From NCBI RefSeq assembly GCF_023231945.1, contig NZ_JAJLJH010000011.1, forward strand, positions 124,001 to 188,000: a stretch of DNA of 64,000 bases, read 5' to 3'. How positions within the stretch are numbered: the stretch's first letter is position 1; each line of letters begins with the position of its first letter. Source of the stretch: Scleromatobacter humisilvae. GTDB lineage: Bacteria > Pseudomonadota > Gammaproteobacteria > Burkholderiales > Burkholderiaceae_C. Positions 1 to 64,000 of this stretch are shown here, piece by piece. Both the position numbers and the translations under genes were made by a program. The notes beneath the pieces are model-generated. The model made no database searches. It was not told the DNA's origin and saw only the letters and a program-made list of their open reading frames with translations.

Positions 1-482
1 CCGTCGCCAGCAGCCCGGTCGTCTGGGGCGCGCCAGGCGACGTCGGCGCCGCCTCCGACGGCATCAGCTTCGTCGACCTCGGTGGCGCGGGGCGACCGCA
101 GATCAGCCAATGGGTGACGACCGTCGCCGACCAGGCCTATCGCCTGTCCTTCGACCTCGGAACGCCCTATCGGGAGCCGAACGATCCGGGCGTGAGCGTC
201 GCCGTCGGCGCCGGGCCGGGCCGCTTCGCCGAGTTCCACGCGGTCAACGAGTCGTTCGTGCAGGCGTACCGGCACATCGACTTCGATTTCATCGCGGGTG
301 GCGACCGCACGGACGTCGTCTTCGCCGAGTTCGGCATCGACGAGCACGTCGACCTGGACAACGTCTCGCTGGCGGCCTTCAGCGCCGCCGCCGTCCCGGA
401 ACCCGCGTCCTGGGCCCTGCTGGCGGCCGGCCTGCTCGGCATCCGCTTCGCGCGCCGCCGCGGGCGCGTCGCGGGCGCGTGA
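1..482 (+). CDS. PEP-CTERM sorted surface/exopolysaccharide-associated protein, 3' part
   Basis: The reading frame is open from base 3 and the true start lies before the window. The body contains a stretch (ISQWVTTVADQAYRLSFDLG) like the jelly-roll DUF642/choice-of-anchor domains often found in PEP-CTERM proteins. The C-terminus is a textbook PEP-CTERM signal: VPEP, then the hydrophobic segment ASWALLAAGLLGI, then an Arg-rich tail (FARRRGR). This signal is known to be recognised by exosortase (EpsH/XrtA) for transfer to the cell surface in exopolysaccharide-producing Gram-negative bacteria. No exosortase gene is in the window. The domain assignment of the truncated body is tentative; the sorting signal is clear. 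Confidence 0.85.
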   Translation, partial: VASSPVVWGAPGDVGAASDGISFVDLGGAGRPQISQWVTTVADQAYRLSFDLGTPYREPNDPGVSVAVGAGPGRFAEFHAVNESFVQAYRHIDFDFIAGGDRTDVVFAEFGIDEHVDLDNVSLAAFSAAAVPEPASWALLAAGLLGIRFARRRGRVAGA

Positions 483-598
483 GCCAGCGGCGGCAGTCCG
501 CCACTCGACGGCCAACGACGCCGGTCCGCCGAACGGTAAGTCCGCAGCAAGCCGATATCGGCGACCATAGCGGGTTGGATCACAAGAAAAGCCCGACC

Positions 599-1852
599 AT
601 GCCGCCGCCGACCTCGACCGCACCCGCCGCCCAGTTCTCGCCGTACCAGAAGTTCGTCGTCGGACTGCTCGCGCTGCTGCAGTTCGCCGTCATCCTCGAC
701 TTCATGCTGATGTCGCCGCTGGGCGTGTTCATCATGCCGGCGCTGGCGATCTCGACGAAGCAGTTCGGCCTCGCGGTGTCGGCCTACGCGTTCAGCGCCG
801 GCGTCTCCGGATTCATCGCAGCCGGCTTCGCCGACCGCTTCGACCGCAAGAAGATCCTGATGTTCTTCTACACCGGCTTCCTGCTCGGCACGCTGGGATG
901 CGGCCTCGCGCCGACCTACGAGCTGCTGCTGGCGGCGCGCATCGTCACCGGCATCTTCGGCGGCGTGATCGGCTCGGTGGTGCTGGCGATCGCCACCGAC
1001 CTGTTCGAGATCTCGCTGCGCGGCCGCGTGATGGGCCTGATCCAGACGGCCTTCGCCGCCAGCCAGGTGCTGGGCCTGCCGATGGCGCTGTTCTTCGCCA
1101 AGCACTGGGACTGGCACGTGCCCTTCCTCGTGCTGGCCGCGCTCGGACTGGCCGGCCTCGTGGTGATCGGCGCGAAGCTCAAGCCGGTGGACGGCCACCT
1201 GGGCAAGCCGCAGGAACACAGCCCGTTCATGCACCTGTGGCACACGATCACCGAGCCGCGCCACCTGCTGGCCTTCCTCGCGGTCACGCTGCTGGCCACG
1301 GGCGGCTTCATGCTGATGCCGTTCAGCAGCGCGTTCCTGGTCCACAACATCGGCATCGACGCGGCGCACCTGCCGGCGATCTACTTCTTCACCGGCATCT
1401 GCACCATCGTGTTCGGCCCGATGATCGGCAAGGCGGCCGACAGGATCGGCAAGTTCAGGGTGTTCCTGTTCGGCAGCATGCTGTCGATGCTGATGGTGGT
1501 GATCTACACGCACCTGGGCGTGACGTCGCTGCCGGTGGTGGTGCTGGTCAACGTGATCATGTTCGTCGGCATCTTCTCGCGCATGATCCCGTTCCAGGCG
1601 CTCTCGTCGCAGGTGCCGGAGGCGACCAGGCGCGGCGCGTACAACGCGATCAGCTCGTCGATCCAGCAGGTGTCGGGCGGGCTGGCGTCGCTGCTGGCGG
1701 GGCACATCGTCGCGCAAGGCGCGGACGGGCGGATCGAGCACTTCGCGGATGTCGGCTATGTTGTCGTCGCGACCACGCTGATCACGATCGGGCTGGTGTG
1801 GCTCATCCAGCGCCAGCTGCAGGAACGCACCGCGGCCACCGCGGCGGCTTGA
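599..1852 (+). CDS. MFS transporter (AraJ-like efflux family)
   Basis: This 417-residue inner-membrane protein has about 12 hydrophobic segments and the major facilitator loop 2-3 signature (FADRFDRKKIL, about residues 77-87). The pattern GGVIGSVVLAIATDLFE and the absence of a large loop suggest an AraJ/sugar- or drug-efflux type permease, but the substrate cannot be read from sequence. I start at the ATG at 599, after a weak purine stretch; the same frame is open further upstream, but only as a shadow of the PEP-CTERM gene. It is convergent with the next small gene: the two stop codons abut at 1852/1853. Confidence 0.9.
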   Translation: MPPPTSTAPAAQFSPYQKFVVGLLALLQFAVILDFMLMSPLGVFIMPALAISTKQFGLAVSAYAFSAGVSGFIAAGFADRFDRKKILMFFYTGFLLGTLGCGLAPTYELLLAARIVTGIFGGVIGSVVLAIATDLFEISLRGRVMGLIQTAFAASQVLGLPMALFFAKHWDWHVPFLVLAALGLAGLVVIGAKLKPVDGHLGKPQEHSPFMHLWHTITEPRHLLAFLAVTLLATGGFMLMPFSSAFLVHNIGIDAAHLPAIYFFTGICTIVFGPMIGKAADRIGKFRVFLFGSMLSMLMVVIYTHLGVTSLPVVVLVNVIMFVGIFSRMIPFQALSSQVPEATRRGAYNAISSSIQQVSGGLASLLAGHIVAQGADGRIEHFADVGYVVVATTLITIGLVWLIQRQLQERTAATAAA

Positions 1853-2071
1853 TCAGGCCAGGCAGGCGCGGACGACCGGTGCCGTGAAGTGGCGGCCGAT
1901 CAGCGTGTGCGCGAACATGTAGTCGCGCCGCGAGCGGTCGCACAACTCGTCGAGGTCGACCTGGCCACGTTCGTCGCAGGGGAAGGTCAGCGGCGCCTGC
2001 TCGTCGACCAGCGGGTCGAAGCGCAGTTCGAAGGCGAGGTCGGCGAAACGGGTGGGAGCGTTGGTGGTCAT
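1853..2071 (-). CDS. conserved-looking small acidic protein, 72 aa, unknown
   Basis: A 72-residue protein (MTTNAPTRFADLAFELRFDP...) with balanced composition. It contains the motif FPCDERGQVDLDELCDRSRRDYMFAHTL broken by two cysteines, and has no signal peptide or membrane segment. The start at 2071 is the only ATG giving a compact protein; the frame stays open upstream only as GC-rich noise. It ends back to back with the MFS gene. The normal amino-acid mix and acidic central helix argue for a real gene. I do not recognise a family and give no function. Confidence 0.6.
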   Translation of the reverse strand: MTTNAPTRFADLAFELRFDPLVDEQAPLTFPCDERGQVDLDELCDRSRRDYMFAHTLIGRHFTAPVVRACLA

Positions 2072-2321
2072 GGTGTGCTCTTGGGAGAGTCCGTTGATCC
2101 GCTCAAGCAAGCGGGGGACCCTGTCGGCGGGCATGCCACGGGGGTGTCGGCCGCGTCCGAGCCGCACTTGAGCGCTTTCCCATAGGTGGATCCGCGCAGA
2201 AGGCGGGCTCGCGGGCGTCTTTTGTAGGACTGCACGCACGACGCATCGCGATAACGTCTGGCTTCGGCGCTTCGAACCCGACGCGAAGATGCAGCCATCC
2301 CACCCGCCAACGTAGAGCACC

Positions 2322-2495
2322 ATGACACCTCCCCTGATCACCTCGACTCCGCAAGACGGCCAACAATCCGCCCCGCCGCTGGACGACGCGTTCCTGTCGC
2401 AGTTCGACGACGCCGCGCTCGAGCAGGCGCTCAAGACGGTGCACTGGCACCCGAAGGACGTGGGCCAGTTCCTGCGCGCCGCCGCCGGCCTCTGA
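2322..2495 (+). CDS. small hypothetical protein, 57 aa
   Basis: ATG at 2322 to TGA at 2495 encodes 57 residues: a Pro/Gln-rich N-terminus, then a predicted acidic-to-basic helical segment (DDAFLSQFDDAALEQALKTV, HWHPKDVGQFLRAAAGL). The amino-acid pattern looks selected, with alternating Leu/Phe on an amphipathic helix. It lies divergent from the 72-aa gene across a 250-bp gap and convergent with the large lipoprotein gene (15 bases between stops). A weak AGAG precedes the start. Function unknown; a small regulatory or structural protein is possible. Confidence 0.5.
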   Translation: MTPPLITSTPQDGQQSAPPLDDAFLSQFDDAALEQALKTVHWHPKDVGQFLRAAAGL

Positions 2496-2510
2496 GGCCG
2501 GCGCGGCCGG

Positions 2511-5500
2511 TCACTTCCGCTTCGCGGCCCGGCCCGTCGCGGCGGGTTCCATCCGCTTGAGCAACTGCTGCACCGTCTGCGGCGACGCCTGCTGCGTGCC
2601 GCTGACGCACAGCGACCAGCCCGGCGAGTTGTCGATGATCTGCGACGACGACACCCCCGCCGACGACACGAAGTACGCCCGCGTCGCATCGCCCGCGACC
2701 CCGGTGGACGTCCACGTCGTCCACGGATTCGGGAACGCGCATTGCGCATAGTTGCTGTTGGCGATCGTCAACGCCTCGGTCTGCGTCGGCAGCCGCATCC
2801 CCACCGACGTGCAGTACTGCGCCGCGACCGGCTGCGTGAACTGCGCGCCCTGCGTCGGGAACGTGGTGACGTATTGCTGCCAGGTCAGCTTGGTGACGTT
2901 GTCGATGACCGTCGGCACGAACGGACCCGAGGGCAGCCCCGCGATCGTCGAGTTCCAGGTGCCCGGCTGCGCCGGCACCGTCGTGTAGCGCTCGCCGCTG
3001 CCGCCGCACTGCGGCACGTCGAACACCTGCATCTCGTAGAGCGAATAGCCGAACGTCGTCGCGCGCGCGGTGCCCAGCATGCGCACGTAGCGCGAGTTGG
3101 TGGTCGGGAAGTTGACCGTCTCCGTGCCGCCCTTGCCGGCGACGGTCTGGATCGTCGTCCACGCGTTGTTGTCGGGCGAGACCTGGATCTGGTACGCCGA
3201 CGCGTACGCGTTCTCCCAGGTCAGCACGACGCGGTCGAAGGCCTTGACGGAGCCCATGTCGGCGGCGATCCATGACGGGTCGACGCCTTGCGTGGATTCC
3301 CAGCGATTCGCCGTCGAGAGGTCGCCGTCGAACGCGTACTTCGCGAGGTTGCCGCCGTTCTGGCTGCTCGCCGACGGCGTCGCGTTGAGCGCGAGGTCGG
3401 GCCCGTTGCCGCCGCTGACGGTGACGACCGCGCCGCTGCTCGGCACCGAGCCGGAGCCGTTGCTCACCGTCACGGTGTAGGTGCCGGCATCGCTGGCCTG
3501 CGCAGCGGCGATGGTGAACGTCGACGAGTCCGTGCCGACGTTGGTCGAGCCATTGAGCTGCCACTGGTAGTGCAGCGGGCCGGAACCGGCGGCCACCACC
3601 GACAACGTCAACGACTGTCCGGCCGACACCGAGGCCCCCGCCGGCTGCGTGACGATGGCCGGCGCGGTGCCCGCGGTCACCGTCAGCCTGGCCGCGGTCG
3701 ACGTGACCGTGCCGGCGCTGTTGGTGACGACGACGTCCCAGGTGCTGCCGCTGTCGGCGGTCTGCAGCGTGGGCGTCGTGTACGTCGACGCGGTCGCGCC
3801 GGCAATGTTCGCGCCGTTCTTCCGCCATTGGTAGGTCAGCAGCGGCGAGCCGTTGGCGACGACGCTGAACTGCGCGCTGCCGCCCGCGGCCACCGTCTGC
3901 GCGGCGGGCGCGGTGGCGATGGTGGGCACGCTGGGCGCGACGACCGTCACGGTGGCGGCGGCCGAAGGCACGCTGGTCGCACCGCTCGTGACGACGACCG
4001 ACCAGCTGGCGCCGTTGTCGTCCGCGGTCAGCACCGGCGTCGTGTAGGCGAAGCCGGTCGCGCCCGCGATGGCGGTCGCGCCCTTCATCCACTGGAACGT
4101 CACCGGCGCGGTGCTCGTCGCCAGCACGCTGAACTGCGCCGACTGTCCCACCGTGACGACCTGGCTGGCCGGCGGCGTGACGATGGCCAGGGCGTTGGGC
4201 TGCGCCGCGACGTGGAGCTGCGCGCCGGTGGCCGTCGTACCGCTGGCTGCGACGACGTTGAACGTGGCCGAGCCGCTCTTCAAGCCGTTCGAGCTCGCGG
4301 TGACGGTGACCGTGCCCGGCGTGAACTGCGCGCGCACCGCGACCTTCGCGAGCCCGCCCTCGGCCGACAGGTTCGGGTCGCCCGGCGCGTGGTAGCCCTG
4401 CGGCAGGAAGTTGCCGGGCACGCCGTTGGCGTCGTCGCGCGGCGTCTGGCCCTGCGTGAACGTGACGTAGCTGTCGGTGCCGCCGCGATAGGTGCCGGGG
4501 CCGCTGACCGCGAACGTCAGGATGTTCTTCGCATCGGGGACGCGGTTGCCCGCGGCGTCGACGACGGTCGCGATGACGAAGGCCGCGTCGGTGCCGTTGG
4601 CGCTGACCTGGAAGGCCTGGCCGTTCGGGCGCACGATCGCCGGATCCACCGTCAGCACGATGTGGTCGGCCGGGCCGGCGGTGACCTGCGTGTCGGCCAC
4701 CGCGTTGCCCGCGGCGTCGGTGACCACGCGGCTGCTGGCGTCCAGGCACTGCGCGGTCAGCTTGCCCGCGGCCCAGCTGACGTTCCAGTGCGCCTGGCGC
4801 GGCAGCGAGACGGTGTTGGGGCCGGTGTCGTTGCCCGGATCCATGTTCTGCGGATTCGGGATCTGGTCGGCGCCCTGCGGCTGGTCGTTGATCAGCAGGC
4901 GCACCGACGGGCAGTTGCTGAACGCGTTGACGGTGACGTTGCCGGTGCGGTTCCAGTGGTACGCGAGATGCACCACCGGCTTGATCTCGAACGGCGTCCA
5001 CGCGGCCTGGTAGATCCAGTAGATCAGGCGCGGGAAGCGGTTGGCGTCCATCATCGACGCCGCATTGCCGCGCATCATGAAGGGCTGCGTGCCCGTCGTC
5101 GCGCCGAGCGCCGGCTGCGTGCCGGTGGCCACGCCGTAGGGCGGGCGATCGGGGCCGTCGACCTGGCTCGTGATCTCGCCGGGCGTATCGGCGAGGTACC
5201 AGTGCGCCATGCCGAAGACGTTCTGGCGCAGGCCCTTGGACCAGTTCTTGACCGGGTTCACCGCGAACAGCAGCTCGTAGTCGTAGAGCGCGCGCTGCAC
5301 GCCGTCGCCCCAGTATTCCGAGCCCCACGCGGGCGAGTTCGGGTACTGGCTCTTGACGCCGATGTCGCAGCCGTCGCCGCTGCAGCCGAGGATGTCGCCG
5401 TTGGCCGGGTTGGGCGTGCGGTCGCCCTGCGCGCGCGTGAGCACCGGATCCCAGATCCTCGACAACGCCTTGATGCTCTGCGCGAAGGACGTGTCGGTGC

Positions 5501-7133
5501 TGCCGTTGTCGGCCTCCCACGCGAGCACCGACGGGTTGTTGCGGTCGTGGACGATCATGTCCCGGTGCGTCTCCTTCTTCAGCTCGATGTCGTCGCCGTT
5601 GGCGTTGCAGCCGTTCGGGCGATCGCTGCCGGTGGACTTCGGGCACAGGTTGGCGAAGCCGTTCTCGCCGTCGCCGCTGGGCTGGATCACCATGACGCCG
5701 AAGGCATCGGCGGCCGCGAGGAACTCGGGACCCTCGCTGGAATGCCCCGGTCGATAGAGGCTGCCGCCGGCCGCGGCCAGCAGTTCGACATCGCGCCACT
5801 TCTGTTCCTCGGGCACGGCGGAGCCGAGCGCGGGGTAGTCGTAGCGGCCCGAGCCGCCCCACAGGTGATGCGGGTGGCCGTTGATGATGGGGAAGTTCTG
5901 GTCCCACGTGATCGTGCGGATGCCCAGCGGGGTCGAGGTGGCGTCGACGACCACCCCGTTGACGCTCACCGTGTGGATCACCTTGTACAGATACGGCTTG
6001 CCCCAGGTCGAGTTGTTCGGGTACCAGAGCGTCGGGTTGGCGACGGTCAGCGTCTGGTCGAACACCGGCGGCGGCGGCGCGACGGTCGGGTCGGTCTTCG
6101 CCGGCGTCGTGGGCAGCGGCGCCGACGCGATCGTCTTCGAATCCTGCGTGCTCGCGACGACGTTGCCCTTGGCGTCGACGATCTGCGTGAGCAGCGTCAC
6201 GGCCTGGTCGGTGGCGTATTCGTTGCGGACGTTGGTCTGCACGCGGATCGTCGCCGACGTGCTGCTCGCGCTGAGCGTGGACACATACGTGCCCCAGGTA
6301 TTGAGCGTGGCCCAGGTGTTCTGCGGGATGTAGACGCGATCCTTCAGGTACATCCACACCGGGCGGAACAGCCCGGAGTCGGCCTGGCCGAAGCGGAACG
6401 CGCCGGAGAAGTCGGGGTTGTTGAAGAAGCTGTCGCCGCGCGCGACCTTGACGGCCAGCACGTTGTCCGAGCCGTCGGTCTTCACGTAGGGCGTGAGGTC
6501 GACGATGAACGGCGTGAAGCCGATCACGTGCGTCGCCTGCGGGTTGAGCAGGCTGTTGCCCGGGATGAAGTTGCCGTTGATGAACACGCGCGCGCCCATC
6601 TGCGCGCCCTCGAACTCGACGAACACCTTGCGGTTGGCATACGACGCGTCGAGCGTGAAGTGCTTGCGGTACCAGAGGATGTTGCCGGTAAGCTGGCCCT
6701 GGCCGCCGCCCGAGGGCAGGTTCAGGAAGGTGTCGTTGTCGCTGGGCGACTGCGGCACGCCCACGTCGCTCCAGACCTCCTGCGTGTTGGTGCTCGTGTC
6801 GTCGTAGGACGGGTTCATCGCCGTCGCGGGATCCTTGTCCTTCAGGTAGCGCCACGGCGTCGCGCCGAGATTGATCGTCACGCGGTTGGACACCGGCACG
6901 CTGGCCGTCGTGCCGGTCGAGCCGTCGCCGGTGCCCGTGCCGGGACCCGTTCCTGTTCCCGTGCCCGGGCCCGCGCCGCCGCCGCCCGAGCCCGATCCCG
7001 CGCCGCCGCCGTTGTCAGGCGGCGTGCCGCCGTCCGATCCGCTTCCGCCACCGCCGCCACAGGCCGCGAGCGCAAGCGCGAGCGCGAACGCGCCCAGCCA
7101 TCCAGAGGTTCCGACAAGCGACTTGAGCTTCAT
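2511..7133 (-). CDS. modular glycoside hydrolase family 2-like lipoprotein with Ig-like, F5/8 type C and DUF1566 domains
   Basis: 1540 residues. The ATG at 7133 gives a lipoprotein signal (LALALAAC, lipidation Cys25) followed by a Gly/Thr linker to about residue 75. Next come a GH2 sugar-binding jelly roll (about 95-280; WYRKHF, ARVFINGNF), an immunoglobulin-like middle domain, and a TIM-barrel region (about 400-700). Three Ig-like repeats occupy roughly 980-1240, a discoidin/F5-8C carbohydrate-binding module 1247-1376, and a DUF1566 domain 1391-1517. The nucleophile candidate is Glu606 (GSEYWG). At the acid/base site, where GH2 enzymes have NE, this protein has WEADNG (residues 539-544), so the usual Glu is Gly544. 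It is probably an outer-membrane-anchored polysaccharide-active or -binding protein. Substrate and activity are uncertain. Confidence 0.85.
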   Translation of the reverse strand: MKLKSLVGTSGWLGAFALALALAACGGGGGSGSDGGTPPDNGGGAGSGSGGGGAGPGTGTGTGPGTGTGDGSTGTTASVPVSNRVTINLGATPWRYLKDKDPATAMNPSYDDTSTNTQEVWSDVGVPQSPSDNDTFLNLPSGGGQGQLTGNILWYRKHFTLDASYANRKVFVEFEGAQMGARVFINGNFIPGNSLLNPQATHVIGFTPFIVDLTPYVKTDGSDNVLAVKVARGDSFFNNPDFSGAFRFGQADSGLFRPVWMYLKDRVYIPQNTWATLNTWGTYVSTLSASSTSATIRVQTNVRNEYATDQAVTLLTQIVDAKGNVVASTQDSKTIASAPLPTTPAKTDPTVAPPPPVFDQTLTVANPTLWYPNNSTWGKPYLYKVIHTVSVNGVVVDATSTPLGIRTITWDQNFPIINGHPHHLWGGSGRYDYPALGSAVPEEQKWRDVELLAAAGGSLYRPGHSSEGPEFLAAADAFGVMVIQPSGDGENGFANLCPKSTGSDRPNGCNANGDDIELKKETHRDMIVHDRNNPSVLAWEADNGSTDTSFAQSIKALSRIWDPVLTRAQGDRTPNPANGDILGCSGDGCDIGVKSQYPNSPAWGSEYWGDGVQRALYDYELLFAVNPVKNWSKGLRQNVFGMAHWYLADTPGEITSQVDGPDRPPYGVATGTQPALGATTGTQPFMMRGNAASMMDANRFPRLIYWIYQAAWTPFEIKPVVHLAYHWNRTGNVTVNAFSNCPSVRLLINDQPQGADQIPNPQNMDPGNDTGPNTVSLPRQAHWNVSWAAGKLTAQCLDASSRVVTDAAGNAVADTQVTAGPADHIVLTVDPAIVRPNGQAFQVSANGTDAAFVIATVVDAAGNRVPDAKNILTFAVSGPGTYRGGTDSYVTFTQGQTPRDDANGVPGNFLPQGYHAPGDPNLSAEGGLAKVAVRAQFTPGTVTVTASSNGLKSGSATFNVVAASGTTATGAQLHVAAQPNALAIVTPPASQVVTVGQSAQFSVLATSTAPVTFQWMKGATAIAGATGFAYTTPVLTADDNGASWSVVVTSGATSVPSAAATVTVVAPSVPTIATAPAAQTVAAGGSAQFSVVANGSPLLTYQWRKNGANIAGATASTYTTPTLQTADSGSTWDVVVTNSAGTVTSTAARLTVTAGTAPAIVTQPAGASVSAGQSLTLSVVAAGSGPLHYQWQLNGSTNVGTDSSTFTIAAAQASDAGTYTVTVSNGSGSVPSSGAVVTVSGGNGPDLALNATPSASSQNGGNLAKYAFDGDLSTANRWESTQGVDPSWIAADMGSVKAFDRVVLTWENAYASAYQIQVSPDNNAWTTIQTVAGKGGTETVNFPTTNSRYVRMLGTARATTFGYSLYEMQVFDVPQCGGSGERYTTVPAQPGTWNSTIAGLPSGPFVPTVIDNVTKLTWQQYVTTFPTQGAQFTQPVAAQYCTSVGMRLPTQTEALTIANSNYAQCAFPNPWTTWTSTGVAGDATRAYFVSSAGVSSSQIIDNSPGWSLCVSGTQQASPQTVQQLLKRMEPAATGRAAKRK

Positions 7134-7300
7134 GGCGATCACGCGTTGGGCGAGAGGGGCCGCGGCCGTCGGCCGCAGGCGGAGGACGGCTAGTGCGTCC
7201 GCTCGGGACACATCGAGTCACGTCTTGGACGATCCGCCGCCACCCGCGCTCGAGGCAGGCGGCCCTCCCCTGGAGAAGAGGTGCGGATCACATCGCAATT

Positions 7301-7316
7301 AGCAGGTCGCGTGCCA
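7301..7316 (-). promoter_or_regulatory. candidate sigma-54 (-24/-12) promoter for the GH2-like lipoprotein
   Basis: On the minus strand the sequence reads TGGCACGCGACCTGCT. The GG and GC dinucleotides are exactly 10 bases apart, as in the RpoN consensus TGGCACG-N4-TTGC, with one mismatch in the -12 block. It would place the transcript start about 155 bases before the lipoprotein ATG. No activator site was identified with confidence. Confidence 0.35.
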
Positions 7317-7330
7317 AAGTCGAGCCGGCT

Positions 7331-7346
7331 TTGGAACCGATCCCAA
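7331..7346. promoter_or_regulatory. imperfect palindrome resembling a LacI-family operator
   Basis: TTGGAACCGATCCCAA is a 16-bp imperfect palindrome (6 of 8 positions paired) with the central CG common in LacI/GalR-type operators of carbohydrate genes. It lies about 15 bases upstream of the sigma-54-like element and about 200 bases upstream of the lipoprotein start. No LacI-family gene is in the window, so this is only a candidate. Confidence 0.25.
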
Positions 7347-7738
7347 TCGCGCGTCGTTTCTCCTCTGGCGCCGACGTCGACATGAGGTCGGCCTGCAACC
7401 CATCCGCACATGCGAATGCATCGGAAAGCCGAAATTTGTCACAGCGCGAACTGCCGCGAAGCGTCGCATCGAGGGGTCGGGTGACAAAACGCGTCGCATT
7501 TCAGGATGCAAGGCGCGCCCGTTCGCGGACACGCATTCCCGCGTGCCAAGCGACGGTTCAACGCGAGGTGTGTCGTTTCGCCAGGCCTGACGCCAGGCTG
7601 TCGCCCCGGATATCAGCGCCGACACATTGTTTCCCCGGCCCGTTTTCACGGCTTGATCCGGGCGACGCGGCGGACGCGGACTCGTAGCATCGAGGCATCG
7701 GTCGATTCACGTCCCCGGCCGACTCCAGGATCCCGCCC

Positions 7739-8209
7739 ATGTCCATCACCTCTCTCAGCTCCACCTCGCCGTCCACGGCCGGCAACTCCGGCCGCGCCGA
7801 ACTGTCGGAGCGCATCGAGAGCCGGAACGGCGCCAGCTCGACCTTGACCGGCATGGCCGAAGCCGCCGCCGACGGCGTCAGCGCGACGGTGACGTTCAGC
7901 GGCAAGGCCCTGCACGCGCTGGAGTCGGCGGCCGAGGCCGTGGCCGGCGGCGCGGAGGATCTCGCGCTCGGCGCGTGGCACGGCATCGAGGCCGCGGCCT
8001 CGGCGGTCGAGCATGTCGGCGAAGGCGTGGTCGACGCGGTCGAGGACGGCGTGCATGAGGTCGTCACGGCGACGAAGGCGGCCGCGAGCGAGCTGGGCCA
8101 CTACGTCGCGGTCGGCGCCCACGCCACCGGCGAGGCCGTCTCCGAGCTCGCCAGCGGAAGCGTGATGGTCGCGTCCGCGGCCGGCAAGACGATTGCCGCG
8201 CTGATCTGA
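7739..8209 (+). CDS. Ala/Val/Glu-rich amphipathic helical protein, 156 aa, unknown
   Basis: After a Ser/Thr-rich N-terminus, residues about 35-156 are almost entirely Ala, Val, Gly, Glu, His and Ser in helix-friendly order (ALESAAEAVAGGAEDLALGA, VEHVGEGVVDAVEDGVHEVV), with roughly 11-residue periodicity. The pattern resembles LEA/apolipoprotein/phasin-like surface helices. There is no signal peptide and there are no cysteines. AGGA at 7727-7730 is a good ribosome site for the ATG at 7739. It could be a granule- or membrane-surface protein or a stress protein; the sequence alone does not decide. Confidence 0.7.
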   Translation: MSITSLSSTSPSTAGNSGRAELSERIESRNGASSTLTGMAEAAADGVSATVTFSGKALHALESAAEAVAGGAEDLALGAWHGIEAAASAVEHVGEGVVDAVEDGVHEVVTATKAAASELGHYVAVGAHATGEAVSELASGSVMVASAAGKTIAALI

Positions 8210-8256
8210 GACTTCTGCACGGCCATCCGGCGGGCCGGCTCGGTACAGTGGCGGCC

Positions 8257-8874
8257 ATGGAATATCTGGATCCCTTCGGTGCCGACGAGCTGTCGGTCAC
8301 CATCTCCGAACTGCTCGTCGCGACCGCCGATTCGAGCGACCCCCTGCTCGACGATTCGGTCTCGCAGCTGCTGCACGCCATGCGCCAGCGCATGGCGATG
8401 GACGTCGTCTTCGTCTCCGAATTCATCGACGGCCGGCGCATGTTCCGCTACGTCGACGCGGCGCCGGGCGCGCCCGAGATCATTGCCGGCGACTCGAGCC
8501 CGCTCGAGGAATCCGTCTGCCAGCGCGTGGTCGAGGGCCGCGTGCCGGAACTGGTGCGCGACCTCGGCGCCGTGCCCAAGGACCAGCTGCCCGAGATCCC
8601 GTTCCGCATCGGCGCGCACCTGAGCACGCCCATCGTGCTGGCCGACCGCAGCGTCTACGGCACGCTGTGCTGTTTCAGCGCGGCCCCGCGTCCGGAGCTC
8701 GTGCAGGCCGACATGGACAGGCTGAAGATGTGCGCCACGCTGGTCGCGCGCAAGGTCGCGCTGAACAAGGCCCAGGGCATCAAGGAGCCGCCGCCGGACT
8801 GGAAGCTGCAGCCCCAGGCCGAGTACGACCCGGCGGGCTGGAAGAAGGCGTCGCCGAGGTCGGCCGGCCGCTGA
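8257..8874 (+). CDS. GAF-domain protein
   Basis: 205 residues forming one GAF domain (about 30-175), including VVFVSEFIDGRRMFRYVDA, the CQRVVEGR helix and HLSTPIVLADRSVYGTLCCF, the last being the typical GAF core strand. No output domain follows; a short basic tail ends the protein. GAF domains bind small ligands or chromophores or mediate dimers, often in signalling. I start at the ATG at 8257 (MEYLDPFG); a GTG three codons upstream is also possible. The gene lies 47 bases after the Ala-rich protein, so they may share a transcript. Confidence 0.85.
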   Translation: MEYLDPFGADELSVTISELLVATADSSDPLLDDSVSQLLHAMRQRMAMDVVFVSEFIDGRRMFRYVDAAPGAPEIIAGDSSPLEESVCQRVVEGRVPELVRDLGAVPKDQLPEIPFRIGAHLSTPIVLADRSVYGTLCCFSAAPRPELVQADMDRLKMCATLVARKVALNKAQGIKEPPPDWKLQPQAEYDPAGWKKASPRSAGR

Positions 8875-8889
8875 GCGAGCGCGCCGGGC

Positions 8890-9276
8890 TCAGGGCGCGT
8901 CGTGGCAGACGGCCTCGATGTTGCGGCCGTCCGGGTCGAGCACGTAGGCGGCGTAGTAGTTGGCGTGATAGCGCGGGCGCAGGCCCGGCGCGCCGTTGTC
9001 GCGGCCGCCCGCCGCGACGGCCGCGGCGTGGAAGGCGTCCACCGCCGCGCGCGAAGGGGCGCGAAACGCGAGATGCAGCGGCGGCGTGGGGCGGTCGCCG
9101 GTGCCGATCCAGAAGTCGGAGCCGTCCGCATGGCAGAAGCCGGTGGTCGCGCCGCCGCCATCGAAGCCGGCCGGCACCTCGACGACCTTCGAATAGCCCA
9201 CCGGCGCGAGCGCCTCTCGATAAAAGGCCTGGCTCTTCGCGTAGTCGCCGACGACGACGCCGAGGTGATCGATCAT
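8890..9276 (-). CDS. VOC-family (glyoxalase/bleomycin-resistance fold) protein
   Basis: 128 residues with the classic opening MIDHLGVVVGDYAKSQAFYREALAPVGY and closing YVLDPDGRNIEAVCH of vicinal-oxygen-chelate proteins. Conserved His (DHLG) and the terminal Glu (NIEAV) are candidate metal ligands. Substrate unknown: these proteins range from glyoxalases and dioxygenases to antibiotic-sequestering proteins. The ATG at 9276 is chosen because family members begin with M-I-D-H; the frame is open upstream without meaning. It is convergent with the GAF gene. Confidence 0.88.
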   Translation of the reverse strand: MIDHLGVVVGDYAKSQAFYREALAPVGYSKVVEVPAGFDGGGATTGFCHADGSDFWIGTGDRPTPPLHLAFRAPSRAAVDAFHAAAVAAGGRDNGAPGLRPRYHANYYAAYVLDPDGRNIEAVCHDAP

Positions 9277-9334
9277 GTGGATTGCACCAAGATGTGAAAG
9301 TTTTCTCTTCAGGCAGGGCGCCCGCGACTTCTTC

Positions 9335-9871
9335 TCAAGAAGCGCCACGGGAATGCGCGCCGGTGTTCGACAGGACGCCGTGCAAGCCTCTTCCCGCACA
9401 GAGGCCGCACACGCCGATCAGGGCGACCATCGCCGCGACGCGGAGCCATCCCGCCCAGGCTGACTCTGCCACGCGCAGCGCGGACTGCGAGACCCGCACG
9501 GGATCGTAGCGCACGGTTGTCTTCGAATCCACGGGATGGCGCGCCGCCTCGTCCCGGGCTTCATGCTCGGAACTGCATGGCGTGCCGCCGGAAGATGCGT
9601 TCTCGCCGATGTAGACGGTTCCAGCGACTTCGTAGCGGTACCGCACGCGGGCCTGGTAGGCGCCCGGGTCTCCGCCACAGCCGTGTTCGATGCTCGTTGC
9701 AAGGATGACCGCGCGCGCGTGCTGCCAATTCGCAGTCACGCTCGCCTCGCCGAGGTCGGTCCAGGCGGCCCACGTGCCGCAAAGTGCAAGCGACAAGCCG
9801 ACCGCGCCGACGCATGCGACGGCGAAAGAACGCGGCTTCGACAGCTGGCCCGAACGCCGCCAGGCTCGCAT
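9335..9871 (-). CDS. DUF3592 membrane protein
   Basis: 178 residues: a transmembrane helix near residues 15-35 (FAVACVGAVGLSLALCGTW), an extracytoplasmic beta-domain, and a second helix near the C-terminus (WLRVAAMVALIGVCGLCAG). The middle has the DUF3592 hallmarks W..ARAVI, VRYRYEVAGTVYIGEN and VRYDPVRVSQSAL. Two cysteines (CGGDPG, TPCSSE) sit in the exposed domain. I choose ATG 9871 because GAGG precedes it at good spacing, rather than the longer open frame from 10033. Function of the family is unknown. Confidence 0.75.
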   Translation of the reverse strand: MRAWRRSGQLSKPRSFAVACVGAVGLSLALCGTWAAWTDLGEASVTANWQHARAVILATSIEHGCGGDPGAYQARVRYRYEVAGTVYIGENASSGGTPCSSEHEARDEAARHPVDSKTTVRYDPVRVSQSALRVAESAWAGWLRVAAMVALIGVCGLCAGRGLHGVLSNTGAHSRGAS

Positions 9872-10067
9872 GCCGGCCTCGCAAATCAGGGCGGCGCCGC
9901 GGCGCGAATGGTCGACTGGCGACGCTCCCGGCGCGACCCTGATCTCATCGGCGTGGCGCATGGCGTGTCCTGTGTGTCGAAGCATCCCGGCATAGGGAAG
10001 GTTTGGCTCGATGGCCGTCGAAGATCCCCGCAAAGCGTGACTTGGGGCCGGGTTGCATCGCCGATGG

Positions 10068-11234
10068 TCAGTTCATCCGCAGGCCGGGAAAGGCGCTGGC
10101 CGCCGCGGCACTTGCATCACGGGGGATTCGCAGGGTGAAGACGGTGCCGGACTCGGCGTCCGACTCCACGCTTGCCGACCCGCCGTGGGCCAGCGCGATC
10201 TCGCGGACGATGTAGAGGCCCAGTCCGAGGTTGTAGCCCGCGTTGTTGGCACCCGCGCCGCGCACCAGGGGCTCGAACAGGCTTTCGCGCGTCGCCTTGG
10301 GAATGGGCGGACCGGCGTTGCGCACGCTCACTGCGACTTCGTCAGGCGCCGAGCCGTCGACGCGCGCGCGGATGGCGGCGCCCGATGCGCCGTGCCTCAA
10401 GGCGTTGCCCAGCAGGTTCGAGATCGCCTGGGCGACTCTCTGCGCGTCGCACACGCAGGCGAGGTCGCCGACCGCCTCGGTCTCGATGGACCGCCCAGGA
10501 TGGCTTGCGCGCAGTTCGCCGACGATCCGGCCGCAGACCTGGCCCATGTCGACGCGCGCGGGCGTCACGCGCATGCCCTCGCCCAGGCCGCTGCGCACGT
10601 AGTCGAGCAGGTCGTCGAGCAGGCTCTGTATGCGGCGCGCGCCGCGCAGCGTGCGCTCGGCTGCTTCGGGCATCACCTGGCCGGATCTGGCGGCGAGCAG
10701 CAGGCTCTGGCCTGACGCCATGATGGTCGACAGTGGCGTGCGCAATTCGTGGCTGAGAACGCCAAGGAAGAGGTTTCGCATTCGCGCGGCCTCGCCGGCG
10801 AACTGAAGGATGCTCTCCGCCAACGCCTCGTCCATGGCTTCATTGAAGCGCGTGAGCTCGATGACCTGCTCCCGGCCGAGCGTCGGGCTGCTCTCCATCC
10901 AGAGGCGGATCACCGAGGCGCGCAGCGCGCGGTACTCCGCCGCCGTCTGGCTCACGTCGAAGCCCGCCGCCGCCCGCGCCTCGCCGTGGATCTCGGCCGC
11001 ACTCGCATCCGTCCCGGCGGCACGCGGAGCCCGGCCCATCGACTTCTCCCGCTGCTCGCGCCGGGTCTGCGGCTGGCGCATGTCCGACGCGATGGCCTCG
11101 AGGACCTGTCGAGCGTGGTCGCGCAGCGCTTCGACGTCCATCTCGGCCGCGGCCGGCAACTGCTGCATTGCGAAGGCCTCAAACTCGGCCATGATCCTGG
11201 CCGCGTCGCGGGTGATGAACTCTGAAAGTCCCAT
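10068..11234 (-). CDS. sensor histidine kinase with RsbRD-type N-terminal domain
   Basis: 388 residues, no membrane segments. Residues about 1-140 look like the RsbRD N-terminal (RsbT co-antagonist, non-haem globin-like) domain. HisKA follows with phospho-acceptor His162 in LSHELRTPLS, then HATPase with N box (NLLGNALRHG), G1-like and G2 motifs (NLGLGLYIVREI). It is therefore a soluble kinase sensing something inside the cell. ATG 11234 is preceded by AGAGG. It lies 60 bases downstream of the response regulator gene on the same strand and is its likely partner. Confidence 0.92.
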   Translation of the reverse strand: MGLSEFITRDAARIMAEFEAFAMQQLPAAAEMDVEALRDHARQVLEAIASDMRQPQTRREQREKSMGRAPRAAGTDASAAEIHGEARAAAGFDVSQTAAEYRALRASVIRLWMESSPTLGREQVIELTRFNEAMDEALAESILQFAGEAARMRNLFLGVLSHELRTPLSTIMASGQSLLLAARSGQVMPEAAERTLRGARRIQSLLDDLLDYVRSGLGEGMRVTPARVDMGQVCGRIVGELRASHPGRSIETEAVGDLACVCDAQRVAQAISNLLGNALRHGASGAAIRARVDGSAPDEVAVSVRNAGPPIPKATRESLFEPLVRGAGANNAGYNLGLGLYIVREIALAHGGSASVESDAESGTVFTLRIPRDASAAAASAFPGLRMN

Positions 11235-11294
11235 CGGGAGCCTCTTCGGTGAGTCGCGCCGCACCCGAAGGCTGCGGCGGGGTGGTGGCGCGTG

Positions 11295-11687
11295 TCAATG
11301 CGCGGGGGACACCCTGTCCAGGAGGCTGAGCAATCCTTCGAGATCCGCGGGCTTCAGGATCGAGGCCGCGAACCGGGCATCATGCGACGCGGCTTCGCGC
11401 AGCCACGCGTTGCCGGTCAAGGCGAGCAGCGCGGGATGGGTGGGCCGTGCTGCCAACTCCAGGCGCTTGGCCGTATCGAAGCCGTCGATGCCCGCCATCT
11501 CCATGTCCAGGAGGATGGCGTCCGGCGGCGCGGCGCCCGCTTGCGCGATGGCGTCTTCGGGCCCGTAGGCGCCCACCGCGGTCCAATCGGATCTGAGCGC
11601 GATCCACTCGCACAGCGCGTCGACCAGGTCGTGGTCGTCATCGACCACCATGAGGCGACGGTGGGAGCAGTGAGGGTCGATGTTCAT
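11295..11687 (-). CDS. single-domain response regulator (CheY-like)
   Basis: 130 residues forming one receiver domain: acidic pocket DDD at 16-18, phospho-acceptor Asp61 (AILLDMEM), Thr91 (LALTGN) and Lys112 (ILKPAD). There is no output domain, so signalling must pass through protein contacts or a phosphorelay. It precedes the RsbRD-type kinase in what looks like a two-gene operon. The start at 11687 (MNIDPHC) is preferred; an ATG five codons earlier is possible. Confidence 0.9.
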   Translation of the reverse strand: MNIDPHCSHRRLMVVDDDHDLVDALCEWIALRSDWTAVGAYGPEDAIAQAGAAPPDAILLDMEMAGIDGFDTAKRLELAARPTHPALLALTGNAWLREAASHDARFAASILKPADLEGLLSLLDRVSPAH

Positions 11688-11830
11688 GGCTCGTCCAGGC
11701 AAGCGGCCATCCCGGTGACGCGAATGCCGTCCACGGCGTCCAGAATGCCTCCCTTGCGGACGCGTGCGGCCGATGCGTCACGCCCGTGCGCTTGCTCAAG
11801 CCCGGGCGGCCGCGGCCGCTCGGCCGTGGA

Positions 11831-11914
11831 TCAGTCGAGATCGACGTGGACAGCGTGCGGTTTGCCGATCGTCCGCGCGAGTCGGCAATTGCAGCACCAG
11901 GCGCAGGGGATCAT
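11831..11914 (-). CDS. candidate 27-aa Cys-rich peptide coupled to nrdJ
   Basis: The ATG at 11914 overlaps the nrdJ stop codon in an ATGA arrangement, and the frame runs 27 codons to TGA at 11831. The peptide begins [20 protein letters not shown], with four cysteines in eight residues, like a metal- or thiol-handling knuckle. Translational coupling to the reductase gene is plausible. Its short length means chance cannot be excluded. Confidence 0.3.
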
Positions 11915-14900
11915 CCGCATGCGCCCACGTAGCCGCACGAGGTGCAGAAGTCGCAACCGTCCTTGTGGATCATCGTCGCGTTGCCGCACTCCGGGCACGG
12001 CCGGCCGGCCTGCGGCGCGAGCTGGCCGATCGCGCGCGGCGCCGGCGCCTCGAGCAGCCCGGTCGCGCCGAGCGGGAAGCCCTCCTCGTCGAGCACGCCC
12101 AGCATCGCATAGCGGTGGATCATCAGGCGCGCGACGTAGGCGATCGTCGACGGCCACACCTGCTGGCGCTTCTGGCCGGGCAGCGGCGCCATGAAATGGC
12201 CCAGCGGCTCGCCGACGTTGAGCAGCTTGCGCAGCTTCATGCCGATCCAGGCAGGGTCGATCACGCGCATGTCCAGCGACAGCAGGCGCGCCAGGCCGTC
12301 GAGCGCGCGCGGATAGTTTCCGGAGAAACCCACCGCGCACGGGCGCGTCACGCGCGTGGGCGCGGCGCCCTCCGGCGCATTGGCGCCCGCGGCCGAGCGC
12401 AGCGTCACTTCCTTCATCGTCAGCGTGAACGCTTCTCCGGTGGCCGGGTTGTCGACGTCGACCGCCCAGGCCAACGTGCCCGCGGTGCCGGTGCGCGGCT
12501 CGTCGCGGCTGAACATCGCGTCGAGCATGGGCGTCGGGCCGCCGTCGGCCAGCGCGCCGAGCTGCTCGCAGCGCCAGCGGATCACCGCGGCCGTGGCCGC
12601 GACGACGCCCGGGAACAGCCGCCGCTCGCCTGCGGGCGGGAACGGCATGTCGAAGGCGCGCTCCTCCGACACCGTCGCCAGCACGTCGAGCTTCAGCTTG
12701 AGCCAGGCGGGATCGTTGACGCGCATGTCCATCGACAGCGTCTTCGCGAGCGCGGCGAGCCCGCGCGGCTGCTCGGCGCCGTTGACCCAGACCTCGAACG
12801 GCACGTTCTGCGCGAACAGCCCGAAGCCGGGGCCGGCCTGCGCGGGCATCTCGCCGACGAACAGCGCGAACTCGCCGTGCGGGTGGCGGATCATGTACGT
12901 CCACGCCGGGTTGCCGCCGTTCATCTCGGGGCGGCCGGGCCAGCGCAGCGAGCTCATCACCGCTGTCGACGGGCGATCGAGCGTGAGGCGCTGGTCGGCG
13001 ACGTTGATCGCCGCGTCGGTGCCGGCCACGAGCGGCTGCGGCGTCTCGCGGGTGGCCGCGTTGGGCAGCGGCTCGGGCGCGGCCGGCGTCGCGCTGAGCA
13101 CCGAGCCCAGCACCGCGTTCGGGCGATACGTGGCCAGGCCCTTCAGGCCCGACTTCCACGCGAAGCGGTACAGGCCCTCGAAGTCCGCGAACGGATAGTC
13201 GGCCGGCACGTTGACCGTCTTGCTGATCGCCGTGTCGACGTAGGGCGCGACGACGGCCACCATCGCGGCGTGGCTCTCCGCGCTCATCTCGAGCGCGGTG
13301 ACGAAGGCGTCGGTGAGCGGCGCGTCGGCGCCCTTCAGGTGGCGATACAGGCGCCAGGCGTGGTCCTCGACCGCATACGACTTCGCGCTGCCGTCGGGCA
13401 TGCGCTTCTTGCGCGTGTACGACCACGAGAACGGCGGCTCGATGCCGTTGCTCGCGTTGTCGGCGAAGGCCAGGCTGATCGTGCCGGTGGGTGCGATCGA
13501 CAACAGGTGCGAGTTGCGCAGGCCCTGCGCACGCACCTTGTCCTTCAGGGCCGGCGGCAGGCGCGACGCGAACGTGCCGCGCGACAAATAGAGGTCGGCG
13601 TTGAACAGCGGGAACGCGCCGCGTTCGACGGCGAGGTCGGCCGAGGCGTCGTAGGCCGCGTCGCGCATCGTGCGCGCGATGTGCTGCGCGGCGTCGCGCG
13701 CGGCCGGCGTGTCGTAGCGCAGGTTGAGCATGGCCAGCGCATCGCCCAGGCCCGTGAAGCCGAGGCCGACGCGGCGCTTCGCGTTCGCCTCCGCCAGTTG
13801 CGCGGGCAGCGGCCAGACGGTGATGTCCAGCACGTTGTCGAGCATGCGCGTCGCGGTCTTCACCATGGCGGCGAAGGCCTCGCCGTCGAAGCTCGCGTCG
13901 GCTTCGAACGGGCGGCGCACGAACTGCGTCAGGTCGATCGAGCCGAGGCAGCAGCAGCCGTACGGCGGCAGCGGCTGCTCGCCGCAGTTCTTGGCCAGGA
14001 AGCCGTTGGCGTCGAAGGCGTGCACGTCCTCGACGGTGACGTCGTAGACCGGCTCCTCGCCCATCGGTACCAGCGACTCGAACGTCGCGGTGAAGCGCCC
14101 TCTTGCGGCCAGCGAGCGCGCGCGCGCCACGAGCGCATCCAGGCCCGCCGATGCCGCCTCGCCCACGAGGCCCACGCGCTCCAGGAAGCGCTGCACGTCG
14201 CCGTTGGCCACGACGATCTGCGCGGCCTTCGCCTCCTTGACGATCGTGCTGGCGATGCCCAGCCGCAGCAGCATGCGCTGCAGCGTCCCGAGGTCGGCAC
14301 GGCTGCTGCTCGCGAGGTGGATGCTGGGCACCGAGGCGTCGGCCCAGCCGTCGACGCTGAAGATCGTCTGCAGGATGCCCGCGCTGCACGCGAGCGAATG
14401 CGCCTCGATGGCCGGCTGCACCAGCGGCTGCACGAGGCCCAGTTGCCCCGACGAACGCGCGAGCTCGACGATCGCCGTGCCGATGGCGACGCCGTCGGCG
14501 TGATCGATGTCGGAGCCCCAGCCGATGGCGCGATGGTCGTTCAGCACGATTGCGTCGCCCGGCCTCAACTGCGACGCCGCGACCCACTCGTCGCGCTGCG
14601 CGCCGGCGCGGCGCACCTCGTGATCCGCCGTCAGCTTCAGCGTGTGGCCTTCGCGCGTGCGCAGCAGGTGCACTGGCTTCACGCCGGACTCGAAGAAGCC
14701 TTCCGACTCCGTTCGATACGGCTTGCCGTCGACGATCGCCACGAAGGGCTGGCCGATCAGCTGCGCGACCTGGCGCGGGCCCTCGCTGGTCTGCACCCAG
14801 GTGTCGGCCGTCACGCACGGGTTCGTCGCCGCGATCGTCTCGCAGTAGCTGAGGTTGTTGTCCTGGTTGATGCGGTCGAGGAACAGCACGCCCGGCTCGG

Positions 14901-15735
14901 CGTGGTCGTAGGTGCAGCGCATGATCTGCTCCCACAGCGCGCGGGCGCGCGGCCGGCGGTAGACCCACAGGCCGTCCTCGCGCTGCGTCGCGCCCTCGGC
15001 GATCTGCTCGTCGCTGGGCCGGGCCTTGTGGACGAGGTCGAACGCCGCGTCGTCGTCGACGGCCTGCATGAACGCGTCGGTCACGCCCACCGAGATGTTG
15101 AAGTTGGTGAGGTCGCCCTGGTCCTTGGCGTGGATGAAGGCCTCGACGTCGGGGTGGTCGCAGCGCAGCACCGCCATCTGCGCGCCGCGTCGGCTGCCGG
15201 CGGATTCCACCGTCTCGCAGCTGCGGTCGAACACGCGCATGTAGCTGACCGGGCCGGACGCGCGGCTGCGGGTCGAGCCCACCCACGCGCCTTGCGGGCG
15301 GATGCGCGAGAAATCGTAGCCGACGCCGCCGCCGCGGCGCATCGTCTCGGCGGCCTCGGTGAGCGCCGTGTAGATGCCGGGCACGCCGTCCTCGGCCTGC
15401 GCGATCGAGTCGCCCACTGGCTGCACGAAGCAGTTGATCAAGGTGGCGCTGAGTTCCGTGCCGGCGGCGGAGTTGATGCGGCCCGCGGGCACGAAGCCGC
15501 CCTGCAGCGCGTCGAGGAAGCGCGCGGCCCAGGCCTCGCGCTGGTCGGGCGCCTCCACCTGCGCGATCGCCAGAGCGACGCGCGCGCGCACGTCGTGCAG
15601 GTCCTTCTCGTCGCCCTTGGCGTATTTCTCGAGCAGCACCTCGACGCTGATGTCCTGCGGCGGCAGGGCGCCCGCGGCCGCCTCGTCCTCGGGCGCAGGC
15701 GAGTCGTACAGGCCGCGCTGCAGATCGGTCGTCAT
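11911..15735 (-). CDS. nrdJ: adenosylcobalamin-dependent (class II) ribonucleotide reductase with an intein
   Basis: 1274 residues, of which about 997 remain after splicing. It reduces ribonucleotides to deoxyribonucleotides using B12. The barrel motifs include [35 protein letters not shown] and, across the intein, [14 protein letters not shown]. Residue 584 is the thiyl-radical cysteine and Glu586 the partner acid. [23 protein letters not shown] follows. The last ~350 residues hold two related segments ([22 protein letters not shown]) and end in a zinc ribbon (CPECGN...CTSCG), as in the large betaproteobacterial NrdJ. ATG 15735 has a strong GAGGAG. It starts 10 bases after the diguanylate cyclase stop; no cobalamin riboswitch fits there. 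Confidence 0.95.
13987..14817 (-). mobile_element. intein in nrdJ with degenerate LAGLIDADG endonuclease
   Basis: Protein residues 307-583 (277 aa) interrupt the NrdJ sequence between NP and CGEQPL. The intein begins with Cys307 ([13 protein letters not shown], block A) and has block B TADH with His372. It ends [16 protein letters not shown] then FLAKN before extein Cys584. The penultimate residue is Lys instead of the usual His; the terminal Asn is present. In between, [15 protein letters not shown] (Asp462) and a following [21 protein letters not shown] look like a single eroded DOD-endonuclease block. The acidic catalytic pair is not recognisable, so homing is probably lost while splicing is still required: the catalytic Cys is the +1 residue. 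Confidence 0.92.
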
Positions 15736-15745
15736 GGCGGACTCC

Positions 15746-17356
15746 TCACCCGTGCCGGGCGTCGGAAATATCGTTGCGGACCGCGTCGCGGCCCGCGGCC
15801 TTGGCGGCGTAGAGCGCCTCGTCGGCGCGCTTGAACAGGTGCACCGCGTCGCACGGCGCGCTGGCCTCGGCGATGCCGGCGCTCAGGCGGATCGTGATGT
15901 CGGCGGGCAGGTCGGTGACGCGCTCGGCCACCGCCACGCGCAGGCGGTTGCAGACCTGGTGCGCGACGGCCAGCGGCGCCGACAACACCAACGCGAACTC
16001 GTCGCCGCCCAGGCGCGCGGGCAGGTCGGTCTGGCGGCACTGCGCCTGCAGCTTCGTCGCGACCCAGCGCAGTGCGGCGTCGCCGGCGAGGTGGCGATAG
16101 CGGTCGTTGATGGACTTGAAATGGTCCAGGTCGATCAGCACCAGCGAGACCGGATGCTCGTCGCTGGCGCGCGGCAGCACGCCGCCCAGGAACTCGTCGA
16201 AGCGGCGCCGGTTGGCCAGGCCCGTCAGCTGGTCGTGGCGCGCCTCCAGGTGCGCGCGCTCGGCGCGGTCGCGCTCCTCGCTCACCTGGCGCAGCGCGCG
16301 CTCGGTGTTGAGCGCGACCACCAGCGCGGAGGCCTGCTGCTCCGCCCGATCGAGCACCAGGCGCGAGCGCATCTCGTGGAACAGCTTGTGCGCGGACAGC
16401 GCCTCCTGGAATTCGCCGCGCGCCTCGTGGGCCTGGCACTTCAGGCGATACAGCTCGTGCATGTGCATGTGGCCGCCGCGGCTGTCGGCGGCCACGCGGC
16501 CGCGCTCGAGCGCCTGCAGCGCCAGCTGCGGCTCGTTGGCGTGCAGGTGGGCGCGCGCACGGGCGCAGCTGAAGAACACCATCGAGTGCGGCGCCGATGC
16601 GTCCATCAGCGACTCGGCCTCGTCGAGCGAGGCATGCGCCGCCGCGAGGTCGCCCAGCACGATGTGCGAGATGGCCAGGTGGTCGAGCGCACTGCTGATC
16701 TCGACCCATTTCTTCTCGTCGCGCCAGGCCTGCAGCGTGGGCCCCATCAGCTCGATCGCGCGCTCGGCGCGCGGCCGCCAGGCGGACTCGTCGACGCCGT
16801 CGTCGTGCTCCTTCAGCGCCCAGCGACCGAGCGCGAGCGACAAGTTGGAGCGCAGCCGCAGCACGACGGGCTCGGCCTGGAAGCCGCGCGCCGCGCGCAG
16901 GCCTTCCTCGAAGATCTGCACGGCCTCGGACAGCCGCCCGATGTCGTTGAGCACGATGCCCAGCGTGTTGGCGATGCGCACCTGCAGGATCGGATCCTCG
17001 GCGGCGCGCGCCAGCACGACGGCCTCGCCGGCGACCTCGAGCGCGCGCGACGGCACGCCGCGGCGGATCGCGACCACGCCCAGCGCGTTGAGTGCGAACG
17101 CCTGCCCGCGCACCGAGCCGCTGACGCGAAAATGCGCCAGCGCCTCGTTGGCGGCGGCCTCGCCTTCCTCGAATTTCTCGAGCAGCGCATAGGCGCGCGC
17201 CAGCGGCGGCAGCGCCCACATGAGGCGGTCGCGGTCGCCTTCGCTGCGCATCCGCTCGACCGCGGCCTGCAGCGCGGGCAATGCCGCCGCGCCGCGTTCC
17301 TCCGCCACCTGGTCCAGCGCGCGGAGGTCGTCGTCCAATAGATCCTGTTCTGGCAT
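15746..17356 (-). CDS. TPR-repeat diguanylate cyclase (GGDEF)
   Basis: 536 residues, soluble. Residues about 20-370 are tetratricopeptide-like helical repeats ([48 protein letters not shown]). A coiled linker leads to a GGDEF domain with intact GGDEF at 450-454. RQTD lies five residues upstream, matching the RxxD product-inhibition site. It should make cyclic-di-GMP, with the TPR part sensing a protein or peptide partner. ATG 17356 ([10 protein letters not shown]) follows a GGTGGGG stretch; a longer frame to 17497 is unlikely. It is the first gene of an apparent operon with nrdJ. Confidence 0.92.
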
Positions 17357-17569
17357 GCCTACCCCACCACCAGGGCCGTTGCCGGTCGCCCTGCCTACCG
17401 GAGGACGCGGGCAAGCGCCGCGCCTCGCGTCCTGCGGGCAGCGCGCCGCGCAAGCGTTGAACCGGTCTGGCGCCGGCTGGGACGACCCATTGTGCACTGG
17501 CGCGTCATGTCGTGTTCATGTCGCGTCAAGGCCGCGCAAATTCGCACAAATGTTCGCTCTCACCAAAGA

Positions 17570-17594
17570 AAATAGGCCCGGCAAGGGCCTATTT
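17570..17594 (-). terminator. rho-independent terminator after the MHS transporter
   Basis: A perfect 10-bp stem (AAATAGGCCC / GGGCCTATTT) with a 5-base loop, followed on the minus strand by TTCTTTGG, lies 21 bases beyond the transporter stop. It fits a classical intrinsic terminator. Confidence 0.85.
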
Positions 17595-17615
17595 CAGTGA
17601 GAGTTTCGAAGCCCC

Positions 17616-19313
17616 TCAGTCGCCGGCGTAGATGTCCGTGTCCTTGGTCTCGCGCACGAAGATCGCGCCGATGACCAGGCTCACCCCGGCCACGATGATC
17701 GGGTAGAGCAGCGCGTTGTAGATGTTGCCGGTCTGCACCGAGATGGCGAAGCAGAACGACGGCAGCAGGCCGCCGAACCAGCCGTTGCCGATGTGGTACG
17801 GCAGGCTCATCGAGGTGTAGCGGATGCGGGTCGGGAACAGCTCGACCAGCATGGCCGCGATCGGGCCGTAGACCATGGTGACGTAGATCATCAGGATCCA
17901 CAGCAGGCCCACGATGGTCATCCAGCGGCTGTCGAAGGTCTCGATCGGCTTGGCCTTGCTCGGATAGCCGGCCTCCTTCAGCGCGGCGCCCAGGTCCTTC
18001 TTGAACGCGGCGATCGCCTTGGTCGAGGCCTCGTCGAACTTGTAGGCCGGACCCGCGGCCAGCTGCGCGTCGGGCGCCGTGATCGTCTTGTCGCCGACGG
18101 TGACCGTGGCGGGCGTGCCGGCCGGCGCGGCTTCGTTGTCGTAGTTGGCCGAGAAGCCCGTGATCAACGCGCGCTTGGCGATGTCGCACGAGCTGCGGAA
18201 GTCGGCCTCGCGCGCCACCGGGTTGGCCTGGAACGCGCAGGTGGACGGATCCGCCTTGACCACGATGTGCGTCTTCTCCTGGGCGTCATACAGCTCCGGG
18301 TTGCCGGCGCGTGCGAGCCCGTGGAAGATCATCGAGTAGGTCAGGCAGGCCAGCAGCATGCCGCCCAGGATGATCCACTTGCGGCCGATCTTGTCCGACA
18401 GCGTGCCGAAGACGACGAAGAACGGCGTGCCCAGCACCAGCGCCGTAGCGATCATCCACTGCGCGGTGGAGGCATCGACCTTGAGCGTCGTGGTCAGGAA
18501 GATCAGCGCGTAGAACTGGCCCGAGTACCAGACCACGCCCTGGCCGGCGGTCAGGCCAAACAGCGCGAGCAGCACGAACTTCAGGTTGCCCCAGCGCGTG
18601 AACGATTCCGTCAGCGGCGCCTTGGAGGTCTTGCCCTCTTCCTTCATCCGCTTGAACGCCGGCGACTCGTTCATCGACAGGCGGATCCACACGCTGATGA
18701 TCAGCAGCAGGATCGACAGGATGAACGGCGCGCGCCACCAGCCCCAGACGTCCTCGAAGGCCTCCTTCGTCACCATGCCCTTGATGGCCAGGATGATGAC
18801 CAGCGACAGGAACAGGCCCAGCGTGGCCGTGGTCTGGATCCACGAGGTGAAGGCGCCGCGCTTGTTCTGCGGCGAATGCTCCGCCACGTAGGTCGCCGCG
18901 CCGCCGTACTCGCCACCGAGCGCCAGGCCCTGCAGCACGCGCAGCAGGATCAGCACGATCGGCGCCGCGATGCCGATCTGCGCGTACGTTGGAATCACCC
19001 CGATGACGGCGGTCGACAGGCCCATGATCACGATCGTGACCAGGAAGGTGTACTTGCGCCCGATCATGTCGCCGAGGCGGCCGAACACCAGCGCGCCGAA
19101 CGGCCGCACGAAGAAGCCGGCGGCGAACACGAGGAGCGTGGCGATGTAGCCGGCCGTCGGATCCAGGCCCGAGAAGAAGGCCTTGTTGACGAACGGCGCC
19201 AGGGTGCCGTACACGAAGAAGTCGTACCACTCGAACACCGTGCCGAGCGAGGACGCAAAGATGACCATGCGTTCGTCGCCCGTGATGCCCGCGCGCGCGT
19301 TGCTGGTTGCCAT
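17616..19313 (-). CDS. MHS-family MFS transporter with large periplasmic insertion
   Basis: 565 residues with the metabolite:H+ symporter pattern: TVFEWYDFFVYGTLAPFVNKAFF at the start, GRLGDMIGRKYTF in loop 2-3, and LQGLALGGEYGGAATYVAEHSP. Related ProP/ShiA/citrate-type symporters import osmolytes or organic acids. Unusually, about 130 residues (roughly 335-465, with two cysteines at STCAF and SSCDIAK) are inserted between helices in the second half. This matches a subgroup of about 550 residues rather than the usual 430-450. The gene stands alone, with its own terminator. Substrate unknown. Confidence 0.92.
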   Translation of the reverse strand: MATSNARAGITGDERMVIFASSLGTVFEWYDFFVYGTLAPFVNKAFFSGLDPTAGYIATLLVFAAGFFVRPFGALVFGRLGDMIGRKYTFLVTIVIMGLSTAVIGVIPTYAQIGIAAPIVLILLRVLQGLALGGEYGGAATYVAEHSPQNKRGAFTSWIQTTATLGLFLSLVIILAIKGMVTKEAFEDVWGWWRAPFILSILLLIISVWIRLSMNESPAFKRMKEEGKTSKAPLTESFTRWGNLKFVLLALFGLTAGQGVVWYSGQFYALIFLTTTLKVDASTAQWMIATALVLGTPFFVVFGTLSDKIGRKWIILGGMLLACLTYSMIFHGLARAGNPELYDAQEKTHIVVKADPSTCAFQANPVAREADFRSSCDIAKRALITGFSANYDNEAAPAGTPATVTVGDKTITAPDAQLAAGPAYKFDEASTKAIAAFKKDLGAALKEAGYPSKAKPIETFDSRWMTIVGLLWILMIYVTMVYGPIAAMLVELFPTRIRYTSMSLPYHIGNGWFGGLLPSFCFAISVQTGNIYNALLYPIIVAGVSLVIGAIFVRETKDTDIYAGD

Positions 19314-19438
19314 GGGATGTCTCCTGTTGTCGATGTGCGGTCGCCTTCCTCGACGGGAAGCGCCTGTTGCGCATCGTGAGACTGCCCTCTGACTGAGTTC
19401 TGACGCGAGACTTATTCGAAACTTACAACGCGAGGGAT

Positions 19439-19455
19439 AACGCGGACGCCGCGTT
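19439..19455 (-). terminator. possible terminator of the liu operon
   Basis: Short hairpin AACGCGG-acg-CCGCGTT about 85 bases beyond the last gene of the operon, with only a weak T-containing tail. It is suggestive, not strong. Confidence 0.3.
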
Positions 19456-19538
19456 TCTCATCGTGGAAAGCGACGGGGTCGCGAGGGTAAACACCGGAGG
19501 CGTGGAAACCCCCGCGCGGCGTCCGCTGGAGGGGGCGG

Positions 19539-20132
19539 TCAGCCGCCCTGCCGCTTGCGCATCGCGTCGGCCAGCATCGCCATCGAGTCGGTGCCCCAGA
19601 ACAGCTGGCCGTCGTCGAGGCGGAAGCTCGGCACGCCGAACACGCCGGCCGCCGCGGCTTGCGCGGTGCGCGCCTGCAGTTCGGCCTTCACTTCGGGACT
19701 GGCCGGATCGCGCACCGGCGCGATGGCCTCGGCGAGGGCCTCGAGCGCCGCGGGATCGTTGGCATCGCCGCCGTCGCGCGCCCAGACGTGGCGGAACGCG
19801 AGTTCGACCGCATGGCGGTTCGGCAGCACGTCCGCCGGCGCGCTGGCCACGAGCAGGCGCAGCAACGCGAGCGGGTTGAACGGATGCGGCGTCGGCGGCC
19901 GGAACACGATGCCCTCGCGCTCGGCGATCCACGCGCACTGGCGGAACAGCCACGCCTTCTTCGGTGCCACGTCCACCGGCGCGGTGTTGCCCCAGCGCTT
20001 CAACAGGCCGGCGAACAGCAGCGGCCGGTATTCGACGTGGTGCGACAGTCCTTCGAGCGCGGACGGCAGGCGCTCGAACGCGAGGTAGGCGTAGGGCGAG
20101 ATGATGTCGAAGTCGAAGATGACGCGTTGCAT
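19539..20132 (-). CDS. 2-hydroxychromene-2-carboxylate isomerase-like (DsbA-fold) protein
   Basis: 197 residues: a thioredoxin-fold, DsbA-family protein of the NahD/kappa-GST type. It begins FDFDIISPYAYLAFERLP with Ser12-Pro13 in place of CxxC, and has FGVPSFRLDDGQLFWGTDSMAML, the usual C-terminal glutathione-fold signature. NahD isomerises hydroxychromene carboxylate in naphthalene breakdown, but many homologues are general glutathione-dependent isomerases; no aromatic pathway is nearby. ATG 20132 is preceded by GAGGAG. It is the last gene of the operon that starts at liuB. Confidence 0.85.
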   Translation of the reverse strand: MQRVIFDFDIISPYAYLAFERLPSALEGLSHHVEYRPLLFAGLLKRWGNTAPVDVAPKKAWLFRQCAWIAEREGIVFRPPTPHPFNPLALLRLLVASAPADVLPNRHAVELAFRHVWARDGGDANDPAALEALAEAIAPVRDPASPEVKAELQARTAQAAAAGVFGVPSFRLDDGQLFWGTDSMAMLADAMRKRQGG

Positions 20133-20142
20133 GGATCGCTCC

Positions 20143-20400
20143 TCAGACCGGCGGCTCACGTCCGGGCAGCTGCTGCCAGACCCAGCGCTTGTCGGCATCC
20201 GGCAGCGCGCTCCACGCCGCGATCTCGTCGAGCGTGCGGCGGCACCCGTGGCACGCGCTGGTATACGGGTCGATCTTGCAGATGTTGACGCAAGGCGACG
20301 GCACCGGCGACGCATTGCCGATCTCCGCCAGGCGCGCGGCGAAATACGCGCTGTCGGGCGCGTGCTCGATGCCGTCCCGGATGACGGGGTCGCGGGCCAT
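20143..20400 (-). CDS. DUF1289 small Cys-containing protein
   Basis: 85 residues with the DUF1289 core PSPCVNICKIDPYTSACHGCRRTLDEIAAWSALPDADKR: four cysteines in a CxxxC...CxxC arrangement suited to binding a metal or iron-sulfur cluster. The ATG at 20400 overlaps the previous stop by one base (TGATG). Downstream, the isomerase starts 10 bases later. Family function is unknown. Confidence 0.88.
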   Translation of the reverse strand: MARDPVIRDGIEHAPDSAYFAARLAEIGNASPVPSPCVNICKIDPYTSACHGCRRTLDEIAAWSALPDADKRWVWQQLPGREPPV

Positions 20401-20894
20401 CAGGCGGCCGGCGCCTGCACGACGTCGTGCACCGGCGCGCCCGTGAGCTGCTCGAGCTCGGCCGGCGTCATCGGGAACACGCCGTGCGGATGCCCCGCCG
20501 CGGCCCACACGCGATCGAAGCGGAACAGCTCGCGGTCGATCAGCGTGACCACCGGCGTCGCGTGCGCGAGCGGCGACACGCCGCCGATCGTGAAGCCGGT
20601 CTTCGCCTTGACGAACTCGGCGTCGGCGCGGCCGATGGCGCCGACGATCTGCGCCACTTTCTTCTCGTCGACGCGCCGGTCTCCCGACGCGACCACGAGG
20701 ATCGCGACCTCGTCGGCCTTGCGGCGGAACACCACGCTCTTGGCGATCTGGCCGACGACGACGCCGAGTGCGTCGGCCGCCTCCTGCGACGTGCGCGCGG
20801 CGGTGTCGAGGAACTGCGGCGTGTGCGGATGGCCCAGCCGCTGCAACTCCGCGGACACGCGCTGGAAGCCCTCGGGGCGATCCTCGAGCGTCAT
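20400..20894 (-). CDS. YbaK/EbsC-family aminoacyl-tRNA deacylase
   Basis: 164 residues of the YbaK/ProX deacylase fold: SAELQRLG, RTSQEAADALGVVVGQIAKSVVF, VDEKKVAQIVG, TGFTIGGVSPLAH. Members clear mischarged Cys- or Ala-tRNA(Pro) and related errors. The catalytic-pocket Lys (IAKSVVF) and the GGVSP loop are present. It starts inside the end of liuE (ATGA overlap at 20891-20894) and overlaps the DUF1289 start, so translation is coupled through three genes. Confidence 0.9.
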   Translation of the reverse strand: MTLEDRPEGFQRVSAELQRLGHPHTPQFLDTAARTSQEAADALGVVVGQIAKSVVFRRKADEVAILVVASGDRRVDEKKVAQIVGAIGRADAEFVKAKTGFTIGGVSPLAHATPVVTLIDRELFRFDRVWAAAGHPHGVFPMTPAELEQLTGAPVHDVVQAPAA

Positions 20895-21820
20895 GCGCAC
20901 ACCGCCGTCGAATCGGCGCGCTTGGCCAGCAACGCCCGGGCCGCGCGCGAGCCGTTGGTCTTGCCGATCTGCTTGCTGATGAACGCGCCGGCGTCGACGA
21001 GCTTGTCGAGGTCGATGCCCGTCCGGATGCCCAGGCCGTGCAGCAGGTAGACGACGTCCTCGGTCGCGACGTTGCCCGTCGCGCCCTTCGCGTAAGGGCA
21101 GCCGCCGAGGCCCGACACGCTGGTGTCGAAGGTGTGGATGCCCATCTGCAGGCACTCGTAGATGTTCGAGAGCGCCTGGCCGTAGGTGTCGTGGAAGTGG
21201 CCGCTGGTCTCGGCGAGCGGGAAGTGCTCGAGCGCCGCTTCCATCGCGGCGCGCACCTTCAGCGGCGTGCCCACGCCGATGGTGTCGGCCACGCCGACGT
21301 GGTCGACGCCGATCGCGCGCATCATCCTCGCGACCATCGCGACGCGAGACGGGGCGATGTCGCCCTCGTACGGACAGCCCACCGCGCACGAGATCGCCGC
21401 GCGCACCTTGACGCCGGCCGCCTTGGCCGCGGCCACGACCGGCGCGAAGCGATCGATCGACTCCGCGATCGAGCAGTTGATGTTCTTCTGGCTGAACGCC
21501 TCGCTGGCCGCGCCGAACACGACGATCTCGTCCGGCCTCGTCGCGACCGCGGCCTCCCAGCCCTTCAGGTTGGGCGTGAGCACCGAGTAGCGCACGCCCG
21601 GCTTGCGCGTGATGCCGGCCATGACCTCGAGCGCATCGGCCATCTGCGGCACCCACTTCGGGCTGACGAAGCTGGTGACCTCGATCTCGCGCAGGCCCGC
21701 GTCCTGCAGCAGGCCGACCAGCGCGATCTTGTCGGCGGCGGGGACGTGGTTCTTCTCGTTCTGCAAGCCGTCGCGCGGGCCGACGTCGACGATCTTCACG
21801 AACTCAGGCAATGACGACAT
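20891..21820 (-). CDS. liuE: hydroxymethylglutaryl-CoA lyase
   Basis: 309 residues, the usual length. It splits HMG-CoA to acetoacetate and acetyl-CoA, the last step of leucine/isovalerate breakdown. Seen are VDVGPRDGLQNEK (metal/substrate site Asp and Arg), the barrel motif GHFHDTYGQALSN, and the lyase signature SGLGGCPYAKGATGNVATED with the catalytic cysteine. It follows liuD by only 6 bases and overlaps the YbaK gene by 4. Confidence 0.96.
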   Translation of the reverse strand: MSSLPEFVKIVDVGPRDGLQNEKNHVPAADKIALVGLLQDAGLREIEVTSFVSPKWVPQMADALEVMAGITRKPGVRYSVLTPNLKGWEAAVATRPDEIVVFGAASEAFSQKNINCSIAESIDRFAPVVAAAKAAGVKVRAAISCAVGCPYEGDIAPSRVAMVARMMRAIGVDHVGVADTIGVGTPLKVRAAMEAALEHFPLAETSGHFHDTYGQALSNIYECLQMGIHTFDTSVSGLGGCPYAKGATGNVATEDVVYLLHGLGIRTGIDLDKLVDAGAFISKQIGKTNGSRAARALLAKRADSTAVCA

Positions 21821-21826
21821 GTCGAT

Positions 21827-23848
21827 TCACTCCAACGTGAGCAGTTCGCCGCCTTCGCTGACCTGGTCACCCGGCGCGAACAGCAGTTCGGCCACGGTGC
21901 CGTCGCGTGGCGCGGCGATCGTGTGCTCCATTTTCATCGCTTCGAGTACCGCCAGCGGCTGTCCGGTCTTGATGGCGTCGCCGCGCTTGACGAGATAGGC
22001 GATGACCTTGCCGGGCATCGGCGCCGTGAGCCGGCCGGCTTCCTTGTGGCCTTCGCCCGCGTGCGCGAGCGTGTCGACCACCGTGGCCTGCGCGCTGCCC
22101 GCCTGCGAGAACACCGACACCTGCTCGCCGACCTGGTAGACGGTCAGCGCGAGACGGCGCGTGTCGGCCTGGGTGCCGAGGGTCACGTCGTAGCGATCGC
22201 CGCCCAGCGCGCGCGATTCGAACGCGAGCTCGACGTCGCCGGCCTTCAGCAGCGCGCCGCCGCCATGCTGCGAGGTCAGCAGAACCTCCAGCGACTCGCC
22301 TTGCCACTCGATGTCGAAGCGCTGCACCGACGTGCCGTGCATGCGCCAGCCGTCGCGGCGCGACCACGGATCGCTGCCCACCGACTGCTGCTGCAGCGCC
22401 TTCGCGCGCGCGGCCACGCCCGCGGCGACCACTTCCAGCGGCAGGCCGGTCTTGCCGAACAGGTTCTCGCGCTCGCGCTCGATCAGCGCCGTGTCGAGGT
22501 TCGCGCCCGCGAACGACGGCGTCTTCGCGACGCGGCGCAGGAAGCTCACGTTGTTGACGACGCCCGCGATGTGCGTGCCGGCCAGCGCGGCGTCGAGCCG
22601 CGCCAGCGCCTGTTCGCGATCCTCGCCCCAGACGATCAGCTTGGCGATCATCGAGTCGTAGTACGGCGTGATCGCGTCGCCTTCGTTGACGCCGGTATCG
22701 ACGCGCACCGGCGCCGGATCGTGGAAGCCCTCGCCGTCCTCGTTGCGGCGAAAGCCCACGTGCGCCGGCCACTTCAGCACCGACAGCGTGCCGGTGGCGG
22801 GCAGGAAGTTGGCCTCGGGGCTCTCGGCGCAGATGCGCGCCTCGATCGCGTGGCCGTGGATCTTCAGGTCGGCCTGCGTCGCCGGCAGCGGCTCGCCCGA
22901 GGCCACGCGCAGCTGCCACTCGACGAGATCGTGCCCGCTGATGGCCTCCGTCACCGGATGCTCCACCTGCAGCCGCGTGTTCATCTCCATGAAGTAGAAG
23001 CGGCCATCCTGCTCGCAGATGAATTCGACGGTGCCGGCGCCGACGTAGTTGACCGCGCGCGCGGCGGCCACGGCGGCCTCGCCCATCTCGCGGCGGCGTT
23101 CCTCCGTCATGCCCGGGGCCGGCGCTTCCTCCAGCACCTTCTGGTGGCGGCGCTGCACCGAGCAGTCGCGCTCGAACAGGTAGACGCCGTTGCCGTGCGT
23201 GTCGAAGAAGACCTGGATCTCGATGTGGCGCGGGCGTTGCACGTAGCGCTCGATCAGCACCGCGTCGTCGCCGAAGCTGTTGATCGCCTCGCGCTTGCAC
23301 GACGCCAACGCCGCGTCGAACTCGTCGCCCGCGTTGACGATGCGCATGCCCTTTCCGCCGCCGCCCGCGCTCGCCTTGATCAGCACCGGATAGCCGATGC
23401 GGTCGGCCTCGCGCTTGAGCAACGCGGGATCCTGGTCGCTCCCGTGATAGCCAGGCACCAGCCGCACGCCGGCCTTTTCCATCAGCTGCTTGGACTCCGC
23501 CTTCAGCCCCATCGCGCGGATCGCCGACGGTGGCGGGCCGATGAACGCGATACCCGCGTCGGCGCAGGCGTGCGCGAAGTCCTCGTTCTCGCTGAGGAAG
23601 CCGTAGCCCGGATGGATCGCCTGGGCGCCGGTGGCCTTGGCGGCCTCGATGATGCGTTCCCAGCGCAGGTAGCTGTCGCGCGGCGCGGCCTCGCCGATGC
23701 GCACGGCCTCGTCGCAGGCCGACACGTGGCGCGCGTTGGCGTCGGCGTCGGAATAGACGGCGACGCTCTTGACGCCGAGGCGCTTCGCGGTAGCCGCGAC
23801 GCGGCAGGCGATTTCACCGCGGTTGGCGATCAGGATCTTTTCAAACAT
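21827..23848 (-). CDS. liuD: methylcrotonyl-CoA carboxylase biotin-containing (alpha) subunit
   Basis: 673 residues. The biotin carboxylase domain (1 to about 450) has MFEKILIANRGEIACRV, the ATP-grasp Gly-rich loop KASAGGGGKGMRIV and MEMNTRLQVEHPVTE. A linker domain follows, then a C-terminal biotin carrier domain with LEAMKMEH; Lys639 is the biotinylation site. With LiuB it carboxylates 3-methylcrotonyl-CoA. The start at 23848 matches family N-termini. Upstream sits a partial copy of its own 5' end whose stop overlaps this start, and an 18-bp inverted repeat spans the start region (separate entries). A weak GGAG-like site lies partly in that stem. Confidence 0.95.
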   Translation of the reverse strand: MFEKILIANRGEIACRVAATAKRLGVKSVAVYSDADANARHVSACDEAVRIGEAAPRDSYLRWERIIEAAKATGAQAIHPGYGFLSENEDFAHACADAGIAFIGPPPSAIRAMGLKAESKQLMEKAGVRLVPGYHGSDQDPALLKREADRIGYPVLIKASAGGGGKGMRIVNAGDEFDAALASCKREAINSFGDDAVLIERYVQRPRHIEIQVFFDTHGNGVYLFERDCSVQRRHQKVLEEAPAPGMTEERRREMGEAAVAAARAVNYVGAGTVEFICEQDGRFYFMEMNTRLQVEHPVTEAISGHDLVEWQLRVASGEPLPATQADLKIHGHAIEARICAESPEANFLPATGTLSVLKWPAHVGFRRNEDGEGFHDPAPVRVDTGVNEGDAITPYYDSMIAKLIVWGEDREQALARLDAALAGTHIAGVVNNVSFLRRVAKTPSFAGANLDTALIERERENLFGKTGLPLEVVAAGVAARAKALQQQSVGSDPWSRRDGWRMHGTSVQRFDIEWQGESLEVLLTSQHGGGALLKAGDVELAFESRALGGDRYDVTLGTQADTRRLALTVYQVGEQVSVFSQAGSAQATVVDTLAHAGEGHKEAGRLTAPMPGKVIAYLVKRGDAIKTGQPLAVLEAMKMEHTIAAPRDGTVAELLFAPGDQVSEGGELLTLE

Positions 23849-23875
23849 GCTTGTTCTCCGCGGTGAAATCGCCTG
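23805..23875. repeat. 18-bp perfect inverted repeat around the liuD start codon
   Basis: The arms are 23805-23822 and 23858-23875. In the liuD mRNA, CAGGCGATTTCACCGCGG pairs fully with the reverse complement located at codons 10-15, leaving a 35-base loop that contains the AUG. The ribosome site lies at the edge of the stem, so initiation could be restrained unless ribosomes arrive from the leader ORF. Confidence 0.85.
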
Positions 23876-23960
23876 GGTGCGCTTCGCGCACGACGCGATT
23901 TGGCTTCGCCGCGCCAAGCGCTTCGCGCTCGTCGTCGCCGCGGTTGGCGATCAGGATCTT
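23817..23960. repeat. 23-bp perfect direct repeat at the liuD start (23817-23839 and 23938-23960)
   Basis: Both copies encode the residues KILIANRG on the minus strand and are identical over 23 bases. The flanking ten bases toward each ATG match at seven positions. They mark the ends of the duplicated segment. Confidence 0.9.
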
Positions 23961-23969
23961 GGTGAACAT
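23841..23969 (-). pseudogene. duplicated 5' fragment of liuD acting as a 42-codon leader ORF
   Basis: A well-placed GGAGACCCC precedes an ATG at 23969, and the frame begins MFTKILIANRG, nearly the same as the LiuD N-terminus. It then departs into unrelated codons (DDEREALGAAKPNRVV...) and stops at 23841, overlapping the liuD ATG as ATGTTTGA. It may be a relic of the original liuD start, later displaced by an insertion or fold-back duplication. Ribosomes finishing it could restart on liuD. Confidence 0.7.
23877..23929. repeat. three consecutive short hairpins with TTC loops inside the leader
   Basis: GTGCGC-TTC-GCGCAC (23877-23891), GGC-TTC-GCC (23902-23910, nested in TTGGC/GCCAA at 23900-23917) and AGCGC-TTC-GCGCT (23917-23929) follow each other without real spacing. 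They fill the part of the leader unlike liuD, and look like a small palindromic repeat element. Confidence 0.6.
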
Positions 23970-23999
23970 GGGGTCTCCAGCTTCGAATTCTTCGGACGC

Positions 24000-24779
24000 T
24001 CAGCGCCAGGACGGGTCGCGCTTGTTCAGGAAGGCCTGCACGCCCTCCTTGCCTTCGGCGCTGGCGCGGATGTCGGCGATACGCCTGGCCGTATCGGCAC
24101 GCAGCGTGTCGTCGATCGCGCGGCCGGCCACGTCCTGCACCAGCTTCTTGCACGCGCGCACGGCCGCCGGGCCGTTGGCCACGAGCCCGGCGACAAGCTC
24201 GTCGACCTTGGCGTCCAGCGCATCGGCGGCCACGACCTCGTGCACGAAGCCCAGCGCATGCGCGCGGGCGGCGTCGAAGCGTTCGGCCGTCGTGAAGTAG
24301 CGGCGCGAGGCCTGCTCGCCGAGCGCCTTGACGACGTACGGCCCGATCGTCGCGGGCAGCAGCCCCAGCTTGGCCTCGCTGAGGCAGAAGTTGGTGCCTT
24401 CGACGGCGACCAGGATGTCGCACACCGCGGCCAGGCCCACGCCGCCGGCGTAGCAGTCGCCGTGGATGCGTCCGATGACCGGCACCGGGCAGGACCAGAT
24501 CGCGAAGAGCATGTCCGCCAGGCCCTGCGCGTCGGCGCGGTTCTGCTCCCACGTGTAGTCGGCCATCGCGCGCATCCACGACAGGTCCGCGCCGGCGCAG
24601 AACGCCTTGCCGTGGCCGCCGAGCACGACCGCGCGCAGCGTGTCGTCCGCCGCGAAGCCTGTGAAGGCGGCGGTGAGTTCCGCGATGACGCCGTCGTTGA
24701 ACGCGTTGCGCACGTCGGGGCGGTTGAGGAACACGCGCGCGACGGGGCCGTCGCGCGAGATCAGCAGGGTGTCGGTCAT
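24000..24779 (-). CDS. liuC: methylglutaconyl-CoA hydratase (enoyl-CoA hydratase family)
   Basis: 259 residues of the crotonase fold. FLNRPDVRNAFND, then GGHGKAFCAGADLSWM provides the first oxyanion-hole segment, and IHGDCYAGGVGLAAVCDILVA the second. CLSEAKLGLLPATIGPYVV carries the conserved Glu. Its place between the two methylcrotonyl-CoA carboxylase genes makes hydration of 3-methylglutaconyl-CoA to HMG-CoA the likely role. ATG 24779 is chosen on family length. A 28-base gap separates it from the upstream secreted paralogue. Confidence 0.93.
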   Translation of the reverse strand: MTDTLLISRDGPVARVFLNRPDVRNAFNDGVIAELTAAFTGFAADDTLRAVVLGGHGKAFCAGADLSWMRAMADYTWEQNRADAQGLADMLFAIWSCPVPVIGRIHGDCYAGGVGLAAVCDILVAVEGTNFCLSEAKLGLLPATIGPYVVKALGEQASRRYFTTAERFDAARAHALGFVHEVVAADALDAKVDELVAGLVANGPAAVRACKKLVQDVAGRAIDDTLRADTARRIADIRASAEGKEGVQAFLNKRDPSWR

Positions 24780-24807
24780 CGGCTTCAGGACGGCGCGCGC
24801 GGCGACG

Positions 24808-25443
24808 TCAGTTGGGCGCCGGCGCGGGCGCCGGCGGCAGGGGTTGGAACGTGGGCGCGGGCGGCGGCGGCGCATAGTCGGGCGCCGGCGCGATCGGAAT
24901 CGGGGCGGGCGGCGGCGAGATCACGGGCACGGCACTGGGCGGGGTCGGCATGGTCGCGAGCTGCGCACGCAACGTGACCGCAGCCTTGAGCGCGCCGACA
25001 TGGCACTCGAAGTGATCCGGGTCGTCGAACACCGAGCCTTCGTAGTTGGAGATCACGCCGACGATGGCCGTCGCGCGCACGCCGCGCGCGGCGAACGCGA
25101 GCTGCGTGACCGCGTCCTCGAACGCGCGGGCGCACAGCTCGTGGTCGCGCGGGCGCACGCGGTCGTCCTCGCCGACGTCGTCCAGCTTGGTCGTTCCCAC
25201 GCCCTTGACGACGACGTCGCGGCGCACCACGGTGGCGCCGCGGCCGCTGTCGCCACCGAAGCGCATCTCGAGGTTGCCGAGGATGTCGTGCACGCGCGTG
25301 ATGCGCACCGTGTCGGGCACCGACTCCATCAGGCGGACATTGCGCGCCTGGGCGGACGGCGGCAATGCGGCGAGCGCGGCGGCGGCGAAGGCGGCCGCGA
25401 CGGCGGTGCGGCGGTGAGACGGTTGGCGTTGAGCGGTGTTCAT
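24808..25443 (-). CDS. secreted small protein, 'excinuclease ATPase subunit'-like family, paralogue 1 with Pro-rich tail
   Basis: 211 residues with a Sec signal (AVAAAFAAAALAALPPSAQA, cleavage before RNVRLM). The core shows LCARAFEDAVTQLAFAARG, then VVGVISNYEGS and FECHVGALKAAVTLRAQLA. These match a family of small periplasmic proteins widely mislabelled as excinuclease ATPase subunits; nothing here resembles an ATPase. The last ~45 residues are almost only Pro/Ala. AAGG precedes ATG 25443. It is the third of three consecutive paralogues inside the liu operon. Confidence 0.8.
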   Translation of the reverse strand: MNTAQRQPSHRRTAVAAAFAAAALAALPPSAQARNVRLMESVPDTVRITRVHDILGNLEMRFGGDSGRGATVVRRDVVVKGVGTTKLDDVGEDDRVRPRDHELCARAFEDAVTQLAFAARGVRATAIVGVISNYEGSVFDDPDHFECHVGALKAAVTLRAQLATMPTPPSAVPVISPPPAPIPIAPAPDYAPPPPAPTFQPLPPAPAPAPN

Positions 25444-25534
25444 GGACCTTGCCTTTCTGCAGATTCGGCCACGACGGCAGCCGGACAGCCCGACAGGGCA
25501 AACCTCCTGCCGGCACCGTCGGGCACGCCGGCGC

Positions 25535-26341
25535 TCATTGATGCTCATCCTTGGGCGACACCGCCGCCGCCATGCCGCGCAGCTGCGCCACGCTGGCGAT
25601 GCGCCGGCTCTCGTCGGCGTTCCAGACCACGTTGTCGTCGACCGCATACAGCCAGCAGCGCTTGCCCAGGCGCGCGCACTCGGCGAAGACCTTGGTCGCG
25701 GCTTCGGGATCGTCGGCCCAGAAACGCCAGCTGCCGTCCTCGAGGAAGGCGAACGCGCGCGGCTTGGGCAGCGTCAGGAAGTGCGCGTAGCGGTCCTTGC
25801 CGGCGGCGGTGGACGGCACCGCATCGAGGTTCGTGAGTTCGGCATAGCCCGACTTCGCGGGCACCGGCACCGGCAACGCCTGCGGCAGCGCTCGCGCGAG
25901 CTGCGCCCGCAGCGCGACGTACGAGCGGAAGCTGCCGGCGTGGCATTCGTAGGTGGCCGCGTCGTCGCGCACCTGGGCCCTGTAGTCCCACACGATGCCC
26001 ACGGCCGCCGCCGCGTTGCTGCGTTGCGCCGCGGCGACCAGTCGCGCCATCGCGTCCGCGAAGGCCTTCTGGCAGACCGACTCGTCGCTGGGCGGCTGGC
26101 TGTCGCGTTGATTGGCGTTCTCGCGCAAGGGCTCCGCGCTGCCGTCGATCTGGACGTCGCGTGCGACGAGTTCGGCGTCCGTCGCCGACGCCGCGCCGAA
26201 GCGCAACGGCAGCGCGCCGACGATGCGCTGCGTGGCCGGGTCGGACAGCGCGGCGGCGATCGGCAGGTGCAGCACGGTGTCGCGCGCCGAGGCCGTCGCC
26301 GCCACGAGCGCCAGCGCTAAGAAGGAGATCGCCTTGATCAT
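25535..26341 (-). CDS. secreted small protein, same family, paralogue 2 with extra C-terminal domain
   Basis: 268 residues. Signal peptide MIKAISFLALALVAATASA, then the shared core VCQKAFADAMARLVAAAQR, VGIVWDYRAQVRD and YECHAGSFRSYVALRAQLA. A further ~100 residues (YAHFLTLPKPRAFAFLEDGSW, CARLGKRCWLYAVDDNVVW) form an added domain that I do not recognise. Its start overlaps the stop of paralogue 3 (ATGA at 26338-26341). Function unknown. Confidence 0.8.
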   Translation of the reverse strand: MIKAISFLALALVAATASARDTVLHLPIAAALSDPATQRIVGALPLRFGAASATDAELVARDVQIDGSAEPLRENANQRDSQPPSDESVCQKAFADAMARLVAAAQRSNAAAAVGIVWDYRAQVRDDAATYECHAGSFRSYVALRAQLARALPQALPVPVPAKSGYAELTNLDAVPSTAAGKDRYAHFLTLPKPRAFAFLEDGSWRFWADDPEAATKVFAECARLGKRCWLYAVDDNVVWNADESRRIASVAQLRGMAAAVSPKDEHQ

Positions 26342-26838
26342 CGGGCCGTCCCCTCCAGCGACTTCACGAGCTGCGCCCGCAGGAAGACGTGGGACCAGGC
26401 GACCCCCGCATGGCATTCGAAGGTCTTGCCGTCGTCGATCGCGGTGCTCCCCTTGTAGGCGGACACGACGCCCACGACCGCGCCCGCGTGCGCATCGCGC
26501 GCGGCGTCCACGAGCTTGGCCAGCGCGCTCTTGAACGCATGGTTGCAGACCGCCTCGTCGCTGAGCGTCTCGTGCTTGCGCGGATCGTCGCCGGTGGCCG
26601 AGCCGCTGCCCTCCACGATGAAGGGCGTCCCGATCAACTCGGGCGCGCCGGCCTGCGGCGCGGTCGCCACGCCCCAGAGAATCGGCAGGTCGCCGACGAC
26701 CTCGCGTGAATAGCTCTTGTGCAGCGCGGCGGCGACGGGCTGCATGAAGGTTTCGTTGCGCGCCTGCGCGAACGATGCCAGGACAAGGGCGGACAGGCCG
26801 ACGAGCGTCGCGCGGACGAGGGAAGCAGGCTGGTTCAT
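26338..26838 (-). CDS. secreted small protein, same family, paralogue 3 (shortest form)
   Basis: 166 residues: signal peptide (LVGLSALVLASFAQA), an early segment ETFMQPVAAALHKSYSREVV, then the core VCNHAFKSALAKLVDAARD, VVGVVSAYKGS and FECHAGVAWSHVFLRAQLV. Two cysteines in the core (VCNHAF and FECHAG) recur in all three paralogues and could form a disulfide in the periplasm. It begins 56 bases after the liuB stop, and so is the first of the inserted trio. Confidence 0.82.
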   Translation of the reverse strand: MNQPASLVRATLVGLSALVLASFAQARNETFMQPVAAALHKSYSREVVGDLPILWGVATAPQAGAPELIGTPFIVEGSGSATGDDPRKHETLSDEAVCNHAFKSALAKLVDAARDAHAGAVVGVVSAYKGSTAIDDGKTFECHAGVAWSHVFLRAQLVKSLEGTAR

Positions 26839-26894
26839 CGAACGATGCGGGAAGTTGGAGAACAGGCGGCCCGATGGCTCGCCCGGCAGGGACA

Positions 26895-28532
26895 TCACAT
26901 GCGGAACACGCCGAACTTCATGTCCGGGATCGGCGCGTTGAGGCTGGCCGACAGGCCCAGCGCGAGCACGCGGCGCGTGTCGGCCGGGTCGATCACGCCG
27001 TCGTCCCACAGCCGCGCGCTGGCGAAGTACGGGTGGCCCTGCGCCTCGTACTGGTCGCGGATCGGCGCCTTGAAGCTCTCTTCCTCGTCGGCCGACCACT
27101 GGCCGCCCTTGGCCTCGATGCCATCGCGACGCACGGTGGCCAGCACGCTGGCGGCCTGCTCGCCGCCCATCACGCTGATGCGCGCGTTGGGCCACATCCA
27201 CAGGAAGCGCGGGCTGTACGCGCGGCCGCACATGCCGTAGTTGCCGGCGCCGAACGAGCCGCCGATGATCACGGTGAACTTGGGCACATTGGCGCACGCC
27301 ACGGCCGTCACCATCTTGGCGCCGGCGCGCGCGATGCCCTCGTTCTCGTACTTGCGGCCCACCATGAAGCCGGTGATGTTCTGCAGGAACACCAGCGGCA
27401 CCTTGCGCTGGCAGCACAGCTCGATGAAGTGCGCGCCCTTGTCGGCGCTCTCGGCGAACAGGATGCCGTTGTTGGCGACGATGCCCACGGGCATGCCCTC
27501 GATCCACGCGAAGCCGCACACCAGCGTCGCGCCGTAGCGGGCCTTGAACTCCTCGAACTCGGAGCCGTCGACGATGCGGGCGATCACCTCGCGCACGTCG
27601 AACGGCTTGCGCGCGGGCTTGCCTTCGGCGTCCAGCGGGATGATGCCGTGCAGCTCCGACTCCGGCAGCTTGGGCGCCACCGGCTCGCGCAGCGCGACGC
27701 CCGCGTCCTTGCGCCAGTTGAGCGTGCCCACGATGCCGCGCGCCAGCGCCAGCGCGTGCATGTCGTTCTCGGCGAGATGGTCGGCCACGCCGGACAGGCG
27801 CGTGTGCACGTCGCCGCCGCCCAGGTCTTCCGCGCTGACCACTTCGCCGGTGGCGGCCTTCACCAGCGGCGGGCCGCCCAGGAAGATGGTGCCCTGGTTC
27901 TTGACGATGATGGTCTGGTCGCTCATCGCCGGCACGTAGGCGCCGCCGGCGGTGCACGAGCCCATCACCACCGCCAACTGCGGGATGCCCTGCGCGCTGA
28001 GGTTGGCCTGGTTGAAGAAGATGCGGCCGAAGTGGTCGCGGTCGGGGAAGACCTCGTCCTGGTTGGGCAGGTTGGCGCCGCCCGAGTCGACCAGGTAGAT
28101 GCACGGCAGGCGGTTCTGCTGCGCGATCTCCTGCGCGCGCAGGTGCTTCTTGACCGTCAGCGGGTAGTAGGTGCCGCCCTTGACGGTGGCGTCGTTGCAC
28201 ACGATCAGGCACTCGACGCCCGCCACGCGGCCGATGCCCGCGATCATGCCGGCGCCCGGCGCGGCGTCCTGGCCGCCCTTTTCCGGGTACATGCCCAGCG
28301 CGGCCAGCGGCGCGATCTCCAGGAACGGCGTGCCCGGGTCGAGCAGGCGCTCGACGCGGTCGCGCGGCAGCAGCTTGCCGCGCGACAGGTGCTTCTTGCG
28401 CGCATCCTCGCCGCCGCCCAGCGCGATCTTCGCGAGCTTCGCGTTGAGGTCGTCCACCAGCAGGCGCATCGCCGCGGCGTTGGCCTTGAAGTCTTCCGAG
28501 CGGGCGTTCAGTTGGGTAGCGAGGGTGGACAT
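26895..28532 (-). CDS. liuB: methylcrotonyl-CoA carboxylase carboxyltransferase (beta) subunit
   Basis: 545 residues, normal length. Carboxyltransferase features: [49 protein letters not shown], and in the second half [29 protein letters not shown] with [24 protein letters not shown]. The subset of residues ([14 protein letters not shown]) is that of methylcrotonyl- rather than propionyl- or acetyl-CoA carboxylases. It opens the operon, with a LiuR palindrome about 85-110 bases upstream. Confidence 0.95.
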
Positions 28533-28615
28533 GTGTCGTTCTTGAGGCTTGTCTCGTTGAGGCGCGTTCCCAGGCCGCCGCGCGCGTGGCCTGACACGTT
28601 AGCGGAGGATTATCG

Positions 28616-28639
28616 ATTGACGTTTACGTAAACGTCAAT
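28616..28639. promoter_or_regulatory. LiuR operator, 24-bp perfect palindrome upstream of liuB
   Basis: ATTGACGTTTAC followed immediately by its exact reverse complement. The same core recurs upstream of liuA and liuR. LiuR-type MerR regulators are known to bind such sites in proteobacterial branched-chain amino acid regulons. It may also affect the divergent VOC gene 96 bases away. Confidence 0.88.
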
Positions 28640-28734
28640 TGCGCCGACCCTGGCCGCCGGTCCCTGTCGGAAATCTTCAAGACGGCTGCCGTCCGAATGA
28701 CCTATCGTGGCCGCGATCGAATCCAGGAGTTCCC

Positions 28735-29121
28735 ATGCAGTTCGGCTACACCATCCTCTACGTCGAAGACGTCCCGGCCACGCTGGCCTTCTACGGCGAG
28801 GCCTTCGGCCTGGCCACGCGCTACACGCACGAGAGCGGCTCCTACGGCGAGCTGGAGACCGGCGCCACCGCGCTGGCTTTCGTGTCGCATGCGCTGTTGA
28901 CCCAGATCGGCAAGACGCCGCAGTCGCCGCATCTCGACAAGCCGACCAGCGAGATCGCGCTGGTCACGGACGACGTGGCCGCCGCGGTCAGGCGCGCCGT
29001 CGACGCCGGCGCCAGGCCCGTGCAGCCGCCGACGGACATGCCGTGGGGCCAGACGATCGCCTACGTGGGCGACTGCAACGGGTTCCTGGTCGAGATCTGC
29101 ACGCCCGTGAAGCACGGATAG
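28735..29121 (+). CDS. VOC-family protein
   Basis: 128 residues: MQFGYTILYVEDVPATLAFYGEAFGL, LALVTDDV-type central strand, and the closing QTIAYVGDCNGFLVEICTPV, with the terminal Glu a possible metal ligand. The AGGAG at 28724-28728 fits ATG 28735. It is divergent from liuB and shares the intergenic region holding the LiuR palindrome. Substrate unknown; it is a different VOC subgroup from the gene at 8890. Confidence 0.9.
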   Translation: MQFGYTILYVEDVPATLAFYGEAFGLATRYTHESGSYGELETGATALAFVSHALLTQIGKTPQSPHLDKPTSEIALVTDDVAAAVRRAVDAGARPVQPPTDMPWGQTIAYVGDCNGFLVEICTPVKHG

Positions 29122-29124
29122 GCC

Positions 29125-29784
29125 TCATGCATAGGCCGGCGCGGCCAGGGTCGCGAGGAAGTCGGGCATCTCGCGCAGGCGCGTCGGCGCGGCGCCGAAC
29201 CAGCGCCGCAGGTCCCGCGTCATGTGCGCCTGGTCGGCATAGCCGTGCTCCGCCGCCAGGTGCGCGAGCGGCGCCGCGCCCGCCAGCGCCCGTGCGCAGC
29301 GGCGCGCCCGCGCGAGGTTGCGCCAGAACAGCGGCCCGCGCTGCGTGCGTTGCGACAGCAGCCGCTCGAGGCTGCGCTCCGAGACACCCAGCCGGCGATG
29401 CGCGGTGGCCAGCGCCGGCGCCTCGCGCAGGCAGTCCAGCGCCTCGCGCACCCGCGCGTCGAGCGTGACGACGGCGCCGATCGCGGACGACAGATCGCCA
29501 TCGTCGCTGCGCTCGCCGCCGCGCAGCAGCGCCACGAGCGCGCCTTCGTCGACCTGCGCGCCCGGCCGCAGCCGCACGCCGACGGCGCGATCGCCCGCGG
29601 CGAACCCCGGCGTCTCGGTGGTGCCGGCCAGCGCGCTGACGAAGCTGACGGGCGCGCCCACACGCGGCACGACGACGATCAGGTCGCGGCAGCCGTCCGG
29701 CGCCACCCGCACCGTCGTGCGTTCGCGCGCGGCGAAACGCCACAGATCGAGCGCCAGCTCGGGCAATTCGACGGCATCGCTCAA
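29125..29784 (-). CDS. AraC-family transcriptional regulator
   Basis: About 219 residues. The C-terminal half has the double helix-turn-helix of AraC proteins (TAHRRLGVSERSLERLLSQRT, LAHLAAEHGYADQAHMTRDLRRWFG). The N-terminal ~110 residues are the compact ligand/cupin-like region (DGCRDLIVVVP, GVRLRPGA) seen in AraC members with a DUF6597-type sensor. No ATG fits; TTG at 29784 overlaps the DinB stop (TTGA), and another TTG lies at 29808. It is co-directional with and coupled to the DinB gene, and convergent with the VOC gene. Confidence 0.85.
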   Translation of the reverse strand: MSDAVELPELALDLWRFAARERTTVRVAPDGCRDLIVVVPRVGAPVSFVSALAGTTETPGFAAGDRAVGVRLRPGAQVDEGALVALLRGGERSDDGDLSSAIGAVVTLDARVREALDCLREAPALATAHRRLGVSERSLERLLSQRTQRGPLFWRNLARARRCARALAGAAPLAHLAAEHGYADQAHMTRDLRRWFGAAPTRLREMPDFLATLAAPAYA

Positions 29785-30374
29785 CCGAACACCTCGCGCT
29801 CCGACCAACCCAGCGCCGACATGTCCTGTACGCGGTACGAGGCATCGCTGGGCATGATGAATTCGTCGAGCTGCGGCGGCTTCACGTGCGTGCCCGACAG
29901 CATCGCGTGCACCTGGCCGCGGTGGTGCGTCTGGTGCATGAACAGGTGCGCGAGCACGTAGCCGGCGAGGTCGCGCTGGACCTTGCCCTCGCCGCGGTCC
30001 ATCGCCACCTCGGCATTGACGCCGGCGTCGTCGAGCTTGTCGCAGAACGCGATCAGCTTCTGGTCGCTGGCGTCCTGCGCGGACACGTACGGCGCGAGCT
30101 CGTCGTGCGGCGCGAAGCGGCGGTACTGCGCCTCCATGTCGGGCTCGCCGTGCAGCGCGGCAATGTAGTAGCGGTCGACGGCCAGCAGGTGGTTGAGCGT
30201 GCCGATCAGGCTCGGGAAGAAGCTGATGCGCTTCGAATGCAGCTCGGACGTCGACAGGTTGGCCAGCGCGGCCTGCAGCCGGCGGTTGGCGAGGCGGTTG
30301 GCGTGCGCCTGCACGCCCAGCACGCGGGCAAGGCTCAGCGCTCGCGGCGCGTCGGGTTCAGTGGTTTCGGGCAT
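29781..30374 (-). CDS. DinB-family (four-helix, metal-binding) protein
   Basis: 197 residues with the DinB/YfiT bundle: LNHLLAVDRYY (first His), then YVLAHLFMHQTHHRGQVHAMLS, giving the second and third metal-binding histidines. The family includes thiol-S-transferases (bacillithiol, mycothiol) and proteins of unknown role. In Gram-negatives the cosubstrate may be glutathione, but this is inference. Nothing suggests DNA-polymerase function despite the family name. Confidence 0.9.
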   Translation of the reverse strand: MPETTEPDAPRALSLARVLGVQAHANRLANRRLQAALANLSTSELHSKRISFFPSLIGTLNHLLAVDRYYIAALHGEPDMEAQYRRFAPHDELAPYVSAQDASDQKLIAFCDKLDDAGVNAEVAMDRGEGKVQRDLAGYVLAHLFMHQTHHRGQVHAMLSGTHVKPPQLDEFIMPSDASYRVQDMSALGWSEREVFG

Positions 30375-30467
30375 GACGATGACCTCCGTATTCGTTTCGA
30401 TCAGGGTAGCGCCGAACGGAGCAAACGGCGCGCGCGAATCTTGCGGTTTCGGCGCGATTCGCGGGGG

Positions 30468-30941
30468 TCAGTCCACGGGCAAGGCCGTCTCGTACTTGAC
30501 CTCGCGCAACACCACGCTGCTGCGCACGTTCGCGACCCCCGGCGTCTTGAACACCTTGTCCTGCAGGAAGCGGTCGTAGGCCTTCATGTCGGGCGCGACG
30601 ACCTTGATCAGGTAGTCGCCCTCGCCCGTCGTCGAGTGGCATTCCATGATCTCGGGGCTGGACTTGGCCATCGCCTCGAACTGCTCGACCGCCCCCTCGC
30701 TGTGGCGCACCAGCGTGACATGCGCGAGCACGCAGATCGACAGCCCGAGCTTCTCGCGATCGAGCAGCGCGACGTAGCCGCGGATCACGCCGCTGGCCTC
30801 GAGCTCCTTGACGCGGCGCCACACGGGCGTGGCCGACAGCCCGACGTTGTCGGCGAGCTGCTGCGCGCTCTGGCGGCCGTCGCGCTGCAGGGCGGCGGCG
30901 ATGCGGCGGGCGACGCGGTCGATGGTGACAGTCAGGGTCAT
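30468..30941 (-). CDS. Lrp/AsnC-family transcriptional regulator
   Basis: 157 residues: winged helix (DGRQSAQQLADNVGLSATPVWRRVKELEASGVIRGYVALL), then an RAM/AsnC ligand domain (LAHVTLVRHSEGAVEQFEAM, TTGEGDYLIKVVAPDMKAYDRFL). These proteins usually sense amino acids. It is divergent from indolepyruvate ferredoxin oxidoreductase (168 bp between starts). That suggests control of the oxidoreductase by an aromatic or branched-chain amino acid. Confidence 0.93.
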   Translation of the reverse strand: MTLTVTIDRVARRIAAALQRDGRQSAQQLADNVGLSATPVWRRVKELEASGVIRGYVALLDREKLGLSICVLAHVTLVRHSEGAVEQFEAMAKSSPEIMECHSTTGEGDYLIKVVAPDMKAYDRFLQDKVFKTPGVANVRSSVVLREVKYETALPVD

Positions 30942-31108
30942 CGCCGCATTTTCCCTCGGAATGGCCGCACGGCGCGACATTCATTTCAAGAATCGCCACC
31001 TTGCGAAACGATCATCTCGATATCTCGCCAAACGCCGGCCAATGCGCAAGATTGCTGCGGGCCGCCGGGACTAGCATCGTCGATCCAGCCGCCGCGAGCC
31101 TGAAAGCC

Positions 31109-34100
31109 ATGACCTTGCCGTCCTCCGACATCACCACGACGCCCGATCAGGACACCGCGCCGCTGCGCCAGTACGCGCTGACGGACAACCTGGCCGCCGA
31201 CTCCGGCGCCGTGTTCCTCACGGGCACCCAGGCGCTGGTGCGGCTGCTGCTGATGCAACGCCGGCGCGACCAGGCGGCCGGGCTGAACACCGCGGCCTTC
31301 GTCTCCGGCTACCGCGGCAGCCCGCTGGGCATGGTCGACCAGCAGCTGTGGAAGGCCAAGAAGTTCCTGACCGAGCATCAGGTCGAGTTCCTGCCGGCCA
31401 TCAACGAGGACCTGGCCGCGACGGCCTGTCTCGGCACGCAGCGCGTCGCGCTCGACCCCAAGCGCACCGTCGAGGGCGTGACGGCGATGTGGTACGGCAA
31501 GGGCCCCGGCGTCGACCGCTCCGGCGACGCTCTCAAGCACGGCAACGTCTACGGCTCGAGCCCGAAGGGCGGCGTGCTGGTGGTGGCGGGCGACGACCAC
31601 GGCTGCGTGTCGTCGTCGATGCCGCACCAGAGCGACCTCGCGATGCAGGCGTGGAACATGCCGGTGCTGCACCCGGCCAACGTCGCCGAGTACCTCGAGT
31701 TCGGCCTCTATGGCTGGGCGCTGTCGCGCTTCTCGGGCGCGTGGGTCGGCTTCAAGGCGATCTCCGAGGTCGTCGAGTCGGGCATGACGGTCGACCTCGA
31801 CGCGATCCCGCTGGACTTCCAGCAGCCGGTGGACTTCACGCCCACGCAGGACCTGCACGTGCGCGCGGTCGACCTGCCTTCGCTGGTGCTGGAATCGCGC
31901 CTGGCCGAGAAGCTCGCCGCGGTGCGCGCGTTCGCCAAGGTCAACTCGGTCGACAAGCACATCGTCGCGAGCCCGAATGCGACGCTTGGCATCGTGACGG
32001 TCGGCAAGGCGCACTACGACTTCCTCGAGGTGCTGCGCCGCCTCGAGCTCGACCCGAACGCGCTGGCCGCGGCCGGCGTGCGCATCTACAAGGTGGGCCT
32101 CGTGTTCCCGCTCGAGACGACGCGCATGGCGGAGTTCGCGCAGGGTCTCGAAGAGATCCTCGTCATCGAGGAAAAGGCGCCGGTGGTCGAGCGCCAGCTG
32201 AAGGAATTGCTGTACGGCCTGCCCGACCTGCAGCGCCCGCGCATCGCCGGCAAGACGACGCCGGACGGCATGCCGCTGCTGTCGTCGCTGGGCGAGCTGC
32301 GGCCGTCGCGCATCATGGAAGTGGTCGCCGGCTGGCTCGCGCGACTGAATCCGGCGCTCGATCGCACGCACCTGGTCACGGACTTCACGATGCCCTGCCT
32401 GCTGCACAACGAGGCCGACGCCACGAAGCGCCAGCCCTACTTCTGCTCGGGCTGCCCGCACAACACGTCGACCAAGGTGCCCGAGGGCTCGCGCGCGCTC
32501 GCGGGCATCGGCTGCCACTTCATGGCGAGCTGGATGGAGCGCGAGACCAGCGGCCTGATCCAGATGGGCGCAGAGGGCGTCGACTGGGCCGCGCACTCGC
32601 GCTTCACGAAGGAGAAGCACGTCTTCCAGAACCTCGGCGACGGCACGTACTACCACTCGGGGTATCTGGCGATCCGCCAGGCGATCGCCGCGAAGGCGAC
32701 GATCACGTACAAGATCCTCTACAACGACGCGGTCGCGATGACCGGCGGCCAGCCGGTCGACGGCTCGCTGTCGGTGCCCGAGATCGCGCGCCAGGTCGAG
32801 GCCGAGGGCGCGAAGCGCGTGGTGATCGTCTCGGACAACATCGCCCCGCACCGCGAGCACGCCAACCTGTTCCCGCAGGGCACGACCTTCCATCCCCGCG
32901 AGGAACTCGACGCCGTGCAGCGCGAGCTGCGCGAGATCGAAGGCGTCACGATCCTGATCTACGACCAGACCTGCGCCGCCGAGAAACGCCGCCGCCGCAA
33001 GAAGAAGGAGTATCCGGATCCGCCGCAGCGCGTCTTCATCAACGAGGCCGTGTGCGAGGGCTGCGGCGACTGCGGCCAGGCGTCGAACTGCCTCAGCGTC
33101 ATTCCGGTCGAGACCGACTGGGGCCGCAAGCGCCACATCGAGCAGAGCTCCTGCAACAAGGACTACTCCTGCCTCAACGGCTTCTGCCCCAGCTTCGTCA
33201 CGGTGACGGGCGCGACGCTGAAGAAGCGCGTCGGCTCGGGCTTCGACGCGACGCGCCTCGCGGCCGAGATCGAGAAGATCGGCCGCCCGCAGGCGTGGAA
33301 CTGGACGGGCCCGTTCGACATGCTGGTGACGGGCGTCGGCGGCACGGGCGTCGTCACCGTCGGCGCGCTGATCACGATGGCCGCGCATCTCGAGGGCAAG
33401 CAGGCCTCGGTGCTGGACTTCATGGGCTTCGCGCAGAAGGGCGGCGCGGTGCTGTCGTTCGTGCGCGTCGCGCCGACCGCCGACCAGCTGAACCAGGTGC
33501 GCATCGACACGCAGCAGGCCGACGTGCTGCTGGCCTGCGACATGGTCGTCGGCGCGTCCGACGATGCGCTCGCCACCGTCAAGAACGGCCGCACCGCGAT
33601 CCTCGCCAACACCCACGAGATCGCCACGGCCGCCTTCGTGCGCAACCCCGACGCGACGATGCACGCGCCCGCGCTGATCGACAAGCTGCGCCACGCCGCC
33701 GGCGCCGACCGCGTGCAGCTGGTCGACGCGCAGGCCCTCGCGCAGGAGCTGATGGGCGACACGATGCCGTCCAACATCATCATGCTGGGCGCGTGCTGGC
33801 AGCGCGGTCTCGTGCCCGTCTCGCACTCGGCGCTGATGCGCGCGATCGAGCTGAACAACGTGGCCGTCGACAACAACAAGACCGCGTTCGCGATCGGCCG
33901 CCTGGCCGTCACCGACCCGACAGCGTTCAAGCGCATCATGGGCGCCGACCAGCCGCCGGTGGACGCCTCGGCCGCGCTGTCGCTGTTCGGCCCCGGCGGC
34001 CTGATCGAGCGCCGCGTCGAGTTCCTCACGGCCTACCAGGACGCCGCGCTGGCGGCCCGCTTCCGCTCGCTGGTCGAGGCGGTGCATGCGCGCGAACAGG

Positions 34101-34690
34101 CGCTCGGCACGGCCGGCGCGCCGCTGACGACGATCGTCGCGCAGCAGTTCTCGCGGCTGCTCGCGATCAAGGACGAATACGAGGTTGCGCGTCTCTACAC
34201 CGACGGCTCGTTCGCGAAGTCGCTCGCGGAGCAGTTCGATTCGGTGGGCAAGCTGGAATTCCACATGGCCCCGCCGCTGCTCGCGCGCCAGGGCCCGAAC
34301 GGCCGCCCGAAGAAGATTCGCATCGGCCCGTGGCTGATGCCCGCGCTGCGCATGCTCGCGAAGTTCAAGGGCCTGCGCGGCACGTGGGCGGATCCGTTCG
34401 GCCACACCGAGGAACGCAGGCTCGAACGCCAGCTCGCCGACGACTACGAGCAGATGCTGCGGGCCGAGATCCTGCCGATGCTCGACGCCGACAGGCACGC
34501 GCTGGCGCAGCAGATCGCCCGCGTGCCCGAACGCATCCGCGGCTACGGCCACGTGAAGCTGGGCAACCTCGCGACGGGACGCGCGCAGTGGCGCGTGCTG
34601 CTGGACAAGTGGCACGGCCGCGGCGGCGATGCGGCGAGCAAGCCGGGCGCGAACGAGCGTGGGCGGGTGATTCCGATCAGCGTGGCGTAG
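31109..34690 (+). CDS. indolepyruvate ferredoxin oxidoreductase, fused subunits
   Basis: 1193 residues, the length of the bacterial single-chain enzymes. It oxidatively decarboxylates aryl (and branched) pyruvates to acyl-CoA, passing electrons to ferredoxin, in amino-acid breakdown. The thiamine-diphosphate region includes [20 protein letters not shown] and [15 protein letters not shown] (about 510). An iron-sulfur cluster motif [13 protein letters not shown] lies at 649-661, with further Cys in [15 protein letters not shown]. The gamma-like domain follows ([20 protein letters not shown]). ATG 31109 is chosen at the start of the conserved region; upstream sense codons look like leader. Confidence 0.94.
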
Positions 34691-35117
34691 CCGAAACCGA
34701 CGCGGCGCGCGGCTCATCGATCAGCCAGCGGTAGGTCACGTCGACCGTCGCGCCGACCGGCTTGCCGGTCTTGTCGCGTGCCGGCATGAAGGGACAATTG
34801 GCGAGCGCCGAGGCGGCCGCCTGGTCGAGCAGTTGATGCTCGGCGGTCGATCCGGCGCTGTGCAGGATCTCCGTGCGTGATACAGCGCCATCGGGCTCCA
34901 CCGTGATGCGCACGACGGTGTCACCCTCCGCCCTCGCCCGCAGCGCCGCTGCGGGATATTGCGGACGGCATGATTTCGTCTCCGTCCTGGCGTGCCCCGC
35001 ATCCGCCGCCGAGGAGGTCCGTGCGGCCGCCGGCTTGTCCGCGCAACCGGCACTTGCAAGTTGCAGCGCGATCGCACAGACCGCCAGGCGTCGCACGAGG
35101 CCTTTGAAGTTCTTCAC
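34677..35117 (-). CDS. TonB C-terminal-domain lipoprotein
   Basis: 146 residues starting at GTG 35117, which has a strong AAAGGGAGAGG before it. A lipoprotein signal ([15 protein letters not shown], lipobox ASAGC) is followed by a short Ala/Thr linker and a TonB-like C-terminal domain ([59 protein letters not shown]). There is no membrane-spanning Pro-rich TonB stalk, so it is not a standard energy transducer. It overlaps the 3' end of the oxidoreductase gene by 14 bases, convergently. Confidence 0.82.
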
Positions 35118-35166
35118 GGCGCCCTCTCCCTTTGTCCCGTCGATGCGCAGGTTGGCGCCTCCAGAC

Positions 35167-35820
35167 TTACGCGTCATCCCACCGAAACACGAACGACGCC
35201 CGCGCCCGCGAGGCCTCGATCAGCCGCGCGTTCGGCTCGTCGGTGTTCGCGACCCACGCCGCGGCATCTTCAGCAGTTCGACCGAATTGCTCGTGGCGCT
35301 TCGTCAGTCGATGCACGCGCACCTCGTCCGGGATGTCGACGTACCAGATCTCGTCCAGCAGTTCCTTCACCTGCGCCCACGGCCCCTCTTCGAGCAGCAG
35401 GTAGTTGCCTTCGGTGATGACCAGCTGCGTGCGCGCATGGATGGGGATCGCGTTGGCGATCGGCTCCTCGATCTCGCGCCGGAACTCGGGGGCGTAGACG
35501 ATCTCGTCGTCGGGCTGGACGAGCAGCCGGCGCAGCAGCGCGACGTAGCCGGCCGAATCGAAGGTGTCGGGCGCGCCCTTGCGGCCGCGCCGCCCGAGGC
35601 GCTCGAGTTCGACGTTGGCCAGGTGGAAGCCGTCCATCGGCACCACCTGCGCGACGCTCGCGAACTCGGCCTGCAGCGCCGCCGCGAGCGTCGACTTGCC
35701 GGCGCCCGGCGGCCCGACCAGCCCCAGCAGCACGCGGCCGCTGCGCTGGATCAGCTCGCGCGCGCGGACGCGCGCGCTGGCGGGAAGCTCGGGCAACGAG
35801 GGGGGTGCGGCATCGCTCAT
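35167..35820 (-). CDS. P-loop nucleoside/sugar kinase-like protein (YggC/FrcK type)
   Basis: 217 residues: Walker [13 protein letters not shown], then [30 protein letters not shown], typical of the phosphoribulokinase/uridine kinase/pantothenate kinase group. [14 protein letters not shown] and the lid [20 protein letters not shown] follow. Proteins of this kind are annotated as nucleoside triphosphate hydrolases or fructose kinases; the substrate cannot be assigned. Start at ATG 35820. It lies just downstream of the M13 peptidase array on the same strand (13-base gap). Confidence 0.88.
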
Positions 35821-35833
35821 CCCCGCATCGTAC

Positions 35834-37936
35834 TCACCACAGGCGCAGCCGATCCTCCGGCGCCTTCCACATCTTGTCGCCCGGCTTGGTGTGGAACGCG
35901 TCGTGATAGGCATCGGCGTTGATCGTGGTGCCGTCCGCGCGGAACTGCGCCGCCGAGTGCGGGTCGGTCGCGATCAGCTCCAGCTCGCGCTCGTCGCGCA
36001 CCTTGCCGCGCCACACCTGGGCGAAGCCGTAGATGAAGCGCTGCTCGCCGGTGAAGCCGTCGATCACCGGCGACGGCTTGCCGTCCAGCGAGAGCTTCCA
36101 GGCCTTGTACGAGATCTGCAGGCCCGAGAGGTCGGCGATGTTCTCGCCCAGCGTCAGCTTGCCGTTCAGGTGCTGGCCCGGGATGGGCTCGTAGGCCGAG
36201 TACTGCGCCACCAGGCGGCCGGTGATCTCGTCGAAGGCCTTGCGGTCGTCGTCGGTCCACCAGTTGCGCAGGCGCCCGTCGCCATCGAGCTGGCTGCCCT
36301 GGTCGTCGAAGCCGTGGCTGATCTCGTGGCCGATCACCGCGCCGATCGCGCCGTAGTTGACCGCGTCGTCGGCGGCCACGTTGAAGAACGGCGGCTGCAG
36401 GATGGCCGCCGGGAACACGATCTCGTTCTTGTTGCCGCTGTAGTACGCGTTGATGGTCTGCGGCGTCATGCCCCATTCGGTGCGGTCGACCTTGCCGCCG
36501 ATGCGCACGATCTCGCGGTGGTACTCGAAGGCCGCGGCGCGATCGGCGTTGCCGAGCGCATCGCCGGGCTTCATGACAAGCGCCCCGTAGTCGCGCCAGA
36601 CGTCGGGGTAGCCGATCTTGACGTTGTACTTCGACAGCTTCAGGTGCGCCTCCTTCTTCGTCGCCGGCGACATCCACGTGAGGCCGTCGATCGACGTCGA
36701 GTACGCCTTCATCAGGTTGGCCACCAGCGCCTGCATGCGTGCGCGATACGCGGGCGGGAAGTACCTGGCCACGTAGAGCTGGCCGACCGCCTCGCCGAGC
36801 GGGCCGGTCACGCCGAGCCCGCCGTTCATCTGCTGGACGGCGTCCTGCCAGCGCGGCTGGCGCTCCTTCACGCCGGCGATCGTGACCTGGTGGAACTGGT
36901 AGCTCGCGTCGCGGAAGCCGGCGGGCAGCACGGTGGCGGCGCTGTCGAGGCGGCGCGACTTCATGTACAGCTTCCACGTGTCCAGCGGCTCGGACTTCAG
37001 CAGGCCGGCCAGCGCCGTCACGTAGTCCGGCTGGCGCACGACGATGATCTTGCCGGGCGGCAGCTGCGCCTGCGCCTCGAACGTCGGGAAGTCGAAGCCG
37101 GGCGCCAGCGCATCGAGCTCGGCGGGCGTCTTGGGGTTGTGGGCCAGCTTCTGGTCGCGCGTCCTGTCGCGCGGCCACTGGGCGGCGGCGATCTTCGTCT
37201 CGAGGGCCACCACCCGTGCGGCATGCGCGGGGCCGTCGGCGTCGCCGGACAGCGTGAACAGCCTGGCGAGGTAGTCCGTGTAGGCCGCGCGCGCCTTGGC
37301 GAAGCGCTCGTCGGCCTTCAGGTAGTAGTCGCGGTCGGGCAGCCCGAGGCCGCCCTGGCGGAAGCTGGCGATGTAGACGCCGGGATCGTCGACGTCGGGG
37401 TTCGCATCGACGCCCAGCGGCGTGCGCACCACGCCCTGCCAGTGGCCCATCAGGCCCACCAGCATGCCGGTGTCCCTGATGCTGTCGACGTCCTTCAGCG
37501 ACGCCTCGATCGGCGCCAGGCCGGCCTTGTCGATCGCGGCCTCGTCGACGTAGCTGCGGAAGAAATCGTTGATCTTCTGCGCGTCGCTGCCAGCCGCCGG
37601 GTGCGTGGCCTGCAGGCCTTCGACCAGGTCGCGCACTTCGTGGTCGGTGCGGTCGCGCAGTGCGTCGAACGTCCCCCAGCGCGACTTGTCGGCCGGGATC
37701 TGCGTGTTCTTGACCCAGGTGCCGTTCATCGCGAGGAACAGGTCGTCCTGCGGGCGCACGGACGTGTCCATGCCGGACCTGTCGATGCCCGAGCCCATCG
37801 TCTTCGTGGCGGTGGACGTGGTGGTGGTGGTCTCGACCGTCGTGGTGGTCGTGGTCGCCGTCTGCGCGTGCACGGACGCAACGGCCAGCAAGGCGGCGGC
37901 CGCGAGCGCGGCACGGCGGAAGTTCGGAGCGGTCAT
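35834..37936 (-). CDS. M13-family zinc metallopeptidase, copy 1
   Basis: 700 residues. Sec signal (AALAAAALLAVASVHA), a Thr-rich linker, then a neprilysin-type peptidase. The zinc site is HEISH (His537, Glu538, His541) with Glu598 in GENIADLSG about 60 residues on; FPAAILQPPFF and the C-terminal KMWKAPEDRLRLW are also typical of M13. These enzymes are secreted or periplasmic oligopeptidases. Start ATG 37936. It is the third gene of a tandem array and the most divergent copy at its N-terminus. Confidence 0.95.
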   Translation of the reverse strand: MTAPNFRRAALAAAALLAVASVHAQTATTTTTTVETTTTTSTATKTMGSGIDRSGMDTSVRPQDDLFLAMNGTWVKNTQIPADKSRWGTFDALRDRTDHEVRDLVEGLQATHPAAGSDAQKINDFFRSYVDEAAIDKAGLAPIEASLKDVDSIRDTGMLVGLMGHWQGVVRTPLGVDANPDVDDPGVYIASFRQGGLGLPDRDYYLKADERFAKARAAYTDYLARLFTLSGDADGPAHAARVVALETKIAAAQWPRDRTRDQKLAHNPKTPAELDALAPGFDFPTFEAQAQLPPGKIIVVRQPDYVTALAGLLKSEPLDTWKLYMKSRRLDSAATVLPAGFRDASYQFHQVTIAGVKERQPRWQDAVQQMNGGLGVTGPLGEAVGQLYVARYFPPAYRARMQALVANLMKAYSTSIDGLTWMSPATKKEAHLKLSKYNVKIGYPDVWRDYGALVMKPGDALGNADRAAAFEYHREIVRIGGKVDRTEWGMTPQTINAYYSGNKNEIVFPAAILQPPFFNVAADDAVNYGAIGAVIGHEISHGFDDQGSQLDGDGRLRNWWTDDDRKAFDEITGRLVAQYSAYEPIPGQHLNGKLTLGENIADLSGLQISYKAWKLSLDGKPSPVIDGFTGEQRFIYGFAQVWRGKVRDERELELIATDPHSAAQFRADGTTINADAYHDAFHTKPGDKMWKAPEDRLRLW

Positions 37937-37975
37937 CGAAGGGCCTCGAGTTTCAACAGGGGTGCTGGAAATGGA

Positions 37976-38004
37976 GAAGGGCCGCGCGGTCGGCGCGGCC
38001 CTTC
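37976..38004 (-). terminator. GC-rich hairpin between M13 copies 2 and 1
   Basis: A perfect 12-bp stem (GAAGGGCCGCGC with its complement) and a 5-base loop, followed on the minus strand by TCCATTTCC. It could end the copy-2 transcript or stabilise its 3' end; the T-run is weak. Confidence 0.5.
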
Positions 38005-38044
38005 GATGGTCATGCAATGTGCAAGGGGATGGTCCTCGCCGCGT

Positions 38045-40114
38045 TCACCAGAGGCGGATGCGGTCGGCAGGCGCCTTCCACATCTTGTCGCCCGGCTTGG
38101 TGTCGAACGCCTCGTGGAAGCCGTCGCTGTTGATCGAGGCGCCGTCCGCGCGGAACTGCGGGGGCGAGTGCGGGTCGGACGTGACCTGGTGCAGCATCGC
38201 CTCGTCGCGCAGCTTCTCGCGCCACGCCTGCGAGAAGCCGTAGTAGAAGCGCTGCTCGCCGGTGAGGCCGTCGATGACGGGCGCGGGCTTGCCGTTCAGG
38301 GAGATCTTCCAGGCCTTGTAGGCGATCTGCAGGCCCGACAGGTCGGCGATGTTCTCGCCCATCGTCAGCTTGCCCTTGACATGCACGCCGGGCAGCGGCT
38401 CGTACGCGGAGTATTGCGCGTCGAGCTTGCCGGTGATCGCCTCGAAGGCCTTGCGGTCCTCCGGCGTCCACCAGTTGCGCAGCTTGCCGTCGCCGTCGTA
38501 CTGGCTGCCCTCGTCGTCGAAGCCGTGGCTGATCTCGTGGCCGATCACCGCGCCGATCGCGCCGTAGTTGGTCGCGTCGTCGGCCTTCATGTCGAAGAAC
38601 GGCGGCTGCAGGATGGCGGCCGGGAACACGATCTCGTTCTTGGTGCCGTCATAGTACGCGTTGACGGTCTGCGGCGTCATGCCCCACTCGGTGCGATCCA
38701 CCGGCTTGGTGTTGCGGACAACCTGGCGGTGGTACTCGAACGTCGCGGCGCGCACGGTGTTGCCCAGCGCGTCGCCGGCCTTGACGTCGAGCGCCGTGTA
38801 GTCGCGCCAGTGGTCGGGGTAGCCGATCTTGATGCCGTACTTGGCGAGCTTGGCGTGCGCCTCGACCTTGGTGGCCGGGCTCATCCACGTCAGGCCGTCG
38901 ATCGACTGCGCGTAGGCCTTCATCAGGTTGTCGACGAGTTCGACCATGCGCGCCTTGTACGCGGGCGGGAAGTACTCGGAGACATAGACCTGGCCGATCG
39001 CCTCGCCCATCGAGTCGTTGAGCGTGCCGACCGCGCGCTCCCAGCGGGCGCGGTCCGTCTTGACGCCGGTCATCGCGACGCCGTGGAACTGGAAGCGCGC
39101 GTCGCGCACGTTGGCCGGCAGCTCCAGCGACACCGCGTCGATCAGGTGCACGCGCAGGTAGGCCTTCCAGACATCCAGCGGCTCGGACTTGATCAGCTTG
39201 TCCAGCGCCCAGAAATAGCTCGGCTGCGCGACCGAGACGAAGGGCGGATCGCTCAGTTCGCCGGCGGCGAGCCAGGCCTTCCAGTCGACGTCGGGCGCCT
39301 TGGCGGCGAGCTGCGCGGTCGTCATCGGGTTGTAGGTCTTGACCGGATCGCGGTTGGCCTCCTTCGTCCATTGCACGCGCGCCAGCCTGGTCTCGAGGTT
39401 CATGACCGCGGCGGCCTGGATCGTCGCGTTCTTGCTGCCCTGCGCGGCCAGCAGCGTGCGAATGTAGTCGACGTAGGCCTTGCGCGCCTTGGCGAAGCGC
39501 TCGTCCTTCTTCAGGTAGTAGTCGCGATCGCCCAGGCCCAGGCCGCCCTGGGCGGCGCCGGCCGAATAGACGGTCGGATCCCTGGCGTCGGGGCCGACGC
39601 CCAGGCCCATCGGCAGGTCGACGAATGGCACCCAGGCGCCCATCAGCGTGACCAGGTCCTTGCGCGTCCTGACGGCGTCGATCTGCGCCAGGTACGGCCA
39701 CAGCGGCCGCAGGCCGGCCGCGTCGATGGCGGCCGTGTCCATGTAGCTGGTGTAGAAGTCGCCGACCTTGGCGCCGACGGTGCCCATGGGCTGAGGCTTG
39801 GCGGCCAGGCCCTCGATGATGGCCTTGACGCGCTCGTTGGACAGGTCGTCGAGCTGCGTGAACGTGCCGTAGTCGGACTTGTCGGCGGGGATCGGCGTGT
39901 TCTTCAGCCAGGTGCCGTTCATCGCGAAGAACAGGCTGTCCTGCGGACGCACGCCGGTGTCCATGCCGGCCTTGTCCAGCCCCGAGGACATCGCGGCCGG
40001 CGCCGCGTCGACGGGCATCGCCGCGGAGGCCGCGGCATCGGCGGCGGCCGACAGGTCGGCCGCGAAGGCCAGCGACAGGGCGACGACGATCGCCGCGGGA
40101 CGGAAGGCGTTCAA
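38045..40114 (-). CDS. M13-family zinc metallopeptidase, copy 2
   Basis: 689 residues beginning at a TTG (40114): GAGGAG stands 7 bases before it and no ATG occurs in a suitable place. The signal NAFRPAAIVVALSLAFAADLSAAA is nearly identical in style to copy 3. Zinc site HEISHGFDDEGSQYDGDG, third ligand in GENIADLSG, end WKAPADRIRLW. Long stretches match copy 3 almost word for word (LGLGDRDYYLKKDERFAKAR), so duplication is recent relative to copy 1. Predicted periplasmic peptidase. Confidence 0.94.
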   Translation of the reverse strand: MNAFRPAAIVVALSLAFAADLSAAADAAASAAMPVDAAPAAMSSGLDKAGMDTGVRPQDSLFFAMNGTWLKNTPIPADKSDYGTFTQLDDLSNERVKAIIEGLAAKPQPMGTVGAKVGDFYTSYMDTAAIDAAGLRPLWPYLAQIDAVRTRKDLVTLMGAWVPFVDLPMGLGVGPDARDPTVYSAGAAQGGLGLGDRDYYLKKDERFAKARKAYVDYIRTLLAAQGSKNATIQAAAVMNLETRLARVQWTKEANRDPVKTYNPMTTAQLAAKAPDVDWKAWLAAGELSDPPFVSVAQPSYFWALDKLIKSEPLDVWKAYLRVHLIDAVSLELPANVRDARFQFHGVAMTGVKTDRARWERAVGTLNDSMGEAIGQVYVSEYFPPAYKARMVELVDNLMKAYAQSIDGLTWMSPATKVEAHAKLAKYGIKIGYPDHWRDYTALDVKAGDALGNTVRAATFEYHRQVVRNTKPVDRTEWGMTPQTVNAYYDGTKNEIVFPAAILQPPFFDMKADDATNYGAIGAVIGHEISHGFDDEGSQYDGDGKLRNWWTPEDRKAFEAITGKLDAQYSAYEPLPGVHVKGKLTMGENIADLSGLQIAYKAWKISLNGKPAPVIDGLTGEQRFYYGFSQAWREKLRDEAMLHQVTSDPHSPPQFRADGASINSDGFHEAFDTKPGDKMWKAPADRIRLW

Positions 40115-40139
40115 GGCAGGCTCCTCGATCGAGGTTGTG

Positions 40140-40159
40140 GGCGGGCCACGCGGCCCGCC
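40140..40159. repeat. GC-rich hairpin between M13 copies 3 and 2
   Basis: GGCGGGCC-acgc-GGCCCGCC is an 8-bp perfect stem in the 97-bp gap, 25 bases before the TTG start of copy 2. There is no T-run on either strand, so a processing or attenuation structure is likelier than a simple terminator. Confidence 0.4.
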
Positions 40160-40211
40160 ATTCGTTGTGTCGACAGCGGACGGACGCTCGCGCGCCCGCC
40201 CGCGAAGCGGC

Positions 40212-42284
40212 TTACCAGAGGCGGAGACGATCCGCCGGAGCCTTCCACATCTTGTCGCCCGGCTTGGTGCCGAAGGCGTCGTGGAAGCCGTCGCTGTTGA
40301 TGGCCGCGCCGTCGGCACGGAACCGCGCCGGCGAGTGCGGGTCGATCACCACCAGCTGCAGCGTGCGCGCCTCGCGCACCTTCGCGCGCCAGACCTGCGA
40401 GAAGCCGTAGTAGAAGCGCTGCTCGCCCGTCAGGCCGTCGATGACGGGCGCCGGCTTGCCGCCGAGAGACATCTTCCACGCCTTGTACGAGATCTGCAGG
40501 CCCGACAGGTCGGCGATGTTCTCGCCCATCGTCAGCTTGCCGTTGAGGTGCACGTTGGGCAGCGGCTCGTAGGCCGAGTACTGCGCATCGAGCTTGGACG
40601 TGATCGCCTCGAAGGCCTTGCGGTCCTCCGGCGTCCACCAGTTGCGCAGCTTGCCGTCGCCGTCGAACTGGCTGCCCTGGTCGTCGAAGCCGTGGCTGAT
40701 CTCGTGACCGATGACCGCGCCGATCGCGCCGTAGTTGACCGCGTCGTCGGCCTTCATGTCGAAGAACGGCGGCTGCAGGATGGCGGCCGGGAACACGATC
40801 TCGTTCTTCTGCGGGTCGTAGTACGCGTTGACGGTCTGCGGCGTCATGCCCCACTCGGTGCGGTCGACCGCCTTGCCGTTGCGCACGGCCTGGCGGTGGT
40901 ACTCGAACTCGGCGGCGCGCACGCTGTTGCCGACCGGGTCGCCCGCCTTCACTTCCAGCGCGCCGTAGTCGCGCCAGACGTCCGGGTAGCCGATCTTGAC
41001 GCCGTACTTGGCCAGCTTGGCATGCGCCTCGACCTTGGTCGTCGCGCTCATCCAGGTGAGGTTGTCGATCGACGTGGAGTAGGTCTTGAGCAGGTTGTCG
41101 ACCAGCTCCACCATGCGCGCCTTGTAGGCCGGCGGGAAGTACTTGGACACGTAGACCTGGCCGATCGCCTCGCCCATCGCGTTGTTGAGCGTGGCCACGC
41201 CGCGCTGCCAGCGCGGCTTGTCCTGCGTCACGCCGGTGATGGCGACGTCATGGAACTGGTAGGCGGCATCGCGGAAGCCGGCCGGCAGCTCGCGCGCGAC
41301 GCCGTCGAGCATGCGCACGCGCATGTAGGCCTTCCAGACGTCCAGCGGCTCGTCCTTGACCAGCTTGGCCAGCGCCCAGGTGTAGTCGGGCTGCGAGATC
41401 GAGACGAACGCCGGGCTGGGCAGGTCGCCGGCCTCGAGGTAGGCCTTCCAGTCGATGTTGGGCGCCTTGGCCGAGAGTTCCTTGAGCGTCAGCGGGTTGT
41501 AGGTCTTGACCGGGTCGCGGTTGGCTTCCTGCGACCACTGCACCTTGGCCATCTTCATCTCGAGCGCCATCACGGCGTTGGCGTCGATCACGGCGTTCTT
41601 GTCGCCGTCCAGCGCCAGCAAGGTGCGCAGGTAGGTGACGTAGGCGGCGCGCGCCTTGGCGAAGCGCTCGTCCTTCTTCAGGTAGTAGTCGCGATCGCCC
41701 AGGCCCAGGCCGCCCTGGAAACTGCCGGCCGAGTAGATGGTCGGATCCTTGGCGTCGGGGCTGACGCCGAGATTCAGCGGCATGTCGGCGAACGACACCC
41801 ACTTGCCCATCAGCAGCACGAGATCCTTCTTGTTCTTCACGGCGGCCAGCTGCGCGTGGTACGGCGCGAGCGGCTTGACGCCCGCGGCGTCGATGGCCGC
41901 GGTGTCCATGTAGCTCTTGTAGAAGTCGCCGAGCTTGGCGTTGATCGTGCCGGCCGGCTGCGGCTGCGTGGCCAGCTCCTCGATGATGTCCTTGACGCGG
42001 GTGTCGGACAGCTCACGCAGCTGGTAGAAGGTGCCCCACGACGGCTTGTCGGCCGGGATGTCTGTCTTCTTGACCCAGGTGCCGTTCATCGCGAGGAACA
42101 GGTCGTCCTGCGGGCGCACCGCCGGATCCATGCCTGACTTGTCGAGCCCGAGCTCGGTGCCGGGGGTCGGCGACGCGGCGACGGGCGCTGCGGCCGAGGC
42201 AGCCGAATCGGCGCCGATGGAGACTTGGCTGGCGAAAGCCAGCGACAGGGCAACCACGAGCGTGGCGGGGCGGAATGGGTTCAA
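40212..42284 (-). CDS. M13-family zinc metallopeptidase, copy 3 (first in the array)
   Basis: 690 residues. It also starts at TTG (42284), after GAGGA, and opens NPFRPATLVVALSLAFASQVSIGA. Zinc site HEISHGFDDQGSQFDGDG with GENIADLSG and terminal KMWKAPADRLRLW. As the first gene of the tandem set it lies downstream of a 262-bp gap after ubiC. Close similarity to copy 2 in sequence, start codon and leader indicates gene duplication. Substrates of these M13 enzymes in bacteria are mostly unknown. Confidence 0.94.
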   Translation of the reverse strand: MNPFRPATLVVALSLAFASQVSIGADSAASAAAPVAASPTPGTELGLDKSGMDPAVRPQDDLFLAMNGTWVKKTDIPADKPSWGTFYQLRELSDTRVKDIIEELATQPQPAGTINAKLGDFYKSYMDTAAIDAAGVKPLAPYHAQLAAVKNKKDLVLLMGKWVSFADMPLNLGVSPDAKDPTIYSAGSFQGGLGLGDRDYYLKKDERFAKARAAYVTYLRTLLALDGDKNAVIDANAVMALEMKMAKVQWSQEANRDPVKTYNPLTLKELSAKAPNIDWKAYLEAGDLPSPAFVSISQPDYTWALAKLVKDEPLDVWKAYMRVRMLDGVARELPAGFRDAAYQFHDVAITGVTQDKPRWQRGVATLNNAMGEAIGQVYVSKYFPPAYKARMVELVDNLLKTYSTSIDNLTWMSATTKVEAHAKLAKYGVKIGYPDVWRDYGALEVKAGDPVGNSVRAAEFEYHRQAVRNGKAVDRTEWGMTPQTVNAYYDPQKNEIVFPAAILQPPFFDMKADDAVNYGAIGAVIGHEISHGFDDQGSQFDGDGKLRNWWTPEDRKAFEAITSKLDAQYSAYEPLPNVHLNGKLTMGENIADLSGLQISYKAWKMSLGGKPAPVIDGLTGEQRFYYGFSQVWRAKVREARTLQLVVIDPHSPARFRADGAAINSDGFHDAFGTKPGDKMWKAPADRLRLW

Positions 42285-42546
42285 GGCGCGTCCTCGGATG
42301 TTGTTGGCGGTGACGGCCCGCACGCTGGGAGGCACCCTTGTGGGGCGCCGGCGCGACGGGCTGGCGGCCACCCGGAAGTGGCTGGCGCATGGCCGGCTGC
42401 GGGGCAGCGCGGACAGCAGCGAAAGAGTGTAGCGACGTGGATCGCCTCACCGTGCCAATGGTTCCCCTGACGCCGACGCGGCGCCCGGGCTTTGCGACGA
42501 ACTGCATCGGCGCGGCATCGAAATACGAGCCGCCCGCGCGCAGGCC

Positions 42547-43170
42547 TCAGGGTTGACCCGAGGTTTCGTGCCGCGCGGGCGCGCGCCACGGCACCGCGCG
42601 GGCGCGCTGCGGCGCGTCGAAGGCGGCGATCGCCGGCGCGAAGCATTCGGTGACCAGCAGCGGCGCGCCGCGGCGCGTGAACACCGAGCAGCGCGCCCAG
42701 ACCTCGCGCCGCCCCCAGTCGGCGCCGGTGGCCTCGCGCCAGCGTCGGTGCACCGTCGCGGCGATGCCCGAGCCGGGTGCGAAGCGCGCGAACTCGAAGC
42801 CGGAGCGCTGCGGCGCCGGCAATCCGAACAGCAGGTCGGCCAGCGCGCGATTGCCCAGCCCGCGGATCGCCTTCCAGGTGCCGCGCGCATGCACGGCCTG
42901 CAGCACCGAGCGGGCATAGACCACCGGCACGCCGTCGGCCAGCAGGATCACCTCGCGCCCGTGCGCGGTCGCGCCTGCGGGACAGCCGATGCGCTCGGCC
43001 TCGGCGGGCTGCAGCCGCACCGGGCCTTGCCGCAGCACGCGCACCGTCAGCCTGCCGCTGACCGACGCGATGCGCGCGCTCAGCGAGCCGTCGATCTGCA
43101 GCCACGCGCCCATCCGTCGCGAAGCGGGCATCGGGTGGATGCCCTGCTTCGACACCATCACCGGTTTCAT
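42547..43170 (-). CDS. ubiC: chorismate pyruvate-lyase
   Basis: 207 residues of the UbiC fold: MGAWLQIDGSLSARIASVSGRLTVRVL, a YARSVLQAV segment, and FEFARFAPGSGI..VHRRWRE. The C-terminal half contains VWARCSVFTRRGAPLLVTECFAPAI with the conserved Glu. It converts chorismate to 4-hydroxybenzoate, the ubiquinone ring precursor. The ATG at 43170 overlaps the acyl-CoA dehydrogenase stop by one base (TGATG), so it is translated with catabolic genes rather than beside ubiA. Confidence 0.88.
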   Translation of the reverse strand: MKPVMVSKQGIHPMPASRRMGAWLQIDGSLSARIASVSGRLTVRVLRQGPVRLQPAEAERIGCPAGATAHGREVILLADGVPVVYARSVLQAVHARGTWKAIRGLGNRALADLLFGLPAPQRSGFEFARFAPGSGIAATVHRRWREATGADWGRREVWARCSVFTRRGAPLLVTECFAPAIAAFDAPQRARAVPWRAPARHETSGQP

Positions 43171-44303
43171 CAGAGTGCGAGCGCCCTGCCGATCAGGATC
43201 TTCTGCACCTCGGACGTGCCTTCGTAGATCTGGCAGACGCGCACGTCGCGGTAGATGCGCTCGACCGGGAAGTCGGTCGTGTAGCCGTAGCCGCCAAACA
43301 CCTGGATCGCCGCGGAGCACACGCGCTCGGCCATCTCGCTGGCGAACAGCTTGGCCATCGCGGCCTCCTTCAGGCAGGGCTGGCCGGCGTCCTTCAGGCT
43401 CGCCGCGTGATGGATCAGCTGGCGCGCGGCCTCGATCTGCGTGGCCATGTCGGCGAGCTTGAACTGGATCGCCTGGTGCTCGAAGATCGGCTTGGCGAAC
43501 GCCACGCGATCCTTCGCGTAGGCCACCGCCGCCTCGAACGCCGCGCGCGCCATGCCCACCGACTGCGACGCGATGCCGATGCGTCCACCCTCGAGGCCGG
43601 ACAGCGCGATCTTCAGGCCCTGGCCCTCCTCGCCGATCAGGTTCGCGGCCGGGATGCGGCAGTTCTCGAACAGGATCTGCGCGGTGTCGCTCGCGTGCTG
43701 GCCCATCTTCTCCTCGATGCGCGCGACGACGTAGCCCGGCGTGTTCGTCGGCACGAGGAAGGCACTGATGCCCTTCTTGCCAGCCTCCTTGTCGGTGACC
43801 GCCATCACGATCGCGAGATCGCCGTTCTTGCCGCTGGTGATGAACTGCTTGACGCCGTTGAGCACGTATTCATCGCCCTGCTTCACGGCCGTCGTCCGCA
43901 GCCCGCCGGCCTCCGAGCCGACGTGCGGCTCGGTCAGGCAGAAGGCGCCCAGCAGCTCGCCGCGCGCGAGCGGCTTCAGGTAGCGTTCCTTCTGCGCGTC
44001 GTTGGCGAACGCCATCATGATCGTGTTCACCGGGCAGTTGGTGACGCTGATGATGGTGGACGTCGCGCCGTCGCCCGCGGCGATCTCCTCGAGGATCAGC
44101 GAGACCGACAGGTAGTCCAGCCCGGCGCCGTCCCACTCGGTGGGCACCGCGATGCCGTAGCAGCCGAGCTCGGCCAGTCCCTTCAGCTCCTCGCGCGGGA
44201 AGTGGCACTCGCGATCCCAGGCGGCGGCCTTGGGGGCGACGCGGTCGCGCACGAACGCGCGGACGGCGTCCTGCACGGCGCGGTGGTCTTCGGAGAGGTA
44301 CAT
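43170..44303 (-). CDS. short/branched-chain acyl-CoA dehydrogenase
   Basis: 377 residues, FAD-dependent. FCLTEPHVGSEAGGLRTTAV and FITSGKNGDLAIVMAVT line the flavin and substrate. The catalytic base is Glu361 in IYEGTSEVQKIL, the position used by short- and medium-chain enzymes, unlike LiuA below. It probably oxidises short straight or 2-methyl-branched acyl-CoA. It sits in the same strand array as SDR, MaoC and thiolase genes, consistent with fatty or branched acid breakdown. Confidence 0.93.
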   Translation of the reverse strand: MYLSEDHRAVQDAVRAFVRDRVAPKAAAWDRECHFPREELKGLAELGCYGIAVPTEWDGAGLDYLSVSLILEEIAAGDGATSTIISVTNCPVNTIMMAFANDAQKERYLKPLARGELLGAFCLTEPHVGSEAGGLRTTAVKQGDEYVLNGVKQFITSGKNGDLAIVMAVTDKEAGKKGISAFLVPTNTPGYVVARIEEKMGQHASDTAQILFENCRIPAANLIGEEGQGLKIALSGLEGGRIGIASQSVGMARAAFEAAVAYAKDRVAFAKPIFEHQAIQFKLADMATQIEAARQLIHHAASLKDAGQPCLKEAAMAKLFASEMAERVCSAAIQVFGGYGYTTDFPVERIYRDVRVCQIYEGTSEVQKILIGRALAL

Positions 44304-44339
44304 GGTTGTCTCTTGAAATCGTTGTCGTCGTGGATTGTC

Positions 44340-45041
<702 letters not shown>

Positions 45042-45064
45042 GGCCGTCGCTTTCTTCGAGGAGT

Positions 45065-45586
45065 TCAGCGCAACGCGCGGTGCTGGCGCCACAGCGCCCG
45101 CGCGCCGACGGCCAGCAGCATCAGCAACATCAACGCATAGAGCACGAACTTGACCTGGGTGATGCCGCTGGCCCATTGCACGAGCTCGGGCGAGAGGTCG
45201 TCGCGCGTGACGAGGATCCTGAACTGCAGCACATTCTCGGCGGTGTCGGCGATCGCCGCCAGCCAGGGCCACATCGTGGCGCGCGCGGCGTCCAGCCGGA
45301 GCATCACGGCCGCGACGAGGCCGCACAGCAGCCACGGGAAGACGGCGTCGACCGCGCGGTAGCATTCGTAGTCGAACAGGCCCGCCGCGCCGAGCTGGCG
45401 GAACGCGGCCAGGACACCCGACAGGGTATAGCCCGCGGGCCGCTCGTCGAACGGCGCCGCGCCGGTCAGCGCGAGGAAGTGCGCGCCGGCCGCGGGACTC
45501 CACGGCAGCTGGAACAGCGCGATGCACACGAAGGTCGCGATCGCGATCCCCGCCAGCACGCGCGGACGCAGCAGCCAGCGGTTCAT
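45065..45586 (-). CDS. integral membrane protein, 173 aa, unknown
   Basis: Four hydrophobic segments: about 10-28 (VLAGIAIATFVCIALFQLPW), 82-100 (VFPWLLCGLVAAVMLRL), 105-120 and 145-165 (FVLYALMLLMLLAVGARAL). The segment PWLAAIADTAENVLQFRIL between helices holds conserved-looking acidic residues. It starts 7 bases after the MaoC gene and precedes the SDR gene. I do not recognise the family. Confidence 0.75.
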   Translation of the reverse strand: MNRWLLRPRVLAGIAIATFVCIALFQLPWSPAAGAHFLALTGAAPFDERPAGYTLSGVLAAFRQLGAAGLFDYECYRAVDAVFPWLLCGLVAAVMLRLDAARATMWPWLAAIADTAENVLQFRILVTRDDLSPELVQWASGITQVKFVLYALMLLMLLAVGARALWRQHRALR

Positions 45587-45593
45587 GTCACCA

Positions 45594-46067
45594 TCACGAG
45601 GCGCGGCGCACCAGCACCGTGCCGCGCGCGATCACCGCCAGTGCATGGCCGACGGTGGCCTTGCCCTCGAGCTGCGCGATCACGCCGTCGAGGCTGGCGT
45701 TCCATTCGGTGCTGGAGACGACCCAGCGCATCGAGACGTCGGAGCCGGCGAAGATCGGCTCGCGATAGGCGAAGTTGAAGTGCAGGCACAGCATCGAGCG
45801 CGCGATGCCGTCCTCGCGCGAGAAGTACGACGCGGCCAGGCCGCTCATCAGCGCGGACGTGTGCTGGCCGCTGGCGATCACGTCGGCGAGGCCCGCGCGG
45901 CGGGCCGCTTCGCGGTCGTGGTGCACGGGGTTGAGGTCCAGCGTGAGCGTGGCGAAGCGCGAGATCTCGTCGCGCGTGTAGTGCGCGACGTGCTCGATGC
46001 GTTCGCCGACCTGCACGAGGGCGGCGATGGCGGCCTCGTCGGCGATGAGCGTGGAGGAATCGGTCAT
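45594..46067 (-). CDS. MaoC-like hot-dog-fold hydratase/thioesterase
   Basis: 157 residues. The hot-dog core and R-hydratase motif are seen in FATLTLDLNPVHHDREAARRAGLADVIASGQHTSALMSGL, where Asp-x-Asn-Pro-x-His carries the catalytic Asp/His pair. It is likely an (R)-specific enoyl-CoA hydratase or related thioester-processing enzyme, which would fit beside acyl-CoA dehydrogenase, SDR and thiolase. The ATG at 46067 begins MTDSSTLIAD; upstream codons are noise. Confidence 0.87.
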   Translation of the reverse strand: MTDSSTLIADEAAIAALVQVGERIEHVAHYTRDEISRFATLTLDLNPVHHDREAARRAGLADVIASGQHTSALMSGLAASYFSREDGIARSMLCLHFNFAYREPIFAGSDVSMRWVVSSTEWNASLDGVIAQLEGKATVGHALAVIARGTVLVRRAS

Positions 46068-46230
46068 GGAGTTCCGGGTGAGCTTGGGTCGGATGCGGAT
46101 GGCGCGGGATCGCCTCGCCTGAGGCGGTCGGCGCAATCAAAGGCACGCAGTGTGCCGGGTCCGCATCCGGCCGGGGGTATTGGCCGCAGCCGTTACCCGC
46201 CGTTTCAAGCTCGCGTGGATCTTCGCGCGA

Positions 46231-47409
46231 TTACAGCAGCTCGACCGCCAGCGCCGTCGCCTCGCCGCCGCCGATGCACAGCGCCGCGACGCCGCGCTTC
46301 TTGCCAAGCTTGCGCAGCGCGCCCAGCAGCGTCACGACGATGCGCGCGCCCGACGCGCCGATCGGGTGGCCCAGCGCGCAGGCGCCGCCGTGCACGTTGA
46401 CGATGTCGTGCGACAGGTCGAACTCCTTCATCGCGGCCATCGTCACGGCGGCGAAGGCCTCGTTGACTTCCCACAGGTCGACCGACGACGCCGCCCAGCC
46501 GGTCTTCTTCAGCACCTTCTCGATGGCGCCGGCCGGCGCAGTGGAGAACCACTCGGGGGCCTGCGCGTGCACCGCGTGGCCGGCGATGCGCGCCACGGGC
46601 TTCAGGCCCAGCCTGGCGGCTTCCGACTCGCGCATCATCACCAGCGCGGCGGCGCCGTCGGAGATGCTGGACGCGTTGGCGGCCGTGATCGTGCCGTCCT
46701 TCTTGAACGCCGGCTTCAGCGTCGGGATCTTGTCGAGCTTGGCCTTGAACGGCTGCTCGTCGAACTTGACGACCGTGTCGCCGGCCTTGCCCTGCAGCGT
46801 GACCGGCGCCATTTCCCAGTCGAACGCGCCGCTCTCGTTGGCCTGCTTGGCGCGCCTGGTGGAGGCGATCGCGAACTCGTCCTGCGCCTCGCGCGTGAAG
46901 CCGTACTTGGCGACGCACTGTTCGGCGAACACGCCCATCGCGCGGCCGCGGTCGTAGGCGTCTTCCAGGCCGTCGAGGGCCATGTGGTCGAACATCTGCG
47001 CGGCGCCGTAGCGCACGCCCTTGCGCGCGAACATCAGGTGGGGCGCGTTGGTCATGCTCTCCATGCCGCCGGCCACCATCACGTTGGCGCTGCCGGCCAG
47101 CAGCATGTCGTGCGCGAACATCATCGCGCGCATGCCGGAGCCACACATCTTGCTGAGCGTGACGGCGCCCGCCGAATCGGGCAGGCCGGCACGGCGCACG
47201 GCCTGGCGCGCCGGGGCCTGGCCCTGGCCGGCCATCAGGCAGTTGCCGATCAGCGCCTCGTCGACGGCGTCGCCGGGCACGCCGGCGCGCTCGACGGCCG
47301 CCTTGATGGCGACGGCGCCGAGCTCCCAAGCCGGCAGCGCGGCGAAGTCGCCCAGCATGCCGCCGATGGGCGTGCGGGCGGCGGAAACGATGACGATGGA
47401 ATCGGACAT
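46231..47409 (-). CDS. acetyl-CoA C-acyltransferase (thiolase)
   Basis: 392 residues, the biosynthetic/degradative type II thiolase length. The nucleophile is Cys89 in LSKMCGSGMRAMMFA, then MESMTNAPHL, the VNEAFAAVTM motif, NVHGGACALGHPIGASGARI and the second cysteine in AALCIGGGEA. It cleaves or forms acetoacetyl-CoA and analogues. In this setting it can split the acetoacetate-derived thioester from leucine breakdown. PhaA/AtoB-like, but chain preference is not decidable. Confidence 0.94.
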   Translation of the reverse strand: MSDSIVIVSAARTPIGGMLGDFAALPAWELGAVAIKAAVERAGVPGDAVDEALIGNCLMAGQGQAPARQAVRRAGLPDSAGAVTLSKMCGSGMRAMMFAHDMLLAGSANVMVAGGMESMTNAPHLMFARKGVRYGAAQMFDHMALDGLEDAYDRGRAMGVFAEQCVAKYGFTREAQDEFAIASTRRAKQANESGAFDWEMAPVTLQGKAGDTVVKFDEQPFKAKLDKIPTLKPAFKKDGTITAANASSISDGAAALVMMRESEAARLGLKPVARIAGHAVHAQAPEWFSTAPAGAIEKVLKKTGWAASSVDLWEVNEAFAAVTMAAMKEFDLSHDIVNVHGGACALGHPIGASGARIVVTLLGALRKLGKKRGVAALCIGGGEATALAVELL

Positions 47410-47449
47410 GGAAGGCTCCTTGGGTCGGGCGGGAAAAGAGAGGGGACGT

Positions 47450-49249
47450 TCAAACTGGCAACGGCTGCCTGGCCGTCGCTTCGGAATCGGGATGGGCGGC
47501 GCGCTGCGCGCTGAAGCGTCGCGACGGGTCGTACGGAAAGACGTCGTGCACGTAGCCGGCGACGATGCGATCCTTCTGCCGTTGCCAGTAGCCGGCGTCG
47601 AGCAGGTCGGCGTGATGCGCCATGAACGCCTGGCGCACCACGGGGTTGCCGAGCAGGAACGGCTCGAAGGTCTCGGGGAACACGTCGCGCGGGCGCACCG
47701 TGTACCAGACCTCGCCCGACATCTCCTCTTCCTCGTTGCGCGGTGCGGGCACGCGGCGGAAGTTGCAGTCGGTGAGGTATTCGATCTCGTCGTAGTCGTA
47801 GAACACGACCTTGCCGTGGCGCGTCACGCCGAAGTTCTTCCACAGCATGTCGCCGGGGAAGATGTTGGCCGCGACGAGATCCTTGATCGCGTTGCCGTAC
47901 TCGACGACCGCCTGCTCGATCTGGCGCGGGCTCGCGTCCTGCAGGTAGATGTTGAGCGGGATCATGCGGCGCTCGATGTAGGCGTGGCGGATCACCAGCG
48001 TCTGGCCGTCGTCCTCGAGCAGGCTGGGGCAGAAGCGCTTCAGCTCGGCGATCAGCTCGTCGTCGAAGCGATGGCGCGGCAGCGCGACGTTGGAGAACTC
48101 CAGCGTGTCGGCCATGCGGCCCACGCGGTCGTGCTGCTTGACCAGCAGGTACTTGGCCATCACCTGCTCGCGCGTGGTGTCCTTGGGTGCCGGATAGAAG
48201 TCCTTGATGATCTTGAAGACCACCGGGAACGACGGCAGGTCGAACACCAGCATCACCATGCCCTTGATGCCGGGCGCGATGCGGAACTTGTCGCTCGAAT
48301 GGCGCAGGTGCGTGAGCAGGTCGCGGTAGAACAGCGCCTTGCCGTGCTTCTGCAGGCCGACCTGGCTATACAGCTCGGCGCGCGTCTTGCGCGGCATCAG
48401 CGTGCGCAGGAAGTGCACGGTGGCGCTCGGCACGCCCATGTCGACCATGAAGTAGGCGCGCGCGAAGCTGAAGAGCAGCAACAGGTCTTCCTCGCCGATC
48501 AGCGCGGCGTCGATCGCCAGCAGCCCGTCGTCGCCGTGCAGGATCGGCAGCGCGAACGGCAGCTCGCCGAAGCCATTGACGATCTTGCCCACCACGTACG
48601 CGCCCTTGTTGCGATAGAACAGCGACGACAGCACCTGCACCTGGAAGTTGGCGCGCAGGCGCGCGTCGCCGAGCGAATGCAGCAGCGCCTGCACGACATC
48701 GTCGACGTCGCGCGCGAGATCCTGGAACTCGACCTCGAGCTGGAAGTTCGTGATGACGCGCATGCAGGTCTCGTGCAGCGTCTCGCGCGTCGGGTAGTAC
48801 GCGCGGTAGGTCGGCATCGCGGCCGGCTCGTCGTTCTCGATGTAGTCGGTGGAGACGGCCGGGCGCACGAAGATGAAGTCGTTGCGGAAGTCGCGGCGAT
48901 CCAGGATCTTGGTCGTCACCGAGTTGAAGAAGGTCTCGGCAAGCTCGGGCTGGCGATGGTTCGTCAGCAGGCCGATGGTGTGCAGCTTGACCTGGTGCCA
49001 CGTCTCGCGCGGCAGCTCGGAGGCCTTGAATTGCGCGTGCAGGCGCTCCACCGCCTCGTCGACGCGCAGGTCGTAGAACGCGATCCGATCGCGCTGCGCA
49101 TCGAGCTGCCCCTGCCAGTCGGCCTTCTCGAAGCGCGCCTTCGCGCCGCGGGCCGCGGCGCTGAACAGCCGGTAGTGACGATCGAAGCCCTCGACGATCG
49201 CCTGCGCGATCGCAAACGCGTTCGGGTCATCCAGCTGGTGCGGGAACAT
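47450..49249 (-). CDS. aceK: isocitrate dehydrogenase kinase/phosphatase
   Basis: 599 residues, full length. N-terminal AceK regulatory half ([52 protein letters not shown]) and C-terminal kinase-like half ([64 protein letters not shown]). AceK switches isocitrate dehydrogenase off when cells grow on acetate or acetyl-CoA-yielding substrates, sending carbon into the glyoxylate shunt. Its position among acetyl-CoA-producing pathways fits. It begins 3 bases after the carbonic anhydrase stop. Confidence 0.96.
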
Positions 49250-49252
49250 GAC

Positions 49253-49936
49253 TCAGACGACGGGCAGGTGGCGAAGCTTCAACGCGAGCAGCGCGCGCTG
49301 GTACGCCGGCGCCACATCGTCGGTGGAGTTGACGGTGAAGCTGAGATCCTTCAGCAGCCCGTTGTGCAGGCCGTAGACCCAGCCGTGCACGGACACCGTC
49401 TGCCCGCGCACCCAGGCGTCCTCGACGACGGTGGACAGGCACACGTTGCGCGCCTGCTCCAGCACATTGAGTTCGACGAGCGCGTCGACCCGGCGCTCCT
49501 CGGGCAGCGACATCAGGAAGTCGAGGTGCAGGTTGCGCACGTCCTGCACGTGGCGCAGCCAGTTGTCGACCACGCCGACGCGCGTGTTGTTGAGCGCGGC
49601 CGTGACGCCGCCGCACTTCGAATGCCCGACCACCATGACGTGCCGGACCTTCAGCGCATCGACCGCGAACTGGATCACCGACAGCGCGTTGAGATCCGAA
49701 TGCGCGACGACGTTGGCGACGTTGCGGTGCACGAAGACGTCGCCCGGCAGCAGGCCGACGAGCTCGTTGGCGGGCACGCGGCTGTCGGCGCAGCCGATCC
49801 ACAGGTACTGCGGCGTCTGCTGCGTCAGCAGGCTCGTGAAGAAGCCCGGGCTGCGCTTCTCCATGCCTTCGGCCCAGCGCACGTTCTTCTCGAACAGGCT
49901 GGCAAGGTCGTTGTCGCTGGCGGTGTCGTCGGACAT
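49253..49936 (-). CDS. can: beta-class carbonic anhydrase
   Basis: 227 residues with zinc ligands Cys49, His105 and Cys108 and the catalytic dyad Asp51-Arg53 (GCADSRVPAN, GHSKCGGV). It interconverts CO2 and bicarbonate in the cytoplasm, which can supply the biotin carboxylases in this region. C-terminal end (FTVNSTDDVAPAYQRALLAL) is normal for the Can subgroup. It follows the S51 peptidase gene by 51 bases. Confidence 0.95.
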   Translation of the reverse strand: MSDDTASDNDLASLFEKNVRWAEGMEKRSPGFFTSLLTQQTPQYLWIGCADSRVPANELVGLLPGDVFVHRNVANVVAHSDLNALSVIQFAVDALKVRHVMVVGHSKCGGVTAALNNTRVGVVDNWLRHVQDVRNLHLDFLMSLPEERRVDALVELNVLEQARNVCLSTVVEDAWVRGQTVSVHGWVYGLHNGLLKDLSFTVNSTDDVAPAYQRALLALKLRHLPVV

Positions 49937-49987
49937 GGTTCTTTCGGGTCGTGAAGCGGGGGCAGTCAGTTTACGGAGCGCGGCGTT

Positions 49988-50686
49988 TCATCGCGAGGAC
50001 AAGTCGAGCGAAGGGACTTCGCGGGCTTCTTCACCCGGCAAGCGCAGGTTCGCGGTGACGCCGGGCTTGTCGGCGACGAACTCGGGCTGGGCGTCGGGCC
50101 GCACGATCATCATCCCGCCCTCGCGCACGCCGTACGCGGGCGGGTTCGAGACGCCGGCGAGCAGCGGCTGGCGCCAGGGTTCGCTGTCGAGATGCGGGCA
50201 GAACGTGCCCTGGAGCCAGCCGAGGCCGGCGCGCACGCCGCCGCCGGGCACGCTGTCGGTCACGTAGTGCTCGAACCAGCAGTTGGCGCCCGCGCTGACG
50301 CCGGCCAGCACCGTGCCGGCCTGCCACGCGCCATGCAGCGCGCGGTCGAAGCCGAACTCGCGCCAGACCGCGATCATCGCGGGCGTGTTGCCGCCGCCGA
50401 CGTAGATCAGGTCGGCGGCCATCGCCTCGGCGACGTAGTCGCGCTTCATCTCGTAGGGGAAGAACGGCAGCAGGTGCAGTTCGCAACCCAGTGGCGCGAA
50501 CACCTTGAACGCGCGCAGCTGGCGGCTCTCCGCGTCGCCGTGGGCCAGGCCGAGGTACAGCACGCGCGGGCGCGGCCCCTTGGGCGCGCGGATCAGCGTC
50601 AGCAGATGCCGCTCCTGCAGGCCGCGGAAGTCCTCGGTGAGGAAGCCCCCGCCGCCGATGCAGGCGATCGCGCCGGCCGAGCTCAT
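49988..50686 (-). CDS. S51-family (peptidase E-like) protein
   Basis: 232 residues with the flavodoxin-like peptidase E fold: IACIGGGGFLTEDF, DLIYVGGGNTPAMIAVW, and the nucleophile elbow LAGVSAGANCWF with Ser131. PepE hydrolyses Asp-X dipeptides. This protein belongs to the longer, YgaJ-like branch, so specificity is uncertain. ATG 50686 overlaps the GNAT stop by four bases (ATGA). Confidence 0.88.
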   Translation of the reverse strand: MSSAGAIACIGGGGFLTEDFRGLQERHLLTLIRAPKGPRPRVLYLGLAHGDAESRQLRAFKVFAPLGCELHLLPFFPYEMKRDYVAEAMAADLIYVGGGNTPAMIAVWREFGFDRALHGAWQAGTVLAGVSAGANCWFEHYVTDSVPGGGVRAGLGWLQGTFCPHLDSEPWRQPLLAGVSNPPAYGVREGGMMIVRPDAQPEFVADKPGVTANLRLPGEEAREVPSLDLSSR

Positions 50687-51300
50687 GCGCGCTCCATCGC
50701 CGTGGCCGCGGTGGCGGCGAGCACGGCGCCGATGTCGGCGTCGCGGCGCGCGATCTCGGTGCGATAGGTCGCCCACACCACGCGGTCGATCACCGCGCCA
50801 TCCTTGATCGCACTCTGCTTCAGGAGGCCTTCGCGCACGTAGCCGCACTTGCGCACGACTGCCTGCGAGCCGTCGTTCGACGCGAAGATCGGGGCGTGGA
50901 TGCGCGTCAGCTCCGGGACGGCCGCGAAGGCCCAGTCGGTGACCTGGCGCACCGCGTCGCTCGTGATGCCCCGGCGCCAGTACGCGCGGCCGAGCCAGTA
51001 GCCGATCTCGGCGTTGCAGCGCATCCAGCCGCTGGCCTGGTGCAGGCCGATGCAGCCGACGACGGCGCCGTCGGCGACGATGCCCCACACCCAGCCGAAC
51101 GCGCCCGAGTGCGACTCGTGCGTCGCCCAGGCGTCGGCCGCGGCCAGCGTGCAGGGCTGCGGGAAGGCGTCGAACAGGTTGCGTGCGACCTCCCGGTCGT
51201 TCGCGTGCGTGACGAGCGCGGGCGCGTCCTCCGGCGCCAGCGCGCGCAGCAGGCAGCGCTCGCCCTGCAGGATCGGAAGCGGCACGGCCAACGCGCTCAT
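50683..51300 (-). CDS. GNAT-family N-acetyltransferase (RimJ/RimL-like)
   Basis: 205 residues. RCLLRALAPEDAPALVTHANDREVARNLFDAFP opens the RimJ-like fold. IGYWLGRAYWRRGITSDAVRQVTDWAF holds the acetyl-CoA-binding loop, and GSQAVVRKCGYVREGLLKQSAIKDG the C-terminal motif. The substrate, an N-terminal amine or small molecule, is not known. It follows liuA by 7 bases and overlaps the S51 gene. Confidence 0.9.
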   Translation of the reverse strand: MSALAVPLPILQGERCLLRALAPEDAPALVTHANDREVARNLFDAFPQPCTLAAADAWATHESHSGAFGWVWGIVADGAVVGCIGLHQASGWMRCNAEIGYWLGRAYWRRGITSDAVRQVTDWAFAAVPELTRIHAPIFASNDGSQAVVRKCGYVREGLLKQSAIKDGAVIDRVVWATYRTEIARRDADIGAVLAATAATAMERA

Positions 51301-51307
51301 CGCATCC

Positions 51308-52489
51308 TCACATCGTCTCGGCGAACAGCTCGCGCCCGATCAGCATGCGGCGGATCTCGCTGGTGCCGGCGCCGATCTCGTACAACTTCGCATCGCGCCA
51401 GAGCCGGCCCAGCGGGTACTCGTTGATGTAGCCGTTGCCGCCGAAGATCTGCACGCCCTCGCCAGCCATCCACGTCGCCTTCTCGGCGCACCACAGGATG
51501 ACCGAGGCGCAGTCCTTGCGCACCTGGCGCACGTGTTCGGAGCCCAGCGCGTCCAGGTTCTTGCCCACCGTGTAGCAGAACGCGCGGCCGGCCTGCAGCA
51601 CCGTGTACATGTCGGCGACCTTGCCCTGGATCAGCTGGAACTCGCCGATGGACTGGCCGAACTGCTTGCGGTCGTGGATGTACGGGACGACGTTGTCCAT
51701 CACCGACTGCATGATGCCGATCGGGCCGGCGGCCAGCACGGCGCGCTCGTAGTCGAGGCCCGACATCAGCACCTTGGCGCCGCCGTTGAGGTTGCCGAGG
51801 ATGTTCTCGGCCGGCACCTCGACGTCCTGGAACACGAGCTCGCCCGTGTGGCTGCCGCGCATGCCCAGCTTGTCGAGCTTCTGCGCGATCGAGAAGCCCT
51901 TCATGCCCTTCTCGATCAGGAAGGCCGTGACGCCGCGCGCGCCCAGCTCCGGCTCGGTCTTGGCGTAGACGACCAGCGTGTCGGCGTCGGGGCCGTTGGT
52001 GATCCACATCTTGTTGCCGTTGAGCAGGTAGACGCCGCCCTTGTCCTCGGCCTTCAGCTTCATGCTGATGACGTCGGAGCCCGCGCCCGGCTCGCTCATC
52101 GCGAGCGCGCCGACGTGCTCGCCGGAGATCAGCTTGGGCAGGTACTTCTTCTTCTGCGCCTCGCTGCCGTTGCGCTTGATCTGGTTGACGCACAGGTTGG
52201 AGTGCGCGCCGTAGCTCAGGCCCACTGACGCGCTGGCGCGGCTGATCTCCTCCATCGCGATCATGTGCGCGAGGTAGCCCATGTTGGCGCCGCCGTATTC
52301 CTCGGCGACGGTGATGCCCAGCACGCCCAGCTCGCCCATCTTGCGCCAGAGGTCCATCGGGAACTGGTCGCTGCGGTCGATCTCGGCCGCGCGCGGCGCG
52401 ATCTCGGCCTGGGCGAACGCGTGAACGGCGTCGCGCAGCGCGTCGATGTCTTCACCGAGCATGAAATTCAGGCCGGGCAGGTTGCTCAT
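51308..52489 (-). CDS. liuA: isovaleryl-CoA dehydrogenase
   Basis: 393 residues. [27 protein letters not shown] begins as in known isovaleryl-CoA dehydrogenases, with [19 protein letters not shown] and [17 protein letters not shown]. The base is Glu248 in [16 protein letters not shown], while the C-terminal position where most relatives have YEGTSE reads GAGTSE. That shift of the catalytic Glu is diagnostic of the isovaleryl enzyme. It converts isovaleryl-CoA to 3-methylcrotonyl-CoA. A LiuR site lies about 115-135 bases upstream. Confidence 0.96.
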
Positions 52490-52602
52490 CTCTCGTCTCC
52501 TGGGCTGGCGCGCTGCATCGGCTGCGCCGTGGAACAGTGGGAATGCCGCCGACCGAAGCCGGGCCTTGCGACCCGGTCCGGCATCGGTCGGGGCGATTTT
52601 AG

Positions 52603-52624
52603 TTGACGTTTACGTAAACGTAAA
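52603..52624. promoter_or_regulatory. LiuR operator upstream of liuA
   Basis: TTGACGTTTAC followed by GTAAACGTAAA: a 22-bp palindrome with one mismatched pair, sharing its core with the liuB site. It lies between liuA and the 3' end of liuR, so it controls liuA separately from liuR. Confidence 0.87.
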
Positions 52625-52649
52625 TCAAACCCGGGTTTGCCGGGCGCGT

Positions 52650-53120
52650 TCAGGCGCGGATCGCGCGCTTGGGCGACGCCGGCGCCGCCGCGTTCGCGGC
52701 CTCGAGCAGCCGCTTGCAGCGGTCCTCGTGCTGGTCGATCTCCTCCAGCGTCACGCGGATGTCCTCCAGCTGCAGCTCGATCTGCTTGCGGTGCGATCGC
52801 AGCACCGAGAGGAACGCCTCCAGCTGCGGCGCGGTGTCCGACGGCGAGTCGTACATGTCGACCAGCTGCTTGATCTCCTGCAGGCTCAGGCCCAGCCGCT
52901 TGCCGCGCAGCGTCAGCTTCAGGCGCGTGCGTTCGCGCTGCGAATAGACGCGGTTGCGGCCGGCGCGCTGCGGCTCGAGCAGGCCGACGTCCTCGTAGAA
53001 GCGGATCGCCCGCGGCGTGACGTCGAACTCGGCGGCCAGTTCGGTGATGGTGAAGCCCTTGGGCGCCGCCGGCGCTTTCGGCGCCTTGTTCCTGCCTGCA
53101 GTGCTGGGAGAAGAGCTCAT
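52650..53120 (-). CDS. liuR: MerR-family regulator of leucine/isovalerate catabolism
   Basis: 156 residues: a charged N-terminal tail (APKAPAAPKG), then the MerR DNA-binding domain (FTITELAAEFDVTPRAIRFYEDVGLLEPQRAGRNRVYSQRERTRL). The coiled-coil dimer helix ends ...RSHRKQIELQLEDIRVTLEEIDQHEDRC. LiuR proteins repress liu genes and release DNA with a pathway CoA ester. Matching palindromes precede liuR itself, liuA and liuB in this window. It is divergent from the metallo-hydrolase at 53170. Confidence 0.93.
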   Translation of the reverse strand: MSSSPSTAGRNKAPKAPAAPKGFTITELAAEFDVTPRAIRFYEDVGLLEPQRAGRNRVYSQRERTRLKLTLRGKRLGLSLQEIKQLVDMYDSPSDTAPQLEAFLSVLRSHRKQIELQLEDIRVTLEEIDQHEDRCKRLLEAANAAAPASPKRAIRA

Positions 53121-53127
53121 GGGTAGA

Positions 53128-53149
53128 CTGACGTTAACGTAAACGGAAG
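53128..53149. promoter_or_regulatory. LiuR operator in the liuR / metallo-hydrolase intergenic region
   Basis: CTGACGTTAACGTAAACGGAAG resembles the other two sites at about 18 of 22 positions. In a 49-bp divergent gap it could autoregulate liuR and also control the hydrolase gene. Confidence 0.7.
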
Positions 53150-53169
53150 TCTAGTCCACCGGAGCCCGC

Positions 53170-54231
53170 ATGGCCAACGCCGACGAATCGAAGCTCGAGT
53201 ACCCGCTGGGCGAGACGCTGCCCGCCATCGGCGCGGTGATCGAGGTCGCGCCGGGCGTGCGCTGGCTGCGCATGCCGCTGCCGTTCGCGCTGGACCACAT
53301 CAACCTGTGGCTGCTGCGCGACCGCACGGAGGACGGCCGCGACGGCTGGGCCATCGTCGACTGCGGCGTCGCCAACGACACGACGCGTGCCGCCTGGGAG
53401 CAGGTCTTCACGCACCACCTCGACGGCCTGCCGGTGCTGCGCGTCATCGTCACGCACATGCACCCCGACCACATCGGCAACGCGCACTGGCTCACCGAGC
53501 GCTGGGGCTGCCGCCTGTGGATCAGCGCCACCGACTTCAACGCCGCCCGCCTGGCGAGCCAGTCCACCACCGGCTTCGGCGGCGACGACGCGGCCGCCTT
53601 CTTCGGCCAGCACGGCCTGGTCGACCCCGAGGCCCTCGCCAAGGTGCGCGGCCGCGGCGGCTACTACGCGTCGATGGTGCCGCAGGTGCCACGCCAGTAC
53701 CGCCGCATGATGGACGGCCAGGCGATCCGCATCGGCGACCACGACTGGCACTGCCACGCCGGCTACGGCCACGCGCCGGAGCACATCTCGCTGCATTGCC
53801 CGGACCTGAGCGTGCTGATCTCGGGCGACATGGTGCTGCCACGCATATCGACCAACATCAGCGTGATCGACCTCGAACCCGAGGCCGATCCGCTGCCGCT
53901 GTTCCTCGCGTCGATCGCGCGCATGCGCGCGTTGCCCGACGACACACTGGTGCTGCCCGCGCACGGCCGCCCGTTCCGCGGCCTGCACGAGCGCGTGCGC
54001 CAGCTGTTCGAGCACCACGACCGCCATTTCGACGACGTGGTGGCCGCGTGCCGCGACAAGCCGTGCAGCGCCGCCGACCTGCTGCCCGTGCTGTTCCGCC
54101 GCAAGCTCGACCTGCACCAGACGACGTTCGCGATGGGCGAGGCGATCGCGCACCTGCATGCCTTGGCAGGTATGGGACGGCTGGGCGGCCATCTGGACGA
54201 CGACGGCATCCGCCGCTTTTCGGCAATCTGA
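53170..54231 (+). CDS. metallo-beta-lactamase-fold hydrolase
   Basis: 353 residues. VIVTHMHPDHIGNAHWL carries the HxHxDH zinc motif, and GYGHAPEHISLHCPDLSVLISGDMVLPRIS further ligands. A C-terminal helical region (HERVRQLFEHHDRHFDDVVAAC) is typical of the larger glyoxalase-II-like or LACTB2-like group. Thioester hydrolysis (a CoA or glutathione ester) is plausible given LiuR control, but is not shown by sequence. GGAG at 53161-53164 supports ATG 53170. Confidence 0.9.
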   Translation: MANADESKLEYPLGETLPAIGAVIEVAPGVRWLRMPLPFALDHINLWLLRDRTEDGRDGWAIVDCGVANDTTRAAWEQVFTHHLDGLPVLRVIVTHMHPDHIGNAHWLTERWGCRLWISATDFNAARLASQSTTGFGGDDAAAFFGQHGLVDPEALAKVRGRGGYYASMVPQVPRQYRRMMDGQAIRIGDHDWHCHAGYGHAPEHISLHCPDLSVLISGDMVLPRISTNISVIDLEPEADPLPLFLASIARMRALPDDTLVLPAHGRPFRGLHERVRQLFEHHDRHFDDVVAACRDKPCSAADLLPVLFRRKLDLHQTTFAMGEAIAHLHALAGMGRLGGHLDDDGIRRFSAI

Positions 54232-54263
54232 ATCACATCGATTGCCCATCAAAAAGCGACACG

Positions 54264-54298
54264 AAAAAAACAAAGCCGATCGCGATTAGACGATCGGC
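54264..54298 (-). terminator. rho-independent terminator for the minus-strand YgjP-like gene
   Basis: On the minus strand GCCGATCG (from 54298) pairs with CGATCGGC (to 54275) around an 8-base loop, then TTTGTTTTTTT follows. It lies 180 bases past the YgjP-like gene and just beyond the convergent hydrolase stop. It has no T-run in the plus direction. Confidence 0.8.
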
Positions 54299-54478
54299 CC
54301 TGCTGCCGGTCATGTCCGGCCTTCGCTCCCTGGATGCTCCCTGTCCCTGTTGGGTGATGACAGCATGCAGGTCTTACTTTGCCCGGTGACTTCCCCCTCG
54401 CCATCCCCCTTTTGGGGGGAGCCGGGTGAAGATTTATTCACGGCCAGGGGGACGCCGCGTCGAAACCCTGCGGGGTGT

Positions 54479-55435
54479 TCAGCCCAATACGGGGACGGGT
54501 ACGTCCTTCAGCGTGTTGCGCAACTTCTGGTAATCGGGAACCACCGAGCGCACGACGTCCCAGAACGCCGCGCTGTGGTTCATCTCGCGAAGATGCGCGA
54601 GTTCATGCGCGACGACGTAGTCGATCACCTGCAAGCCGAAGTGCACCAGGCGCCAGTTGAGGCGGATCGAGCCGTCGGCCGACGCCGAGCCCCAGCGCGT
54701 CTGCGCCGAGCTGAGCGACAGCCGCGTCATGCGCACGCCCAGCGTGTCGGCGAAGTGCCGGCAGCGGTCGGTGAAGATGCGCAGCGCCTGGCGCTGCAGC
54801 CAGCTCTGCACGCTGTCGCGGATCTGCTCGGGCTCGGCCGTCTGCGGCAGGCCGACGTGCAGCACGAGGCGCGGCACGCCGGGCAGCGCCTGGGCGTCGG
54901 CGTCGAGCACGGCGCCGGCCACGCGCGGATCGAGCACGATGATCACCGTCTCGCCGAGGAAGGGCAGGCTCGTGCCGTCGCGCCACTCGATGCGCGCGGC
55001 CTCGACGCGGCGCGCACGATCGCGCTGCTCCTGCAGCTTGCGCACGATCCAGCCCGCCTTGGCCTGCACCGCCGAATCGATGTTCTGCAGCGAGACCCAG
55101 CGCGGCGCGTTGACCTGCAGGCCCTCGGCGCTGACGACGAAGCCGATGCTGCTGCGGCGCACGCGGCGCAGCGCATACCCCACGCAGTGTTCGCCGAGCT
55201 GGATCTCGCGCTCGGCTTGCGGATGCCTGAAGTGCAGCGGCGACGGCTCGGTTCGTCGTGCGGGCGGCGGTGCGTCGGGTTCGAAGGCGTCAGGCAAGGT
55301 TCGGGCGACGGGTTCGTGCGGCGCGGCGGCGCGCGGCACGAGGGGCAGCGGCGTCGACGGCGCCTCGTTCGGCGGCGGGGCGTCGAAGAGCGAGAGCTGC
55401 GGGGAAGCGTCGTCGGCCGGGCCGGGTCGGGGCAT
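54479..55435 (-). CDS. YgjP-like (DUF45) zinc metallopeptidase
   Basis: 318 residues. The N-terminal ~90 are Pro-rich and low-complexity; the rest is the YgjP/M48-like domain: LGEHCVGYALRRVRRSSIGFVVSAEGLQVNAPRWVSLQNI, TRLSLSSAQTRWGSASADGSIRLNWRLVHF, and zinc motif VAHELAHLREMNHSAAFW (His277, Glu278, His281, third ligand His287). Soluble protein without signal. It is divergent from dsbA (141 bases). Confidence 0.9.
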   Translation of the reverse strand: MPRPGPADDASPQLSLFDAPPPNEAPSTPLPLVPRAAAPHEPVARTLPDAFEPDAPPPARRTEPSPLHFRHPQAEREIQLGEHCVGYALRRVRRSSIGFVVSAEGLQVNAPRWVSLQNIDSAVQAKAGWIVRKLQEQRDRARRVEAARIEWRDGTSLPFLGETVIIVLDPRVAGAVLDADAQALPGVPRLVLHVGLPQTAEPEQIRDSVQSWLQRQALRIFTDRCRHFADTLGVRMTRLSLSSAQTRWGSASADGSIRLNWRLVHFGLQVIDYVVAHELAHLREMNHSAAFWDVVRSVVPDYQKLRNTLKDVPVPVLG

Positions 55436-55576
55436 GGACGCCAATTCTATCCGGGCTTGCCCGACGGAACCTTCCGCGTGCAGCCGTACCGAAGACTGGC
55501 GACAATGCTCGCATCGTCGTGCCGGCCCTGCCTGGGCAGCGCGCATTTCTCCAGACCGACGCCCGAAAGGATTCGC

Positions 55577-56218
55577 TTGCAACGCCGCCACTTCTCCGCA
55601 CTCGCCGCCGCCTCGCTCGGCCTGGGCCTGGCCCGCACCGCCGCCGCCCAGGGCGCGCCCGTGGCCGGCCAGGACTACCAGAGCGTCGCCTCGCCCGCGC
55701 CCGTCGCGGCGCCGCCCGGCACCGTCGACGTCGTCGAGTTCTTCAGCTACGCCTGCCCGCACTGCTTCGAGTTCGAACCGACGCTCGAGGCCTGGCTGAA
55801 GACCAAGCCGGCCGGCGTGCACTTCCACCGCTACCCGGTGCGCTTCCTGGTGAACTACATCAACTTCCAGCCGATGTACTTCACGCTGGAGCAGATGGAC
55901 CTGGTCGACGCCATGCAGCAGAAGGTGTTCAACGCCTTCCACCTGGAGCACCAGCGCCTGGACAAGCCCGACGACATCGCCGCCTTCATGACCAAGAACG
56001 GCGTCGACGCGAAGCGCTTCATGTCCATCTTCAACTCGTTCGCCACGCACGCCAAGGTGCAGCAGGCCAACCAGCTGATGGACACCTACGGCGTCAACGG
56101 CGTGCCCACGATCGTCGTCGGCGGCACGTACCAGACCTCGCCGACGCTGGCCAAGGGCGCGGAGCACACGACGGCCGTCGTGGAGTACCTCGTCGCGAAG
56201 ATGCGCGGCGGCCACTGA
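55577..56218 (+). CDS. dsbA: thiol:disulfide interchange protein DsbA
   Basis: 213 residues from TTG 55577, which has AAGG at 55566-55570. An ATG at 55505 would add 24 implausible residues. The signal QRRHFSALAAASLGLGLA contains a twin-arginine-like RR, common in this order's DsbA. The active site is CPHC (Cys59, Cys62) in EFFSYACPHCFEF, with cis-Pro in GVNGVPTIVVGGTY. It introduces disulfides into periplasmic proteins. It is convergent with plsC (15 bases between stops). Confidence 0.93.
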   Translation: MQRRHFSALAAASLGLGLARTAAAQGAPVAGQDYQSVASPAPVAAPPGTVDVVEFFSYACPHCFEFEPTLEAWLKTKPAGVHFHRYPVRFLVNYINFQPMYFTLEQMDLVDAMQQKVFNAFHLEHQRLDKPDDIAAFMTKNGVDAKRFMSIFNSFATHAKVQQANQLMDTYGVNGVPTIVVGGTYQTSPTLAKGAEHTTAVVEYLVAKMRGGH

Positions 56219-56233
56219 GGCCGCCTCGATCGA

Positions 56234-56998
56234 TCAGGCCTGCGGCTGCACGTAGGCCTCGGGATCTAGCCGGCGCATCTCCGCCTCGATCCAGTCCTCG
56301 ATCTCGCGCATCATCTCCTCGGGCTCGCGGCCGACGGGCGAGATCGGCTTGCCGATCGAGATCGTGACGACGCCCGGCTTCAGCCAGAAGCTCTTGCGCG
56401 GCCAGCAGCGCGCCGAGTCGACGGCGATCGGCACCACCGGCACGCCGTTGGCGATCGCCAGGCGCGTCGCGCCCGACTTGTAGGTGCCCTTGGATCCGCG
56501 CGCGCTGCGCGTGCCCTCGGGAAACATGATCACCCACTTGCCCAGGCCGCTGAGGCGCTTGCCCTGCGCCGCGACCTTGTTCCACGCCTCGGCGCGCTTG
56601 CTGCGGTCGATGTGGATCATGTCCATGCGCGCCATCGCCCAGCCGAAGAACGGCACGTACAGCAGTTCCTTCTTGAAGACGTAGGCCAGCGGGTGGGGCA
56701 TCACGACCGGGAACGCGAAGGTCTCCCACGTCGACTGGTGCTTGGACGCGAGGATGACCGCGCCCTTCGCGTCCTGCGCCGACGGCACGTTCTCCAGGCC
56801 GATCACGCGCTTTCGCACGCCGCAGATCCAGCCGGAGCCGTGGTGGGCCAGCGCCACCCAGTTGATGCACCACGTGTAGATCTGGTCGGCCGTGAGGAAC
56901 GGCGCGCAGATGCAGACCGTCGCGCCCCACGGGATGACGGTGATCGCCATGTACAGGAAGAACAGGATCGAACGGACGACGGAGAGAGCCTTGGTCAT
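56234..56998 (-). CDS. plsC: 1-acyl-sn-glycerol-3-phosphate acyltransferase
   Basis: 254 residues with an N-terminal membrane helix (VVRSILFFLYMAITVIPWGATVCI). The acyltransferase motif appears as SKHQSTWETF, with His and Glu in the HX4D position, a variant common in betaproteobacteria. Next come RMDMIHIDRSKR (glycerophosphate arm) and VIMFPEGTRSARGSKGTYKSG. It acylates lysophosphatidate at position 2 to form phosphatidate. It is the last gene of the corC-to-plsC block. Confidence 0.95.
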   Translation of the reverse strand: MTKALSVVRSILFFLYMAITVIPWGATVCICAPFLTADQIYTWCINWVALAHHGSGWICGVRKRVIGLENVPSAQDAKGAVILASKHQSTWETFAFPVVMPHPLAYVFKKELLYVPFFGWAMARMDMIHIDRSKRAEAWNKVAAQGKRLSGLGKWVIMFPEGTRSARGSKGTYKSGATRLAIANGVPVVPIAVDSARCWPRKSFWLKPGVVTISIGKPISPVGREPEEMMREIEDWIEAEMRRLDPEAYVQPQA

Positions 56999-57053
56999 GC
57001 CTTTGGTTTTCTTCTTGGGGTGAGTGTCGCGTGCGACGCCGCGGCGCCGGAGG

Positions 57054-57614
57054 TCAGCTTCCGATCACGTGCTCGGCGAAGGCCGCCATGTCCTGGTGCA
57101 CCGTCGTGCCGGGCACGGCGTCCAGCCATTGCGCGATGGTGGCCTCGTCGGCCACCGCCGCGCGGCCGCTGCGCACCAGGTGCGGCTGGCAGCCGGCGGC
57201 GCGCGCGGCCTCGAGGTCGCGCAGCGTGTCGCACACCATCGGCACCGCGGCCAGTTCGACGCCGTAGCGCTCGCCGATGTCGTGCATCAGGCCCGGCGCC
57301 GGCTTGCGGCACTCGCACTGCTCGGTGGCCGCGTGCGGGCAGAAGAACACGGCGTCGATGCGCCCGCCCTTCTCCGACAGCAGCCGCATCATGTGCGAGT
57401 GCACCGCGTTGACGGAGGTCATGTCGATCATGCCGCGCCCGATGCCCGACTGGTTGGTCGCCACCACCACGTGCCAGCCGGCGTGGTTCAGCCGCGCGAC
57501 GGCCTCCAGCGCGCCGGGGATCGGCTGCCATTCCTCCGGCGCCTTCACATGGTCGCTGCGGAAGACGTTGAGGATGCCGTCGCGACCGGTGATCACGAGC
57601 TTGGGGGTTTGCAT
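57054..57614 (-). CDS. gmhB: GmhB-like HAD phosphatase lacking the nucleophile aspartate
   Basis: 186 residues of the heptose-1,7-bisphosphate phosphatase type. VVVATNQSGIGRGM is motif II, CPHAATEQCECRKPAPGLM is the zinc-binding Cys/His set and motif III Lys, and VCDTLRDLEAARAAG is motif IV. Motif I reads VITGRDGILN: the first Asp of the usual DxDG is Gly10, only Asp12 remains. GGAGG fits ATG 57614. As HAD phosphatases use that Asp as covalent nucleophile, activity is doubtful, or the clade uses another chemistry or role. The surrounding gene order is otherwise normal. Confidence 0.85.
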   Translation of the reverse strand: MQTPKLVITGRDGILNVFRSDHVKAPEEWQPIPGALEAVARLNHAGWHVVVATNQSGIGRGMIDMTSVNAVHSHMMRLLSEKGGRIDAVFFCPHAATEQCECRKPAPGLMHDIGERYGVELAAVPMVCDTLRDLEAARAAGCQPHLVRSGRAAVADEATIAQWLDAVPGTTVHQDMAAFAEHVIGS

Positions 57615-57633
57615 GGGCATCCTCCGTTGAAGT

Positions 57634-59745
57634 TCAGGCCGAGAGCCGCGACAAGTCCGCGACCCGGTTCATCACGCCGTGCAGCGTCGCGAGCAGGCCG
57701 AGGCGATTCGCGCGCACCTTCGGGTCTTCCGCGTTGACCATCACGTCGTCGAAGAACTTGTCGACCGGCGTGCGCAGCGCGGCCAGCGCCTTGAGGCTGC
57801 TGGTGTAGTCGCCGGCCTCGAACAGCACGTCGGCCGAACGGCGCACGGTGCCGACGTCCTGCCACAGCGCGCGCTCGGCGTCTTCCGCGAACAGCGCCGG
57901 ATCGGCCTTGGCCTCCACCGGATCGGTGCTCTTCTTCAGGATGTTGGCGATGCGCTTGTTGGCGGCGGCGAGCGCCGCGGCCTCGGGCAGCGCGGCGAAC
58001 GCGCGCACGGCCTCGAGGCGGCGCGGGATGTCGGCCAGGCGCTGCACGCCGAGCGCCAGCACGGCGTCGACCTCGTGCGCCGAGTAGCCCTGCTCGCGCA
58101 GGCTGCCGGCCAGGCGTTCGACGACGAACGTCGACACCGCGGCGCGCGGGTCGGTGATCAATTCGCCGAACGCGGGAACCGCCAGCGCCAGCAGCGTGTC
58201 GAGATCCAGCGGCAACGCCGCCTCGACCAGCATGCGGATCACGCCGAGGGCGTGACGGCGCAACGCGAACGGATCCTTGTCGCCGGTGGGCACTTGGCCG
58301 ATGCCGAACAGGCCGACCAGCGTCTCGAGCTTGTCGGCCAGCGCGACGACCAGGCCGGCGCGGTTGCGCGGCAGCGCGTCGCCGGCGAAGCGCGGCTTGT
58401 AGTGATCCTCGATGGCGTCGGCGACGATGTCGCCCAGCCCGTCGTGGCGCGCGTAGTAGCCGCCCATGATGCCCTGCAGCTCGGGAAACTCGCCGACCAT
58501 GTCGGTGACGAGATCGGCCTTGGCCAGGCGCGCGGCCATGTCGGCCTGGTCGACGAGGCCGGTGTCCCCGAGCTCGGCGGCGATCGCCCGCGCGATCTCG
58601 CGCACGCGCGTCACGCGCGCGCCCTGGCTGCCCAGCTTGCCGTGGTAGACGACCTTGTCGAGACCCGGCACGCGCTCGGCCAGCGACTTCCTGCGATCCT
58701 GGTCGAAGAAGAACTTGGCGTCGGCCAGTCGCGGGCGCACGACGCGCTCGTTGCCCTGGATCACGGCGCTCGCGTCTTCGGGTCGGATGTTGCTGACGAC
58801 CAGGAACTTGTTCGTGAGCCTGCCGGCCGCGTCCAGCAGCGGGAAGTACTTCTGGTTGGCCTTCATCGTCAGGATCAGGCATTCCTGCGGCACGGCGAGG
58901 AAGTCCTGCTCGAACTGGCAGGTCAGCACGTTGGGACGCTCGACCAGGCCGCAGACCTCGTCCAGCAGCGCGTCGTCCTGGATCGGCGCCAGGCCCTGCT
59001 TCGCAGCGGCCTCGGCGAGCTGGCGCACGATCTCGGCGCGGCGCTCCGCGAAGCCGGCGATGACCGAACCTTCGTCGCGCAGCTGCGCGGCGTGGCTGTC
59101 GGCATCGCGGATCGTGATCGTGGCGGACTTCGCCTCGAAGCGATGGCCCTGCGTGACGCGGTCGGCCGACAGGCCCAGCGCGCCGACCGGCACGACGTCG
59201 GCACCGTGCAGCGCCACGAGGCGATGCGCAGGTCGCACGAACTTGACGTCGCTCCAGCCGTCGGCGAGCTGGTAGCTCATCACCTTGGGGATCGGCAGCT
59301 TGGCGAGCGTCTCGTCGATGGCCTTCTGCAGGCCTTCGGCCAGCGTGGCGCCCGGCACGACCTGGTCGACGAACAGGCTCTCCGCCTTGCCGTCGGGCTG
59401 GCGCTTGAGCGACGGCACGGCCTCGGGGCCGAAGCCCAGCGACGCGAGCTTCTTCAGCAGCGCGGGCGACGCGTTGCCCTCCTTGTCGAAGGCGACGGCC
59501 GCGGGCATCAGCTTCTGCTGCAGCGCGCGGTCGGCGGCCTTGGCCGCGACGCCTTCGACGTGCACGCCGAGCCGGCGTGGCGACGCGAACGACTTCACGA
59601 CGGCATTCGCGCCGACCAGGCCGGCGCCGTGCAGGCTCGCCACGAGCGTCGCGGAAAACGCCTCGCCCAGCTTCTTCAGCGCCTTCGGCGGCAGTTCCTC
59701 GCAGACCAGTTCGACGAGGAGGTTCTTGGTGTCTTGCGCACTCAT
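57634..59745 (-). CDS. glyS: glycyl-tRNA synthetase beta subunit
   Basis: 703 residues, normal length. It starts LLVELVCEELPPKALKKLGEAF. It has RPAHRLVALHG, MKANQKYFPLLD with NKFLVVSNI, and LADKLETLVGLFGIGQVPTGDKDPFALRRHALGVIRML, all typical of GlyS; DALR-like anticodon helices finish the protein. It works with GlyQ as an alpha2beta2 enzyme. Its ATG is 1 base after the glyQ stop. Confidence 0.96.
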   Translation of the reverse strand: MSAQDTKNLLVELVCEELPPKALKKLGEAFSATLVASLHGAGLVGANAVVKSFASPRRLGVHVEGVAAKAADRALQQKLMPAAVAFDKEGNASPALLKKLASLGFGPEAVPSLKRQPDGKAESLFVDQVVPGATLAEGLQKAIDETLAKLPIPKVMSYQLADGWSDVKFVRPAHRLVALHGADVVPVGALGLSADRVTQGHRFEAKSATITIRDADSHAAQLRDEGSVIAGFAERRAEIVRQLAEAAAKQGLAPIQDDALLDEVCGLVERPNVLTCQFEQDFLAVPQECLILTMKANQKYFPLLDAAGRLTNKFLVVSNIRPEDASAVIQGNERVVRPRLADAKFFFDQDRRKSLAERVPGLDKVVYHGKLGSQGARVTRVREIARAIAAELGDTGLVDQADMAARLAKADLVTDMVGEFPELQGIMGGYYARHDGLGDIVADAIEDHYKPRFAGDALPRNRAGLVVALADKLETLVGLFGIGQVPTGDKDPFALRRHALGVIRMLVEAALPLDLDTLLALAVPAFGELITDPRAAVSTFVVERLAGSLREQGYSAHEVDAVLALGVQRLADIPRRLEAVRAFAALPEAAALAAANKRIANILKKSTDPVEAKADPALFAEDAERALWQDVGTVRRSADVLFEAGDYTSSLKALAALRTPVDKFFDDVMVNAEDPKVRANRLGLLATLHGVMNRVADLSRLSA

Positions 59746-59746
59746 G

Positions 59747-60670
59747 TCAGGCAGCCTGCTTTTTCTTGTCGATCTGCGCGATCACTTCGTCGGCCCACGC
59801 CTTGGGCGCCATCGGGAAGCCGAGGCGCGCGCGGCTCTCGAGGTAGCTCTGCGCGACGGCGCGCGCCAGATTGCGGATGCGGCCGATGTAGGCCGCGCGC
59901 TCGGTGACGCTGATCGCACCGCGCGCATCCAGCAGGTTGAACGTGTGGCCGGCCTTGAGCAGTTGCTCGTAGGCGGGCAGCGCGAGCTGGTGGTCCATCA
60001 GGTGCTTGGACATCTTCTCGTACTCGCCGAAGGCGTGCAGCAGGAACGTGACGTCCGAATGCTCGAAGTTGTAGGTGCTCTGTTCCACCTCGTTCTGGTG
60101 GAACACGTCGCGGTAGGTCACGCCCGGCGTCCACTCGAGGTCGAACAGGCTCTCCTTGCCCTGGATGTACATCGCCAGGCGCTCGAGGCCGTAGGTGATC
60201 TCGCCGGTGATGGGCTTGCAGTCGATGCCGCCCACCTGCTGGAAGTAGGTGAACTGCGTGACTTCCATGCCGTTGAGCCAGACCTCCCAGCCCAGGCCCC
60301 AGCAGCCGAGCGTCGGGTTCTCCCAGTCGTCCTCGACGAAGCGGACGTCGTTCTTCTTCAGGTCGAAGCCGAGCGCCTCGAGCGAGCCGAGGTAGAGCTC
60401 GAGGATGTTGTCCGGCGCGGGCTTGAGCACCACCTGGTACTGGTAGTAGTGCTGCAGGCGGTTCGGGTTCTCGCCGTAGCGGCCGTCCTTGGGGCGGCGG
60501 CTGGGCTGCACGTAGGCGGCCTTCCAGGGCTCGGGGCCGAGGGCGCGCAGGAAGGTCGCGGTGTGGCTGGTACCCGCGCCGACTTCCATGTCGTAGGGCT
60601 GCAGCAGGGCACAGCCCTGCTTGTCCCAGTAGTCCTGCAGGCGAAGAATGATTTGCTGGAAGGTCAGCAT
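59747..60670 (-). CDS. glyQ: glycyl-tRNA synthetase alpha subunit
   Basis: 307 residues: [49 protein letters not shown] and [34 protein letters not shown] form the class II catalytic core; [23 protein letters not shown] follows. It activates glycine and carries the catalytic site. ATG 60670 is exact for the family. A 102-bp gap separates it from the lipoprotein gene upstream and may hold its own promoter. Confidence 0.97.
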
Positions 60671-60772
60671 GGTGGATTCGGTGGGGCCGGGACGGCCGGA
60701 GACTGGGCCGCGCGCGATGAGCCGGCGCACGGTCGAACGGATGATTTTACGTGTGGCGGCGCCGCCTCCCGG

Positions 60773-61276
60773 CTAGATCCATTCGTCGGGGCAGCCCGGG
60801 TCCGGCGGATAGGCGCCATCAAGCACCTTTCCGGTGACCGCGTCGAACGACAGCTCGAACACCGTGCAGCGCTGGATCGTCTCGAAGCGGTACAGCCAGG
60901 TGTTGCCGCCGGGGCGCGGCAGCAGGTAGTGCGACTTGAAGCTGGGCGGCCCGATCTGGCGCAGCACGTCGTCCATGGACTGCCCGGGCCGGATCGCGTC
61001 GAAGTGACGCTCGTCGAGCACGTTCTCCCAGTGCGCGACGCGGCCGTCGGCATCGAGGTCGATCATGAACGTGTGCTTGCCGAACGGCATGTGGTTGTAC
61101 TCGAGCCGCACGTGGCCGTCGGGCATCGTGTACACGCCCGTGGGCGGCCCCATGATGCGTTCGACTTCCGCGCGCGGCACCCCCGGCGGCACCCCGCTCG
61201 GCGAGTACGGCGCGATCGCGCAGCCCGCGAGCAGGCCGGCGATGGCCAGGGTGGAAAGAATGCGAGGACGTGGCAT
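60773..61276 (-). CDS. BamE/OmlA-like outer-membrane lipoprotein
   Basis: 167 residues. Lipoprotein signal ILSTLAIAGLLAGC, lipidation at Cys19. Two SmpA/OmlA-like hairpins follow: GVPRAEVERIMGPPTGVYTMPDG and GQSMDDVLRQIGPPSFKSHYLLP, each with the G-x-P-T/S turn, joined by FMIDLDADGRVAHWENVLD. BamE proteins have one such unit, so this looks like a tandem version found near lnt in related genomes. Exact role unknown. It starts 24 bases past the lnt stop. Confidence 0.85.
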   Translation of the reverse strand: MPRPRILSTLAIAGLLAGCAIAPYSPSGVPPGVPRAEVERIMGPPTGVYTMPDGHVRLEYNHMPFGKHTFMIDLDADGRVAHWENVLDERHFDAIRPGQSMDDVLRQIGPPSFKSHYLLPRPGGNTWLYRFETIQRCTVFELSFDAVTGKVLDGAYPPDPGCPDEWI

Positions 61277-61300
61277 CCCGCAAGAATGCCAGATCGAGCC

Positions 61301-62860
61301 TCAGCGAAGCCGGGGCACCAGCAGCGCGACCAGGATCAGCGCCAGCCCCAGGCCCCACAGCGGCCAGAGCCGCCATTGCGCGAGCCAGATGCCGTAGGGC
61401 GTGTCGCCGATGCGGCCCTCGACCTCGGCGTCGAGCTCGCCTTCCACGTCGGGCGGCAGGCGGGCGGTGACGCGGCCCTGCCAGTCGATGACGGCGGTGG
61501 CGCCGGTGTTGGTCGCGCGCACCTGGCCGCGCTGGAACTCGAGCGCGCGCATGCGCGAGAACTGCAGGTGCTGGTCCTGGATCATGCGCTTGCCGAACCA
61601 GGCGAGGTTGGTCGAGTTGGCCATCAGCGTCGCGGCGTTGAGGCCGACCATCGAGGTCGCGAAGTCCTCGCCGAACAGATCCTCGTAGCAGATCAGCGGC
61701 CGCACGCGCTGCGCGCCGACCGTGAACGACGCGGTGTCGACGCCCGCGGCCTGGTCGCCGATGGGAATCTGCAGCATCGCGACGAACCAGTGGAAGCCCG
61801 GCGGCACGTACTCGCCGAACGGCAGCAGGTGGCGCTTGCCGTAGCGGAAGAACGTGCCGCTGCTCATGTGGTGCGTGGCATCGAGGCCGACCAGGGAATT
61901 GGTGTAGCCGTGCTCGTCGTCGCCGGTGAACACGCCCACCAGCGCCGCCTTGCCCGGCTTGTTGAACGGATGCTCGTAGGCCAGCCAGGTCTCGGGCGGG
62001 ATCTGCACCGGCAGGACGGGCAGCGACGACTCCGGCGTCACCACCAGCTGCCCCGGCGCCGCGTTCAGCCTGGCGACGTGCCAGGCCAGCGCCTGGTCGA
62101 TGTGGGACTGCTCGAACTTGTCGTTCTGCGCGACGTTCGGCTGCAGCAGCGAGACGCTGAGCATGCCGGTCGAACGCGTGAACCCCTGCGGCAGCGCCGC
62201 GCCCACGGCCAGCAGCAGCAAGGGCAGCACGAGCGGGCTCAGCGTGACCAGCGGCGGCCGCACCTGCTGGCCGCGCAGCGTCAACGCGACGAGGGCGGTC
62301 GCGGCCGAGATGCCCGCGGCGAGCGCGCCGATGCCGTAGACGCCGACATACGGCGCCCAGCTCGCGAGCGGGCCGGAGGTGTGCGCGTAGCCGCCCGCGA
62401 TCCACGGAAAGCCGGTGAGGAACTTGCCGCGCGCCAGCTCGGCCAGCAGCCACACGCCCGAGAACAGCAGCGCGTCGATCCATGGCCGGTTGCGCCGCAG
62501 CGTCGCCCAGGCCCAGCCGGCGATCGCGTAGTAGAGCGACAGCAACGCCGCCAGCACGGCCACCGCCAGCACCGACAGCCATGCCGGCAGCAGGCCGTAG
62601 ACATGCAGGCTGATGTAGAGCCACCAGAAGCCGACGCCCATCCAGCCGAAGCCGAAGGCCCACGCGCGGGCGGCGGCCGCACGGGGCCGCGCGTCGGCCA
62701 GCAGCGCCACCAGCGCGCCGGTGGACAGCAGCTGCAGCCACCAGAACTCGGTCGGCGCGAACGAGGCGGCCTGCGCGACGCCGGCCAGCAGTGCCAGCAG
62801 GAAGGCGATCCAGCCGCTCGCTGCGGAGACGCGCGATCGATGACGCGGCGCGCGACTCAC
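61301..62860 (-). CDS. lnt: apolipoprotein N-acyltransferase
   Basis: 519 residues: N-terminal half with about six membrane helices, then the nitrilase-type periplasmic domain. The catalytic triad is Glu277 (VVTPESSLPV), Lys342 (FRYGKRHLLPFGEYVPPG) and Cys391 (PLICYEDLFGE), and a final helix closes the protein. It adds the third acyl chain to lipoproteins, needed for Lol sorting; two lipoprotein genes and a further TonB-domain lipoprotein in the window would be substrates. Its ATG overlaps the corC stop (ATGA). Confidence 0.96.
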   Translation of the reverse strand: MSRAPRHRSRVSAASGWIAFLLALLAGVAQAASFAPTEFWWLQLLSTGALVALLADARPRAAAARAWAFGFGWMGVGFWWLYISLHVYGLLPAWLSVLAVAVLAALLSLYYAIAGWAWATLRRNRPWIDALLFSGVWLLAELARGKFLTGFPWIAGGYAHTSGPLASWAPYVGVYGIGALAAGISAATALVALTLRGQQVRPPLVTLSPLVLPLLLLAVGAALPQGFTRSTGMLSVSLLQPNVAQNDKFEQSHIDQALAWHVARLNAAPGQLVVTPESSLPVLPVQIPPETWLAYEHPFNKPGKAALVGVFTGDDEHGYTNSLVGLDATHHMSSGTFFRYGKRHLLPFGEYVPPGFHWFVAMLQIPIGDQAAGVDTASFTVGAQRVRPLICYEDLFGEDFATSMVGLNAATLMANSTNLAWFGKRMIQDQHLQFSRMRALEFQRGQVRATNTGATAVIDWQGRVTARLPPDVEGELDAEVEGRIGDTPYGIWLAQWRLWPLWGLGLALILVALLVPRLR

Positions 62861-63759
62861 CCGCCGAGCTCGTCGGAGGTCGGCAGGACGCTGTCGGGCG
62901 CCGGACGCGTCACCTTGAACCAGCGCACGGCGCCGCCGCGCGTCAGCATCACGGCGAACTGCAGGCCGCCCAGGCGCATCACCTCGCCGCGCCGCGGCAC
63001 GTGGCCCAGCTCGTGCGAGACGATGCCGCCGATGGTGTCGAAGGCGTCCTCCGGCAGCGCGACGCCGAAGGCGTTGTTGACCTCGGCGATCGACGCGTTG
63101 CCCGCCACGCGCATGCTGCCGTCGGCCAGCGCGTAGACGCCGGTCTCGGCGTCGGCGTCGTCGAACTCGTCCTCGATCTCGCCGACGATCTCTTCCAGCA
63201 CGTCCTCGATCGTGATCAGGCCGGCGGTGTTGCCGAACTCGTCGATCACGATGGCCAGGTGGTTGCGGTTGCTGCGGAACTCGCGCAGCAGCTCGTTCAG
63301 GTTCTTGGACTCGGGCACGAACACGGCCGGGCGCAGCAGCGTGCGCAGGTTCAGCTCGGGCGCACGCTGCAGCTTGAGCAGGTCCTTGGCCATCAGCGTG
63401 CCGATGATGTTCTCGCGCTGGCCTTCGTAGACCGGGAAGCGCGAGTGGCCGGTGCCGATGACGGCGGCCAGCAGCTCGTCGTACGGGGCGTCGATGGCCA
63501 GCAGGTCCATGCGCGGCGCCGCCACCATCACGTCGCCGGCGGTCATGTCGGCCATGCGCAGCACGCCTTCGAGCATCGCGCGCGATTCCGGCTCGATCAG
63601 CGCACGCTGTTCGGCGTCGGCGAGGGTTTCGATGAGTTCGGCGCGCGAATCTGGCCCGGGAGACAGGAACTCGACCAGGCGTTCGAACAGGCTGGGCTTG
63701 TCGACCTCGGCAGGCGCTCGCTGGGAGCGCCCGGGTCGACCAGTCTGGGGATCAGACAC
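62857..63759 (-). CDS. corC: CorC-type CBS/transporter-associated-domain protein
   Basis: 300 residues with no membrane helices. A pair of CBS domains (MTAGDVMVAAPRMDLLAID, then GTLMAKDLLKLQRAPELNL and VIDEFGNTAGLITIEDVLEEIVGEIEDEFD) is followed by the CorC_HlyC domain (DGSMRVAGNASIAEVNNAFG, GHVPRRGEVMRLGGLQF). Historically tied to magnesium and cobalt efflux; soluble CorC may act with partner proteins. It lies first in the block and overlaps lnt. Confidence 0.94.
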   Translation of the reverse strand: MSDPQTGRPGRSQRAPAEVDKPSLFERLVEFLSPGPDSRAELIETLADAEQRALIEPESRAMLEGVLRMADMTAGDVMVAAPRMDLLAIDAPYDELLAAVIGTGHSRFPVYEGQRENIIGTLMAKDLLKLQRAPELNLRTLLRPAVFVPESKNLNELLREFRSNRNHLAIVIDEFGNTAGLITIEDVLEEIVGEIEDEFDDADAETGVYALADGSMRVAGNASIAEVNNAFGVALPEDAFDTIGGIVSHELGHVPRRGEVMRLGGLQFAVMLTRGGAVRWFKVTRPAPDSVLPTSDELGG

Positions 63760-63916
63760 TATGGCGGTGTCGGGAGTGGAAGAACCGCGAGAATAACTGA
63801 TTCACCGGAAATTCTCTTGACAGCCGAGCAGGCTTGAAGGAGAGTCCGCCGCCCCCACCTGCCCCTGCCGGCGCTCCGTGCGCGCGCCGCCGCTTCGCAA
63901 CGAATCCCGAGAAACC

Positions 63917-64000
63917 ATGGCCGACAAGCTCATCCCCGCCACCATCCTGACCGGCTTCCTCGGCTCGGGCAAGACCACGCTGCTCAAGCGCGTCCTCACC
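63917..64000 (+). CDS. CobW/G3E-family GTPase, 5' end only
   Basis: The first 28 codons are present: MADKLIPATILTGFLGSGKT then TLLKRVLT. GFLGSGKTT is the Walker A loop and the opening matches CobW/YjiA/ZigA metallochaperones, which handle zinc, cobalt or B12 chelatase. The rest is beyond the window. It is divergent from corC with a 157-bp gap, where I see no clear zinc-regulator site. Confidence 0.88.
   Translation, partial: MADKLIPATILTGFLGSGKTTLLKRVLT

Follow-up and report, generated by a model that had tools for sequence, protein, structure and literature searches.

The window, a stretch of 64,000 nucleotides from Scleromatobacter humisilvae, contains the junction of two genes on the minus strand, which also carries all features described below. 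The end of liuC is located at 24000 and the start of liuD at 23848, the latter encoding a biotin carboxylase subunit of 673 residues (21827–23848, ATG at 23848–23846), whose name was adopted from a first-pass annotation and is backed by similarity to other carboxylase loci. Between both genes resides a second copy of the liuD start. Comparison of the repeats defines an upstream copy 1 (23935–23970), which encodes MFTKILIANRG and is preceded by its own Shine-Dalgarno-like GGAGA site (23974–23978), and a copy 2 (23814–23849), which encodes MFEKILIANRG and opens the intact liuD frame. The two belong to a 36-nt repeat (86%, spacing 121 nt) that includes an exact direct repeat of 23 nt (23817–23839 and 23938–23960), as the first-pass annotation had correctly located. 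The perfect inverted repeat of 18 nt that it had described around the liuD ATG is equally borne out (23805–23822 and 23858–23875), with 35 nt between the arms, which enclose the start of the gene. Copy 1 opens a leader of 42 codons (23841–23969, ATG at 23969–23967; MFTKILIANRGDDEREALGAAKPNRVVREAHPGDFTAENKHV), a length that agrees with the earlier description. In contrast to this description, the leader stop does not touch the liuD ATG: the TGA (23843–23841) instead coincides with bases 6–8 of liuD, so that 8 nt are shared by both frames.

The inverted repeat corresponds to a stem, P4, which connects both frames. Its left arm (23858–23875) is contained in the leader and includes at its 3' end the GG of the GGAG (23856–23859) that constitutes the Shine-Dalgarno-like site of liuD, and its right arm (23805–23822) consists of the liuD codons RGEIAC. 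The spacer upstream of the left arm harbors three hairpins, which are evident in the sequence and whose helices covary among related elements. These are P1 (23917–23929, AGCGC-GAA-GCGCT), for which covariation was found in our alignments A3 and A4, P2 (23902–23910, GGC-GAA-GCC) and P3 (23877–23891, GTGCGC-GAA-GCGCAC), the region of the latter being paired differently in the fold of the single sequence. When folded as RNA, a segment of 196 nt reaches -85 kcal/mol (z -4.4), an energy that was not attained by any of 200 shuffled sequences, with all 18 pairs of P4 formed, compared to a z of +0.18 for a control of 91 nt that surround the start of liuD in a congener (G001).

A comparison of the liuC-liuD junction in close relatives, as proposed in the first-pass annotation, has revealed that liuD of three congeners contains a single start, MFTK or MFNK followed by ILIANRGEIACRV, and no insert. 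Since copy 1 of the window matches the MFTK starts of congeners (G001 and G003), we regard it as the ancestral type. A similar unit is found in G003 in another gene, accC. As a separate observation on the same gene neighborhood, three adjacent open reading frames in the liu cluster of the window (24808–25516, 25535–26416 and about 26338–26870, minus strand) encode proteins that appear alike by eye, and the end of a protein similar to these is located just upstream of liuD in G001 (L006).

The arrangement is not confined to the window. The same architecture is seen in at least six (L040, L042, L043, L051, L065 and L066) of 80 carboxylase loci that come from named genomes, with a common layout of three hairpins, the left arm and mostly a Shine-Dalgarno-like site followed by the gene. 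A covariance model, R1, which was built from 15 spacers and which matches the window at 23859–23934 (spacer with P1–P3 and left arm; 75.3 bits, E 4.4e-18), has identified 80 matches in a sample of the family at E<=1e-5, distributed over 64 of 299 genomes and 47 of 141 genera. Except for one (L231, 33.3 bits), all of them directly precede the start copy of a biotin carboxylase or, in tandem arrays, the next copy, and are thus not dispersed at unrelated sites as would be characteristic of a MITE. Some of the weaker matches, of which a part was inspected, are not at carboxylases (L155, L233–L236). The unit also extends to other families of the Burkholderiales, with R1 matches in 25 of 399 genomes and 18 of 159 genera of an order sample (E<=1e-6), three of the 25 being genomes of the family itself, and the 24 loci inspected, which do not include the second tandem unit L262, are all at carboxylase starts. 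At the same threshold, a class sample of 274 genomes from 222 genera contained a match in G000 only. At the thresholds of the genome searches, R1 misses divergent units, as illustrated by G003, which was not retrieved although its accC unit (L014) scores 34.1 bits at the level of the locus. The genes preceded by the unit include accC (EIALRIQRAC), liuD and pccA-like genes (EIACRV) and a further type (MFDTLLIANRGEIACRIART), with labels assigned from motif and position. When a total of 1.664 Mb was scanned de novo, comprising the window, 800 kb of G000 and another 800 kb of G258, 24 repeat pairs emerged, two of them with a leader ending at a gene start and both at carboxylases. We have thus abandoned the idea of a general class that would also operate at other genes, since no non-carboxylase gene with this architecture was found in the scanned sequence. 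At one locus in Ideonella (L041), GGCGATCGAGCCGCGGGAG precedes a carboxylase start just upstream of a match at 3001, with no start copy seen within 40 nt, and it may represent a decayed unit.

The conservation of the leader frame was analyzed for 103 distinct gene starts with a unit, where tandem arrays are represented only by the unit adjacent to the gene. Near-copies are contained in this set, and thinning to 94 has left the picture unchanged. In 102 of the 103 elements, the frame opened by copy 1 reaches a stop between -22 and +16 nt from the gene start, the exception being L153, where leader and gene are joined into one frame. The leader of L208 is broken as well when judged by its real start codon. 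The spacing of the two copies equals 1 mod 3 in 78 elements, and 24 of the other 25 use another stop within the same range. When only the spacer is considered, the leader frame is not closed early in any of the 103 elements, compared to 37 closures in frame +1 and 6 in frame +2, and to a mean of 31 upon shuffling of the spacers, which in 300 rounds never fell below 20. The contrast between frames increases to 0, 86 and 32 closed elements (frames 0, +1 and +2) if the start copy is included, but the 86 closures are largely trivial because a TGA in frame +1 is already contained in the start copy, and upon restriction to the spacer, frame +2 is nearly as open as the leader frame.

What appears to be kept is the open frame rather than the peptide, since in L213 a frame change in copy 1 has generated an unrelated sequence that still reaches the same overlapping stop (CATGTTTAA), and since copies 1 and 2 differ within seven conserved residues in 27 of the 103 elements. 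A visual inspection of a set of leaders has not revealed any run of regulatory codons as known from amino-acid attenuators, and the peptide of L213 is wholly changed. In the 1-mod-3 class, a TTT as the second codon of the gene can provide the stop of the leader, and the TTT:TTC ratio at this codon is 64:13, compared to 6:17 in the remainder (Fisher 7e-7). This association amounts to about 5:0.5 of 11 independent pairs on the tree, which is not significant (p 0.125). A GGAG, GAGG or AGGA motif 4–16 nt upstream of the start is found for copy 2 in 84 and for copy 1 in 55 of the 103 elements. The lower number of canonical Shine-Dalgarno motifs at the leader would fit a weak entry site, but also allows for direct initiation at the gene.

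Evidence for the selection of P4 comes from the silent positions of its right arm. We have analyzed the third bases of five gene codons in 94 of the 103 elements, which amounts to 470 cells, leaving aside seven elements with a shifted middle (L154, L216, L217, L220, L221, L227 and L230), one where the arm was wrongly picked (L249) and one that pairs poorly (L257, 10 of 18). Watson-Crick pairs are formed in 413 of these cells, compared to a mean of 298 and a maximum of 319 in 2000 permutations. The remaining 57 comprise 22 G-U pairs, 2 A-C pairs and 33 others, where permutation yields 58 G-U and 36 A-C pairs, and over all 18 positions of the stem the corresponding numbers are 47, 15 and 187. 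Since an RNA of this strand should favor G-U over A-C, whereas a DNA palindrome should not, P4 is best described as an RNA stem, and the observed asymmetry also disfavors the correction of DNA hairpins as a source of its covariation. At positions that distinguish the two start copies, the arm is complementary to the copy in the gene 51 times, to the copy in the leader 4 times and to neither of them 12 times, which also disfavors an alternative in which the closing stem is formed by copy 1 with the left arm. Because the 18-mer was chosen to fit its own gene, a stricter test, where the arm was chosen anew for each swap between elements, was carried out and gave 14.93 matches for the own gene compared to 13.29 for swapped ones, with a maximum of 13.57 in 300 rounds. 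On a tree that leaves out L153, L223 and L208, independent pairs support compensation at the Gly codon by about 10:0 of 14 (p 0.002), or 8:0 of 10 with a second coding (p 0.008), and those for Glu (5:0 of 11, p 0.06) and Arg (5:1 of 9, p 0.22) point in the same direction without being significant on their own. The wobble differences between the 24 nearest pairs of elements include 3 that are fully compensated, 10 that turn a Watson-Crick into a G-U pair, 3 that are mismatched and 5 others.

The hairpins of the spacer also carry the signature of conserved pairing. Two-sided changes in P1–P3 were counted 37 times compared to 9.9 in shuffled controls, in an alignment that was not fitted to the structure, and 284 times compared to 57.9 in the larger alignment A4, which was fitted to the same structure that was counted on it. 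The preference of G-U over A-C is weaker than in P4 (35 compared to 18), and there may be a DNA contribution to the covariation of these helices. The element thus contains covarying helices as expected of a structured cis-regulatory RNA, with control for phylogeny in case of one P4 codon, and pairing that is specific for the strand in P4 and less so in P1–P3.

In several genomes, two or three units are arranged head to tail before the gene (G097, L151; G052, L199; G616, L241; G845, L259; G064, L216). There are two units of 108 nt before accC in G224 (L154), three in G089 (L162) and, by eye, about four before the carboxylase of G274 (L153, around 1400–1800). The last leader of this latter array continues into the gene without a change of frame (spacing 132), which makes a leader-carboxylase fusion protein possible. 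A naturally broken leader is encountered in G068 (L208, element at 326–391, minus strand), where a change of one nucleotide closes the frame early. Within the family, a group of accC genes shares a distinct arm, GATTGAGCCGAG (L201, L203, L206, L209, L210, L212, L215 and L226). In this subclass, pairing free of mismatches is limited to the outer 9–10 bp of P4, and the TGA of the leader is found 12–16 nt before the ATG.

On a tree of 192 carboxylases (FastTree), the presence of the unit changes 33 times, at least 19 of which are forced by well-supported branches, although the total is somewhat too high since four rows scored as lacking the unit are mislabeled, with two carriers missed by the repeat finder (L213 and L238) and two being duplicates (L207 and L252). 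From this patchy distribution it follows that the device is dispensable. The start copy must derive from some duplication. Direct repeats and recombination between the copies would allow both the clean loss and the tandem gain of units, and gene conversion between paralogues could provide a route for their spreading.

We consider it likely, judging from these sequence comparisons, that the element acts in cis as a translational leader and is specific for the genes of biotin carboxylases. It would be maintained by selection, coupled to the downstream frame and equipped with an RNA stem over the start. The patchy occurrence within the gene tree, the tandem units with their start copy, the presence in several carboxylase paralogues, the palindromic hairpins with GNA loops and the weak preference for G-U in P1–P3 (35 compared to 18) would also suit an insertion unit at the level of DNA, MITE-like or spread by recombination, that duplicates carboxylase starts and is tolerated by virtue of reinitiation. 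Such an explanation is nevertheless improbable, since only one of the 80 family matches at E<=1e-5 is located off a carboxylase start and the scanned 1.664 Mb contain none elsewhere, and since a tolerated insert would not be expected to have an arm that tracks silent codon changes with a G-U:A-C ratio of 22:2.

The first-pass annotation had left the choice between the relic of a replication template-switch and a translational device, and the open frame, the placement of the stop and the covarying stem now argue for the device. A fold-back event in one genome would readily account for the coincidence of a direct and an inverted repeat at one place and for the absence of the unit from liuD in three congeners, yet the same hairpins and architecture recur in other families of the order and, within the family sample, in 47 of 141 genera. 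The recurrence of a spacer with three covarying hairpins across families excludes a local event that occurred only once, and we regard this part of the earlier proposal as very unlikely, whereas a template-switch at the deep origin of the unit is possible. Comparably slim are the chances that the leader peptide functions in its own right, as a microprotein similar to the N-terminus of the carboxylase. This would explain why its frame is kept open, but it conflicts with the 27 of 103 elements where the copies differ within the seven conserved residues, with the wholly different peptide encoded by the open frame of L213 and with a length that varies with the hairpins. An artefact of assembly at the liuC-liuD junction, which had been raised as a concern and which might be suspected in an assembly of 28 contigs, has a negligible probability given the same architecture at more than 100 other places and in many independent assemblies, including one consisting of a single contig (G258) and one of two (G063).

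Taken together, a translational leader of this type would operate in the following way. The first approximately 11 codons of the gene including its start codon are repeated upstream, and the resulting frame runs through P1–P3 and the left arm of P4. By pairing over the start, P4 would hinder direct loading of the 30S subunit at the Shine-Dalgarno site and start codon of the gene. A ribosome translating the leader would open the left arm and terminate on the gene start, where either the terminating ribosome or a freshly loaded 30S subunit could then start the synthesis of the carboxylase. It would thus be the act of leader translation that matters, the peptide itself being probably irrelevant. 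As the first-pass annotation had suggested, the synthesis of liuD might be restricted to ribosomes that come from the leader, which could influence the stoichiometry of the alpha and beta subunits of the carboxylase. The ribosome on the leader would have to pass P1–P3, and these hairpins may control its speed or provide the binding site of a factor, and the start copy would be the mark of the origin of the unit by duplication of the gene start. Going further, the elements might constitute a class of regulatory RNAs dedicated to biotin carboxylases, where P1–P3 recognize either the carboxylase or a metabolite or factor of biotin-dependent carboxylation and determine whether ribosomes of the leader arrive at P4 and open it. 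This class would spread by start copying into paralogues such as accC, pccA-like genes and liuD, a proposal that we put forward as tentative and doubtful.

Stems that hide an initiation site are familiar from the coat-lysis region of RNA phages, from L10-L12 and from the internal complementary sequence of gnd, and in the coupled cases it is the translating ribosome that opens the stem. P4 is likewise placed over an initiation site, but we know of no duplicated gene start and no conserved multi-hairpin spacer across paralogues in these systems. A comparison of six loci (L001, L051, L043, L117, L122 and L132) to Rfam 15 has not revealed a match at any element, and the only two matches up to an E of 1, both in L051, are more than 3 kb from the element and below the gathering score. 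A search of the open-access literature, a scope outside of which most subscription papers fall, has equally found no description of the element. The translation of iraD in E. coli is coupled to a short upstream ORF (PMC5574718), an arrangement that the carboxylases would share. The carboxylase leader differs as a copy of the start of its own gene, by a stem whose right arm is coding sequence, and in its recurrence in several paralogous genes and in tandem. A statistical sign of coupling just upstream of biotin carboxylase genes was listed in a survey from 2013, where the GeneTack cluster 697472870 'Biotin carboxylase' contains 128 fs-genes from 44 genera with a +1 shift (PMC3711429, Table 2). 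The ATG of ORF2 is within 10 nt of the ORF1 stop in 75% of cases, and the cluster was classed as translational coupling, but the section concerned names no leader, duplication or RNA structure, and the cluster may reflect junctions of the accB-accC type instead (PMC3711429). A coupled leader ORF combined with a start-site stem is thus of a known kind, and the new features are the self-copied start, the specificity for carboxylases and the conserved spacer of hairpins.

The element matters for annotation because the upstream start copy invites the assignment of wrong gene starts. It would also illustrate a route towards a regulatory leader, where the start of a gene is duplicated, one copy turns into the leader and the codons of the gene provide half of a stem. 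If our interpretation is correct, the element represents an undescribed translational control of biotin carboxylases, enzymes that stand at the entry of fatty-acid synthesis and act in the breakdown of acyl-CoA, which would extend across a large bacterial order and several paralogous families.
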